Source: an uncultured Lachnospiraceae bacterium (GTDB taxonomy: Bacteria > Bacillota > Clostridia > Lachnospirales > Lachnospiraceae). From it: DNA of 48,722 nucleotides. Positions 1 to 48,722 of this stretch are shown piece after piece. Every line of letters begins with the position of its first letter. Position 1 is the first letter of the stretch. The notes below the pieces were generated by a model that ran no database searches, was not told where the DNA came from, and worked only from the letters and a program-made list of their open reading frames with translations. The stretch spans positions 1 to 48,722 of the forward strand of contig OMVA01000051.1 in the NCBI GenBank assembly GCA_900314445.1. Reading direction: 5' to 3'. A program made the position numbers and the translations under genes.

Positions 1-918
1 ACAGGTGCAGATTCTACAGGTGCAGATTCTACAGAGGCACTTGCTAAATCATCTGCAAAGGTAGGCACAGAAGCGTTTACAGAGGTAAGCACAGCATCTA
101 CTGAAACTGAGATTAAGTTGAAAATTACGGAAAATGGAATTGACGCCACCATCCTTTCTCAGGTACTCAAGTCTTATCAGAACAGCGAGTCTATGGTGAA
201 GAGAGTGATGGAAGAACATCCTGAAAATATTCAGACGGTAATGGATGAACTGATAAATGATAATCAGGACTTCATCAGCCAGAAAGTATTCAATAAGAAT
301 GTGGCTCCATTTGTAAACTACTTCTATGCGCTCCTTGCCATGGCATCCTTATTTGGTTCCTGGATGTGCACGGCTATGTTGCAGGGCATGTGTGCAAATA
401 TGTCAGAGAGAGGAAAGCGTTTTGAATGTTCTCCTACAAATAAGATGACTGCCGTATTTGCTGGTCTTCTTGCCTGTACCATCCTGCAGGGACTGGCAGA
501 TACCATTGTGATTCTCTACATCAATTATGTGCTGGGAATTCATTTTGGTGGCAATCTTCTGGTTGTTATTGCTCTTTCATTCCTGGCCTCTGCAATGGGA
601 ATTTCTTGTGGTGCCCTGATTGCTGCAATTTGCAAAAGGGAAAGTCTGCTCATTGGTGTTCCAATCGCATTTTCCATGATTTGTTCTTTCTTCTCAGGTC
701 TTATGGTTGGAAATATTCGTGCCATTGTTGAGCAGAAATGTCCTTTCTTCAATCGAATCAATCCAGCGGCTGTATATGTAGAAAGCATCTATCGCTTCTG
801 CAATTATGGCGCGGATCAGAAATTCTGGAATTCAGTAATCATCATGGCCTGCATGACTCTGGGCTGTGTGGTTCTTAGTTCACTTTTCTTAAGGAGGAGA
901 TCTTATGGTAGTTTATAA
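1..918 (+). CDS. ABC-2 type transporter permease, 5'-truncated by window edge
   Basis: This reading frame is open from base 1, so the start lies outside the window; an in-frame TTG at 118 is not a convincing start. The visible 305 residues begin with a Thr/Ala/Ser-rich stretch containing two exact TGADS repeats (bases 1-30). A polar, probably extracytoplasmic segment follows, then about five or six hydrophobic segments from roughly residue 100 to the end. This is the layout of the C-terminal half of ABC2_membrane_3-type permeases, in which a large external loop precedes the last membrane helices. It overlaps the next permease by 14 bp, so the two are translationally coupled and probably form a heterodimeric exporter. 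The ATPase is not visible and is presumably upstream. The substrate is unknown; the adjacent two-component system suggests cell-envelope stress or peptide export. Confidence 0.8.
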   Translation, partial: TGADSTGADSTEALAKSSAKVGTEAFTEVSTASTETEIKLKITENGIDATILSQVLKSYQNSESMVKRVMEEHPENIQTVMDELINDNQDFISQKVFNKNVAPFVNYFYALLAMASLFGSWMCTAMLQGMCANMSERGKRFECSPTNKMTAVFAGLLACTILQGLADTIVILYINYVLGIHFGGNLLVVIALSFLASAMGISCGALIAAICKRESLLIGVPIAFSMICSFFSGLMVGNIRAIVEQKCPFFNRINPAAVYVESIYRFCNYGADQKFWNSVIIMACMTLGCVVLSSLFLRRRSYGSL

Positions 919-2074
919 GGCATTACTTAAAACAATCAAAGGCAAAATGACCTCCTTGATTATTTACTTCGTGGTCTTTGCAGTCTTCGGCAGCATTGTT
1001 GCCAGGCAGAATTCAAAATCCATGGACAGTATGTTCGAAGCACATCAGGTGGTAATCGCCCTGGTGGATCAGGACGATTCCGAGCTCAGCCGTGGCATTG
1101 CAGAAGCCTTCTCCCAGACGGATAAAATCGAAAAGGTTAAGGCCAGTACAGAGGATGACCTGAAGAAACTAAATGATAATGTAAGATTCGATATCTACGA
1201 CGATGCCATTCTTATCCCTTCTGGATTTGAGGCAAATGTACTTGCCTGCCATGAGAGTGGAGCAGAATTTTTGTCCAAGGGTCAGTCAGCATCTTCAACG
1301 CTCATGTATACAAAGTTCAACACCTTTGTTAAGAATGTCACAATCTATATGAATGCTGGTTTCTCAGAAACAGAGGCCATTGCCAATGCCACCGATGATA
1401 TGGAAAAGGCAGAACCTGAAATTGAAATGGTAAAGGCAAATGATAAAACAGGACATTCCCTGATGGCAGTCATGTATGCCTTTATGGCCTACAGCATGAT
1501 GATGATTCTGTCCATTGGCATTGCAACAATCATTTCATCAATTAAGAAAAAGGACTTGATGGCAAGAATTACAGTCAGTCCAATGAGTTCCTTCCGTCAG
1601 AATCTGGAGCAGGTTTTAGCCATTACAACCTTTGGCCTTGTGGTACTTCTGGCCATGATTTTAGTGGTTTGTATTTTCCTTGGAAATGAAGCAGATTACA
1701 GTAAGATATGGTATTATTCCATTAACAGCGCAGCCCTTATGGTAGTGGGCATCTCATTTGCATTCTTCCTGGGAACAATCTCACAGGATGAGGGTGTCAT
1801 TGAACTGGTTTCTAACATGGTTTTCCTGGGCATGAGCTTTATTTCTGGCGTATTTGTTACTCGTGATTTTATGTCAGAGTCTGTGCTGAAGGTTGCACAT
1901 TTCCTGCCTGTTTACTGGTACGTTTCGGGTACAGAGCAGATTGATACAGCGAAAGTTAGTGAAATATGGGGAAGCGGTCTGGTGGGATCGCTTGCTATGC
2001 AGCTGCTTTTTGCCCTGCTTTTCATGGGAGCGGGCTTTGTGGTTGCACGGAAAAAGGAAAGATATGTTCTATGA
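905..2074 (+). CDS. ABC-2 type transporter permease
   Basis: A 389-residue membrane protein. It starts at an ATG with an ideal AAGGAGG site placed 5 bases upstream, inside the end of the preceding permease gene. One membrane helix lies near residues 15-33, then a polar external domain of about 150 residues, then roughly five or six helices from residue about 190 to the end (for example the segments containing MMMILSIGIATII and LVVLLAMILVVCIFL). This matches YhgE/ABC-2 exporter permeases. It overlaps the downstream histidine kinase start by 11 bp, so permeases and sensor are one operon. Exporters paired with LiaRS- or BceRS-like systems are usually envelope-stress or antimicrobial-peptide modules; that role is inference here. 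Confidence 0.85.
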   Translation: MVVYKALLKTIKGKMTSLIIYFVVFAVFGSIVARQNSKSMDSMFEAHQVVIALVDQDDSELSRGIAEAFSQTDKIEKVKASTEDDLKKLNDNVRFDIYDDAILIPSGFEANVLACHESGAEFLSKGQSASSTLMYTKFNTFVKNVTIYMNAGFSETEAIANATDDMEKAEPEIEMVKANDKTGHSLMAVMYAFMAYSMMMILSIGIATIISSIKKKDLMARITVSPMSSFRQNLEQVLAITTFGLVVLLAMILVVCIFLGNEADYSKIWYYSINSAALMVVGISFAFFLGTISQDEGVIELVSNMVFLGMSFISGVFVTRDFMSESVLKVAHFLPVYWYVSGTEQIDTAKVSEIWGSGLVGSLAMQLLFALLFMGAGFVVARKKERYVL

Positions 2075-3080
2075 TTTAATCATTCCATTTGTCATAGCTT
2101 TAGAACTCGTAGTTCTGCAAAATTTAGATGGCGTGACGACTCAATCAGTCGTCATGTCCATCTTTTTTCTGATTCTCTTAGAAGCCGGTTATTTATGGAA
2201 AAAGTGGCTCAACTTTGCGCCATTTCTGCTTTTCCTGGCCGGTCTTTTTATATGGCCCCCTGCAAATGGAATTGCCGGTCGCGTCTGCATTCTGGCTTGC
2301 TTTATCATTGTGGATGCCGTGCTTTTCGTTGTGATTCAACAGCTGCTTATGTATCGAAATAAGTTACACGAGACGGAAGATTTGGGACATGAAAAAGAGC
2401 GAACTCTGCGGGAGCAGCAAAGACGACTGGCTGCAGAAACTGAGGAGAGGGAGCATGTTGCAATTCTTACCGAGCGTAATCGAATTGCCCGGGATATTCA
2501 TGATCATGTAGGACATATGCTGAGCCGTGGAATTCTTCTTTTGGGAGCCATTCGTACTGTGAATTCCGATGAAAATATTGCGCCCCAGCTGGACATGCTG
2601 GACCAGACCTTGAATGATGCCATGAAGGAAATGCGTGAAAGTGTGCATGACCTGCATGATGATGCCATCGATATTAACAAGGCAGTTGCTGAGATTGTGA
2701 AGGAACTTCCAGAATCTGACTTTGAAGTTAGCACCGATATCGATGCGGAAATGCTGCTGGCAAATGAAGCAAAACTTGCTCTGCTGGGTATCCTGCGTGA
2801 GGCGGTTGCCAATATCGCCCATCATTCCAGTGGCCATCAGGTGGAAGTGATTTTGCATCAGTCCTTTGGTCATACGCAACTCACGGTATCCGATGATGGA
2901 AAGGTGAGTGAAGGGGATGCCAGAAAGGTTCAGAAAATTCTGGAGACAGATGACCGGCGGGGAAGTGGTATTGGCCTGCTCAACATTCGGGACCGCGTGA
3001 ATGCACTGGGCGGCTCCTTTCATGTTTATACGGATCAGGGCTTCAAACTCTTTGTGCGAATTCCTGTTGTGAACAAGTAA
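2064..3080 (+). CDS. NarL-family sensor histidine kinase
   Basis: A 338-residue kinase. The frame is open further upstream (to 1893), but the ATG at 2064 is preferred: it has AAGGAAA just upstream, and the protein then begins directly with a membrane helix (FYDLIIPFVIALELVVL). About four or five helices occupy residues 1-100. A coiled-coil-like charged linker follows, then a HisKA_3 dimerisation domain with RDIHDHVGHM (phospho-acceptor His about residue 146), then a HATPase_c domain with an N-box (REAVANIAHH) and the G-box segment GSGIGLLNIRDR. This is the DesK/LiaS class. It overlaps the permease gene and is followed by its response regulator, separated by 91 bp that contain a hairpin made of the CATTTGCA motif. 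Confidence 0.92.
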   Translation: MFYDLIIPFVIALELVVLQNLDGVTTQSVVMSIFFLILLEAGYLWKKWLNFAPFLLFLAGLFIWPPANGIAGRVCILACFIIVDAVLFVVIQQLLMYRNKLHETEDLGHEKERTLREQQRRLAAETEEREHVAILTERNRIARDIHDHVGHMLSRGILLLGAIRTVNSDENIAPQLDMLDQTLNDAMKEMRESVHDLHDDAIDINKAVAEIVKELPESDFEVSTDIDAEMLLANEAKLALLGILREAVANIAHHSSGHQVEVILHQSFGHTQLTVSDDGKVSEGDARKVQKILETDDRRGSGIGLLNIRDRVNALGGSFHVYTDQGFKLFVRIPVVNK

Positions 3081-3089
3081 AAAAATCTT

Positions 3090-3121
3090 TGCAAATGAAC
3101 TTGCCGTGCATCTCATTTGCA
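3090..3121. repeat. Inverted pair of the TGCAAATG octamer (hairpin)
   Basis: TGCAAATGA at 3090-3098 and its exact complement TCATTTGCA at 3113-3121 can form a 9-bp stem with a 14-base loop between the kinase and response regulator genes. No T-run follows, so it is not a classical terminator. It is the clearest inverted pair of the octamer that recurs between genes across this window. Confidence 0.7.
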
Positions 3122-3171
3122 TGATGTGGATGATAGAAGTGTTAGTGAAAGAATGGAATTGGGGATAAATT

Positions 3172-3882
3172 ATGGCAGATCAGAAAAGAATTTTACTGGT
3201 GGATGATGATGAACTTATCACCATGTCACTGAAAATGATTATCACAGCCGCGGGAGAATTTGAGGTTGTGGGCGAAGGCCACGACGGCCGGGAAGCTGTG
3301 ACTTTATATGAAGAATTGAAACCGGATGTGCTTCTTATGGATATTCGTATGCCGGACATGACCGGCCTGGATGCGGCAAGTGAAATTTTGGCTAAGGACA
3401 AGTCTGCGGTGATTTTACTCCTTACCACATTCTCTGATGAAGAATATATCGTGAAGGCTTTGAAGCTGGGCGTCAGGGGCTACCTGCTGAAGCAGGAATA
3501 CAAGTCCCTACCGGAATCTCTCAGGGCAGCTTTGGCAGGACAGACTGTCTTTGGTGGTGCTGTGGTGGATAAGCTTCCTGAAATTATGGCAGGAGGACGA
3601 GGCGAGATTAATGATCCTTTTGCGAATTCGAGAGGCACAGAATCGGGCTTTGTAAATGAGGTTGTGAGGGTTGAGTCCTTCGACTACGCTGCTGCAGGCA
3701 TTACAGAAAAGGAATATGAAGTCATTCAGCTTGTGGCAGATGGCCTTTCCAATCAGGAAATCTCTGACAAGCTTTTCCTGTCAGCGGGAACGGTTCGCAA
3801 TTACATTTCCACCATTCTGGAAAAGTTGGAAATCCGGGATCGTACTCAGCTTGCAATCTTTTATCTGAAGCATCAGAGTTAA
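3172..3882 (+). CDS. NarL/FixJ-family response regulator
   Basis: A 236-residue response regulator. The receiver domain occupies residues 5-120, with the acidic pocket DDDE (about 11-14), the phospho-acceptor Asp57 in LLMDIRMPD, a conserved Thr in LLTTF, and Lys in LLKQ. A linker of about 45 residues, somewhat longer than usual, leads to a LuxR-type helix-turn-helix (about 170-232) with the typical GLSNQEISDKLFLSAGTVRNY core. It is the obvious partner of the preceding kinase. The start ATG has only a weak ribosome site (GGGGAT). It probably regulates the upstream exporter genes, as in LiaRS-type modules. Confidence 0.93.
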   Translation: MADQKRILLVDDDELITMSLKMIITAAGEFEVVGEGHDGREAVTLYEELKPDVLLMDIRMPDMTGLDAASEILAKDKSAVILLLTTFSDEEYIVKALKLGVRGYLLKQEYKSLPESLRAALAGQTVFGGAVVDKLPEIMAGGRGEINDPFANSRGTESGFVNEVVRVESFDYAAAGITEKEYEVIQLVADGLSNQEISDKLFLSAGTVRNYISTILEKLEIRDRTQLAIFYLKHQS

Positions 3883-4229
3883 TCGTTTTCAAACTGAAAT
3901 TCAGATGGGACATGAAAAATTGATCAAGAAATTAATCTTTGGGTGGCAGTATGTACCAATTGCTGATGACTTCTTGAGAGGCATAAAAATGAAAAAACTA
4001 GTTTACATAAGAATGATTGATTTTGACAAAAATCAAAGAAAATGCTCAAAAATTGAAAAATTCACAAATTTACTCTTAAAATATGCAAAGCGACTATTCA
4101 TAGGCGTTCAGACTTGGTCATGTGCTCAATTGAATTGTGCAGGAAACCAAAATGTAGAAAATAGTACTTGCTTTATTTTGACCAACGTAGTAAAGTTCCC
4201 CTTGTATTTTTTTTTAGGAGGAACTAGAA
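3883..4229. other. 347-bp intergenic region before the small lipoprotein
   Basis: AT-rich spacer between the response regulator and the lipoprotein. A frame of 129 codons crosses it, but it has no recognisable product, overlaps the lipoprotein start and has poor initiation signals. A strong AGGAGG site belonging to the lipoprotein sits at the right end. The region must hold that gene's promoter, but I see no convincing -35/-10 pair, and no riboswitch or RNA gene. Confidence 0.5.
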
Positions 4230-4445
4230 ATGAAAAAGACATTAGTTTTAGTAGCACTTGGAGTAGCAGCACTTGGATTCACAGCATGTGGTAAGTCAGA
4301 AGCAACAACAGAAACAGTTGCAACTACAGAAATCGCTACAATTGCAACAGTTGAAGACGCTACTGTAGCAACAGCTTCAGAAGCAACTCCAGCAACAGCT
4401 TCAGAAGCAACAGCTTCAGCAGCAGAAGCAGAAGACGCTGAATAA
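4230..4445 (+). CDS. Small Ala/Thr/Glu-rich lipoprotein
   Basis: A 71-residue protein with a lipoprotein signal peptide: KK at residues 2-3, a hydrophobic core, and the lipobox GFTAC with lipidated Cys at residue 20. The mature part is almost entirely Ala, Thr, Ser and Glu, in the repeated words ATASEAT and ASEATPATASEA, with no folded domain expected. It has a very strong ribosome site (AGGAGGAACTAGAA before ATG) and its own terminator, so it is a single, probably well expressed gene. The tail resembles the C-terminal tail of the trigger-factor-like lipoprotein at 45174. Its function is unknown; a flexible surface peptide or spacer is only a guess. Confidence 0.75.
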   Translation: MKKTLVLVALGVAALGFTACGKSEATTETVATTEIATIATVEDATVATASEATPATASEATASAAEAEDAE

Positions 4446-4481
4446 TTCACTGTATATTTAAATATATATGATCTTTTGCGA

Positions 4482-4514
4482 AGAGACTCTTCAGAAATGA
4501 AGGGTCTCTTTTTT
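4482..4514 (+). terminator. Rho-independent terminator after lipoprotein gene
   Basis: An 11-bp stem (4482-4492 with 4499-4509, one G-U pair) and a 6-base loop AGAAAT are followed by a run of T. It lies 36 bp after the lipoprotein stop and just before the end of the convergent radical SAM gene. Confidence 0.9.
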
Positions 4515-4536
4515 GGCTTAGTTTGTCGGATAGGGG

Positions 4537-5550
4537 TTACTGCTTGGCAGGAGAATCTACTTTTCGTATGGCAGCGTTTATGGTGTTAAGCACCCTCTTC
4601 TTATCGCCGCTCCAGAGAGGGGCAATAAGAAGTTTCTTTGGACCGTCACCGGTGATTCGATGCACCACCATATCCTTTGGAATTTCTGCCAGGCATTTCA
4701 AAAGCAGGTCACAATATTCTTCTAAAGAATATGTGTGGAAATGAGTTTGGCTGTAGTAGTCTGCCAGTCTTGTGTTTTTTAGTACATGAAGGAGTTGGAG
4801 TTTAATTCCCCAGCTTCCTGTCTTTACTACGTAGCGAAGACTTTCCAGGATTTCTTCCTGACTTTCTATGAGGCCACTTTCCTGAATCCTGTTTTCACTA
4901 GAAGCATCGTCGCCAATCTCATTTGCAGGGATTGCCTTAACTTTTCCAGTGGGCAGTCCTAAAATCAGATGCGTTACCACCTTGATGCCAAGAGCGTTGA
5001 GATTCTTCACTGCTTCTTCATATACGGAGAGGGGATAGCAACGGTTGATGAAGGAGGCTGTTTTTTCATGCATGGTCTGGAGGCCCAGTTCCACCCAGAC
5101 GGGTTTGATCTGATTCAGTTCTGCCAGCAATTCCAGGATTTCTGCTTGCAGGCAGTCGGGACGTGTGCCGACGGAAAGGATGGCAATGTCAGGATGAGAA
5201 ATAGCTTCCATGAAAATGGAACGAAGCTTCTCAGGATCTCCATAGGTGTTGGTGAAAGACTGGAAGTAAGCAATGTAAGAAGGAAGGCTTTCCGTCTCTG
5301 CCGCAGATGTATTCTTATGGGGATTGAACTTTCCGGCAACTCGGGCCTTTGCTTCTTCAATCTGCTGGGACACAGGAGTGAGAGCGAGACTCGCAAAATC
5401 TCCGGAACCACCTTCGGAACAGAAAATACATCCGCCTATGCCACATTTGCCGTCACGGTTGGGACAGCTGCAGCCTGAGGACAGGGAGAGCTTATAAAGC
5501 TTTCTTCCATATTCAGTTTTCAGGTAATCGTTAAGACTTGTGTATGACAT
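4537..5550 (-). CDS. Radical SAM protein, YhcC/TIGR01212 family
   Basis: A 337-residue protein read on the reverse strand. The N-terminus carries the family signature CSCPNRDGKCGIGGCIFC; the likely iron-sulfur ligands are Cys29, Cys41 and Cys44, a spacing wider than the usual CX3CX2C but typical of the YhcC/TIGR01212 group. Downstream are a SAM-binding glycine region and a conserved WVELGLQT segment. Members are 300-340 residues long, so this is full length. The substrate of the family is not established to my knowledge. The gene is convergent with the lipoprotein and divergent from the toxin-like gene, and shares with the latter the intergenic dyad array at 5577-5672. Confidence 0.88.
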   Translation of the reverse strand: MSYTSLNDYLKTEYGRKLYKLSLSSGCSCPNRDGKCGIGGCIFCSEGGSGDFASLALTPVSQQIEEAKARVAGKFNPHKNTSAAETESLPSYIAYFQSFTNTYGDPEKLRSIFMEAISHPDIAILSVGTRPDCLQAEILELLAELNQIKPVWVELGLQTMHEKTASFINRCYPLSVYEEAVKNLNALGIKVVTHLILGLPTGKVKAIPANEIGDDASSENRIQESGLIESQEEILESLRYVVKTGSWGIKLQLLHVLKNTRLADYYSQTHFHTYSLEEYCDLLLKCLAEIPKDMVVHRITGDGPKKLLIAPLWSGDKKRVLNTINAAIRKVDSPAKQ

Positions 5551-5576
5551 GTTCCCTCGCTTGATATTTTATAAAT

Positions 5577-5672
5577 GGAATAAGTATTCAGTAGAAGAAG
5601 TATTCCTCAGAACAAGCATTCCCCAGAATGAAGGTTCTATAGAACAAGTGTTCGATAGAAGGCAAATACTTC
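5577..5672. repeat. Six 16-bp units with LexA-like dyads
   Basis: Six consecutive units start at 5577, 5593, 5609, 5625, 5641 and 5657, exactly 16 bp apart. Five begin AGAA and the first begins GGAA. Units 1-5 have the form GAAN-N4-NTTC; unit 5, AGAACAAGTGTTCGAT, contains the perfect dyad GAAC-N4-GTTC, as in Firmicutes LexA (SOS) boxes. The last unit is degenerate, with GAAG and CTTC further apart. The array lies between the divergent radical SAM and toxin-like genes. A near copy of unit 5 lies at the HU promoter (9391). Function as an operator array is inference. Confidence 0.75.
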
Positions 5673-5704
5673 TTATGGATATGGAAGAGAATATCTGCAC
5701 ATCT

Positions 5705-5712
5705 CATTTGCA
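5705..5712. other. CATTTGCA octamer
   Basis: One of the recurrent intergenic octamers, here in the context CATCTCATTTGCAT, shared with the copy at 3114. It lies about 70 bp upstream of the toxin-like gene. Confidence 0.6.
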
Positions 5713-5784
5713 TATGTTAAACTGTAAACGCGGGCGCTGATTGACGCAAGTGTATTTCTAATGAAGAATTAATGAGGAAAGAAA

Positions 5785-6417
5785 ATGAAAGACAAGAAGT
5801 TTTTATGGATTATAATGCTGGCTCTGTGTGCAATTCTAGGACTGGTGAGTCTTTGGAGAGTGCATGATTCCAGTCCGTCTGGAATTGGCCAGGATGATAG
5901 CAGTGTGGAAATTATCAATGCCACGAAGTCCGATGCCACAAGTGAGAGACAGAGCATGCAGGATTTTATTGCTGGCGGCAGTAAGGAGGAAGACACGGAG
6001 GCAAGCACCATCGAGCTTCATTCCTTTGATGAACTGATTAATGGGGACAAGACCAGCCCCCAGGCAAGCACGGAGGAAAGTCAGCCGGGAACTGTTTCCA
6101 CCGAGGAAGATGTGAGAGGATCTTCCCAGGAATCTGCTCCTGTGGGACCATCCTATACTTTTCGAAATGAGAAGTATCTGAATCAGCATTTTGCAAAGCA
6201 CGGTGCGGAGTTTTCTTATGCCAATGCTCAGGAATATGAGCAGGGTGCCAGTGCTGTCATCAACAATCCTAATTCCCTTCATAAGGAAGAAGCGGATGAT
6301 GGAGATTATGTTTATTATCTGGAATCTACAAATGAGTTTGTCGTGCTTTCTACAGATGGATATATTCGTACATATTTCAAACCAAGCGGCGGCATTGATT
6401 ACTATAACCGCCAGTAG
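5785..6417 (+). CDS. Secreted or membrane-anchored protein with toxin-like C-terminal domain
   Basis: A 210-residue protein. Residues 5-24 form a hydrophobic signal/anchor helix. Residues 25-115 are a Ser/Glu/Thr-rich, probably disordered linker. Residues about 120-210 form a compact domain with HFAKHGAEF near its start and the ending DGYIRTYFKPSGGIDYYNRQ. The His-Phe-x-Lys-His-Gly start and the IRTYFKP end resemble C-terminal domains of polymorphic toxins that I associate with the barnase/colicin-D/RelE (BECR) type of RNase; this is recognition from memory and not proven. It has a good ribosome site (GAGGAAAG). Upstream lies the dyad array; downstream, 62 bp away, is a CPCC-domain protein. 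Alternatives are a non-toxic surface protein of the same fold, or an enzyme inhibitor. Confidence 0.6.
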   Translation: MKDKKFLWIIMLALCAILGLVSLWRVHDSSPSGIGQDDSSVEIINATKSDATSERQSMQDFIAGGSKEEDTEASTIELHSFDELINGDKTSPQASTEESQPGTVSTEEDVRGSSQESAPVGPSYTFRNEKYLNQHFAKHGAEFSYANAQEYEQGASAVINNPNSLHKEEADDGDYVYYLESTNEFVVLSTDGYIRTYFKPSGGIDYYNRQ

Positions 6418-6479
6418 TTTCGCCACTATGGTTATTTGAAATACTTTTAGAAATTTTCAAGAAGAGAGAAGGAAAGTAA

Positions 6480-7328
6480 ATGAAATATCAATGCCCATGT
6501 TGCGGCTTTTATACATTAGAAGAAAATGCTTCTGGCGAAATCTGTCCTGTTTGCTTTTGGGAACGTGACAAGGCTTCGGAAGAGGAGCCAGGATTTGAAG
6601 GAGGTGCCAACAATGGCATTAGCCTGAATCAGGCCCGAAAGAATTATGTAAGCTTTGGCGCCTGTGATGAAAAGCTTGTGACTTATGTAAGAGCTCCCAA
6701 AGAGGAAGAAAAAACTTCTGGACCTTCCGTGGAAGATCAGCAGGAACGCCTGGAAAAACAAATGAATTTTATTCTGGAAATCGATAAGGAAAAATTGGTA
6801 ACCAGACAGACCAGTCTCACCAATCATGGTCGTAAGGAGAATGACGCAGAGCATGCCTGGCATATGGCAGTGATGTGTTACCTTCTGAAGGAATATGCCA
6901 ATGAAGAATTCGACATGGCTCATGCCATGATGATGTGTCTGATTCATGATATTGTGGAAATTGATGCTGGAGATACCTATGCCTATGATGAAGCAGGCAA
7001 GAAGACCCAGAGGGAACGTGAGGCAAAAGCCAAGGACAGAATCTTTGCCCTCTTACCTGAGGAGCAGGGTGCGGAACTGAAGGCCATCTTCGAAGAGTTT
7101 GAAGAAAATGAGACAGCAGAGGCAAGGTTTGTTCATGCCATGGACAATTTCCAGCCTATTCTTTTAAATAATTCCAATGGAGGGCAGAACTGGATGGAGC
7201 ATGGCGTTGCGGCATCCCAGGTTATGAACCGCCAGAAGAAAACAAGACCGGGCTCTGAGCCTCTTTATCAGAAGATTGTGGAAATCATCAATCAGAATGT
7301 GGAGAAGGGCAGCCTGAAGGACGAGTAA
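6480..7328 (+). CDS. CPCC zinc-ribbon / HD-domain phosphohydrolase fusion
   Basis: A 282-residue two-domain protein. Residues 1-75 are a cysteine-rich CPCC domain (CPCCGFYTLEE, then CPVCFWERD), a small zinc-ribbon-like module. Residues about 92-275 are an HD hydrolase of the HDDC2/YfbR type, with His in NDAEHAWHMA, the HD pair in CLIHDIVEID, and a downstream Asp in HAMDNFQP. E. coli YfbR is a 5'-deoxynucleotidase, so a nucleotide monophosphate is a reasonable substrate guess. The HD family usually stands alone at about 190-200 residues; the CPCC extension is the odd feature. It follows the toxin-like gene with no terminator seen, so the two may be co-transcribed. Confidence 0.85.
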   Translation: MKYQCPCCGFYTLEENASGEICPVCFWERDKASEEEPGFEGGANNGISLNQARKNYVSFGACDEKLVTYVRAPKEEEKTSGPSVEDQQERLEKQMNFILEIDKEKLVTRQTSLTNHGRKENDAEHAWHMAVMCYLLKEYANEEFDMAHAMMMCLIHDIVEIDAGDTYAYDEAGKKTQREREAKAKDRIFALLPEEQGAELKAIFEEFEENETAEARFVHAMDNFQPILLNNSNGGQNWMEHGVAASQVMNRQKKTRPGSEPLYQKIVEIINQNVEKGSLKDE

Positions 7329-7474
7329 GGGGAAGCCAAAAGAGATGCCGGGTAGATAGAAAAGAAGATAGCAAGAAAAAATCTGCCAGCCGTGCAAGTG
7401 GCTGCCGTTTTATACAGATTGACACACCACCTGCAGACAATTATTATATTCTGCAGAAATAACGAGGTGTAATT

Positions 7475-7993
7475 ATGGACAACTACGAGGATTACAAAAC
7501 AGAATATACTTATGCCAAGGGCTACAAGCGTGTAGACGATTCACTGACAGAACTCTGTAAGTGTGTTCGTTTCGAAGACGTAAATGGATACGGCCGACTT
7601 TTCGGTGGCCGCCTGATGGAATGGATCGATGAGACAGCTGGTGTTGTGGCAGCTCGCCATTGCGGTTGTTTTATCACCACAGCTGCTGTGGATAATCTGC
7701 AGTTTAAACGTGGCGCATTTGCGGATGATATCGTTGTAATCCGTGCAAGACTTACCTACGTTGGACGCAAGTCCATGGAAGTCCGTGTGGATTCTTATGT
7801 GGAAGATATTGAAACGGGTAAGCGCCATGTCATCAATCGCGCATATCTCACAGAGGTTTGCATCGACCATGACGGAAAGCCAATTGATATTCCTTATGGC
7901 CTGAAGATTGAGAATGAAATGGAAAGAGCTGAGTGGGAAGGCGCCCTGAAACGCACAGAGTCCCGCAAGATGCGTCGCCAGGAAGGTTTCTAA
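7475..7993 (+). CDS. Acyl-CoA thioesterase, hotdog fold
   Basis: A 172-residue acyl-CoA hydrolase of the YciA/BFIT type. The hotdog signature is clear: NGYGRLFGGRLMEWIDETAG, with the catalytic-loop Asp in WIDE, followed by strands containing AAVDNLQFKRG and VGRKSMEVRVDSYVED. It would hydrolyse acyl-CoA to free acid and CoA in the cytoplasm. The ribosome site GAGGTG is well placed. The 146-bp upstream gap holds no recognised terminator. The stop codon lies inside the first unit of a 33-bp repeat. Length fits the family (about 130-180). Confidence 0.88.
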   Translation: MDNYEDYKTEYTYAKGYKRVDDSLTELCKCVRFEDVNGYGRLFGGRLMEWIDETAGVVAARHCGCFITTAAVDNLQFKRGAFADDIVVIRARLTYVGRKSMEVRVDSYVEDIETGKRHVINRAYLTEVCIDHDGKPIDIPYGLKIENEMERAEWEGALKRTESRKMRRQEGF

Positions 7994-8060
7994 AGAAACT
8001 GGGACAAGAGTCTGAGAGATTTCTAAAGAAACCGGAACTAGAGTCTGGAAGATTTCTATA
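7987..8060. repeat. 33-bp tandem repeat overlapping a stop codon
   Basis: Two full units (7987-8019 and 8020-8052) and a short third begin with TTTCTAAAGAAA or a degenerate form, followed by a segment ending AGAGTCTG plus a few bases. The first unit includes the thioesterase stop codon TAA. TTTCT-AA-AGAAA is a small dyad, similar in layout to the 32-bp array at 26811. Confidence 0.8.
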
Positions 8061-8074
8061 TGAATCGCTATTTA

Positions 8075-8082
8075 TGCAAATG
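8075..8082. other. TGCAAATG octamer
   Basis: Intergenic octamer in the context TATGCAAATGAACTGCG, between the 33-bp repeats and the aldose epimerase. Its complement reads CGCAGTTCATTTGCATA, nearly the same as the copy at 44962 before dut. Confidence 0.6.
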
Positions 8083-8166
8083 AACTGCGTAGGTGTCTGA
8101 AGTTGAGACACAAGAAAAGCACGGTATATTTGCTTGAGGATAATGAATTATCTAAGGGAGGCAGAC

Positions 8167-9051
8167 ATGCAAAAATTTTATCTGGAAAACATGAACCTGA
8201 AGGTTACAATCAGCCAGCACGGTGCTGAGCTCATCGACATCCTGAATAAGGAAAACGGTGCGCACTATCTCTGGAACGGAGACCCTGAATACTGGAAGCG
8301 TACTGCTCCGGTTCTTTTTCCAATTGTTGGTTCTCTGCAGAACAAGAAGCTGGTGGTTGATGGTAAGGAATATGAATTAAATCAGCATGGTTTTGCCCGT
8401 GATACAGATTTCGATATGAAGAAGCAGAAGAATGGTAAGGAGATTACATTCGTTCTGGAGTCCAACGCAGCAACTGAGGATCTCTACCCATATCGCTTCC
8501 GCCTGGAAATCATCTACACTCTGGATCGTTACACAGTTAAGACAACATGGCGTGTAACAAATCTGGACGACAAGGAAATGCATTTCCACATCGGTGGACA
8601 CCCAGCATTCATGTGCCCTCCACGCGGTAAGGAAAGAAAGACAGATGAGTTCATTTCCTTCGACACGGTTGGCGACCTGAAGTACTCACTCCTGGATGCA
8701 AATGGACTTGTGGCATCTCGTGACAATGTACTGAAGACAGATGACAAGTGCGTGGCTGTTACAGAAGAGATGTTCGACAATGATGCAATGATCTTCGAAA
8801 ATCAGGATATTCATTCTGTTGCTCTTTGCGACAGCAAGAAGATTCCATTTGTTACGGTTGCATTTGATGCACCACTGGTAGGTATCTGGTCACCTGCTAA
8901 GAAGAATGCTCCATTCATTTGCATTGAGCCTTGGTATGGTCGTGCAGATGCTGCTGACTTCCATGGAGATATTGCAGAGCGTGAATATGACAATGCTCTC
9001 CCGGTTGGTGAGACATTCGAAGCTAGCTACACAATCACAGTTGCAAACTAG
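8167..9051 (+). CDS. Aldose 1-epimerase family protein (LacX-like)
   Basis: A 294-residue protein of the galactose mutarotase superfamily. An upstream in-frame ATG exists at 8134, but 8167 has the AAGGGAGG site and gives the usual family start. The conserved features are the N-terminal substrate loop LWNGDPEYWKRTAPVLFPIVG, the QHGFARD motif, the His in FHIGGHPAF, and CIEPWYGRAD near the C-terminus, where the catalytic Glu is expected. It interconverts anomers of hexoses or hexose phosphates in the cytoplasm; the exact sugar cannot be read from the sequence. It is a single gene with its own terminator. Confidence 0.88.
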   Translation: MQKFYLENMNLKVTISQHGAELIDILNKENGAHYLWNGDPEYWKRTAPVLFPIVGSLQNKKLVVDGKEYELNQHGFARDTDFDMKKQKNGKEITFVLESNAATEDLYPYRFRLEIIYTLDRYTVKTTWRVTNLDDKEMHFHIGGHPAFMCPPRGKERKTDEFISFDTVGDLKYSLLDANGLVASRDNVLKTDDKCVAVTEEMFDNDAMIFENQDIHSVALCDSKKIPFVTVAFDAPLVGIWSPAKKNAPFICIEPWYGRADAADFHGDIAEREYDNALPVGETFEASYTITVAN

Positions 9052-9109
9052 AGAATTGATTGCGACCGGGCTCCTGGGGCTCGATGAAATATCAAATTTA
9101 TGAACTTGA

Positions 9110-9148
9110 AGATGCGGGATTTGTCAAGCAAATTTCGCATCTTTTTTT
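9110..9148 (+). terminator. Rho-independent terminator after aldose epimerase
   Basis: A 14-bp stem with two wobble pairs (9110-9123 with 9129-9142), loop TCAAG, then seven T. Confidence 0.9.
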
Positions 9149-9217
9149 GTCTATAGGGGAAAGAAAGAGTTACGTAAACTAAATAACAGTGGGATTATCC
9201 GGGATCCGTCGCAATTT

Positions 9218-9225
9218 CATTTGCA
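9218..9225. other. CATTTGCA octamer
   Basis: Intergenic octamer in the context ATTTCATTTGCAG, the same extended context as the copy at 44438. Confidence 0.6.
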
Positions 9226-9361
9226 GAGAAAAGTACGCAATGTTGACGGGAAGAAAATGACAAAAAATACCAGATTTTTGATAATTAAATAATTTTCTCT
9301 GTTTTTCATACAAATACTTCAAAATGCTATTAGCAATGCGTATATTTTTTGAGAAAATTGC

Positions 9362-9390
9362 TTGACTTAGGGGGTTTAATCATATATAAC
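9362..9390 (+). promoter_or_regulatory. Sigma-A type promoter of the HU gene
   Basis: TTGACT at 9362-9367, a 17-bp spacer, and TATAAC at 9385-9390 as -10 (an overlapping TATATA is two bases earlier). The transcription start would be near 9397, inside the LexA-like dyad. Confidence 0.75.
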
Positions 9391-9406
9391 AGAACAAGCG
9401 TTCGAG
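9391..9406. promoter_or_regulatory. LexA-like dyad at HU transcription start
   Basis: AGAACAAGCGTTCGAG contains GAAC-N4-GTTC and differs at only two positions from unit 5 of the array at 5641. Its place directly after the -10 box is a repressor position. Firmicutes LexA binds CGAAC-N4-GTTCG-like sites; identity of the regulator is inferred. Confidence 0.55.
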
Positions 9407-9455
9407 TTACTAAAACTGGGGCGAAGAAAGAACGTATTTATAGGAGGATTTCAAA

Positions 9456-9731
9456 ATGAACAAGAGCGAATTAGTTGCAGCAGTAGCAGAGAAGGCTGGT
9501 CTTTCAAAGGTAGATTCTGAGAAGGCAGTTAAGGCTTTCGTTGAAGCTGTTGAAGAAACACTTAAGGCTGGAGAAAAGGTTTCACTTGTCGGTTTCGGTA
9601 CTTTCGAAGTTTCTAACCGTGCTGCTCGTACAGGCCACAATCCATCAACTGGTAAGTCAATCCAGATTGCGGCTTCAAAGGCTCCTAAGTTTAAGGCTGG
9701 TAAGGCATTCAAGGATGCTCTTAACGCTTAA
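9456..9731 (+). CDS. hup: DNA-binding protein HU
   Basis: A 91-residue HU/IHF-family nucleoid protein. The family hallmarks are all present: MNKSELVAAVAEKAGLS at the start, VGFGTFEVSNRAARTGHNPSTG in the DNA-binding arm, and a C-terminal KFKAGKAFKDALNA. It binds and bends DNA non-specifically as a dimer. It has a strong AGGAGG site, its own promoter and its own terminator. The LexA-like dyad on its promoter is unusual for hup. In related genomes HU often precedes the yabO/rqcP-divIC block, as here. Confidence 0.97.
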   Translation: MNKSELVAAVAEKAGLSKVDSEKAVKAFVEAVEETLKAGEKVSLVGFGTFEVSNRAARTGHNPSTGKSIQIAASKAPKFKAGKAFKDALNA

Positions 9732-9753
9732 TAAGAAAGCATTTTAGAAACCG

Positions 9754-9785
9754 ATGACCACGGGCCTGCCCCGTGGTCATTTTTC
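9754..9785 (+). terminator. Rho-independent terminator after hup
   Basis: An 11-bp perfect stem ATGACCACGGG/CCCGTGGTCAT around a 5-base loop, then a T-rich run. Confidence 0.95.
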
Positions 9786-9821
9786 TTTCTCTATGGTAGA
9801 GTATAGAAAACAGAAATTGCG

Positions 9822-9886
9822 TGCAAATGGGATTGGCTAAGACTAGAGCCACATTTGCAGGAAGGTAGATGCAAAGTCCATTTGCA
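9822..9886. repeat. Three CATTTGCA/TGCAAATG octamers upstream of rqcP
   Basis: TGCAAATG at 9822-9829, CATTTGCA at 9852-9859 and CATTTGCA at 9879-9886. The first two are inverted and flank TGGCT and AGCCA, so the RNA can form a stem with a bulge. The third is in the context AAAGTCCATTTGCAAAA, like the copy before pth (38927). This is the densest cluster of the motif in the window. Confidence 0.7.
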
Positions 9887-9908
9887 AAAGGATAAGGAGA
9901 CAAGATCT

Positions 9909-10154
9909 ATGCGCCTCGATAAGTATTTAAAAGTTTCAAGACTCATTAAAAGAAGAACCGTTGCCAACGATGCCTGTGATGCAGGTCGTGTTAGCGTGAA
10001 TGGAAAGGCAGCACGTGCATCCTATGATGTAAAGGTTGGAGACGTGATTGAAATTTCCTTTGGTAATAAGGCAGTGAAAGCAGAAGTGCTTCGTGTGCAG
10101 GAGACTGTGAAGAAGGAAGAAGCTGGGGAAATGTTTAAGTACCTGCCAGCCTAG
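9909..10154 (+). CDS. rqcP: S4-domain RNA-binding protein, RqcP/Hsp15 family
   Basis: An 81-residue protein made almost entirely of one S4 domain: MRLDKYLKVSRLIKRRTVAN at the start, then AGRVSVNGKAARASYDVKVGD. The family (YabO/RqcP in B. subtilis, Hsp15 in E. coli) binds 50S subunits carrying stalled peptidyl-tRNA and helps ribosome quality control. An in-frame start further upstream would take in the octamer region and lacks a ribosome site; the ATG at 9909 has AAGGAG about 9 bases upstream. In B. subtilis the next genes are yabP, yabQ and divIC; here divIC follows directly, so the sporulation genes yabP and yabQ are absent. Confidence 0.92.
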   Translation: MRLDKYLKVSRLIKRRTVANDACDAGRVSVNGKAARASYDVKVGDVIEISFGNKAVKAEVLRVQETVKKEEAGEMFKYLPA

Positions 10155-10276
10155 GGTGCTCCTATGGTGTGGTTCCTGTTTTGCGCAAAGCAGGAATGTT
10201 ATGTAAATTTCCTATTGCAAAATAGAAACTTTAAATATATCATTAAGGTTAGTTTTATTCGTGGAGGAAGCTCTAA

Positions 10277-10591
10277 GTGCAGAGAAGAAAAGTACAACCC
10301 AGAAGACGTCAGTCAAAGCTCATGACACTCTTCATGCTTGTCATCGTTATTATTGTAATGGCAGTATGTGGCGCACGAGCTCTTTCTTTGCATGAGAAGA
10401 GCCAGGAACTTGCAGTAACAGAAAATCAGTTACAGGCAGAGCTTGATACAGCAAATCAGACAACAGTTGATCTTCAGGAAAAAGAAAAGTATATGCATAC
10501 TAAGAAATATATTGAAGATGAGGCGAAGAATAAGCTCGGACTTGTAAAGCCGGATGAAATTGTAATTAGACCGAAAGAAAAGGAAGACTAA
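10277..10591 (+). CDS. divIC: Septum formation initiator, DivIC family
   Basis: A 104-residue bitopic membrane protein starting at GTG with GGAGG 10 bases upstream. A basic N-terminus (RRKVQPRRRQSK) is cytoplasmic, one membrane helix covers about residues 15-34, and a coiled coil covers about 38-70 (EKSQELAVTENQLQAELD). The DivIC/FtsB-type C-terminal segment ends in EDEAKNKLGLVKPDEIVI. It would act with FtsL and DivIB at the division septum. Its position between rqcP and tilS agrees with B. subtilis gene order. Confidence 0.93.
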   Translation: MQRRKVQPRRRQSKLMTLFMLVIVIIVMAVCGARALSLHEKSQELAVTENQLQAELDTANQTTVDLQEKEKYMHTKKYIEDEAKNKLGLVKPDEIVIRPKEKED

Positions 10592-10592
10592 T

Positions 10593-10625
10593 GAGCGCCA
10601 GCACCTCAGTGCAGGCGCTCTTTTT
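10593..10625 (+). terminator. Strong hairpin between divIC and tilS
   Basis: Stem GAGCGCC/GGCGCTC, continued by GCAC-CTCA-GTGC inside, then five T. It begins 2 bases after the divIC stop and its T-run ends only 5 bases before the tilS ATG. Confidence 0.9.
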
Positions 10626-10630
10626 CGTTT

Positions 10631-12010
10631 ATGGAATTTTTAAGTCAAATCGAAAAATTCATAAGTGCCCAGGACATGCTTCAGATCGGAGACGGTGTGG
10701 TGGTTGGTGTTTCTGGCGGCGCAGATTCCGTCTGCCTTCTCCGGGTGCTGGTTGCCCTGCGGGAGAAGTATGAGTTGAAGCTGGCCTCTGTTCATGTGAA
10801 TCATATGATTCGTGGACAGGCAGCTGACGAAGACGAGGCCTTTGTCAATGAACTTTGTGACAAATGGGATGTACCTTTCTTCACTTTCCGTAAGGATGTA
10901 CCACAACTTGCTGAGGAGTGGGGCATGACAGAGGAAGAAGCAGGACGTCGCGTTCGTTACCAGTGTTTTGAACTGGTGAGATTGGCAGAGGGACTCAATA
11001 AGACAGCCGTTGCACATCATCAGGAGGATCTGGCAGAAACAGTTCTTTTCCAGATGGTAAGAGGAAGTCTGATTTCTGGTATGGTGGGTATGAGACCTGT
11101 TAGAGGACGACTTATCAGACCACTGCTGAATGTGACCCGGGATGATATTGAAGAGTATCTACGCAAAGAACATTTGCCATTCCGAGTGGATGCCAGCAAT
11201 TTAGATATGTCCTATGCCCGGAATAAAATTCGGCATCAGGTCATTCCTATTTTGAAAGAAATCAACGCAGGCGCTGTACAGCATATTGCAGAGATTTCCA
11301 AGAACATGGGAGCGCTGGACGAAGAAATTAAGCACGAGGCGGACAAGGTGCCGGTGCAGTATGATCGCATCAAGGGCAGTGAACGTCCGACGGAAGCTCA
11401 TTTGCATATTGAAAATATCGTGTCTCGAAATGGAATGGTTCAGGGAGAAATAATCATTCGTATTATTGAGAATCTCACTGGTAAGAGAAAAGATATTACA
11501 AGGAAACATGTGGCGGATGTGCTGAGGCTGATTCAGCAGGAAAGTGGATCCAAGGTGGATTTGCCTTATAACTTGTCAGCCAGAAAGAACTATACAGAGA
11601 TTATTATTGAGCAGAAACTGGCGGATGCCTCGGGAGTACTAAAGGCCAAGAAAAGCCCTGGTAATTTGAAGATGACGGTGGAAGACTGGTCAGCGGATGG
11701 CGAGATATTAAGAAGAGAAGATGCCAAGCAGATTGATTATGATAAGATCACATCTACTTTGCAGTTGCGCTTCCCGCAAATGGGAGACTTTATTGTTACT
11801 ACCCAGGAGAATGGCAGCAAGAAGTTACGCGCTTTATTTACAGATCTTAAGATTGACCGAAAGGAAAGAGCATACCTTCCGGTGGTTGCAGATGGAAAGG
11901 AAATTGTCTGGATTGTCGGGCATAGACTTTCTGAGAGATATAAGATTACAGAAGAGACGAAAAAAATAGCGCTTTTGGAGTATACAGAAGCCGAGGAGGA
12001 CACAACATGA
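10631..12010 (+). CDS. tilS: tRNA(Ile)-lysidine synthetase
   Basis: A 459-residue enzyme that makes lysidine at C34 of the AUA-reading tRNA-Ile, using ATP and lysine. The PP-loop GVSGGADSVCLL lies at about residues 25-36, HVNHMIRG follows, and a TilS-type C-terminal domain ends the protein. The first ATG lies 5 bases after the T-run of the preceding hairpin and has no Shine-Dalgarno sequence. The next in-frame ATG (10676) would remove the usual N-terminal helix, so 10631 is preferred. It overlaps hpt by 4 bp (ATGA). Translation initiation here must be unusual or weak. Confidence 0.93.
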   Translation: MEFLSQIEKFISAQDMLQIGDGVVVGVSGGADSVCLLRVLVALREKYELKLASVHVNHMIRGQAADEDEAFVNELCDKWDVPFFTFRKDVPQLAEEWGMTEEEAGRRVRYQCFELVRLAEGLNKTAVAHHQEDLAETVLFQMVRGSLISGMVGMRPVRGRLIRPLLNVTRDDIEEYLRKEHLPFRVDASNLDMSYARNKIRHQVIPILKEINAGAVQHIAEISKNMGALDEEIKHEADKVPVQYDRIKGSERPTEAHLHIENIVSRNGMVQGEIIIRIIENLTGKRKDITRKHVADVLRLIQQESGSKVDLPYNLSARKNYTEIIIEQKLADASGVLKAKKSPGNLKMTVEDWSADGEILRREDAKQIDYDKITSTLQLRFPQMGDFIVTTQENGSKKLRALFTDLKIDRKERAYLPVVADGKEIVWIVGHRLSERYKITEETKKIALLEYTEAEEDTT

Positions 12011-12540
12011 AAGATCAAATCAGTGTATTAATTTCAGAGGAAGAAGTAGATGCCAGAATTAAAGAAATGGCAGAGAAGATTAGTGCGGACTATGCAGGTA
12101 AGACCGTTCACCTGATCGGTATCTTAAAGGGAAGCGTATTCTTTATGTGCGAACTGGCAAAGAGAATTACAATTCCTGTTACTTTAGATTTTATTTCTGT
12201 TTCTTCTTATGGAAAAGGAACACAGTCTTCTGGTGTTGTTAAGTTCAATAAGGATCTTGATGAGACCATCGAAGGCAGAGATGTCATTATTGTAGAAGAC
12301 ATCTTAGACTCTGGCCGTACACTTAGCTATGTAGTGGATATCATGAAGAGAAGAAATCCTGCTTCCTTAGAAGTAATCACACTTCTTGATAAGCCAGACA
12401 GACGTGTAGTTCCTGTAACTCTTGCAATGACAGGTTTTGAAATTCCGGATAAGTTCGTTGTAGGTTATGGACTGGACTATGCACAGAAGTATCGTAACCT
12501 GCCATATATTGGCGTAGTAGATCAATTGGGAGATGAATAG
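12007..12540 (+). CDS. hpt: Hypoxanthine phosphoribosyltransferase
   Basis: A 177-residue purine salvage enzyme joining hypoxanthine or guanine to PRPP. The PRPP-binding loop is [17 protein letters not shown], and the flexible loop [13 protein letters not shown] and C-terminal [18 protein letters not shown] are typical. ATG overlaps the tilS stop (ATGA), with GAGGA upstream; the TAG stop shares its G with the ftsH GTG start. This tilS-hpt-ftsH order is conserved in Firmicutes. Confidence 0.96.
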
Positions 12541-14369
12541 TGAATAAAGAGTTTAGACGTGGACTTTGGATTTATGTAATCCTGATTCTTGTCGGATTTG
12601 GCATTTATGCGTATTTCACACGTGTGAATGGTCAGGTGGATGCGAACTATACAAATGCGTCATTAAAGAAAGCTTTGGCAGACAAAGATATTGAAGAAGT
12701 TATCATCCTGCCAAATGAAGAAGTACCTACTGGTGTAGTTACCATTAAGAAAAAGAATGAAATCCTGCGTTTCAATACCTCAGACGTAAAGGAGACAGAA
12801 CAGATCCTGAATGATGCTGGCTTTCCTTATGAACTGGCTGATGTACAGAGACCAGGTTTAATTTCAAAGCTGGCACCATATATTTTCGTAACGATTCTGT
12901 TTATGATTTTCCTCTTTATCATGGCTGGAAATGTTATGTCCACAAGAGGCGGCGGAGCAGGTGGCGTCAATGGCCAGCTGATGAACTTCGGTAAGAGCCG
13001 TGCCAAGAAGGATGTGAATACAAACATTACCTTCAATGACGTGGCTGGTCTGGAAGAAGAAAAGGAAGAACTGGCAGAAGTTGTTGACTTCTTAAAGGAT
13101 CCTGCCAAGTATACCAAGATGGGTGCCCGTATTCCTAAGGGACTGATTTTAGTAGGTCCTCCAGGAACAGGTAAGACTCTTCTTGCCAAGGCGGTATCTG
13201 GAGAAGCTGGTGTTCCGTTCTTCTCTATTTCTGGTTCTGACTTTGTAGAAATGTTTGTGGGTGTTGGTGCTGCCAGAGTGCGTGACTTATTTGCCGATGC
13301 AAAGAAGAATGCACCTTGTATTGTATTTATTGATGAAATTGATGCAGTTGCCCGGCGCAGAGGTTCCGGTCTCGGTGGTGGACATGATGAAAGAGAGCAG
13401 ACACTGAACCAGCTTCTGGTTGAGATGGATGGCTTTGGAGATAACCAGGGCATTATCGTAATGGCTGCCACAAACCGTGTGGATATTCTGGACCCGGCTA
13501 TTCTTCGTCCAGGTCGTTTTGACCGTAAGGTTGCCGTTGGCAGACCTGACGTAAAGGGTAGAGAAGAAATCCTGAAGATTCATACAAGAAAGAAGCCTCT
13601 TTCTGACGATGTAGATTTACATGAAATTGCTCGTACAACATCAGGATTCTCTGGCGCAAATCTGGAGAACCTTATGAATGAAGCTGCCATCCATGCAGCT
13701 CGTGATAATCGTCCATTTATTAATAAGGCAGATGTGGATATAGCCTTCATCAAGGTTGGTATCGGAACTGAAAAGAAATCCCGTGTGGTTTCGGAAGAGG
13801 AAAGAAAGATTACAGCTTACCATGAGTCAGGTCATGCAATTCTCTTCCATGTGCTGAAGGATATGGATCCTGTTTATACCATTTCCATTATCCCTACTGG
13901 TGTAAGTGCTGCTGGTTATACCATGCCGCTTCCATCTGGCGACAATCAGTTCATGACCAAGGGCAAGATGCTGCAGGATATTGAGGTATCTCTTGGTGGC
14001 CGTATTGCAGAAGAACTGATCTTCGATGATGTGACAACCGGTGCATCTCAGGATATCAAGCATGCTTCTGGCCGTGTTCGTGACATGATCATGAAGTATG
14101 GTTTCTCAGAAAAACTGGGCCTTATCAATTACGAGCCAAGCGATGATGATGAAGTATTCATCGGTCGTGAGATTGGTCATACAAGATCTTACAGTGAAAA
14201 GGTTTCTGCGGAAATCGATGAAGAAGTTAAGAAGATCATGGATCAGTGCTATCAGGAAGCCAAGAAGATTATCGAAGACCATATTGATGTCCTTCATGCT
14301 TCTGCCAAGCTCCTTCTGGAGAAGGAAAGAATCACAGGTTCTGAGTTCGAGGCACTTTTCGAAGCCTAA
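12540..14369 (+). CDS. ftsH: ATP-dependent zinc metalloprotease FtsH
   Basis: A 609-residue membrane AAA+ protease. Two helices lie near residues 8-26 and 112-130, with the short external domain between them. The AAA domain has Walker A GPPGTGKT, Walker B IVFIDEID and the second region of homology ending in RPGRFDR. The peptidase site is HESGH at residues 428-432. The start is GTG and overlaps the hpt stop by one base. Length is slightly shorter than B. subtilis FtsH (637), mainly at the C-terminal tail. It degrades unassembled membrane proteins and short-lived regulators. Confidence 0.97.
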
Positions 14370-14377
14370 TGCAAATG
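14370..14377. other. TGCAAATG octamer abutting ftsH stop codon
   Basis: The sequence reads TAA-TGCAAATGAACTTG, with the octamer starting at the first base after the stop. The extended form TGCAAATGAACTTG is identical to that at 3090. Confidence 0.6.
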
Positions 14378-14438
14378 AACTTGTCTTAGTTTTCAAGATG
14401 TCTTTATAAAAATAGACCAATGTATACTTAAAATTATT

Positions 14439-14480
14439 AATCCGCGGACTTTGTATATAGCAAAATCTGCGGATTTTTTA
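14439..14480 (+). terminator. Rho-independent terminator after ftsH
   Basis: Stem AATCCGCGGA/TCTGCGGATT (one G-U pair) around an AT-rich loop of 17 bases, followed by T. Confidence 0.85.
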
Positions 14481-14750
14481 AGTTTTTATAATTTTTTCTT
14501 ATTAAAATAAAATAGAGTTTCCGGAAACGTTGTCATTATTTCACAATGAAATGAGGAAAAAATCTTCTCTTTTTACAAAAATACACAAGGACACCTGGCT
14601 AAAAAGTCAAATTTGACAAAAATTACAAGAAAATCAATTTTTTTTTGGCGAGACATATTTTTTAGATTATGTATAATAATCACTGTAACCCCCCCAATAC
14701 ATTTATATAGTTTTTTGCTACACCCCATAAGTAACAAAATACCTTCTCCA

Positions 14751-14783
14751 AAAAAGGACAATCGTGCGTGGTTGTCCTTTTTT
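14751..14783 (+). terminator. Second terminator-like hairpin, possible sRNA end
   Basis: A perfect stem AAAAAGGACAA/TTGTCCTTTTT around a 10-base loop, with its own A and T tails, more than 270 bp beyond the ftsH terminator and with no gene directly upstream. The A-rich left arm makes it able to work in both directions. Confidence 0.6.
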
Positions 14784-15014
14784 CATTATGTTGAGCAAAG
14801 CACAATCGAGATCCGGAGTAGGTATTTACAATATGGTCGCTTTGCGAACCTAAGATTGACGACACAAATTTGCCCAATCCCCCTAAATATTGTAAAATAT
14901 AGACGTCTATGAACCTATGCCAAGTTCATTTGCGCTGATTTCGAAGGCTATATCAGTGAGGGACTGGCCAAGAGTGGGCTCCTAGATAAATTAGGGAAAG
15001 AGGAGGCGCCTATA

Positions 15015-17105
15015 ATGAAGCATGAAGGAACATGGGATTTCCTGAAACAGGTATTCCATTCGACAAAAATCCTGAATTTTGGCGCGCTTTTTACAGACGG
15101 AACTCCACAGTTTTTAAATCCTGCTGAACCAGAACCAGGAGATGATCTGAGGATTCGTTTTCGAACAGCAAGAAATAATGTAGATTCCGTAATTCTGATT
15201 CAGGATGGACAGGAGCATCCAATGTCCATTGCAGAGCAGGATGCTATTTTTGATTATTATGAAGTGACACTTCCTTCTGTAACTGAGAAAGTACGTTACT
15301 ATTTCGAGATTCACGCAGGCAGACTGACTGCCATCTATAATCGTCTGGGTGTTATCAATGAAGTTAACCATGACTATGACTTTATGGTGGTACCTGGCTT
15401 CAAGACACCAGACTGGGCCAAGGGTGCGATTTTCTACCAGATTTTCGTGGATCGTTTCTGCAATGGGGATAAGTCCAATGATGTGGAAAGCAATGAGTAC
15501 ACTTATTGCGGAACTCATGTACAGCATGTGGATGATTGGGGACAGATTCCTGCACAGATGGACGTGGGTAATTTCTACGGTGGTGATCTGCAGGGTGTTA
15601 TCTATAAGCTGAATTATCTGAAGAATCTGGGCGTGGATGTTATTTACCTGAATCCAATCTTTGTATCTCCATCTAACCATAAATATGATATTGCGGACTA
15701 TGATTATGTGGATCCTCACTTCGGTAAGATTGTGAAAGATGAGGGCCAGCTCTTAGGAGAGAATGACTACAGCAATCAGAACGCCAGCAAGTACATTTGC
15801 CGAGTTACGGATAAAGAAAATCTGGAGGCTTCCAATGAGCTCTTTATCCAGTTGGTTGAGGAAGTACATAAGCGCGGCATGAAGATTATTCTGGATGGTG
15901 TATTCAATCACTGTGGTTCTTTCAACAAGTGGCTGGATAAGGAAAAGATTTACGATAGCAATCCAGAGTATGAGAAGGGTGCCTATGTGGATGCCTCTTC
16001 TCCATATCGCAGCTTCTTTAAATTTAATGACGAAAATGCATGGCCGGATAATGGTTCATACAATGGCTGGTGGGGACATGACACACTGCCAAAGCTGAAC
16101 TATGAAGGGTCTACAAAATTGCATGATTATATTATTAATATCGGACGCAAATGGGTTAGCCCTCCATTCAATTGTGATGGCTGGCGTCTGGACGTGGCTG
16201 CTGACCTTGGACATTCTGAGGAATACAATCATCGCTTCTGGCGTGATTTCAGATCGGCTGTACGTGAGGCAAATCCGGATGCGATTATTCTGGCCGAGCA
16301 CTATGGCAATCCAAAGCCTTGGCTGGAAGGTGATCAGTGGGATACCATTATGAACTATGGCGCCTTTATGGAGCCAATTACCTGGTTTCTGACAGGTCTG
16401 GAAAAGCATTCCGATGAATTCCGTGGCGACTTCATGGGAAATGCGGATATGTTTGTTGGTTCCATCCGGAACTATATGTCCTTTTTCATGTACAACTCTT
16501 TATATGTTGCCATGAACGAACTTTCTAACCACGATCATTCTCGTTTCCTGACAAGAACCAACCACCGTGTTGGTCGTATTAACACTTTGGGTGCAGAAGC
16601 AGCTGATCAGAATGTAGATAAAGAATTGATGCGTATGGCGGTTACCTTCCAGATGACATGGCCAGGTGCACCAACTATTTACTATGGTGATGAAGCCGGA
16701 GTTACAGGTTGGACGGATCCGGATTCTCGCAGAACCTATCCATGGGGACATGAGGATAAGGAGATGCTCAACTTCCACCGGGATGTGATTGCTATCCATA
16801 AGAGCCACAAGGCACTGGTTACAGGTTCTCTCAAGTTCCTGCTTGCCCAGCCAAAACTCATTGCCTATGGACGTTTCAATGAAGAGGAAGCAGTGACCAT
16901 TGTAATCAATAACGATTACAGCGATCGTCACGTGAAGCTCCATGTTCGTGAACTGGGTGTGCATAATAACCGCACCATGAAGCGACTGATGCTCACTACA
17001 GAGAGCGGTTATTCCCTGGATGACCAGGCATTTGTTGTACAGAACAATGTGCTCTCTGTTGTTGTTCCAAAGATGTCCGCTGCCATTTACTATTGCAAGC
17101 TCTAG
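15015..17105 (+). CDS. GH13 alpha-glucan hydrolase (neopullulanase/cyclomaltodextrinase-like)
   Basis: A 696-residue alpha-amylase-family enzyme. Residues about 20-125 form an N-terminal beta-sandwich typical of cyclomaltodextrinases, and the barrel starts at WAKGAIFYQIFVDRF. The catalytic residues are visible: nucleophile Asp393 in DGWRLDVA, acid Glu428 in ILAEHYG, and Asp507 in LSNHDHSRF. No signal peptide is present, so it acts in the cytoplasm on maltodextrins or cyclodextrins taken up by the cell, or on glycogen-derived oligosaccharides; glgC/glgD lie about 18 kb downstream. AGGAGG sits 8 bases before the ATG. It is a single gene closed by a terminator at 17224. Confidence 0.92.
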   Translation: MKHEGTWDFLKQVFHSTKILNFGALFTDGTPQFLNPAEPEPGDDLRIRFRTARNNVDSVILIQDGQEHPMSIAEQDAIFDYYEVTLPSVTEKVRYYFEIHAGRLTAIYNRLGVINEVNHDYDFMVVPGFKTPDWAKGAIFYQIFVDRFCNGDKSNDVESNEYTYCGTHVQHVDDWGQIPAQMDVGNFYGGDLQGVIYKLNYLKNLGVDVIYLNPIFVSPSNHKYDIADYDYVDPHFGKIVKDEGQLLGENDYSNQNASKYICRVTDKENLEASNELFIQLVEEVHKRGMKIILDGVFNHCGSFNKWLDKEKIYDSNPEYEKGAYVDASSPYRSFFKFNDENAWPDNGSYNGWWGHDTLPKLNYEGSTKLHDYIINIGRKWVSPPFNCDGWRLDVAADLGHSEEYNHRFWRDFRSAVREANPDAIILAEHYGNPKPWLEGDQWDTIMNYGAFMEPITWFLTGLEKHSDEFRGDFMGNADMFVGSIRNYMSFFMYNSLYVAMNELSNHDHSRFLTRTNHRVGRINTLGAEAADQNVDKELMRMAVTFQMTWPGAPTIYYGDEAGVTGWTDPDSRRTYPWGHEDKEMLNFHRDVIAIHKSHKALVTGSLKFLLAQPKLIAYGRFNEEEAVTIVINNDYSDRHVKLHVRELGVHNNRTMKRLMLTTESGYSLDDQAFVVQNNVLSVVVPKMSAAIYYCKL

Positions 17106-17113
17106 TGCAAATG
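17106..17113. other. TGCAAATG octamer abutting the GH13 stop codon
   Basis: The sequence reads TAG-TGCAAATGGGATGCC. As after ftsH, the octamer begins at the first base after the stop. Confidence 0.6.
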
Positions 17114-17223
17114 GGATGCCCGCATAGCTTGGCCCTTTGCTGGAAAATATCAAGTGATATTTGTCATACCATATAACTGCAATAAATGATAAAAATCATA
17201 TAGAATAATTGTGTAAAATTTAG

Positions 17224-17270
17224 TACTGTGAGATGCGACCCCTGTGGGTGTCATTTCACAGTATTTTTTT
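17224..17270 (+). terminator. Rho-independent terminator after GH13 gene
   Basis: Outer stem TACTGTGA/TCACAGTA (17224-17231 with 17256-17263) with partial pairing inside, then seven T. Confidence 0.85.
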
Positions 17271-17298
17271 GACTGTAAAAAGATGATTTAACTAATGG

Positions 17299-17327
17299 TT
17301 GATTCTAATTTTTAATTAGTATATATA
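17299..17327 (+). promoter_or_regulatory. Promoter of uvrB-uvrA-NUDIX operon
   Basis: TTGATT at 17299-17304, a 17-bp spacer, and TATATA at 17322-17327, about 48 bp before the uvrB start. No GAAC-N4-GTTC SOS box is seen near it. Confidence 0.65.
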
Positions 17328-17375
17328 CAATTTAGTGTTGGAAAAAAGTTTGTAAGAGATTAAAAAGGAGTAAGT

Positions 17376-19367
17376 GTGGATCATTTTGTCATTCATTCCG
17401 ACTATCAGCCAACAGGTGACCAGCCGGATGCAATTAAAAAATTAGTAGATGGATATAATGCGGGCAAGAAGAGACAGACTCTGCTTGGTGTTACTGGTTC
17501 TGGTAAGACCTTCACCATGGCAAATGTCATAAAGGCTCTTAATAAGCCAACATTGATTATTTCCCACAATAAGACCCTGGCTGCCCAGCTCTATGGTGAA
17601 ATGAAATCCTTTTTCCCGGAGAATGCGGTGGAGTATTTTGTTTCTTACTACGATTACTATCAGCCAGAAGCCTATGTTCCACAGACAGATACTTATATTG
17701 CCAAGGACTCAGCCATTAATGATGAAATTGATAAGCTGCGTCACTCAGCAACAGCAGCTCTGATTGAACGTAAGGATGTTATTGTAGTTTCTTCTGTTTC
17801 CTGTATTTATGGTATCGGTAATCCGGAAGACTATAAGTCCATGATGCTGAGTCTTCGTCCAGGCATGGAGATGGATCGCGATGATTTAATTGAGCAGCTG
17901 GTAAACATGCAGTATGCCCGTAATGATCTGGACTTCCATCGTGCCACCTTCCGTGTAAAGGGAGATGTTGTGGACATTATTCCAGCCAACTCTGACGAAG
18001 AAGCTATTCGTGTAGAGTTCTTTGGCGATGAAATTGATCGGATCTCTGAATTTGATCCACTGACTGGTGAAGTAAAGAGAGATGTTAACTTTGAATGTCT
18101 CTTCCCTGCCAGCTTCTATGTCATTCAGCCGGATAAAATGGATGCGGCCATTAAAGAAATTGAAGCAGAAATGAAGGAACGTGTCAGCTACTTCAAGGCT
18201 CATGATAAATTACTGGAAGCCCAGCGTATTGAAGAACGTACCAAGTTCGATATGGAGATGCTGAGAGAAACAGGTTTCTGTTCCGGTATCGAAAACTATA
18301 CAAGAATTCTTTCAGGTGGAAAGCCAGGAGAACCACCAGCAACTTTGATGGACTTCTTTGGAGATGACTACTTACTGATTGTGGATGAGTCACATATTTC
18401 TCTGCCTCAGGTAAGAGGAATGTTCGGTGGTAACAAGGCTCGTAAGCAGACTCTGATTGACTTCGGTTTCCGTCTGCCATCTGCCATGGACAACCGTCCT
18501 CTGGACTTCAGTGAATTTGAAAAGAGAATTGATAAGATTCTCTATGTATCTGCCACACCTGCTGAGTATGAGCAGAAACATCAGGAAGCAAGAGCTGAAC
18601 AGATCATTCGCCCAACGGGACTTCTGGATCCTCCAATTGAAGTGCGTCCAGTAGCCGGACAGGTTGATGATCTCTACAAGGAAATTCAGCAGGAAGTAAA
18701 GAAGAAAAATAAGGTTCTGGTTACCACCCTTACCAAGCGTATGGCAGAGGAACTCACCGACTACCTGCGTGGTATGGATGTGAAGGTAAAGTACCTGCAC
18801 TCTGATATTAAGACCATTGAGCGTACGGAGATTGTTCGAGATCTTCGAATGGGTGTCTTTGATGTGCTGGTTGGTATCAACCTGCTTCGTGAAGGTCTGG
18901 ATATTCCAGAGATTACTTTGGTTGCCATTCTGGATGCAGATAAGGAAGGTTTCTTACGTTCTGAAACCTCGCTGATTCAGACGGTAGGTCGAGCTGCCCG
19001 AAATGTTGACGGTCATGTTATCATGTATGCCGACACCATCACGGATTCTATGCGGGCCACCATCGATGAGACGGAACGTCGTCGTGGCATTCAGCAGAGA
19101 TACAATGAAGAACACGGTATCACACCACAGACCATCAAGAAGGCAATTCGTGAAGCCATTACAAATGGAATTGACGAAGAAGAAATCAAGAAGGAAAGAA
19201 TCGGTAAGAATCCAGACCTTCTTAACAAGAAAGAACTGCAGAAGGAAATTGAGCGCCTGACCAAGAAGATGAATCAGGCAGCAACGGAACTGAACTTCGA
19301 AGCTGCAGCTCTTCTCCGCGATGAATTAATCGAACTGAAGGTAAGACTTCGGGATTATGATAGGTAA
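17376..19367 (+). CDS. uvrB: Excinuclease ABC subunit B
   Basis: A 663-residue helicase-like damage-verification subunit of nucleotide excision repair. Walker A is GVTGSGKTF, the beta-hairpin that clamps DNA contains [12 protein letters not shown], and helicase motifs include DESH and the motif VI segment QTVGRAARN. The C-terminal UVR domain (about 620-660) binds UvrC. It starts at GTG with AAAAAGGAG 5 bases upstream. Length is normal for the family. It lies with uvrA (110 bp gap) and a NUDIX gene. Confidence 0.97.
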
Positions 19368-19452
19368 TTCATAAGGAAAGAAATGAAATAAAGAATTAAA
19401 AAGATTTAAAAGAATTAAAAAGAAATAAATGAATGAAAAGATACGCGCAACA

Positions 19453-19460
19453 CATTTGCA
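19453..19460. other. CATTTGCA octamer before uvrA
   Basis: Octamer 17 bases upstream of the preferred uvrA start. It also argues against the earlier in-frame ATG at 19433, which would place it inside the gene. Confidence 0.55.
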
Positions 19461-19477
19461 AAAGAAAGAAGAAAACT

Positions 19478-22426
19478 ATGGCTGAACTGAAGTATATAAC
19501 CATAAAGGGCGCCAGAGAACACAACCTGAAGAATGTGGATCTGAAGCTGCCTAGAAATAAGTTTATCGTCTTTACCGGACTTTCTGGTTCTGGTAAGTCT
19601 TCTCTGGCTTTCGATACCATCTATGCCGAGGGGCAGCGTCGCTATATTGAGTCCCTGTCTTCCTATGCCCGCATGTTCCTGGGCCAGGCAGATAAGCCGG
19701 ACGTGGATAAGATTGAAGGTATGTCACCGGCAATTTCAATCGACCAGAAATCTACTAACCGCAATCCTCGTTCTACCGTTGGTACGGTTACAGAGATTTA
19801 TGATTACCTGCGTCTTTTATATGCCCGTGTGGGAACACCCCATTGCCCAAACTGTGGACGTGTCATCGAGAAGCAGACCGTGGATCAGATGACAGACCAG
19901 ATTATGAGGCTGCCTGAAAAGACCAAGTTCCAGGTGCTGTCACCGGTTGTTCGTGGCCGCAAGGGTACCCATGAAAAGGTGCTGGCTGCAGCCAAGAGGA
20001 GTGGCTTTGTCCGTGTTATCGTGGACGGAAACCAGTATACTCTGGATGAAGAAATTACCTTAGAAAAGAATAAGAAGCATGAAATCGACATTGTTGTTGA
20101 CCGACTGGTTCGCAAGGATGGCATCGAAAGCCGTCTGGCCCAGTCCCTGGAAACAGCAATGAAACAGAGCGATGGCATCATCAAAATCGACATCCTGCCT
20201 GATAAGAAGGCCCCTGCAAATGAAATTTCCACCGATGACGAAACGGCTTTCCTTCGTGATGCACGTAAGGAAAAGGAGGCAAATGATGTGCTTGCCCAGG
20301 CAGAAGTGCTGCCATCCGGAGACAGAATTCTCACCTTCAGTGATTCTTTCTCTTGCCCTCACTGCAATATTTCCATTGATGAGATCGAACCACGTTCCTT
20401 CTCTTTCAACAACCCATATGGCGCCTGCCCTGTTTGTACGGGTCTTGGCTACAAGCAGAAGTTCGATATGGAACTGGTTATTCCAGATCAGACAAGAACT
20501 TTGAATGAGGGCGTATTTGCAGTACCTGGACTTCAGTCCTCTGGTGATCCAAAGTCCTTTACCCATGCACTTCTTGTGGCACTGGCTAAGGAATATAACT
20601 TCTCTATGGATGTGCCTTACAAGGATCTTCCTCAGGAAGCAAAAGATGTAATTATGTATGGAACTGGCAGACATTCCATTTCCATTCACTATCAGAGCAC
20701 ACGTTCTTCCAAGAACGTGTTCACTCATCCTTTTGAAGGTGTTCTGCAGAATCTGGAAGACAGATATCGTATGACAGGTTCTGGAAATGCCAAGGAAGAG
20801 TATGAGTCCTTTATGACATTTATTCCATGTGAAGAGTGTCATGGTATGAGACTGAAGAAGTCTTCTCTGGCAGTTACAGTGGGAGATAAGAACATTTTCG
20901 ATATGACAGAAATGTCAGTGGAAAAATTAAAGGACTATGTGGAAGGTCTGGAACTTACAGAAAGACAGAAAATGATTGGTGCAGAGATTCTGCGTGAAAT
21001 CAAATCTCGTCTGAAGTTCATGTCAGATGTAGGACTGAACTACCTGTCTCTCAGCCGTGCCACAGCCACACTTTCTGGTGGGGAGGCACAGAGAATCAGA
21101 TTGGCAACCCAGATTGGTTCCGGCCTGGTTGGTGTTACTTATATTCTGGATGAACCATCCATTGGTCTGCACCAGAGAGATAATGATAAGCTGATTACTT
21201 CCCTCAAGCGTCTGCAGTCTTTAGGAAATACCCTGATTGTGGTTGAGCATGATGAAGATACCATGCGTGCAGCAGATATGATTGTGGATATTGGACCTGC
21301 GGCTGGTCGCCATGGTGGTCAGATTGTTGCCCAGGGAACTGCTGAGCAGCTTATGAAGAATCCAAAGTCCCTTACAGGACAGTACCTGGCTCATACAAAA
21401 GAAATCAAGGTTCCTGAGACGCGTAGAACTTCAAAGGAATTTATAACCATTAAGGGAGCCAAGGAACATAACCTGAAGAATCTTACTGTTAAGATTCCTA
21501 AGGGAGTATTTACCGTTGTTACTGGTGTATCTGGTTCCGGTAAGTCATCCCTGATTAATGAGATTCTGAAGAAGAGACTTCTTCGTGATCTCAACCATGC
21601 CCGTGTAAAACCAGGTATTCATGAGGATATTACAGGCTATGAATCTATGGATAAGGTCATCGATATTGACCAGTCTCCAATTGGTCGTTCCCCTCGTTCC
21701 AATCCCGCCACATACACAGGCGTATTTGATATGATTCGTACCCTCTTTGCCGGCACAAAGGATGCCAAGGCCTTCGGTTTTGAAAAGGGAAGATTCTCTT
21801 TCAACGTTGCAGGTGGAAGATGTGAAGCTTGTAAGGGCGACGGTATCATCAAGATTGAAATGCACTTCCTGCCAGACATCTACGTTCCTTGTGAAGTCTG
21901 TGGCGGAAAGAGATATAACCATGAAACTCTTCAGTGCCGTTACCGTGGCAAGACCATTTACGACGTGCTGGATATGACAGTGGATGAAGCGGTTGAGTTC
22001 TTTGATTCCGTACCATCTGTTCTTAGAAAGATTAAGACCCTGCAGGATGTAGGTCTTGGATATATCAAGCTTGGTCAGCCGTCCACCACACTTTCTGGTG
22101 GCGAGGCCCAGCGTATTAAGCTGGCAACCGAGCTGTCCCGTCGTGGCACCGGCAATACCATTTACATTCTGGATGAGCCAACCACAGGACTGCATTTTGA
22201 AGACATTAAGAAACTCCTGAAAATTCTGCAGCAGTTTGCAGATCAGGGCAATACCGTTGTAGTCATCGAACATAACATGGATGTTATCAAGCAGGCGGAC
22301 TACATCATCGACCTGGGACCTGAGGGTGGTGACGGTGGTGGAACCATCGTGGCAACTGGCACACCAGAAGAGGTGGCTAAGGTCAATAAATCATACACAG
22401 GTAGATATCTGAAGAGATATCTTTAG
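19478..22426 (+). CDS. uvrA: Excinuclease ABC subunit A
   Basis: A 982-residue dimeric ABC ATPase that finds DNA damage and loads UvrB. Both Walker A motifs are present (GLSGSGKSS near residue 33 and GVSGSGKSS near 690), as are two ABC signatures ([13 protein letters not shown] and [13 protein letters not shown]) and zinc-finger cysteines including CEACKGDG and CEVCGGKRY. The frame opens at 19433, but the ATG at 19478 gives the canonical start [19 protein letters not shown]; its ribosome site is only a weak A/G-rich one. Eight bases separate it from the NUDIX gene. Confidence 0.96.
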
Positions 22427-22434
22427 GAGACAGA

Positions 22435-23151
22435 ATGGAAAAGACACAGCCAGAATTAACAACCCTTTGTTATATTACCCGTCCATCCCTTGCAAATGAG
22501 ATTGGCGACCCTACTGCAAGTGTGGAAGGAAATAAGCGAGAGGTTTTGATGCTTCTTCGTAATAAGAAGGAAAATGATATTAACCATGCCAAGTGGATTG
22601 GCGTGGGCGGTCACTTTCTTCTGGGAGAGAGTCCAGACGATTGCCTGAGAAGAGAAGTATTGGAAGAAACAGGACTTCTTATTAATAAGTACCAGAACCG
22701 TGGTGTCATCACATTTATTTATGGAAAGGGCGTTGTGGAATATATGCAGTTGTCCCTGGCCACTGATGTGCAGGTTGAGAATTTTGAAAGCCAGACAGAA
22801 AAACTGAAAGAAGAAACAGATTTTATGTCCAAGCAGGTAAGTGAATTGCCTGAGCAGATTCGCCTGATTACGGATTATGGCAGACAGAAGTATAGAGAAG
22901 CCAAGTATGCTGTAAAGGATTGTGATGAAGGGGAACTGCACTGGGTTCCAGAGAAAGCAATTTCTGGTCTCAGTTTATGGCCAGGGGATCGTATCTTTTT
23001 AAAACTCTTATTTGAGACGGAAGAATTCTTTGATTTAAAGCTGGTTTATGATGAGACAGGAATTCTTGAAAAAGCAATTTTAGATGGAAAAGAAATTCCT
23101 CATCAGGAACTGATTGAAGTTTATGGACTTGAGGAAAATGATTTAAAGTAA
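22435..23151 (+). CDS. NUDIX hydrolase
   Basis: A 238-residue protein with a full NUDIX box, G-x5-E-x7-REVLEETG, in the segment starting GHFLLGESPDD. It cleaves a nucleoside diphosphate linked to another group. Its place directly after uvrA (8 bp) suggests an oxidised nucleotide such as 8-oxo-dGTP, in the manner of MutT, but that is inference. It is longer than MutT (about 130): there is an insertion after the box and a C-terminal extension of about 60 residues. A TGCAAATG octamer lies inside the gene at 22491. The ribosome site is AGGAGA. Confidence 0.9.
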   Translation: MEKTQPELTTLCYITRPSLANEIGDPTASVEGNKREVLMLLRNKKENDINHAKWIGVGGHFLLGESPDDCLRREVLEETGLLINKYQNRGVITFIYGKGVVEYMQLSLATDVQVENFESQTEKLKEETDFMSKQVSELPEQIRLITDYGRQKYREAKYAVKDCDEGELHWVPEKAISGLSLWPGDRIFLKLLFETEEFFDLKLVYDETGILEKAILDGKEIPHQELIEVYGLEENDLK

Positions 23152-23212
23152 TGGATATGAAACGGATTTCACATAATTTCATATTTTCATAAAAATGACA
23201 TTAAAACCATAA

Positions 23213-23224
23213 CATTTGCAAATG
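23213..23224. other. Palindromic double octamer CATTTGCAAATG
   Basis: Both orientations of the octamer overlap to form a perfect 12-bp palindrome 18 bp before the terminator stem. The same palindrome occurs at 34682. Confidence 0.65.
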
Positions 23225-23241
23225 AATATTTGAAGGAATTT

Positions 23242-23279
23242 AGCTCTGCGTCAAATTAAATTGATGCAGAGCTTTTTTA
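23242..23279 (+). terminator. Rho-independent terminator of uvrBA-NUDIX operon
   Basis: A 13-bp stem (23242-23254 with 23261-23273, one G-U) and a 6-base loop are followed by six T. Confidence 0.95.
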
Positions 23280-23362
23280 TTTCAAAAAAGAGCATAGAAA
23301 AATGACTGAATTTTATTATTTATAGCAAGATGGTGCCATAAAAGGCCTGTATTATGGCGATA

Positions 23363-23381
23363 ATTGTGCATAGTGCACAAT
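23363..23381. promoter_or_regulatory. 8-3-8 inverted repeat, candidate operator of fru operon
   Basis: ATTGTGCA-TAG-TGCACAAT is a perfect dyad about 50 bp upstream of the fru -35 box. Its half TTGTGCA reappears at 23454, just after the predicted transcription start. The binder is unknown; the DeoR protein of this locus or a CRP-like activator are candidates. Confidence 0.5.
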
Positions 23382-23412
23382 AGTGTGTTAATTTCTTTGG
23401 GAATACTGCTGA

Positions 23413-23441
23413 TTGAATATGACCGATTGTGACCATATAAT
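23413..23441 (+). promoter_or_regulatory. Sigma-A type promoter of fru operon
   Basis: TTGAAT at 23413-23418, a 17-bp spacer, and a consensus TATAAT at 23436-23441. The transcription start would be near 23448, giving a leader of about 210 bases. Confidence 0.75.
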
Positions 23442-23455
23442 CAAATAATAAGTTG

Positions 23456-23504
23456 TGCAAAATCATGCAAAACTCTGCCTTGGCTCTTTAGAAATCGTGC
23501 AAAA
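23456..23504 (+). promoter_or_regulatory. TGCAAAA direct repeats downstream of fru promoter
   Basis: TGCAAAA occurs at 23456, 23466 and 23498, spaced by 10 and 32 bp (about one and three helical turns). DeoR-family repressors often use repeated sites close to the start point, so these are candidate operators for the regulator encoded at 29257. Confidence 0.45.
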
Positions 23505-23661
23505 TCGTCAAGAAAAATGACTGAAGAGAAAGTTTACTTTGACTGACTTTCAAAATGAAATGCATTACAAGAAAAATGCAAATTCCATTTGGAAGGATAG
23601 GAAAAGAGAATGAATTAGGCCAGAGTATTTGTGGATGAAGATAGAATTTGGAGGAACCAAA

Positions 23662-24567
23662 ATGGTTTATACAGTTACCTTTAATCCCTCACTTGACTAC
23701 ATCGTGGAAGTAGATCATTTCAAGCTGGGAATGACAAACAGAACATCATCTGAACTTATGCTTCCAGGTGGTAAGGGTGTAAATGTATCCATCGTACTTA
23801 GCAATCTGGGTATTGAAAATACAGCAATTTATTTCAGCGCTGGATTTGTTGGCGATGAGATTACAAGAAGAATTCAGGAAAGCGGAATCAATGCAGATGA
23901 AATCAAGATTGATGAAGGCTGTTCCAGAATTAATCTGAAGTTAAAGACAATTGATGGTACAGAAATTAACGGAATGGGTCCAGTGATTAAGCAGGAAAAC
24001 ATCGATCAACTCTTCAAGAAGCTGGACAGTCTCCAGAGAGGCGACACATTGGTTCTTGCTGGTTCCATCCCAAGCTCAATGCCAGAAACTATGTACAGCG
24101 ACATCATGCATCGACTGGAAGGTCGTGGAATCCGCATCGTGGTTGATGCCACAAAGGATCTGCTTCTGAATGTACTTCAGTACAAGCCGTTCCTGATTAA
24201 GCCAAACAATCATGAACTTGGCGAAATCTTCGGCGTTGAACTTCCAACACGCGAAAGCGTTGTGCCTTATGCAAAGAAGCTTCAGGAACGTGGTGCTGAA
24301 AATGTCATTATTTCCATGGCTGGCGAAGGTGCTGTATTCATCGCATCGGATGGCAACGTATATATGAGAGAAGCACCTAAGGGAACTCTGGTAAATGGAG
24401 TTGGCGCTGGTGACTCAATGGTTGCTGGATTTATTGCTGGTATGATTACTGAAGATGATCTGCTCCATGCATTCCGTATGGGGGTATCTGCAGGTTCTGC
24501 AAGTGCCTTCTCTGAATACCTGGCAACAAAGGAAGAAGTCATGCAGGTACTCAGTCAGGTTGAGTAA
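23662..24567 (+). CDS. fruK: 1-phosphofructokinase
   Basis: A 301-residue PfkB-family sugar kinase converting fructose 1-phosphate to fructose 1,6-bisphosphate. Motifs: MVYTVTFNPSLDYIV at the start, the substrate-binding LPGGKGVNVS near residue 35, and the anion hole with catalytic Asp in NGVGAGDSMVAG near residue 250. The ATG at 23662 with GGAGGA upstream is chosen over an in-frame start 33 bases earlier. It is the first gene of a fructose PTS operon; a hairpin at 24581 separates it from fruA. Confidence 0.95.
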   Translation: MVYTVTFNPSLDYIVEVDHFKLGMTNRTSSELMLPGGKGVNVSIVLSNLGIENTAIYFSAGFVGDEITRRIQESGINADEIKIDEGCSRINLKLKTIDGTEINGMGPVIKQENIDQLFKKLDSLQRGDTLVLAGSIPSSMPETMYSDIMHRLEGRGIRIVVDATKDLLLNVLQYKPFLIKPNNHELGEIFGVELPTRESVVPYAKKLQERGAENVIISMAGEGAVFIASDGNVYMREAPKGTLVNGVGAGDSMVAGFIAGMITEDDLLHAFRMGVSAGSASAFSEYLATKEEVMQVLSQVE

Positions 24568-24580
24568 GAAATAGAATCTA

Positions 24581-24611
24581 ACGTCTTCCATGTTGGTCAG
24601 ATGGAAGACGT
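24581..24611 (+). other. Intercistronic hairpin without T-run (fruK/fruA)
   Basis: A perfect 11-bp stem ACGTCTTCCAT/ATGGAAGACGT with a 9-base loop. The absence of a T-run argues for an mRNA stabilising or processing element that lets fruK and fruA levels differ, not a terminator. Confidence 0.75.
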
Positions 24612-24699
24612 GAAAATATGGTTAAGGTGTAAACAGTTTTATATGTATGTGACAGGGATTTAGACGATAGGGCGTCGCGAATAAAGGAGGGTATATGAA

Positions 24700-26757
24700 A
24701 TGAGAATTACAGAACTTCTTGACATTAAGTCAATTGATCTTAATGCAAGTCCTGCAAATAAGCGGGAAACTCTGGATGCCGCTGTTGAACTGATGGCAAA
24801 ATCTGGAAAGATCACAGATAAGGAAGCTTACAAGAAGCTTGTTTATGCTCGTGAGGAAGAAAGCACAACAGGTGTAGGCGAAGGCATCGCAATTCCTCAT
24901 GGTAAGGGCGCATGTGTAGCAAAGCCTGGTCTTGCTGCTATGGTAATTAAGAATGGTGTTGATTTTGAGGCACTGGATGATGAACCAGTTAACATCCTCT
25001 TCCTGATTGCAGCTCCAGATACAAAGGATAATGTTCACTTAGATGTTCTCTCTAAGCTTTCTATGATGCTGATGGATGAGGACTTCAGAAACAATCTGAT
25101 CAATGCAAAGGGTCCTCAGGACTTCATCAATATCATTGATGCAGCAGATGAGGAAAGAAAGTCAGTTGATGAAAGCCTTGCTGAAACAAGTATCGATAAT
25201 GGCGGAGCAAAGATTGTTGCTGTAACATCTTGCCCAACTGGTATCGCTCATACTTACATGGCTGCTGAAGGTCTTGAAAAGGCAGCAAAGAAGGCAGGTA
25301 TACAGATTAAGATTGAAACACGTGGTTCTTCAGGTGCTAAGAATATACTGACAGATGCTGATATCGCAGCAGCAGATGCAGTTATTGTTGCAGCGGATGC
25401 AAAGGTTCCAATGGACAGATTTGCAGGCAAGAAACTGATCCAGAGAAAGGTTGCTGATGGTATTAATAAGGCAGATGAACTGGTAGCACTTGCAGTTTCT
25501 GGGGAAGCTCCAGTATTTGAAGCTTCTGGCGCAGAAGGGAAGGAAGAAAAGAAGTCAGGTGGCGGAGCTCATAATGTTTATACATGGCTCATGGCTGGAG
25601 TGTCACACATGCTTCCATTCGTAGTAGGTGGTGGTATTCTCGTAGCTATCGCATTCCTGATTGATACAATCGCAGGCTATGGTGCATCTGGTTCTGGTAA
25701 CTTCGGTTCCATCACACCACTTGCAGCACTCTTTAAGAACCTTGGTGGTACAGCAATGGGACTTATGGTTCCAGTACTTGCTGGTTATATCGCATACGCT
25801 ATTGCAGATCGTCCAGGCCTTGCAGTTGGTTTCACAGGTGGTCTGCTTGCATCTAACGGTAATGCAGCACTTGCAAACTTCGTATTCGCAGATGGTAAGA
25901 ACATTGTTCTTGGAGATGCAACAACACCTCTTGGTGGCTTCTCACAGTTCCTTGCTAAGTTCGGATTCCAGGCAGGTGGTAACACAGTATCTGGTTTCCT
26001 TGGTGGTATTGCAGCTGGTTTCCTTGCTGGTGGTATCGTACTTCTTCTTCAGAAGATTTGTGCAAAAATGCCTGCAGCACTTGATGGAATTAAGCCAATG
26101 CTTATCTATCCATTAGTTGGTATTTTCCTGGAAGGTCTTATCATGATCTTCATCCTGAATCCAGTAATCGGTGTTGTTAACACAAGCCTTTCAAACATGC
26201 TTCAGGCAATTGGTGATTCTGGAATGCTTTGGCTTCTGGGAATGATTCTTGGTGCAATGATGGCAATTGATATGGGTGGCCCAATTAACAAGGCAGCTTA
26301 CGTATTCGGTACAGGTATGCTGACACAGGCATCAGCATCTAATGACCCAGCATTCCAGCAGATCGCATACATCTCTATGGCAGCAGTAATGGTAGGTGGT
26401 ATGTGTCCTCCTGTTGGTATTGCACTTGCAAACCTTCTCTTCCCTAAGAAGTTCACAAAGGCAGAGAAGTCCACAGTAGTTACAAACTTCATCATGGGTG
26501 CTTCCTTTATTACAGAAGGTGCAATTCCATTTGCAGCAGCTGACCCAATCCATGTAATCCCAGCAACTCTTGTTGGTTCTGGCGTTGCAGGACTTCTGGT
26601 AGCAGTATTCAAGTGTACATTAATGGCTCCTCACGGTGGTCTCTTCGTAGTAGCTACAATCGGTAATCCACTGATGTACCTCCTTGCTTGGCTGGTTGGT
26701 TCTGTTATTACATGTATCCTGCTTGGTCTTCTTAAGAAGCCAGCTCAGGAATTCTAA
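24700..26757 (+). CDS. fruA: PTS fructose transporter subunit IIABC
   Basis: A 685-residue three-domain permease that imports fructose and phosphorylates it to fructose 1-phosphate. IIA (about 1-150) has its phospho-His67 in AIPHGKG, IIB (about 170-270) has phospho-Cys178 in VAVTSCPTGIAHTYMAAE, and IIC (about 290-685) is the membrane channel with about nine hydrophobic segments. AAGGAGG is 9 bases before the ATG. A two-codon frame ATGAAATGA starts at 24695 and overlaps the start codon, so ribosomes may begin there and restart. Codon 1 at 24700 is the only sensible start for the protein. Confidence 0.95.
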   Translation: MRITELLDIKSIDLNASPANKRETLDAAVELMAKSGKITDKEAYKKLVYAREEESTTGVGEGIAIPHGKGACVAKPGLAAMVIKNGVDFEALDDEPVNILFLIAAPDTKDNVHLDVLSKLSMMLMDEDFRNNLINAKGPQDFINIIDAADEERKSVDESLAETSIDNGGAKIVAVTSCPTGIAHTYMAAEGLEKAAKKAGIQIKIETRGSSGAKNILTDADIAAADAVIVAADAKVPMDRFAGKKLIQRKVADGINKADELVALAVSGEAPVFEASGAEGKEEKKSGGGAHNVYTWLMAGVSHMLPFVVGGGILVAIAFLIDTIAGYGASGSGNFGSITPLAALFKNLGGTAMGLMVPVLAGYIAYAIADRPGLAVGFTGGLLASNGNAALANFVFADGKNIVLGDATTPLGGFSQFLAKFGFQAGGNTVSGFLGGIAAGFLAGGIVLLLQKICAKMPAALDGIKPMLIYPLVGIFLEGLIMIFILNPVIGVVNTSLSNMLQAIGDSGMLWLLGMILGAMMAIDMGGPINKAAYVFGTGMLTQASASNDPAFQQIAYISMAAVMVGGMCPPVGIALANLLFPKKFTKAEKSTVVTNFIMGASFITEGAIPFAAADPIHVIPATLVGSGVAGLLVAVFKCTLMAPHGGLFVVATIGNPLMYLLAWLVGSVITCILLGLLKKPAQEF

Positions 26758-27216
26758 AGCAAATTTAGAAGATAGAGTTAAGGAATTAAGTAACAAAGTA
26801 AGAAGGAAAAGTAACAAGTAACAAGGAAGTAATGAAGTTAAAGTTACAAGTAACAGGGAAGTAATAAAGTTAAAGTTACAAGTAACAAGGAGGTAATAAA
26901 GTTAAAGTTACAAGTAACAAGGAAGTAATAAAGTTAAAGTTACAAGTAACAAGGAAGTAATAAAGTTAAAGTTACAAGTAACAAGGAAGTAATAAAGTTA
27001 AAGTTACAAGTAACAAGGAAGTAATAAAGTTAAAGTTACAAGTAACAAGGAAGTAATAAAGTTAAAGTTTCAAGTAAGAAAGTAAGAAGTAATAAAGTTA
27101 ACTAACAAGAGAAGAAATGAAATAGCCGGCCTGGGAATCAGTCCTGGGTCGGCGCAAATGAAAAAGAAAAGAATAAGGCACTCGGTGTCAACATATTAAG
27201 AAAAGAGGGTACAAAA
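26758..27216. other. 459-bp region between fruA and ptsH
   Basis: Dominated by the 32-bp repeat array (26811 to about 27098). Before it lies A/G-rich DNA with repeat fragments; after it a GC-rich segment with two direct CCTGGG copies and a near-octamer CGCAAATG (27153-27160). No convincing terminator or promoter was found, so ptsH may be read through from fruA or from a promoter hidden in the repeats. Confidence 0.65.
26811..27098. repeat. 32-bp tandem repeat array, about nine units
   Basis: Units start at 26811, 26843, 26875, 26907, 26939, 26971, 27003, 27035 and 27067, exactly 32 bp apart. The central ones are almost identical and the outer ones degenerate. From unit 2 to unit 8 each begins with the dyad GTTACAAGTAAC (GTTAC-AA-GTAAC), followed by AAGGAAGTAATAAAGTTAAA or a one-base variant. 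Every unit carries stops, so it is not coding. A 32-bp period is close to three helical turns, so all dyads would face the same side of the DNA. There are no unique spacers, so it is not a CRISPR. Confidence 0.95.
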
Positions 27217-27474
27217 ATGGCAAGTTTTGATTATACAATTAAGGATGTTCACGGAATTCACGCTAGACCAGCAACAGAGCTTTTTAAGCTTTCTAAGCAG
27301 TTTGGAAGTTCTGTAAAGGCAGCTAAGGATGGTAAGGAAGTTGCATTCAAGGGTGTTATGGGAATTATGGCACTGGGCGCTAAGCAGGGTGATACAGTAA
27401 CTTTCTCATTCGATGGCCCAGATGCTGACGCTGAGTGTGCTGCATTCAAGGAGTTCATGGAAGCAAATCTGTAA
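27217..27474 (+). CDS. ptsH: Phosphocarrier protein HPr lacking Ser46
   Basis: An 85-residue HPr. The phospho-His15 motif GIHARPAT is intact, so it can pass phosphate from EI to FruA. The second landmark of Firmicutes HPr, Ser46 in the LKSIMG segment (target of HPr kinase, used for CcpA signalling), is replaced: the segment reads FKGVMGIMALG, with Gly46 (codon GGT). The protein should therefore work in transport but not in Ser-P catabolite repression. The ribosome site GAGGG is modest. It follows the 32-bp repeat array and precedes ptsI by 129 bp. Confidence 0.95.
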   Translation: MASFDYTIKDVHGIHARPATELFKLSKQFGSSVKAAKDGKEVAFKGVMGIMALGAKQGDTVTFSFDGPDADAECAAFKEFMEANL

Positions 27475-27497
27475 GTTGTAAGTGACCAAAGGTAATG

Positions 27498-27529
27498 ATT
27501 CATGACTGTCCTTGGACAGTTGCATGAAT
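27498..27529 (+). other. Intercistronic hairpin between ptsH and ptsI
   Basis: ATTCATG/CATGAAT and, inside, CTGTCC-TT-GGACAG form an extended interrupted stem with no T-run after it. It may tune the ptsH to ptsI ratio by RNA stability. Confidence 0.6.
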
Positions 27530-27603
27530 TGGGGTTTGTAACAGTATAGGTAACTGAGTGCCAGGGACCGCGGATTACTTATACATAATCAGGAGGGTGA
27601 AAC

Positions 27604-29253
27604 ATGATAGTTTGCAGTGGTAAGAGTGTCTTTGAAGGCATTGCAATTGGTCCGATTCATGTATATAAGAAAGAAGAACAATCTGTAAAACGTACTAAGG
27701 TTACAGATTTAGATGCTGAAGTTGCACGTTATACAGCTGCTCGTGAGACAGCAATTGAACAGCTTCAGGCTTTGCATGATAAGGCAGTAGTTGAAGTTGG
27801 TGAGTCCGGTGCTGAAATCTTTGAAGCACACCAGCTCATGGTTGAAGACGGAGATTATATTGATTCCGTTGAAAATATTATTCGGACACAGGGAGTTAAT
27901 GCAGAATACGCAGTTGCACAGACCGGCGACAATTTTGCTTTGATGTTCTCAGAAATGGATGATGAATATTTTCGTGGCAGAGCTGCAGATATCAAGGATA
28001 TTACAGAACGTCTGATTACTATCCTTTCTGGCGGCGCTGGTGGCGGTCTAGATAGTGATGAACCTGGTATCATCGTAGCTGATGATCTTGCTCCATCCGA
28101 GACAGTACAGATGGATAAGGATAAGATCCTTGCCTTCGTTACTGTTCACGGTTCAGCAAATTCTCATACTTCAATCCTGGCAAAGACAATGTCAATTCCA
28201 GCACTGGTTACCTGTGATATTTCACTGGAAGATACAGATGGCAAGCTTGCTGTTGTTGATGGATATGAAGGTGTAATTTACATTGATCCAAATCCAGAAA
28301 TCCTTGCGCAGAAGAAAGAAGCTCTGGCAAAGGAACAGGAGAAGAAGGAACTCCTTCTGCAACTGAAAGGTAAGGAAAATGTAACTCTCGATGGCCAGAA
28401 GATTAACATCTATGCCAACATCGGAAACACAAAGGACCTTGCTCTTGTAAGGAAGAATGATGCAAATGGTATTGGTCTTTTCCGTTCAGAATTCATTTAC
28501 CTTGGATCAGACGACTATCCAACAGAAGATCAGCAGTTTGCTATTTATAAGCAGGTAGCTGAGACAATGGCCGGAAAGAAGGTCATTATCCGTACACTTG
28601 ATATTGGTGCTGATAAACAGGCAGATTATTTTGAATTGCCTCATGAGGAGAATCCAGCCATGGGTCTCCGTGCTATCAGAATCTGTCTGACACGCCCAGA
28701 AATATTTAAGACACAGCTTCGTGCGTTGTTAAGAGCAAGTGCTTATGGTAAACTTGCAATCATGTTCCCTATGATCATTTCTGTTGAAGAAGTTAAGAAG
28801 ATTAAGGAGATTGTTGCAGAAGTTGAGAAAGAACTTGATGCAGCGGATATTAAGTACGACCACGATATTGAACTGGGTATCATGATTGAGACTCCAGCTG
28901 CTGTAATGATTGCAGATGAACTTGCAGAAGAAGTTGATTTCTTCTCTGTAGGTACAAATGATCTGACACAGTACACGCTTGCAATTGATCGTCAGAATCA
29001 GACATTAGACTCATTCTATGATTCACACCATCCTGCTATTTTAAAGATGCTTAAGATGATTGTAGATGCAGCTCACAGGCATAATGCATGGGCTGGTATC
29101 TGTGGTGAGCTTGGTGCAGATCTTACATTGACTAAGGAATTCCTGGCAATGGGATTTGATGAGCTTTCCGTATCTCCAGGTCGAGTACTTCCTATCCGTA
29201 AGATTGTTCTTGAGACAGACGTAGCGGAATATAAGAAGAGCAAGGGAGAATAA
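27604..29253 (+). CDS. ptsI: PTS enzyme I (phosphoenolpyruvate-protein phosphotransferase)
   Basis: A 549-residue enzyme I that takes phosphate from PEP and gives it to HPr. The phospho-His188 is in VHGSANSHTSILAKTMSIPAL, a slightly divergent active-site segment, and the C-terminal PEP-binding domain has the catalytic Cys in AGICGELGAD. It is about 20 residues shorter than typical EI. AGGAGGG sits 7 bases before the ATG. Only 3 bp separate it from the DeoR regulator. Having general PTS genes inside a fructose locus suggests a dedicated or at least co-regulated phosphate chain. Confidence 0.95.
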   Translation: MIVCSGKSVFEGIAIGPIHVYKKEEQSVKRTKVTDLDAEVARYTAARETAIEQLQALHDKAVVEVGESGAEIFEAHQLMVEDGDYIDSVENIIRTQGVNAEYAVAQTGDNFALMFSEMDDEYFRGRAADIKDITERLITILSGGAGGGLDSDEPGIIVADDLAPSETVQMDKDKILAFVTVHGSANSHTSILAKTMSIPALVTCDISLEDTDGKLAVVDGYEGVIYIDPNPEILAQKKEALAKEQEKKELLLQLKGKENVTLDGQKINIYANIGNTKDLALVRKNDANGIGLFRSEFIYLGSDDYPTEDQQFAIYKQVAETMAGKKVIIRTLDIGADKQADYFELPHEENPAMGLRAIRICLTRPEIFKTQLRALLRASAYGKLAIMFPMIISVEEVKKIKEIVAEVEKELDAADIKYDHDIELGIMIETPAAVMIADELAEEVDFFSVGTNDLTQYTLAIDRQNQTLDSFYDSHHPAILKMLKMIVDAAHRHNAWAGICGELGADLTLTKEFLAMGFDELSVSPGRVLPIRKIVLETDVAEYKKSKGE

Positions 29254-29256
29254 GCC

Positions 29257-30012
29257 ATGTTATCCGAAGAACGTAAGGGTGAGATATTAAGAATCGTCAA
29301 TACAAATAAATCTGTCACTGTTCAGGAGTTACGAAGTATCCTGAATGTGTCTGAATCGACTATTCGAAGAGATATTACGCTCCTCAGTCGTGAGGGACGT
29401 TTGGTTAAGGTCTTCGGTGGAGCAGTGGCTCTGGATAATCCTCCGAATGCGGTAGAGTTATCTGTACTGGCTAAGGAGACAATGAACAGGGATGAAAAGA
29501 GAGCGATTGCAGAATATGCAGCATCTCTGATTGTTCCAGACGATTATGTATATATTGATTCCGGTACCACAACGGAAATGATGATTGAATTTATTCATGA
29601 GAAGAATGCAACTTATGTTACAAATGCAGTTTCTCATGCAAAGGGTCTTGTAAGACGCGGACTAAAGGTACTCCTGATTGGCGGAGAACTGAAGGAAAAT
29701 ACAGAAGCTATTGTGGGTGCAGACGCCATTCTGCATATCCAGAAATACCATTTTTCTAAAGGATTCTTTGGTACAAATGGAGTTAACATGAAGCTTGGTT
29801 TTACAACGCCTGATGTAAGAGAAGCTCTGATCAAGAGGGTTGCTATTCAGAACACACAGCCAGGTAGCAGATTCATTCTGGCAGACCATGACAAATTCGG
29901 GCAGTCATCTGCAGTAACATTTTCCGATTTTGGTGGAACTGTAACCATTACTGATAAGTATCCGGGCGAAATTTACAGTAAGGCAATGGAGTTAAAGATT
30001 ATCACAAAATAG
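29257..30012 (+). CDS. DeoR-family transcriptional regulator (FruR-like)
   Basis: A 251-residue repressor. The N-terminal winged helix (residues 1-57) has the DeoR signature VSESTIRRDITLLSREGRLVKVFGGA. The rest is the DeoRC sugar-phosphate-sensing domain with DYVYIDSGTTTEMM and GFFGTNGVNMKLGFTTPD. It is the last gene of the fructose PTS set, 3 bp after ptsI, so it probably senses fructose 1-phosphate or a related compound and controls fruK. Candidate sites are the TGCAAAA repeats and the inverted repeat near 23.4 kb. Confidence 0.9.
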   Translation: MLSEERKGEILRIVNTNKSVTVQELRSILNVSESTIRRDITLLSREGRLVKVFGGAVALDNPPNAVELSVLAKETMNRDEKRAIAEYAASLIVPDDYVYIDSGTTTEMMIEFIHEKNATYVTNAVSHAKGLVRRGLKVLLIGGELKENTEAIVGADAILHIQKYHFSKGFFGTNGVNMKLGFTTPDVREALIKRVAIQNTQPGSRFILADHDKFGQSSAVTFSDFGGTVTITDKYPGEIYSKAMELKIITK

Positions 30013-30031
30013 TGCAGTTTCAGGAATTCAA

Positions 30032-30727
30032 ATGAACGTATACTTATACAAAATTGAATACGACCTTATGCAGGCAGAGGAGCAGAGATTACTTGCTTCT
30101 CTGCCTGCTTTTCGTCGTGAAAAAGCAGAGAAGCTGATTAATCAAAAGGCGAGATATGAAAGTATGGCCGCTGCTTTATTAGTAAGGAAGGTCCTTGGGC
30201 TAAGTGAGGAAGAGTTTCAGTCTTGCCGGGAAGAAAAGGGACCGATGGGAAAGCCCCTTCTTTATGGAGCAGATGAGAAGAAACTTCCTTTATTTAATAT
30301 TTCTCATTCTGTGGGGTATCTTGCTCTGGCGATTTCCAATCAGGAAGATATGCCTGTGGGTATCGATCTGGAAACCAAGGATGATAAAGAGCTGAGAGTA
30401 AGCCGTAGGATGTTCACGCAAATGGAATATGAGTGGATTCAAAATGCTGCGAATCCACAAAAGGAATTTCGCCGGGTATGGACAGAGAAGGAGAGCTTTC
30501 TCAAATGTACTGGCCAGGGAATCTCTGTAAAACTTTCTTCTTTCCATGTGAACCGGGATAGTGGCAAGGTGGAATCTGATGGCTATACTTTCCAGGACAG
30601 TCCATTTGGCAAAGAGTATTTTGTAAAAACTTTCTTTGCTGAAGATGAAAGTTTTGCCATGTCAGTGTGCTGCCAGAAAAAAGATTTTACTTTTAAAATG
30701 CGTGAGGTAAATTCTTTATTTTCTTAA
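30032..30727 (+). CDS. 4'-phosphopantetheinyl transferase, Sfp type
   Basis: A 231-residue enzyme that attaches phosphopantetheine from CoA to carrier proteins. The family motifs are VGIDLETKDD (Mg-binding Asp and Glu) and WTEKESFLKCTG, with NISHSVGY upstream. Sfp types modify carrier proteins of peptide or polyketide synthases as well as fatty-acid ACP; no such synthase is in this window. It follows the DeoR gene by 19 bp and may be co-transcribed, though its function is unrelated. No good AGGAGG is seen before the ATG. Only a weak hairpin follows it. Confidence 0.9.
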   Translation: MNVYLYKIEYDLMQAEEQRLLASLPAFRREKAEKLINQKARYESMAAALLVRKVLGLSEEEFQSCREEKGPMGKPLLYGADEKKLPLFNISHSVGYLALAISNQEDMPVGIDLETKDDKELRVSRRMFTQMEYEWIQNAANPQKEFRRVWTEKESFLKCTGQGISVKLSSFHVNRDSGKVESDGYTFQDSPFGKEYFVKTFFAEDESFAMSVCCQKKDFTFKMREVNSLFS

Positions 30728-30849
30728 AAGCCCCATCAATAAAGGATATACGCAGAATATGTATTTGGTGGATTATTCACTATGCGTACAGCTTTTTAAG
30801 AGATGGCAGAATATTGATATAATTCATAAAAATTAATTTATAAATATCC

Positions 30850-30878
30850 TTGACATTTATTAGCATGGACCCTATAAT
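30850..30878 (+). promoter_or_regulatory. Consensus sigma-A promoter of tRNA-Arg
   Basis: TTGACA at 30850-30855, a 17-bp spacer, and TATAAT at 30873-30878; both boxes are perfect consensus. Transcription would start about 20 bases before the tRNA. Confidence 0.9.
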
Positions 30879-30906
30879 GCATATGCTGTTGAAATCAATA
30901 GCACCT

Positions 30907-30980
30907 GCGTGGTTAGCTCAGCTGGATAGAGCGTTTGGCTACGGACCAAAAGGCCGGGAGTTCGAATCTTCTACCACGCA
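30907..30980 (+). tRNA. tRNA-Arg (anticodon ACG)
   Basis: A 74-base cloverleaf. Acceptor arms are GCGTGGT and ACCACGC with discriminator A. The anticodon arm is TTTGG-CTACGGA-CCAAA with ACG at 30941-30943, and the T loop contains TTCGAAT. CCA is not encoded. ACG becomes ICG after deamination and reads CGN codons. It is flanked by a perfect promoter and a terminator, so it is a single transcription unit. Confidence 0.95.
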
Positions 30981-30989
30981 CATATAAAG

Positions 30990-31020
30990 ACCGCAATCCG
31001 AAAGGACTGCGGTTTTTTTT
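30990..31020 (+). terminator. Rho-independent terminator after tRNA-Arg
   Basis: Stem ACCGCAATCC/GGACTGCGGT (one mismatch) closed by a GAAA tetraloop, followed by eight T. Confidence 0.95.
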
Positions 31021-31077
31021 CTTATACACAATAAGCTGGAGGTGAAGCGAAATCCGAATGCGAGCTAATCGAAGTGA

Positions 31078-31498
31078 GCCAGCCCACAAACTACATTTCG
31101 ATATTTAAAACACAATGGGGCAAGAACTGCTATGACGATCACAGCGATTGCCCTTTCTACGATCTTAATCTATGCCGTTTTCTGCAGCGGCACATCCATG
31201 ATAAAATCTTCTCAGCGAATGGATTATTACGCCTGGGGTGGTTATGACGTATCTTATTCTGTTCCAACAAGTGATTTATTTACCTATAGAGAAAAATTAA
31301 AGGATGATGGAATTCAAAATCCTGCGAGAAATCGGTATGACCATGAAGCAGAAGACGCAAATGATTCGTATGGAATGCATGTATACCACCCTTCGTTCAC
31401 TGATTCCAGGCATCATCCTGGGTTTGCTTTTCGCCTATCTCATGATTCCAGGTCACTGGATAATTGAAGAATCCCTTCTTTTATTGTATAGTTTTGAG
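31078..31498 (+). pseudogene. Remnant of an FtsX-type ABC permease
   Basis: Translation from 31078 gives a stretch around TTFRYLKHNGARTAMTITA and the following helix ALSTILIYAVFCSG, which look like the N-terminal part of an FtsX-family permease (a start codon is missing upstream). Near 31310 the frame changes: the +1-shifted frame then reads LREIGMTMKQKTQMIRMEC and a membrane helix IPGIILGLLFAYLMIP, the C-terminal part of the same family. The middle of several hundred codons is gone. So an internal deletion plus frameshift has destroyed the gene. It lies directly after tRNA-Arg. Confidence 0.75.
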
Positions 31499-31545
31499 TA
31501 AGTGTGCGACGGAATTGCCGCACTGTCGAAAGAGAGGAAAATTAC

Positions 31546-32268
31546 ATGACAGATCAGGAAATTTTTGATGGATTTCAGGATGTTGTTGCCACCGATCAGG
31601 AGGAGAGGCCTGATGAGATGGCAACAACCATTCTGACTTCAGAATTAATAGGACAGGCTACACCACGTAGTGATGCTTCACAGCCTAGATCAGAGCAGGG
31701 ACTGGGACTTTCTCCGGAACCAAAGCAGCCTTCACAGGCAGCACCTTCACAGGTTCCTTTTGATGAGGAGGCAACCAGCGTACTGACAGCCGAGATGATG
31801 GAGCAGGCAGCGCAGCCTTCCATGCAGATGGCCCAGCAGCCAGTAGCGCCACAGCCAGTGCAGCAGCCAAACGCATTTGCAGCGGATGAACAGGCAACAA
31901 CTCTGCTGACAGATGAATTAAGACAGTTAAATGAAAGAGAGCAGAGCGGTGCCCTTCAGGGTGATGCCGGTGCTTTTGAATCCAATACTTTAGAGGGACT
32001 GACAGGTACACTGGCAGGGGGAATGACTTCTGGTCCATTGACTGCCGGTAATCCATCAGGACCGCTCACTGGACCGATTGGTATGGTTACACCAAAGACT
32101 TCTGGCCCGCTTCGCCAGGATATGATGCCAACTCAGATGCAGCAGAACCTGATGAATCAGGCAATGAATCAGCAATCTCAGAAGAGTGGCGTAAATAAGG
32201 GACTTTTAATTGCAACCATTGCAGAGGGAGTGATCATTCTTGTTCTGCTTGGGCTTTTACTTTTCTAA
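31546..32268 (+). CDS. Tail-anchored protein with three TxxLT repeats
   Basis: A 240-residue protein with no recognised family. Three copies of an acidic motif occur: DEMATTILTSEL, DEEATSVLTAEM and DEQATTLLTDEL, separated by Gln/Pro/Ala-rich linkers. A second repeat type, SGPLT, appears twice plus SGPLR. One membrane helix forms the extreme C-terminus (LLIATIAEGVIILVLLGLLLF without a tail), so the repeats should face the cytoplasm. Each repeat contains Thr with Leu at +3, the pattern FHA domains prefer when the Thr is phosphorylated; a role as a phospho-Thr scaffold is inference. The ATG at 31546 with GAGAGGAAA upstream is preferred to one at 31504. Confidence 0.75.
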   Translation: MTDQEIFDGFQDVVATDQEERPDEMATTILTSELIGQATPRSDASQPRSEQGLGLSPEPKQPSQAAPSQVPFDEEATSVLTAEMMEQAAQPSMQMAQQPVAPQPVQQPNAFAADEQATTLLTDELRQLNEREQSGALQGDAGAFESNTLEGLTGTLAGGMTSGPLTAGNPSGPLTGPIGMVTPKTSGPLRQDMMPTQMQQNLMNQAMNQQSQKSGVNKGLLIATIAEGVIILVLLGLLLF

Positions 32269-32314
32269 GATAATTATCTTTCTACTTGTGCAATAGCACT
32301 TTAAAGTATAAAAT

Positions 32315-32328
32315 CGCAGGTAACTGCG
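32315..32328 (+). other. Small GTAA-loop hairpin upstream of aconitase gene
   Basis: CGCAG-GTAA-CTGCG followed by TTATTT. It is too short for a strong terminator but may be a weak one after the tail-anchored protein gene. Confidence 0.4.
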
Positions 32329-32378
32329 TTATTTATCAAAATTATGCAGTTCGAAGATTAACTAAAGGAGACAGCAAA

Positions 32379-34658
32379 ATGGTAAAGCTTTATGAGACAG
32401 GAGCATATCTCGTAAACGGAACAGAACTTGTTCTGGACAATGAGACAGCCTCTCAGGAACTGGCAGCAAAGGGCGTGAAGACATCAAAAGACGAAGCACG
32501 CAAGGGTACTATGGGATATAAGATCCTGCAGGAACACAATACAAGTGACGATGCAGAGAATCTGAAAATCAAGTTTGATAAGATGACATCCCATGACATC
32601 ACATTTGTAGGTATCATTCAGACAGCTAGAGCTTCAGGACTTACAGAATTCCCAATTCCATATGTTCTGACAAATTGCCACAATTCACTTTGTGCCGTTG
32701 GCGGTACCATTAATGAAGATGACCATATGTTTGGTCTTTCTGCTGCTAAGAAATATGGCGGAATCTATGTTCCACCAATGCAGGCAGTTATTCACCAGTA
32801 CGCAAGAGAAGAACTTGCTGAATGTGGCAAGATGATTCTTGGTTCAGACTCTCATACACGTTATGGTGCTCTGGGTACTATGGCAATTGGTGAAGGCGGC
32901 GGAGAACTTGCTAAGCAGCTGCTTGGCAGAACTTACGACGTAAAGATGCCTGGTGTTGTTGCAATCTATCTGGATGGCGAACCAGCAAAGGGCGTTGGTC
33001 CTCAGGACGTTGCTCTTGCAATTATCGGCGCTACATTCAAGGCTGGTTATGTTAAGAATAAGGTTATGGAATTTGTAGGCCCTGGTATTTCTAAGCTTTC
33101 TACAGACTTCCGTATCGGTGTGGATGTAATGACAACGGAGACAACATGTCTTTCATCAATCTGGAAGACAGATGAGAAGACTAAAGAATGGTATGATACA
33201 CACTTTAGACCAGAAGCTTACACAGAACTGAATCCTGAATCGGTTGCCTACTATGATGGCGTTGTTTATGTAGATCTTTCAAAGGTTCGCCCAATGATCG
33301 CTCTGCCATTCCACCCATCCAATACATATACAATCGAAGAACTGAATGCAAACCTCACAGACATCCTTCATGATGTAGAAGAGAAGGCTAAATCCCAGCT
33401 CAATGGTGATGTTGCGTTTAATCTTACAAATAAGATTCGCGACGGCAAGCTCTATGTTGAGCAGGGTGTTATCGCTGGTTGTGCCGGCGGTGGCTTCGAG
33501 AACATCTGCGATGCTGCAGATATTCTTAAGGGCAGATACATCGGTTCTGATGAATTTACTCTTACAGTTTACCCAGCTTCTATGCCAATTATGATGGAAC
33601 TGACAAAGAATGGTCGTGCTGCAACTCTGCTTGAGACAGGTGCTGTTATTAAGCCTGCATTCTGCGGACCATGCTTCGGTGCTGGTGATACTCCTGCAAA
33701 CGGCGCGCTTTCTATCCGTCATTCAACACGTAACTTCCCTAACCGTGAAGGTTCTAAGATTCAGAACGGTCAGATTTCATCAGTTGCTCTGATGGATGCT
33801 CGTTCTATCGCAGCAACAGCAGCAAATAAGGGTTACCTTACACCTGCTACAGACCTTGACGTTGAGTACACAGGTCCTAAGTACTTCTTCGACAAGAACA
33901 TTTACGATAATCGTGTATACAAGGGATTTGGTAAGGCTGACGCTTCTAAGGAACTTAAGTTCGGTCCTAACATTAAGGACTGGCCAGAAATGCCTGCTCT
34001 TACAGATGACCTTATGCTTAAGGTTTGCTCTGTAATCCATGATCCTGTTACAACAACAGATGAACTGATTCCATCAGGTGAAACATCATCTTATCGTTCA
34101 AATCCAATCGGTCTTGCTGAGTTCACACTTTCACGTCGTGATCCTGAGTACGTTGGTCGTGCTAAGGCAGTTCAGGCAGTTGAAAAGCTGAGAGAAGAAG
34201 GTGGCTGTGTTGGTAAGGCATATCCTGAAATAAAGGATATGATGCAGATTGTTAAGACTAAGTTCGCAGACAAGTGCGCACATGATATCGGATTCGGTTC
34301 GGTTATCTATGCAAACAAGCCAGGTGATGGTTCTGCTCGTGAGCAGGCTGCATCCTGCCAGAAGGTACTTGGTGGCTGGGCTAACATTGCGAAGGAATAT
34401 GCAACAAAGCGTTATAGATCGAACCTCATCAACTGGGGTATGCTTCCATTCCTGATTGAGGAAGATGCTGGTTTCGAAATCGATGATTACATCTTCGTTC
34501 CAGGTGTTCGTGAGGCTGTTGCTAACAAAGCAGAAAAGATTACAGCTTACATCGTAAATAAGGATATGAAGGAAATCACAGTTACTCTTGGTGACCTGAC
34601 AGATGATGAAAGACAGATTATCATGGACGGCTGCCTGATTAACTTCTACCGTCACTAA
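32379..34658 (+). CDS. Aconitase-superfamily hydratase, YbhJ type
   Basis: A 759-residue protein with the aconitase fold; the C-terminal swivel domain is within the same chain. Likely [4Fe-4S] ligands are the Cys in IAGCAGGGF and the two in [32 protein letters not shown] is the classic aconitase segment. It resembles the YbhJ putative hydratases (about 750 residues) more than AcnA, AcnB or isopropylmalate isomerase. The natural substrate could be citrate or another hydroxyacid. The start at 32379 has AAAGGAGA upstream; a longer frame from 32286 lacks this. It is a single gene with its own terminator. Confidence 0.85.
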
Positions 34659-34681
34659 TAGTCGGACATAGAATTAAATAG

Positions 34682-34693
34682 CATTTGCAAATG
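34682..34693. other. Palindromic double octamer inside terminator arm
   Basis: CATTTGCAAATG, identical to the palindrome at 23213. Its right half is part of the aconitase terminator stem. Confidence 0.65.
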
Positions 34694-34728
34694 GATTTGC
34701 CGGAGATTTCTGGCAAATCCATTTTTTT
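34689..34728 (+). terminator. Rho-independent terminator after aconitase
   Basis: A perfect 13-bp stem AAATGGATTTGCC/GGCAAATCCATTT with a 10-base loop, then T. Confidence 0.95.
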
Positions 34729-35179
34729 ATTATTTGTTCTATAACCCATCATAAAAAAGAGATATTAACATAGACATTTTGTTTTGACGCAAAATGACAC
34801 ATATAAGACTTAGTGAATGGGAGAAAGCATGTCATAAAATGGATATGAACGAAATTGAGCATTTGTGACAAATAGCAATATTCTGTGATGACTGACTGCC
34901 ATATCTCAAAAAATGCGTATAAATATAACAAAATAATCTATAAGAAAGATATTTAATATTAATTTCTATAAATTTAAGCAAGATTGTTCACTGTTTTTCG
35001 TGCAATAAGCAATACATTTTGTGTAAAACTTACAAGTTTGATTGTAAAAAATGTAAGAAAATAATATATATGGGTAGTTTGTGTTACATAAAAATTATGT
35101 GAATTGTATAAATTAGTCATGAAATTGCGGATTTTTATTGTAAAATTGTACAAAATCTGTTTTCTTTATATCATCATTC

Positions 35180-35188
35180 TGCTATAAT
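35180..35188 (+). promoter_or_regulatory. Extended -10 promoter of glgC-glgD
   Basis: TGCTATAAT, a TG-N-TATAAT extended -10, lies 31 bp before the glgC start. No good -35 is seen, which is common for extended -10 promoters. The leader would be only about 25 bases. Confidence 0.65.
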
Positions 35189-35219
35189 ATAGGAAATTCT
35201 TGCGTAAAGGAGTGACATT

Positions 35220-36491
35220 ATGATTAAAAAGGAAATGATCGCAATGCTTCTGGCGGGCGGTCAGGGCAGCCGATTGGGTGTGCTTACTTCTAAGCTTGCA
35301 AAACCAGCCGTTGCTTTCGGTGGTAAATACAAAATTATTGATTTCCCGCTGAGTAACTGTATCAATTCGGGGGTTGATACCGTTGGTGTCCTGACGCAGT
35401 ACAGACCACTTCGTCTGAATCAGCATATCGGTATTGGTATGCCATGGGATTTGGACCGTGCTTTTGGTGGTGTGCAGGTACTGCCTCCTTATGAGAGAGC
35501 AGACAATGCTGAGTGGTACTCAGGTACCGCAAACGCTATTTACCAGAACCTCGAATACATGGAGTACTATGATCCTGATTATGTACTCATTCTTTCTGGA
35601 GACCATATTTATAAGATGGACTATGAAGTTATGCTTGACTTCCATAAGTCATCAAAGGCAGATGTTACAATTGCTACTTATCAGGTACCAATTGAAGAAG
35701 CATCCCGTTTTGGTGTGGTAATTGCTGATGAACAGGGTGTGATCAGCGAATTCGAAGAAAAGCCTGAACATCCACGTTCCAATAAGGCTTCTATGGGTAT
35801 CTATATCTTTAACTGGAAGGTACTTCGTCAGGCTCTGATTGACATGAAGGATGTACCAAACTGCGACTTTGGTAAGCATATTATTCCAGCTCTGCATGAG
35901 AACGGCAGTAAGTGTTGTGCTTATGACTTCAAGGGATATTGGAAGGACGTTGGTACTCTTGGTTCTTATTGGGAAGCTAATATGGAATTGATTGATATCA
36001 TTCCTGAATTCAACCTCTATGAAGAGTTCTGGAGAATCTATACAAAGAGCGATAATCTTCCTCCACAGTATCTTGCTCCTGGCAGTACAGTGAAGAAGAG
36101 TATTATCGGTGAAGGAACTGAAGTATACGGAAATGTTGAAAATTCTGTAATCGGTTCTAACGTTTATATCGGTAAGGACGCTGTCATTAAGAATTCTATT
36201 ATTATGAACAACGCAGTCATTAAGGATGGCGCTGTGATGGATAAGGCAATTCTTGCAGAAGGCGTTGAGGTCGGCAAGAATGTTGAACTTGGTGTTGGTG
36301 AATATGCAGATAGCGAATACTCATCTAAGGTATACGCATTTGATCTCGTGACTGTAGGTGAAAAATCTGTAATTCCGGATGATGTAAAGGTTGGTAAGAA
36401 CACCGCAATCCTCGGCGTGACAACAAAAGAAGAATATCCGGATGGACTTCTTGCAAGTGGTAAGGCAATCATTAAGGAAGCAGGTGAATAA
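35220..36491 (+). CDS. glgC: Glucose-1-phosphate adenylyltransferase
   Basis: A 423-residue ADP-glucose pyrophosphorylase, the committed step of glycogen synthesis. The nucleotide-binding start is [20 protein letters not shown], followed by [10 protein letters not shown], the catalytic Asp region [13 protein letters not shown] and the sugar site FEEKPEHP. The C-terminal part (about 290-423) is a left-handed beta-helix with hexapeptide-like repeats. It is paired with glgD 2 bp downstream, as in bacilli and clostridia, where the GlgC/GlgD heterotetramer is the active form. Confidence 0.96.
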
Positions 36492-36493
36492 TC

Positions 36494-37618
36494 ATGAGAG
36501 CAATTGGTATTATTTTAGCCGGAGGCAATAGCCAGAGAATGGGCGACCTTTCTGCAAAGCGTGCCGTAGCTGCTATGCCAATGGCAGGATGCTACAGAGC
36601 AATCGACTTCGCGCTTTCCAGTATGTCAAATTCACATATTCAGAAAGTAGCCGTATTTACTCAGTACAATTCCCGTAGTTTGAATGAACATCTCAACTCC
36701 TCTAAGTGGTGGGATTTCGGAAGAAAACAGGGTGGACTGTATATTTTCACACCAACAATCACAGCTACAAACAGCTATTGGTATAAGGGAACAGCAGATT
36801 CTCTTTACCAGAACATTGATTTTCTGAAGAATGCACATGAGCCATATGTTGTTATCGCTTCTGGTGATGGTGTTTACAAGCTGGATTACAACAAGGTTCT
36901 GGAAGACCATATTGCAAAGAACGCAGATATCACAATCGTTACTAAGGACATTAAGCCTGGTGAAGATGATATCAGCCGTTTTGGTGTAGTTAAGGTTGGA
37001 GACAAGGGCAGAGTTCTTGATTTTGAAGAAAAGCCACTTGTTGCAGAAACAAATACAGCATCCATCGGTGTCTATGTTGTTAGACGTCGTCAGCTGATTG
37101 AGCTCCTGGAAACATGTGCTGCTGAAGGCAGAACAGATTTCGTTAAGGATATTCTGATCCGATATAAGAATGTTAAGAAGATTAATGCTTACAAGCTGGA
37201 AACATATTGGAGAAACATTGGTTCTGTTGAATCTTACTATAGAACAAATATGGATTTCCTGAATCCAGAAGTTCGGAACTTCTTCTTCCACCAGCAGCCT
37301 GGTGTATACACAAAGGTAGAAGATCTTCCACCTGCTAAGTATAATTCTGATGCAGTTGCTGTAAATTCACTGATTGCCAGTGGTAGCATTATCAATGGTA
37401 CAGTTGAAAACTCAGTACTCTTTAAGAAGGTGTATGTTGGTAACAACACAGTTATTAAGAACTCCATCATCATGAATGATGTTCACATTGGCGATAACTG
37501 CTATATCGAGAACTGCATTGTTGAAAGCAGAGATACAATCAAGGCGAACACAACTCACACAGGTGAAGCTGGAAAGCCAAAGATTGTAATTGAGAAGAAT
37601 TTCCGCTATACACTGTAG
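36494..37618 (+). CDS. glgD: GlgD, regulatory subunit of ADP-glucose pyrophosphorylase
   Basis: A 374-residue paralogue of GlgC. The nucleotide loop is altered to LAGGNSQRMGDLSAKRAVAA, and other active-site segments also differ (VIASGDGVYKLDY), as expected for the weakly active GlgD subunit that stimulates GlgC. The C-terminal beta-helix is present (VNSLIASGSIINGTVENSV). It starts 2 bp after glgC, with AGGTGA upstream. spoVG follows by 22 bp. Confidence 0.95.
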   Translation: MRAIGIILAGGNSQRMGDLSAKRAVAAMPMAGCYRAIDFALSSMSNSHIQKVAVFTQYNSRSLNEHLNSSKWWDFGRKQGGLYIFTPTITATNSYWYKGTADSLYQNIDFLKNAHEPYVVIASGDGVYKLDYNKVLEDHIAKNADITIVTKDIKPGEDDISRFGVVKVGDKGRVLDFEEKPLVAETNTASIGVYVVRRRQLIELLETCAAEGRTDFVKDILIRYKNVKKINAYKLETYWRNIGSVESYYRTNMDFLNPEVRNFFFHQQPGVYTKVEDLPPAKYNSDAVAVNSLIASGSIINGTVENSVLFKKVYVGNNTVIKNSIIMNDVHIGDNCYIENCIVESRDTIKANTTHTGEAGKPKIVIEKNFRYTL

Positions 37619-37640
37619 GACTTGAAGGGGGACATGTGAC

Positions 37641-37916
37641 ATGACCATTACTGATGTTAGAGTAAGAATGGTTACAAAAGAAGGTAAAATGAAGGCTGTT
37701 GTATCCATTACTCTGGATAATGAATTTGTTATTCATGATATTAAAGTAATAGAAGGTGAAAAAGGTTTATTTATTGCAATGCCAAGTCGTAAATCTGCGG
37801 ATGGTGAGTATAGAGATATTGCTCATCCGATCAACAAGGATACTCGACAGACTGTACAGGCTCTCATCTTAGAAAAGTATGAAGAGATGCTGGCAAGTGA
37901 AGGTATTGAAGAATAG
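37641..37916 (+). CDS. spoVG: Septation/RNA-binding regulator SpoVG
   Basis: A 91-residue SpoVG, recognised by [19 protein letters not shown] and [22 protein letters not shown]. SpoVG proteins bind nucleic acid and affect septation, capsule and other genes; they are common outside spore formers. In B. subtilis the order is spoVG-gcaD-prs-ctc-spoVC; here glmU(gcaD) and pth(spoVC) follow with prs and ctc missing. AAGGGGG lies before the ATG. Being 22 bp after glgD, it may also be read from the glycogen promoter. Confidence 0.96.
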
Positions 37917-37929
37917 ATGATTCTCTCTT

Positions 37930-37966
37930 GAGACCTGCGCCGCACCTGGCGGGCAGGTCTCTTTTC
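37930..37966 (+). terminator. Rho-independent terminator after spoVG
   Basis: A 9-bp stem GAGACCTGC/GCAGGTCTC enclosing a GC-rich 14-base loop, followed by four T. Confidence 0.85.
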
Positions 37967-38005
37967 ATGTGGGGAAGACCTTATCCATGTTGCACCCCCC
38001 CTTGC

Positions 38006-38033
38006 TTGACTTATTTGCCCCACTTGTTAAAAT
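38006..38033 (+). promoter_or_regulatory. Promoter of glmU-like gene
   Basis: TTGACT at 38006-38011, a 16-bp spacer and TAAAAT at 38028-38033. Transcription would start close to 38040, about 6 bases before a stable hairpin. Confidence 0.65.
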
Positions 38034-38045
38034 GAAGACGTATCA

Positions 38046-38069
38046 GGCGTGTCTCTTCGGGGAAACGCC
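38046..38069 (+). other. UUCG-tetraloop hairpin at the 5' end of the glmU mRNA
   Basis: GGCGT/ACGCC and TCTC/GGGA enclose a C-TTCG-G tetraloop, a very stable RNA cap. No T-run follows. It may protect the mRNA 5' end. Confidence 0.6.
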
Positions 38070-38131
38070 CATTCTTTGTGCATATAACAATTAAACTTTG
38101 TATTTTAGTTGTTTTAAAAGGGAGAAAAAAT

Positions 38132-38863
38132 ATGAACAATTTAAAGGCAGTCATTCTGGCAGCAGGAAAAGGAACTAGAATGAAGTCTGATTTACCAAAG
38201 GTACTTCACAAATGTGATGGCCAGCCAATGGTGCACTATGCCATTCAGGCAGCTAAGGATGCTGGGTGTGATGAAGTAATCGTAATTGTTGGTTACCAGG
38301 GAGCTTTGGTAAAGAGAGAAATCCTTGATGTTGTAAGTTACGCAGAACAGAAGGAACAGCTGGGAACTGGACATGCCGTGAAGTGTGCTCAGGAACAGAT
38401 TGGTACAAGCGGTGATACTCTGATTCTCTGTGGCGATACACCACTGATTACTGCGGATACATTAAAAAATCTGATTGATACACATCGTAAGGAAGCAAAT
38501 GGTGCAACTGTACTGTCTGCTGAATTCGAAAATCCATTTGGCTATGGACGTATTATTCGTGACGAGACAGGTGCTTTCCAGGAAATCGTTGAGCAGAAGG
38601 ATTGTACAGAAGATCAGGCAAAGACGAAGGAAGTTAATTCAGGTATGTATGTTTTCAATACAGAAGCTCTGAATGTTGCTCTGTCAATGCTGACAAATGA
38701 TAATGCTCAGGGTGAATACTATCTTACAGATACTATCTCTCTGATTAAGAAGACTGGCCTGAAGGTAAATGCAATGCCAGTTGGTGATGTGAATGAAATT
38801 CTTGGTGTTAACACACCTGAGCAGCTTGCTGAAGCTGAGAAAATTATGCAGGCAAGAAAGTAA
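38132..38863 (+). CDS. One-domain GlmU: N-acetylglucosamine-1-phosphate uridylyltransferase-like
   Basis: A 243-residue nucleotidyltransferase matching only the N-terminal half of GlmU. Motifs are LAAGKGTRMKSDLPKVLHK, QLGTGHAVKCA, LCGDTPLI, FGYGRIIRD, and the Mg-binding region VNSGMYVF with GEYYLTD near the end. Normal GlmU is about 450 residues, with a left-handed beta-helix acetyltransferase domain; that whole half is absent and only 88 bp separate the stop from pth. It should make UDP-GlcNAc only if the acetylation is done elsewhere. The start at 38132 has GGGAG upstream. It sits in the gcaD position of the spoVG-gcaD-spoVC cluster. Confidence 0.9.
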   Translation: MNNLKAVILAAGKGTRMKSDLPKVLHKCDGQPMVHYAIQAAKDAGCDEVIVIVGYQGALVKREILDVVSYAEQKEQLGTGHAVKCAQEQIGTSGDTLILCGDTPLITADTLKNLIDTHRKEANGATVLSAEFENPFGYGRIIRDETGAFQEIVEQKDCTEDQAKTKEVNSGMYVFNTEALNVALSMLTNDNAQGEYYLTDTISLIKKTGLKVNAMPVGDVNEILGVNTPEQLAEAEKIMQARK

Positions 38864-38926
38864 GCTGGAGAACTTGAAAGCTGTGAAAGCAAAAAGTAAT
38901 AGGTAACTAGATGCAGGTGGGCAGTC

Positions 38927-38934
38927 CATTTGCA
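38927..38934. other. CATTTGCA octamer before pth
   Basis: In the context GCAGTCCATTTGCAAAGAAAG, 17 bases before the pth start, close to the copy at 9879 before rqcP (AAAGTCCATTTGCAAAAGG). Confidence 0.6.
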
Positions 38935-38951
38935 AAGAAAGAGGAAATATT

Positions 38952-39512
38952 TTGAAGATTATTGTTGGACTGGGAAATCCAGGAGACAAATACGCAGGGA
39001 CCCGGCATAATACCGGGTTTTCTGTCGTGATTAATTTGTCAGATACTTATGGCATTCCTTTTAATAAAAGTGAGTGCAAGGCTGTGACTGGTCATGGCGT
39101 CATTGAGGGAGAGAAGGTAATTCTTGCTCAGCCTCAGACTTATATGAATTTATCTGGGGAATCCATTCAGGAGTTACTTCATTTTTACAAATGTCAGCCT
39201 TCTGATTTGATTGTGATTTATGACGATATTGATCTTGCGGCAGGCAGACTTCGCCTTCGTGAAAAGGGAAGTGCTGGTGGTCACAATGGTATGAAGTCGA
39301 TTATTCAGTGCATTGGCACGGATACTTTTGACAGAGTACGTGTGGGCGTTGGTCAGAAGCCACAGGGATGGGACCTTGCTGACTGGGTACTTTCACGTCC
39401 TGACAAGGATGCTTTACCAGAATTCCGGGATGGGGTAGAAAGAGCTGCCAAGGCGGTTACCACCATTATTACGGATGGTATGAGTAAGGCAATGAACCTT
39501 TTCAGTAAGTAA
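38952..39512 (+). CDS. pth: Peptidyl-tRNA hydrolase
   Basis: A 186-residue enzyme that frees tRNA from dropped-off peptidyl-tRNA. It starts at TTG with GAGGAA 7 bases upstream. Signatures: MKIIVGLGNPGDKYAGTRHNTGF with the catalytic His in RHNTGF, then AQPQTYMNLSGES, YDDIDLAAGRLRLREKGSAGGHNGMKSII, and a C-terminal helix. Length matches the family. Equivalent of spoVC in the B. subtilis cluster, placed directly before mfd as there. Confidence 0.96.
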   Translation: MKIIVGLGNPGDKYAGTRHNTGFSVVINLSDTYGIPFNKSECKAVTGHGVIEGEKVILAQPQTYMNLSGESIQELLHFYKCQPSDLIVIYDDIDLAAGRLRLREKGSAGGHNGMKSIIQCIGTDTFDRVRVGVGQKPQGWDLADWVLSRPDKDALPEFRDGVERAAKAVTTIITDGMSKAMNLFSK

Positions 39513-39568
39513 GCGCAGTCCATTGGCGGTCAGCGTTGTACGAGAAAGTAAGCACAGTCCATTTTGCA
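39507..39568. repeat. Imperfect direct repeat with degenerate octamers before mfd
   Basis: AAGTAAGCGCAGTCCATT (ending at 39524) and AAGTAAGCACAGTCCATT (39546-39563) differ at one base and are about 39 bp apart. The second continues as CATTTTGCA, the octamer with one inserted T; the first continues as CATTGGC. The first overlaps the pth stop. Confidence 0.65.
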
Positions 39569-39603
39569 GGGATTGATTGTTTTTTAATTTGAAAGTGTGG
39601 AAT

Positions 39604-42600
39604 ATGAAAGCATTAATGAATCCGGTTCTTTCGGATCCAATTGTTGAAAAGCAGATTCTGGCGGCGGAGAGACCGTTGCATATCTGGGATCTGAATCAGA
39701 GTGCTCGCCCTTTGATGGTGGAGGCTCTTCGTGGCAAGGCCAAGTTTACGCTGGTGGTGACCAGTGATGAGGCCAGGGCGGAAAAGCTTGTGGAGAGCAT
39801 GCGTTTCTTTGATCGAAATGCTATGATTTTCCCAGCCAAGGACGTTCTCTTTTACTATGCGGATGTGCATGGTAATGCTACAGCGAAAAAGCGTCTGGCG
39901 GTTATGAAGAGAATTTGTAGCGATGAGCCAACGGTAATCGTTACAACTGTGGATGGTCTTATGGACCGTCTGCCGGATTTAAAATATTTTAAGGCACACA
40001 CCTTTAGCCTTTCGGTGGGGGACTCAATTGATCTGGATCAGCTGAAGGCGGACCTGACCATGGAGGGTTATGAGAATGTGCCGGAAGTTGAAACATCAGG
40101 GCAGTTTTCTGTTCGAGGCGGCATTTTAGATATCTTCCCTCTGACGGAAGAGTGCCCCCTTCGTGTTGAATTCTTTGGAGATGAGATTGATTCCATTCGT
40201 GAATTTGATGTGGAATCCCAGCGTTCCATTTCGGAACTGGAGCATTTCTTAATCTTCCCGGCTTCTGAATATGTGCTTTCTGAGGAGAGAAAGGCAAGGG
40301 GCCTGGCTCGAATCGAGAAGGAAGAAAAGGAGCAGATTAAGAATTTAAAGAAGACCAATAATGATGCAGCTGGTCATTTAAAGAAGACCGTTGAAAAAAT
40401 TAAGACTGAGATTTCAGATTTTAACTCTACTTCAGGTCTGGATTCTCTGGTGGAGTATTTCTATGGAACCACAGTGGGTTTCCTGGATTATATGCCAGAG
40501 GGGACTGCTTACATTATTGATGAGCCCAAGGCGGTGGCTGCTCGTGCCCAGTCCTACTTTACAGAGTTCTCTCTTTCCATGCAGGGAAGACTTATGGGAG
40601 GATATATTCTGCCGGGTCAGGCGGATGTACTTACTTCTGCAGAGGAGACACTGGAAAGACTAGTTGCTGTTAAGCCATTTATGTTCTCGGAATTCTATGT
40701 GAAGCAGGATTTACTGGGAGAAGTGGCGTCTGTTCGCTATGAATCCAAGGGGATTCAGTCCTATAAGGGTTCCTTTGTGGATCTGGAGAAGGATTTAGAG
40801 ACCTGGCGTAAGAAGAAATATAAGATTGTGATTATTTCTCCTTCGGCAACTCGTGCTAAGCGATATGTGAATTCTTTTATGGAAGCCGATGTACCAGCTT
40901 TCTTCTCCACAAGTCAGTCCAGAGAACTGGCTCCAAAGGAAGTCATGGTTACCACAGGAAGTTTGGAAGAGGGCTTCTTTATTCCAAGTGCTGGCCTTGT
41001 GGTTATTGCAGAAGGTGAAATATTAAAGCGCCAGGAACAGAAAAAGAAATATAAGCGATTCCAAGGACAGGCCATTTCCACGCTGGCAGAACTGTCTGTG
41101 GGGGATTATGTAGTTCATGAGCATCATGGTATTGGTGTCTATCGTGGTATTTCCCAGGAAACTTCCCAGGGAAGAACCAAGGACTACATTAATATTGATT
41201 ATGCTGGTGGTTCTAAGCTTTTTGTACCGGTTGAGGATATGGACCGTATTGGTAAATATTCAGACAAGGAAGGAAAAGCACCAAAGCTGAATAATCTGGG
41301 GGGATCTGCATGGCAGAAGACTCGTACCCGTGTGCAGCAGAATGTGGATGGAGTTGCCAAGGAACTGGTTGAACTCTATGCCATTCGTCAGAATCATAAG
41401 GGCTATGCCTTTTCAGAGGATTCTCTCTGGCAGCATGAATTTGAGGAATCCTTCCCATATGATGAAACGCCAGATCAGATGCGTGCCATCAGGGATATGA
41501 AGAAGGATATGGAAAGCGACAAAATCATGGATCGTCTGATCTGTGGTGACGTTGGTTTTGGTAAAACAGAAGTTGCTATTCGTGCGGCCTTTAAGTGTGC
41601 CCAGGATGGCAGACAGGTTGCTTATCTTGTGCCAACCACCATTCTGGCAGAACAGCATTACAATACCTTTATGGAAAGAATGAAGGACTACCCGATTAAT
41701 GTGCGTATGCTTTCTCGTTTCCATACGGCAAAAGAAAACAGACAGATTATTGAAGGCCTGAAAAATGGATCTGTGGACATTGTTATTGGTACTCACAGAC
41801 TTCTTTCCAAGGATGTGGGCTTCCATAAGCTGGGACTTTTGATTATCGATGAGGAACAGCGCTTTGGTGTTAAGGCCAAAGAAGCCATTAAGGAAATGAA
41901 GAAGACGGTGGATGTACTGACGCTGACAGCTACACCGATTCCAAGAACTCTTCATATGAGTTTGGTGGGTATTCGTGATATGAGCTTACTGGAAGAGGCA
42001 CCAATTGATCGTCGTCCAATTCAGACTTATGTTATGGAATATGACCGGGAAATTGTAAAGGAAGCCATCAATCGAGAACTTGCCCGAGATGGACAGGTCT
42101 TCTATGTATATAACCGTGTAGAAGATATTATGGATATTGAAGGGGCTCTCCAGCAGATGCTGCCAGAGGCTCGTATTGCCTACGCTCATGGAAAAATGAA
42201 TGAAAAGGAACTTGAAAATATCATGCACGCCTTCATCAATCATGAAATTGATGTACTGGTTTCTACCACCATCATTGAGACAGGCCTGGATATTTCCAAT
42301 GCCAATACCATTATCATCCACAATGCGGAACGCTTTGGCCTTTCTCAGCTTTATCAGTTAAGAGGCCGTGTGGGCAGATCTGGGCGCAATGCATTTGCAT
42401 TTATGATGTATCAGCCTGGGGTTCTTTTAAAGGATGTGGCCCAGAAGAGACTGTCAGCCATTCGTGAATTTACAGAGCTGGGATCTGGTTACAAGATTTC
42501 CATGCGAGATTTGGAAATTCGTGGTGCGGGAAATGTACTTGGCAAGAGTCAGTCAGGTCATATGGAAGAGGTTGGTTATGACCTCTATGTTAAGATGCTC

Positions 42601-43179
42601 AATCATGCCATTCGTACCATGAAGGGTGAGAAGATTGAGGAAGAGTTTGAGACCAAGCTGGAAATTCCAGTGGATGCTTATATTCCAGAAACTTATATTA
42701 AGAACGAAGGATTGAAACTGGAGTTCTATCGTAAGATTTCTGCCATTGAAAATGAAGAGGATGTGGACGCGGTATTGGCAGAGGCCAAGGACCGTTTTGG
42801 TAACATCCCTCATGAACTGGAGCGCCTGGTTAATGTGGCTCTGATGCGTGCTCACGCCCATGATGCCCAGATTGCCATTGTTCGTTTCCATGCCAATAAC
42901 AGTATGTGTGATTTCCTGATTCTTTCAGGAACCAATGTACGTGTGGAAAAGATTCCAGATTTCCTGGCACAGTACAACAGTAAGAAGGATAAGACTCGTG
43001 CCAAGCTTCTTACAGGCAAGATGTCTGGTTTCTCTGTGCGTATTGAGTCTCCTTATCAGGATGAGATGCTTGCAGAAATGGAAAAAGCAGTTAAACTTAT
43101 TAATGATATGCTTATTGTAAAAGATAGTGGAGCTGAGGATGCAGAAGAGCCTGCAGCTTTGGAAAATAAGAGCGAGTAG
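39604..43179 (+). CDS. mfd: Transcription-repair coupling factor
   Basis: A 1191-residue motor that removes stalled RNA polymerase and recruits UvrA. The N-terminal UvrB-like module covers about 1-350 (with FSVRGGILDIFP), the RNA-polymerase interaction domain about 490-560 (LSVGDYVVHEHHGIGVYRG), and the translocase motors about 610-960 (Walker A GDVGFGKTEVA, motif II IIDEEQRFG, GRVGRS). A C-terminal D7 domain ends the protein. A longer frame begins at 39577, but the ATG at 39604 is more likely; its ribosome site is weak. It pairs functionally with uvrA/uvrB at 17-22 kb. Confidence 0.96.
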   Translation: MKALMNPVLSDPIVEKQILAAERPLHIWDLNQSARPLMVEALRGKAKFTLVVTSDEARAEKLVESMRFFDRNAMIFPAKDVLFYYADVHGNATAKKRLAVMKRICSDEPTVIVTTVDGLMDRLPDLKYFKAHTFSLSVGDSIDLDQLKADLTMEGYENVPEVETSGQFSVRGGILDIFPLTEECPLRVEFFGDEIDSIREFDVESQRSISELEHFLIFPASEYVLSEERKARGLARIEKEEKEQIKNLKKTNNDAAGHLKKTVEKIKTEISDFNSTSGLDSLVEYFYGTTVGFLDYMPEGTAYIIDEPKAVAARAQSYFTEFSLSMQGRLMGGYILPGQADVLTSAEETLERLVAVKPFMFSEFYVKQDLLGEVASVRYESKGIQSYKGSFVDLEKDLETWRKKKYKIVIISPSATRAKRYVNSFMEADVPAFFSTSQSRELAPKEVMVTTGSLEEGFFIPSAGLVVIAEGEILKRQEQKKKYKRFQGQAISTLAELSVGDYVVHEHHGIGVYRGISQETSQGRTKDYINIDYAGGSKLFVPVEDMDRIGKYSDKEGKAPKLNNLGGSAWQKTRTRVQQNVDGVAKELVELYAIRQNHKGYAFSEDSLWQHEFEESFPYDETPDQMRAIRDMKKDMESDKIMDRLICGDVGFGKTEVAIRAAFKCAQDGRQVAYLVPTTILAEQHYNTFMERMKDYPINVRMLSRFHTAKENRQIIEGLKNGSVDIVIGTHRLLSKDVGFHKLGLLIIDEEQRFGVKAKEAIKEMKKTVDVLTLTATPIPRTLHMSLVGIRDMSLLEEAPIDRRPIQTYVMEYDREIVKEAINRELARDGQVFYVYNRVEDIMDIEGALQQMLPEARIAYAHGKMNEKELENIMHAFINHEIDVLVSTTIIETGLDISNANTIIIHNAERFGLSQLYQLRGRVGRSGRNAFAFMMYQPGVLLKDVAQKRLSAIREFTELGSGYKISMRDLEIRGAGNVLGKSQSGHMEEVGYDLYVKMLNHAIRTMKGEKIEEEFETKLEIPVDAYIPETYIKNEGLKLEFYRKISAIENEEDVDAVLAEAKDRFGNIPHELERLVNVALMRAHAHDAQIAIVRFHANNSMCDFLILSGTNVRVEKIPDFLAQYNSKKDKTRAKLLTGKMSGFSVRIESPYQDEMLAEMEKAVKLINDMLIVKDSGAEDAEEPAALENKSE

Positions 43180-43187
43180 AGGGATAA

Positions 43188-44327
43188 ATGATGAAAGGTT
43201 CAACTTTTGAAAAAATGAAGACCAGATGCTTTGCAAAGAAAGCTGTGATTGCAACTGTCATGACAGGCCTTTTTCTTGCATCTTCTGGATGCAGTCTGAT
43301 GCCAGCTAATAGTCTGGATGAATCAGGCAACACAAATCCATCTACTTCCACAGATGCCTCTACAGAAAGAAAGGGTACAGATACGGTATTCACCTTTGCT
43401 GGAGAGAAGGTTTCTTTAGGAGAGATGTATATTTATGCATCTGCAGTAAGAGATCATTATGAAGAGAATTATGGCCAGGGAATCTGGTCCCTGGATGTTT
43501 CTGCAGCCCAGGACAAGAGCCTGAGCTTAGAGGATGAAATTCGTGAAAGCGTTGTGCAGGATGTAATTCGCGTCAAAATGTTAAATGCACACGCGGAAGA
43601 TTATGACATTATGCTTACGGAAGACCAGGCGGAAATGGTGGCCAGTGAGACGGATGCATTTTATTTCAATCTGACAGATCAGCAGATTGAAGACATGCAG
43701 CTGGACAGGGAACTGGCTCATGCAGTCTTTACGGAAAATGAGATTGCCAGTCTTGTATACGACAAGATTATTGAGGAGTCCGGTATTGAGGTTTCCGATG
43801 AAGAGGCCCAGATGACTACCTTCTACGACCTTTACTTCCCATTCTATCAGGTGGCATCCAATGGAGATGTGAGTGAAATTTCGGATGAGGAAAAGGAAGA
43901 GGAACACGAGAGAGCGGTGGAGGCCTATGATCAGCTCACCAATCCTAATAAGGGACAGGGAGCTACAGGAGCAGAGACTTTGATTCAGGCACTGGCTGAC
44001 AGTTATAGTCTCAAGGACTCTGGTTTCCAGACCATGTCCCCAAGTGAGATTGTGGATGTTTACGGAGCTGACATTGCTGAGGATATTTCAAAACTGGAGG
44101 ATGGTTCCTATAGCCTTGTTACAGAGTCTGAGTATGGCTATCATATTTTCTACCTGAAGGCCAAGACTGACCGTGCAGCAACAGATGCCAGAAAGGCAGA
44201 AATTCTGAAAAACAGAAGAAATGTTTATCTGGAAGGAATCTTCACCAAGTGGCAGAGTGACATGGATTCCACTTTCCTCTATGAGAATGATGTGGACCAG
44301 GATGTCTATCAGAAAATCAAATTCTAA
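43188..44327 (+). CDS. PrsA/SurA-like lipoprotein foldase
   Basis: A 379-residue exported lipoprotein. The signal peptide ends at a lipobox-like ASSGC with Cys35, with Ser at -3 instead of the usual Leu. The SurA_N/PrsA-type helical part covers about 65-200 (GEKVSLGEMYIYASAV), and a degenerate parvulin-like region lies about 210-330, ending GYHIFYLKAKTDR, which is the typical last strand. It should help proteins fold outside the membrane. A foldase gene of this type following mfd is a known clostridial arrangement. The start has GAGGGA; a second ATG follows at once (ATGATG). Confidence 0.82.
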   Translation: MMKGSTFEKMKTRCFAKKAVIATVMTGLFLASSGCSLMPANSLDESGNTNPSTSTDASTERKGTDTVFTFAGEKVSLGEMYIYASAVRDHYEENYGQGIWSLDVSAAQDKSLSLEDEIRESVVQDVIRVKMLNAHAEDYDIMLTEDQAEMVASETDAFYFNLTDQQIEDMQLDRELAHAVFTENEIASLVYDKIIEESGIEVSDEEAQMTTFYDLYFPFYQVASNGDVSEISDEEKEEEHERAVEAYDQLTNPNKGQGATGAETLIQALADSYSLKDSGFQTMSPSEIVDVYGADIAEDISKLEDGSYSLVTESEYGYHIFYLKAKTDRAATDARKAEILKNRRNVYLEGIFTKWQSDMDSTFLYENDVDQDVYQKIKF

Positions 44328-44347
44328 TGCAAAGAATATTCCAATCC

Positions 44348-44355
44348 TGCAAATG
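44348..44355. other. TGCAAATG octamer after foldase gene
   Basis: Context CTGCAAATGAGTTG. A partial copy, TGCAAAGA, also lies immediately after the stop codon at 44328. Confidence 0.55.
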
Positions 44356-44369
44356 AGTTGAGCTGGAAA

Positions 44370-44401
44370 AGAGCCCTGAGTTAAACTCAGAGCTCTTTTT
44401 C
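44370..44401. terminator. Terminator between foldase and dut genes
   Basis: Stem AGAGCCCTGAG/CTCAGAGCTCT with one mismatch, loop TTAAA, then five T. The four A before the left arm could let it work for the converging dut transcript as well. Confidence 0.85.
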
Positions 44402-44437
44402 GGTTTGCGTAGAAAATTGTATTTGCATAGAAAATTT

Positions 44438-44445
44438 CATTTGCA
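44438..44445. other. CATTTGCA octamer downstream of dut
   Basis: Context ATTTCATTTGCAG, as at 9218. A partial copy, ATTTGCATAG, lies about 20 bp to the left. Confidence 0.55.
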
Positions 44446-44480
44446 GCCAATGGCAAAGATAATTTCCTAGGGCTGGAAGA

Positions 44481-44930
44481 CTATTTACGTCCAGTAGAAC
44501 CGAACCCACCTTGGCCACGAACTGTGTCAGATAATTCATCTGCTTCTTCAAAGGCAGCCTGGAGATATGGAGTAATCACCATCTGGGCAATACGTTCATC
44601 TGGTTCAATAGTCTGTGCTTCACTTCCGTGATTGTGAAGCATAACCATAATTTCTCCGCGGTAATCCGAATCAACAACACCAACCTTATTGGCAGGAGCG
44701 AGACCCTTTTTAGAAGCAAGGCCGCTTCTTGCATAGATGAGAGCAACAAGTCCCTCAGGTAATTCCATGGCAAGTCCTGTTTTTACGCAGGCTGTCTGGC
44801 CAGGCTGAATTGTAAGAGCTTCATCCATGCAGGCACGAAGGTCTGCGCCAGCTGCATAGGCTGTACCGTAAGTTGGAAGAGTAGCCTTCTCATTTAATTT
44901 CTTCATCTTCACTGGACATGTATTGATCAT
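44481..44930 (-). CDS. dut: dUTP diphosphatase
   Basis: A 149-residue trimeric dUTPase read on the reverse strand. All five motifs are present: AGADLRA, ARSGLASKKG, GVVDSDYRGE with its catalytic Asp, RIAQMVI, and the C-terminal RGQGGFGSTG that closes over the site. It removes dUTP and supplies dUMP for thymidylate synthesis. AAAGGA lies before the ATG. It is convergent with the foldase gene and divergent from the trigger-factor-like gene. Length is normal. Confidence 0.96.
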   Translation of the reverse strand: MINTCPVKMKKLNEKATLPTYGTAYAAGADLRACMDEALTIQPGQTACVKTGLAMELPEGLVALIYARSGLASKKGLAPANKVGVVDSDYRGEIMVMLHNHGSEAQTIEPDERIAQMVITPYLQAAFEEADELSDTVRGQGGFGSTGRK

Positions 44931-44961
44931 AATATTATTCCTTTCACATGTAAGCGCAGTT

Positions 44962-44969
44962 CATTTGCA
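44962..44969. other. CATTTGCA octamer upstream of dut
   Basis: Context AAGCGCAGTTCATTTGCATGG, about 30 bases before the dut start when read on its strand. The extended part is close to that at 39511 and to the complement of the copy at 8075. Confidence 0.6.
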
Positions 44970-45173
44970 TGGGGCAAAGGAAAAGGCTTCTTTCTTCAGA
45001 TTTTTACATTGTAACATGAGGGGAAAGGAATTGTTAATAGATGATGAAGAGTGTGTGAAAAACTGGCAATTATGTGAAAATGCTTTAATTTTGGGGAATC
45101 CTGTGATATTATCGATTGGTTCCTGTGGGATAATACGGGGCAAAATTTGAGGGTAATTTAGAAAGGGTTTTTT

Positions 45174-46316
45174 ATGAAGCGTATGAAGATGGGCGCTGTT
45201 CTTGTAGGCGCAATGATTCTTTCTCTCCTTTCAGGATGTGGAAAGTCTGACAATGCAGATGTAGTAAAAGAAATGCAGAAGCAGTACAACAAGTATGTAA
45301 CACTGGATGAAAGTGCTTATAAGGGTCTTACTTACACAGAAACACATACAGAAGTTACAGAGGATACAATCAATTCAGATATTAGCAACCTTCTTTCGCA
45401 GTATGCCAGCCAGACTGATGTTACAGATCGTGCAGCAACATGGGGCGATGCAGTAAATATCGACTATGTTGGTTCTGTTGATGGTAAAGAATTTAATGGT
45501 GGTTCTACACAGGGTGCAGGCACACAGATCACACTTGGTTCAAGTGGTTACATCGACAACTTCGATGAGCAGATCGTTGGCCATACTCCTGGAGATGCCT
45601 TCGATGTAGTTGTAACTTTCCCAGATGACTACGGCGTAGATGATCTGAATGGTAAGGAAGCTACATTCAAGACAACACTGAACTATATTGTTGAAACAAC
45701 AACTCCAACTTACACAGATGCATTTGTTGCTTCCAACACAGATTATAAGACAACTGATGAATATGAAACTGCAATGCGTAAGAAGCATGAAGAAGAGTAC
45801 AAGGAATCTGATCTCAATACAGATAAACAGAACCTTCTTCAGCAGGTAATCGATGCTGCAACCATCACTCAGTATCCAGAAGAGGAAATTAAGCAGCGTG
45901 TACAGGAAGTAACGGATTCTATGACTGAAACAGCTCAGGCAAATGGAATTGACCTGGAAACTTACCTTTCACACTATGGTTACACATCTGATACATTCCA
46001 GGCAGAAGTAAAGAGCTCTGTTGAGTCTTACATCCGTGAAAAGATGGTTATCTCTAAGATTTCTGAAGAACAGAACATCACAGTAAGTGAAAAAGAAAAG
46101 GAAGCTAAGGTTCAGGATCTTCTTGGACAGACAGGTCTTTCTGATGTAGATACACTGAATAAGCAGTATGGATATAAAGATGAAGATTACTACTTCATGG
46201 TTCTTGAAGATAAGATCATTGATTTCATCTATACAAATGCTGTAGCAGCTAGTGCAACAGATGCAACTGCAGATGAAGCATCTCCAGCATCAGCAGCAAC
46301 TCCAGATGCTGAATAA
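45174..46316 (+). CDS. Trigger-factor-like lipoprotein (FKBP-type PPIase plus SurA-like arm)
   Basis: A 380-residue exported lipoprotein with lipobox LLSGC (Cys22). Residues about 50-90 form a helix like the trigger-factor linker. Residues about 88-175 are an FKBP domain (WGDAVNIDYVGSVDGKEF, then DNFDEQIVGHTPGDAFDVVVTFP), and 180-355 is the helical trigger-factor C-terminal chaperone domain. The N-terminal ribosome-binding domain of true trigger factor (about 110 residues) is missing and replaced by the signal peptide, so it cannot act at the ribosome. The last 25 residues are an Ala/Ser/Thr/Asp-rich tail. It probably folds secreted proteins, beside the PrsA-like gene. Confidence 0.85.
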   Translation: MKRMKMGAVLVGAMILSLLSGCGKSDNADVVKEMQKQYNKYVTLDESAYKGLTYTETHTEVTEDTINSDISNLLSQYASQTDVTDRAATWGDAVNIDYVGSVDGKEFNGGSTQGAGTQITLGSSGYIDNFDEQIVGHTPGDAFDVVVTFPDDYGVDDLNGKEATFKTTLNYIVETTTPTYTDAFVASNTDYKTTDEYETAMRKKHEEEYKESDLNTDKQNLLQQVIDAATITQYPEEEIKQRVQEVTDSMTETAQANGIDLETYLSHYGYTSDTFQAEVKSSVESYIREKMVISKISEEQNITVSEKEKEAKVQDLLGQTGLSDVDTLNKQYGYKDEDYYFMVLEDKIIDFIYTNAVAASATDATADEASPASAATPDAE

Positions 46317-46365
46317 GCGCTAGGGGAGCGGCTTTTTGTAGGAAAGTGAGTTAATGAGTAAGTAG

Positions 46366-46402
46366 AATCCGGAATTTGCTCCTGGCAGATTCCGGATTTT
46401 TT
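46366..46402 (+). terminator. Rho-independent terminator after trigger-factor-like gene
   Basis: Perfect stem AATCCGGAAT/ATTCCGGATT with a 13-base loop, then T. Confidence 0.9.
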
Positions 46403-46422
46403 ATAAAAAAGCAAAAAAGTAC

Positions 46423-46451
46423 TTGCCAAAAAGTAGGTTCTTTGGTAGTAT
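46423..46451 (+). promoter_or_regulatory. Promoter of tRNA-Leu
   Basis: TTGCCA at 46423-46428, a 17-bp spacer, and TAGTAT at 46446-46451, 12 bp before the tRNA. Confidence 0.75.
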
Positions 46452-46462
46452 ATTTTCTGCAT

Positions 46463-46547
46463 GCGGCTGTGTTGGAATTGGCAGACAAGCTAGATTCAGG
46501 TTCTAGTCCGCCTTTCGCGGGTGCGGGTTCAACTCCCGCCAGCCGCA
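46463..46547 (+). tRNA. tRNA-Leu (anticodon CAG)
   Basis: An 85-base class II tRNA. Acceptor arms are GCGGCTG and CAGCCGC with discriminator A. The anticodon arm is CTAGA-TTCAGGT-TCTAG with CAG at 46497-46499. A long variable arm (CCGCCTTTCGCGG) and T loop GTTCAACTC complete it. CCA is not encoded. Eight T follow within five bases, so it may terminate there or read through into greA. Confidence 0.95.
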
Positions 46548-46595
46548 CTTCTTTTTTTTAGAAGTGTATTGATAAGTTTTGAGAAGGGAAAAAAC

Positions 46596-47072
46596 ATGGC
46601 AGAATACATCAAGCTGACCCAAGAAGGTTTTGATAAACTCATGGCTGAACTGGAAGACCTCAAGGTCAACCGTCGTCGTGAAAATGCAGAGAAGTTAAAG
46701 ATTGCCCGTGAACAGGGTGACTTATCAGAAAATGCTGAATATGATGCTGCTAAAGATGAGCAGAGCCAGATTGAAAACAGAATCGCTGAGCTCGAGGAAA
46801 TCAAAAAGCATCACACAATCGTTGCTGAAAGTACAGATAATACAACAATCCAGATTGGTACAACTGTACATCTGGTAGATGTAAATTCTAAAGAAGAGTA
46901 CACATTCAAGTTACAGACTTCTACAGAATCTAACATCCTTGAAGGTAGCATCTCAGATGAAAGCCCAGTTGGTGCTGGAATCAGAGGTAAGAAAGTTGGA
47001 GACGTTGTAACTGTTATTCCAGTTAACAGTGACAAGGAGTTCCAGTATAAGATTTTAGATTTCCACAAGTAA
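46596..47072 (+). CDS. greA: Transcription elongation factor GreA
   Basis: A 158-residue cleavage factor that rescues backtracked RNA polymerase. The N-terminal coiled coil carries the acidic tip in EQGDLSENAEYDAAKDEQ, and the C-terminal FKBP-like domain has SPVGAGIRGKKVGDVV. The frame is open back into the tRNA-Leu gene, but the ATG at 46596 with AGAAGGGA upstream gives the normal start MAEYIKLTQEGF. greA next to lysS is a common Firmicutes pair. Confidence 0.97.
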   Translation: MAEYIKLTQEGFDKLMAELEDLKVNRRRENAEKLKIAREQGDLSENAEYDAAKDEQSQIENRIAELEEIKKHHTIVAESTDNTTIQIGTTVHLVDVNSKEEYTFKLQTSTESNILEGSISDESPVGAGIRGKKVGDVVTVIPVNSDKEFQYKILDFHK

Positions 47073-47117
47073 AGATTTACCGGATATATCCGGAAGCAGG
47101 GAATCAGATTGCGAATT

Positions 47118-47156
47118 ACAGCATGTAAGCATGAATAATGCCTGCATGCTGTTTCT
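47118..47156 (+). other. Hairpin between greA and lysS
   Basis: ACAGCATG/CATGCTGT with an inner GCAT-GAATA-ATGC stem. The following bases (TTCTGTT) make a poor T-run, so it is a weak terminator or a processing site. Confidence 0.55.
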
Positions 47157-47187
47157 GTTATAGAAAGAAAAGTTAGGAGCGAATACT

Positions 47188-48722
47188 ATGGCACAGCAGG
47201 AAAAAAGCTTAAATGAAATCCTCCAGATTCGTCGACAGAAGTTGGCTGATCTGCAGGCTGCAGGAAAGGATCCATTCCAGATTACAAAGTTTGATCAGAC
47301 ACATCATGCTGATGATGTTCGTAACAACATTGATCAGTTAGAGGTTGTAATTGGAACAGATGAAGAAGGAAAGTCAATCATCCCAGAGATGAGCGAAATT
47401 CCAGCAGAAAAGATTGTAACACTTGCAGGACGTATCATGTTCAAACGTGTTATGGGTAAGGCTTCTTTTGCAAATATCCGTGATCGCAAGGGCGATATGC
47501 AGATTTATGTTTCTAAGAATGATCTTGGAGAAGAAGCATACGCTGATTTCAAGAAGATGGACGTTGGTGATATCGTTGGTGTTAAGGGCTTTGCCTTCAA
47601 GACAAAGACAGGCGAAATCACAGTTCACACAAAGAAACTGACACTTCTTTCTAAGTCACTCCAGACACTTCCAGAGAAGTACCATGGCCTGACAGATAAT
47701 GATATGCGTTACCGTCAGAGATACCTTGATCTCATCATGAATCAGGATTCTCGTGATGTATTCGTTAAGCGTTCAAAGATGATCCGTGAAATCCGTAACT
47801 TCCTGGATGGAAGAGACTTCATGGAAGTTGAGACACCAATGCTTGTTCACAACGCAGGTGGTGCAGCAGCTCGTCCATTCGAGACACATTACAACTCATT
47901 GGATGAAGATGTTAAACTTCGTATCTCTCTGGAACTTTACCTGAAGAGACTGATCGTTGGTGGTTTCGAACGTGTATTCGAAATCGGACGTGTATTCCGT
48001 AACGAGGGGGTTGATACAAAGCACAACCCTGAGTTCACACTGATGGAACTTTACCAGGCATACACAGACTACAATGGCATGATGGAACTGACAGAGTCTA
48101 TGTTCCGTTACCTTGCTGAAAAGGTTTGTGGCGGCACATTAATCTACTACGGTGATAAGGAAGCAGGCACAGGTGTTGAAATCGACCTTGGCAAGCCTTT
48201 CCGTCGTCTCACTATGGTAGACGCTATTAAGGAATATACAGGAATCGACTTCGACGCAGTTGCAACTGATGAAGAAGCTAAGAAGATTGCTGATGAACAT
48301 CATATTGAATATGAAGATCGTCATAAGAAGGGCGACATCGTAAATCTCTTCTTTGACGAGTTCTGTGAAGACAAGATGATCCAGCCTACATTCATCATGG
48401 ATCACCCAATTGAAATTTCTCCACTGACAAAGAAGAAGCCATCAGATCCTAGCAAGGTAGAGCGTTTCGAGCTTTACATCAATGGCTGGGAAATGTGTAA
48501 TGCTTACTCTGAGCTTAATGATCCTATCGATCAGAGAGAACGTTTCGCAGCTCAGGATGCACTTGCTGATGCAGGTGATGAAGAAGCTAACCACACAGAT
48601 GAAGACTTCCTGAACGCTATGGAAGTTGGTATGCCTCCTACAGGTGGTATCGGATACGGTCTTGACCGTCTTACAATGCTTCTTACAAACTCTATGGCTA
48701 TCCGTGACGTAATTCTCTTCCC
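47188..48722 (+). CDS. lysS: Lysyl-tRNA synthetase (class II), 3' end cut by window
   Basis: The frame is open from an ATG with AGGAGC upstream to the last base, 511 complete codons, which is nearly the full length. The OB-fold anticodon domain covers about 65-160 ([21 protein letters not shown]). The class II catalytic core follows with motif 1 near [15 protein letters not shown], motif 2 in [20 protein letters not shown], and motif 3 in [13 protein letters not shown]. It charges tRNA-Lys. Only the last few residues and the stop are expected beyond the window. Confidence 0.97.

Follow-up and report, generated by a model that had tools for sequence, protein, structure and literature searches.

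A tandem array of 32-bp units between fruA and ptsH in an uncultured Lachnospiraceae bacterium is very probably a species-specific minisatellite

The window, i.e. the whole stretch of 48,722 nucleotides analysed here, makes up one entire contig of a draft genome (2.1 Mb, 108 contigs). By Pfam it carries the gene order fruK-fruA-ptsH-ptsI-deoR/fruR, all on the + strand, with a tandem array in the fruA-ptsH gap:

23410-23441, + strand: predicted conserved fru promoter/operator, TGATTGAATATGACCGATTGTGACCATATAAT (footprint in 16 relatives; promoter scan)
23662-24567, + strand: fruK, 1-phosphofructokinase of the PfkB family (Pfam PF00294)
24700-26757, + strand: fruA, fructose PTS EIIABC (Pfam EIIA_2, IIB, EIIC)
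26808-27101, no strand: tandem array of the 32-bp unit AAAGTTACAAGTAACAAGGAAGTAATAAAGTT, 9.1 copies (Tandem Repeats Finder, TRF, and unit table)
26808-26839, no strand: unit 1, with two substitutions; dyad broken, reading GTAACAAGTAAC (unit table)
26843-27046, no strand: seven exact GTTACAAGTAAC dyads, starting at 26843, 26875, 26907, 26939, 26971, 27003 and 27035
27064-27101, no strand: unit 9, the last, strongly degenerate; dyad broken, reading GTTTCAAGTAAG
27125-27153, + strand: RNA hairpin of 12 bp with a 5-nt loop, between the array and ptsH (fold)
27217-27474, + strand: ptsH, HPr (Pfam PTS-HPr)
27604-29253, + strand: ptsI, enzyme I (Pfam PEP-utilizers)
29257-30012, + strand: DeoR-family regulator, probable FruR (Pfam DeoRC, HTH_DeoR)

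The fruK start was picked by orthologue alignment and RBS. The position of the DeoR-family gene is conserved, as relatives too carry one beside ptsI or ptsH. Between ptsH and ptsI many relatives have ~2 kb, while ptsI directly follows ptsH here (27475-27603) and is likewise adjacent to it in a few relatives. Canonical HPr has a regulatory Ser46; position 46 of the HPr encoded here is Gly (KGVMG), likewise in genus orthologues, and therefore the HPr of the fru operon should, judging from its sequence, escape control by HPr kinase.

The array was the top-scoring one in the window (26808-27101; period 32, 95% match, score 510). The original prediction of nine 32-bp repeats stood, its coordinates (26811-27098) being shifted by three bases. 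The units had also been called nearly identical, which was borne out for units 2-8, all at most one base from the consensus: when units were aligned in register, the five central copies (26904-27063) were identical and units 2 and 3 carried a single substitution each; unit 9 by its degeneracy departs from that description. A GTTAC-AA-GTAAC dyad had been read in all nine units, a count two too high: the exact dyad occurs in seven of the nine and is broken in both end units. Perfect 32-bp periodicity extends for more than 170 bp, a length at which short-read assembly may get the size of the array wrong. Words of the unit recur as short cryptic repeats in both flanks of the array (TRF rows at 26788-26828 and 27072-27098). 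The units thus lie head to tail with high identity and within the ~10-100 bp class of minisatellites. The array is non-coding, as 32 is not a multiple of three and TAA stops occur throughout, and no ORF of at least 80 aa crosses it. Two other candidates were rejected: i) a hidden peptide, because successive units fall into different reading frames and are rich in stops, with an ATG only in unit 1 (this ATG opens a 10-codon ORF which, read by eye, is absent from the other units); and ii) a CRISPR array, because the units are contiguous, with no unique spacers between repeats.

The array is confined to a single locus and lineage. Its unit had no second locus in the genome, was absent from 298 other genomes of the family (27-base core, up to three mismatches), and viral contigs gave no match. 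The fruA-ptsH gap measures 459 bp (26758-27216) here versus ~18-186 bp (mostly ~18-75 bp) in those relatives of the genus in which the fruA-ptsH neighbourhood is retained, and the array is absent from their gaps. In the 0.89 Mb of this genome surveyed in stretches, 32 intergenic arrays had a TRF score of at least 75, the one between fruA and ptsH included, with periods of 10-97 bp and units mostly unrelated to the fruA-ptsH unit. Array density was 3.6 per 100 kb, versus 1.0 and 1.5 in two relatives (G002 and G024) under the same pipeline, these densities being approximate owing to a crude longest-ORF gene caller. Because the genome holds 32 such arrays at a density above that of two relatives, the fruA-ptsH array is the strongest case of a genome-wide tendency. 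Other intergenic arrays with unrelated units lie, for example, at 2510-2727 of L104, 15916-16054 of L083 and 568-671 of L098.

Control of the fru operon appears to be seated upstream of fruK. The regions upstream of fruK in 16 genus relatives share a motif, TGATTGAnTnTGACnGAnTnTGAnnnTATAAT, which overlaps the -10 box, and the best site of the promoter scan is at 23413-23441 (10/12 match). A score matrix built on 15 distinct relative sequences upstream of fruK gave 40 bits to the copy at 23410-23441 (relatives, 39-49 bits), -2 bits to the runner-up across the entire window and -26 bits to the best site in the fruA-ptsH gap. From its position and the DeoR-family gene, 23410-23441 is likely the FruR operator and operon promoter. 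The locus is like DeoR-family FruR fru operons in having a DeoR-family gene together with a conserved operator-like element; the array is unlike FruR operators, as the operator-like element, a TGATTGA-type direct repeat, lies at the fruK promoter and differs in sequence from the array unit. On footprint and score matrix (-26 versus 40 bits), the array was rejected as the FruR operator.

A high-occupancy operator array, another of the readings first offered, would be bound by a dimeric regulator such as the DeoR-family protein of the operon; in its favour, seven units carry a perfect 5-bp dyad at near-integral helical spacing. The dyads had been said to face one side of the DNA, which holds roughly: on a helix of 10.5 bp per turn, each 32-bp unit adds a drift of 17 degrees, or ~103 degrees over the seven dyads. 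On the other hand, the fru operator at fruK is a different element, the dyads of both edge units are broken, and a genome search proposed with the prediction returned no exact dyad outside the array, while each of 60 further genomes of the genus held the exact 12-mer once or not at all, as was the case for its reversed control. We therefore consider an operator array, as read from the sequence, very unlikely. Dyad matches with at most one mismatch did exceed chance (8 versus 0.16 expected), but this excess is mostly a restatement of unit repetition, since 10% of 5000 dinucleotide-preserving shuffles of one unit held dyad arms of at least 5 bp, the longest arms in a real unit being 5 bp. Equal or longer arms were found in units of several unrelated arrays of the same genome. 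A scan of ~85,000 species found two dyads within 8-32 bp of each other at ten scattered loci, in unrelated organisms including Massilibacteroides, Shewanella and Verrucomicrobia. A cruciform from one dyad was rejected, as DNA folding gave no structure for one 12-mer by itself.

The gap had further been described as without a clear promoter or terminator, and the scans agreed: neither a sigma-70-type promoter (the only type scanned for) was matched in 26758-27216 nor a terminator in the gap. This bears on the proposal that unit number tunes a phase-variable internal promoter of ptsHI. Copy-number variation of tandem repeats in promoters can cause phase variation in Mycobacterium tuberculosis (PMC12817950), and the array resembles those repeats in its tandem units upstream of a gene; it differs in that no promoter was found in or beside it and that it has been read in one strain. 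Phase variation of ptsHI would need a control point at the array, and none was seen; most relatives' gaps, at ~18-75 bp, are too short for a promoter, and the operon promoter is conserved upstream of fruK. An array that overlaps or abuts a sigma-70-type promoter was thus rejected, and a phase-variable ptsHI promoter is in our judgement extremely improbable.

The RNA form of the gap raises another alternative, in which a leader rich in purines and poor in C, acting alone or together with the 27125-27153 hairpin, would change how the ptsHI mRNA is processed, how stable it is or how it loads ribosomes relative to fruKA, tuned by copy number. Purines make up 72% of the coding strand in the gap and C makes up 8%, an extreme bias (a purine content of 0.72 ranks among the top 3 when 229 co-directional gaps of at least 100 bp are compared), and the unit repeats words like ribosome sites (AAGGAAG/AAGGAGG). 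The strong hairpin lies just 3' of the array (27110-27216 folds at an MFE of -26.4 kcal/mol, z -3.8); no T-run follows it, and by the scan it is not an intrinsic terminator. A few relatives (L057 and L063) also show hairpins, of other sequence, in the corresponding gap. However, no relative keeps the array, 115 bp separate its end from the ptsH start, and the centroid of the array RNA is almost unpaired. This RNA does fold better than shuffles (z -4.7), via dyads of neighbouring units, as would be expected of any tandem repeat with a dyad. No Rfam family matched in the gap at E up to 1. Such a leader effect is unlikely, and it is a still more doubtful proposition that the array acts, in this species, as a copy-number-tunable leader element setting ptsHI output relative to fruKA.

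Several lines of evidence favour a plain minisatellite, which had been one of the three readings first offered: i) the centre of the array is identical and its edges are degenerate, at a single locus where relatives have short gaps; ii) its flanks are cryptic repeats, the genome is array-rich and Rfam gave no match; iii) a dyad is expected in ~10% of shuffled units, and the promoter/operator sits elsewhere, upstream of fruK. Against it stand the placement of the highest-scoring array upstream of central PTS genes, the purine content in the top 3 of 229 and the z of -4.7 of the array RNA. On balance, the array is very probably a species-specific intergenic minisatellite, born by slippage and transcribed, as part of the mRNA, into a spacer poor in C. 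Its class, most likely minisatellite, is assigned from one strain, strain polymorphism being the usual hallmark.

Bacterial satellites of this type are known, with few in most species (PMC6749651). Like bacterial minisatellites or VNTR loci (PMC6749651), the array consists of non-coding units, each tens of bp long and joined head to tail, and is species-specific, at one locus and with degenerate edges; unlike VNTR loci, it lies within an operon instead of bordering one, and it is known from one strain.

We infer that this minisatellite arose by slippage, is transcribed by read-through and has no function. An A/G-rich stretch in the fruA-ptsH gap, prone to slippage, would have expanded to nine 32-bp copies by replication slippage or unequal exchange, the identical central copies being presumably recent and the degenerate edge copies older. 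The fruK-fruA-ptsH-ptsI-fruR message would start upstream of fruK and run through the array, which would form an untranslated, C-poor, weakly structured spacer within it. The GTTAC dyad would be a by-product of the unit sequence, copied along with the unit, and no regulatory role would be needed for the array. Rho-dependent termination would be disfavoured in untranslated RNA with so little C, and this may explain why the array is tolerated. The case calls for caution, as even a striking dyad array before central PTS genes can be accounted for by tandem expansion in a genome prone to repeats, with the fru control element proper predicted to sit elsewhere. If its copy number proved variable, the array would serve both as a strain marker and as a natural test of intra-operon spacer effects.

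The genome also carries a dispersed species-specific motif, GCAAATGRNNTNNNC, whose exact form GCAAATGARNTKNNC occurs 437 times here versus 0-9 times in 60 genus relatives (its reversed control, 0):

Dispersed motif, 20 copies in the window, e.g. at 3091 (+), 3106 (-), 14371 (+), 20216 (+), 22492 (+) and 44954 (-)

In sampled DNA, 66% of GCAAATGR sites have T at +10 together with C at +14, versus 4% and 7% in two relatives. The motif is strand-balanced with a median spacing of 1.25 kb (the wider form, ~1 per 1.2-1.7 kb of sampled DNA) and partly in inverted pairs. It is enriched in intergenic DNA and found also inside genes, where 12 distinct copies were alignable, most of them ungapped against relatives and a few in species-specific insertions. 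In uvrA (~20200-20235), for example, a motif-encoded stretch around APANEIS is missing from a relative's aligned protein. A Y1-type REP transposase was not found in this genome, and ComEC is present. By analogy, the dispersed motif resembles a DNA uptake sequence and may be likened to those of Pasteurellaceae and Neisseriaceae (PMC1939737).
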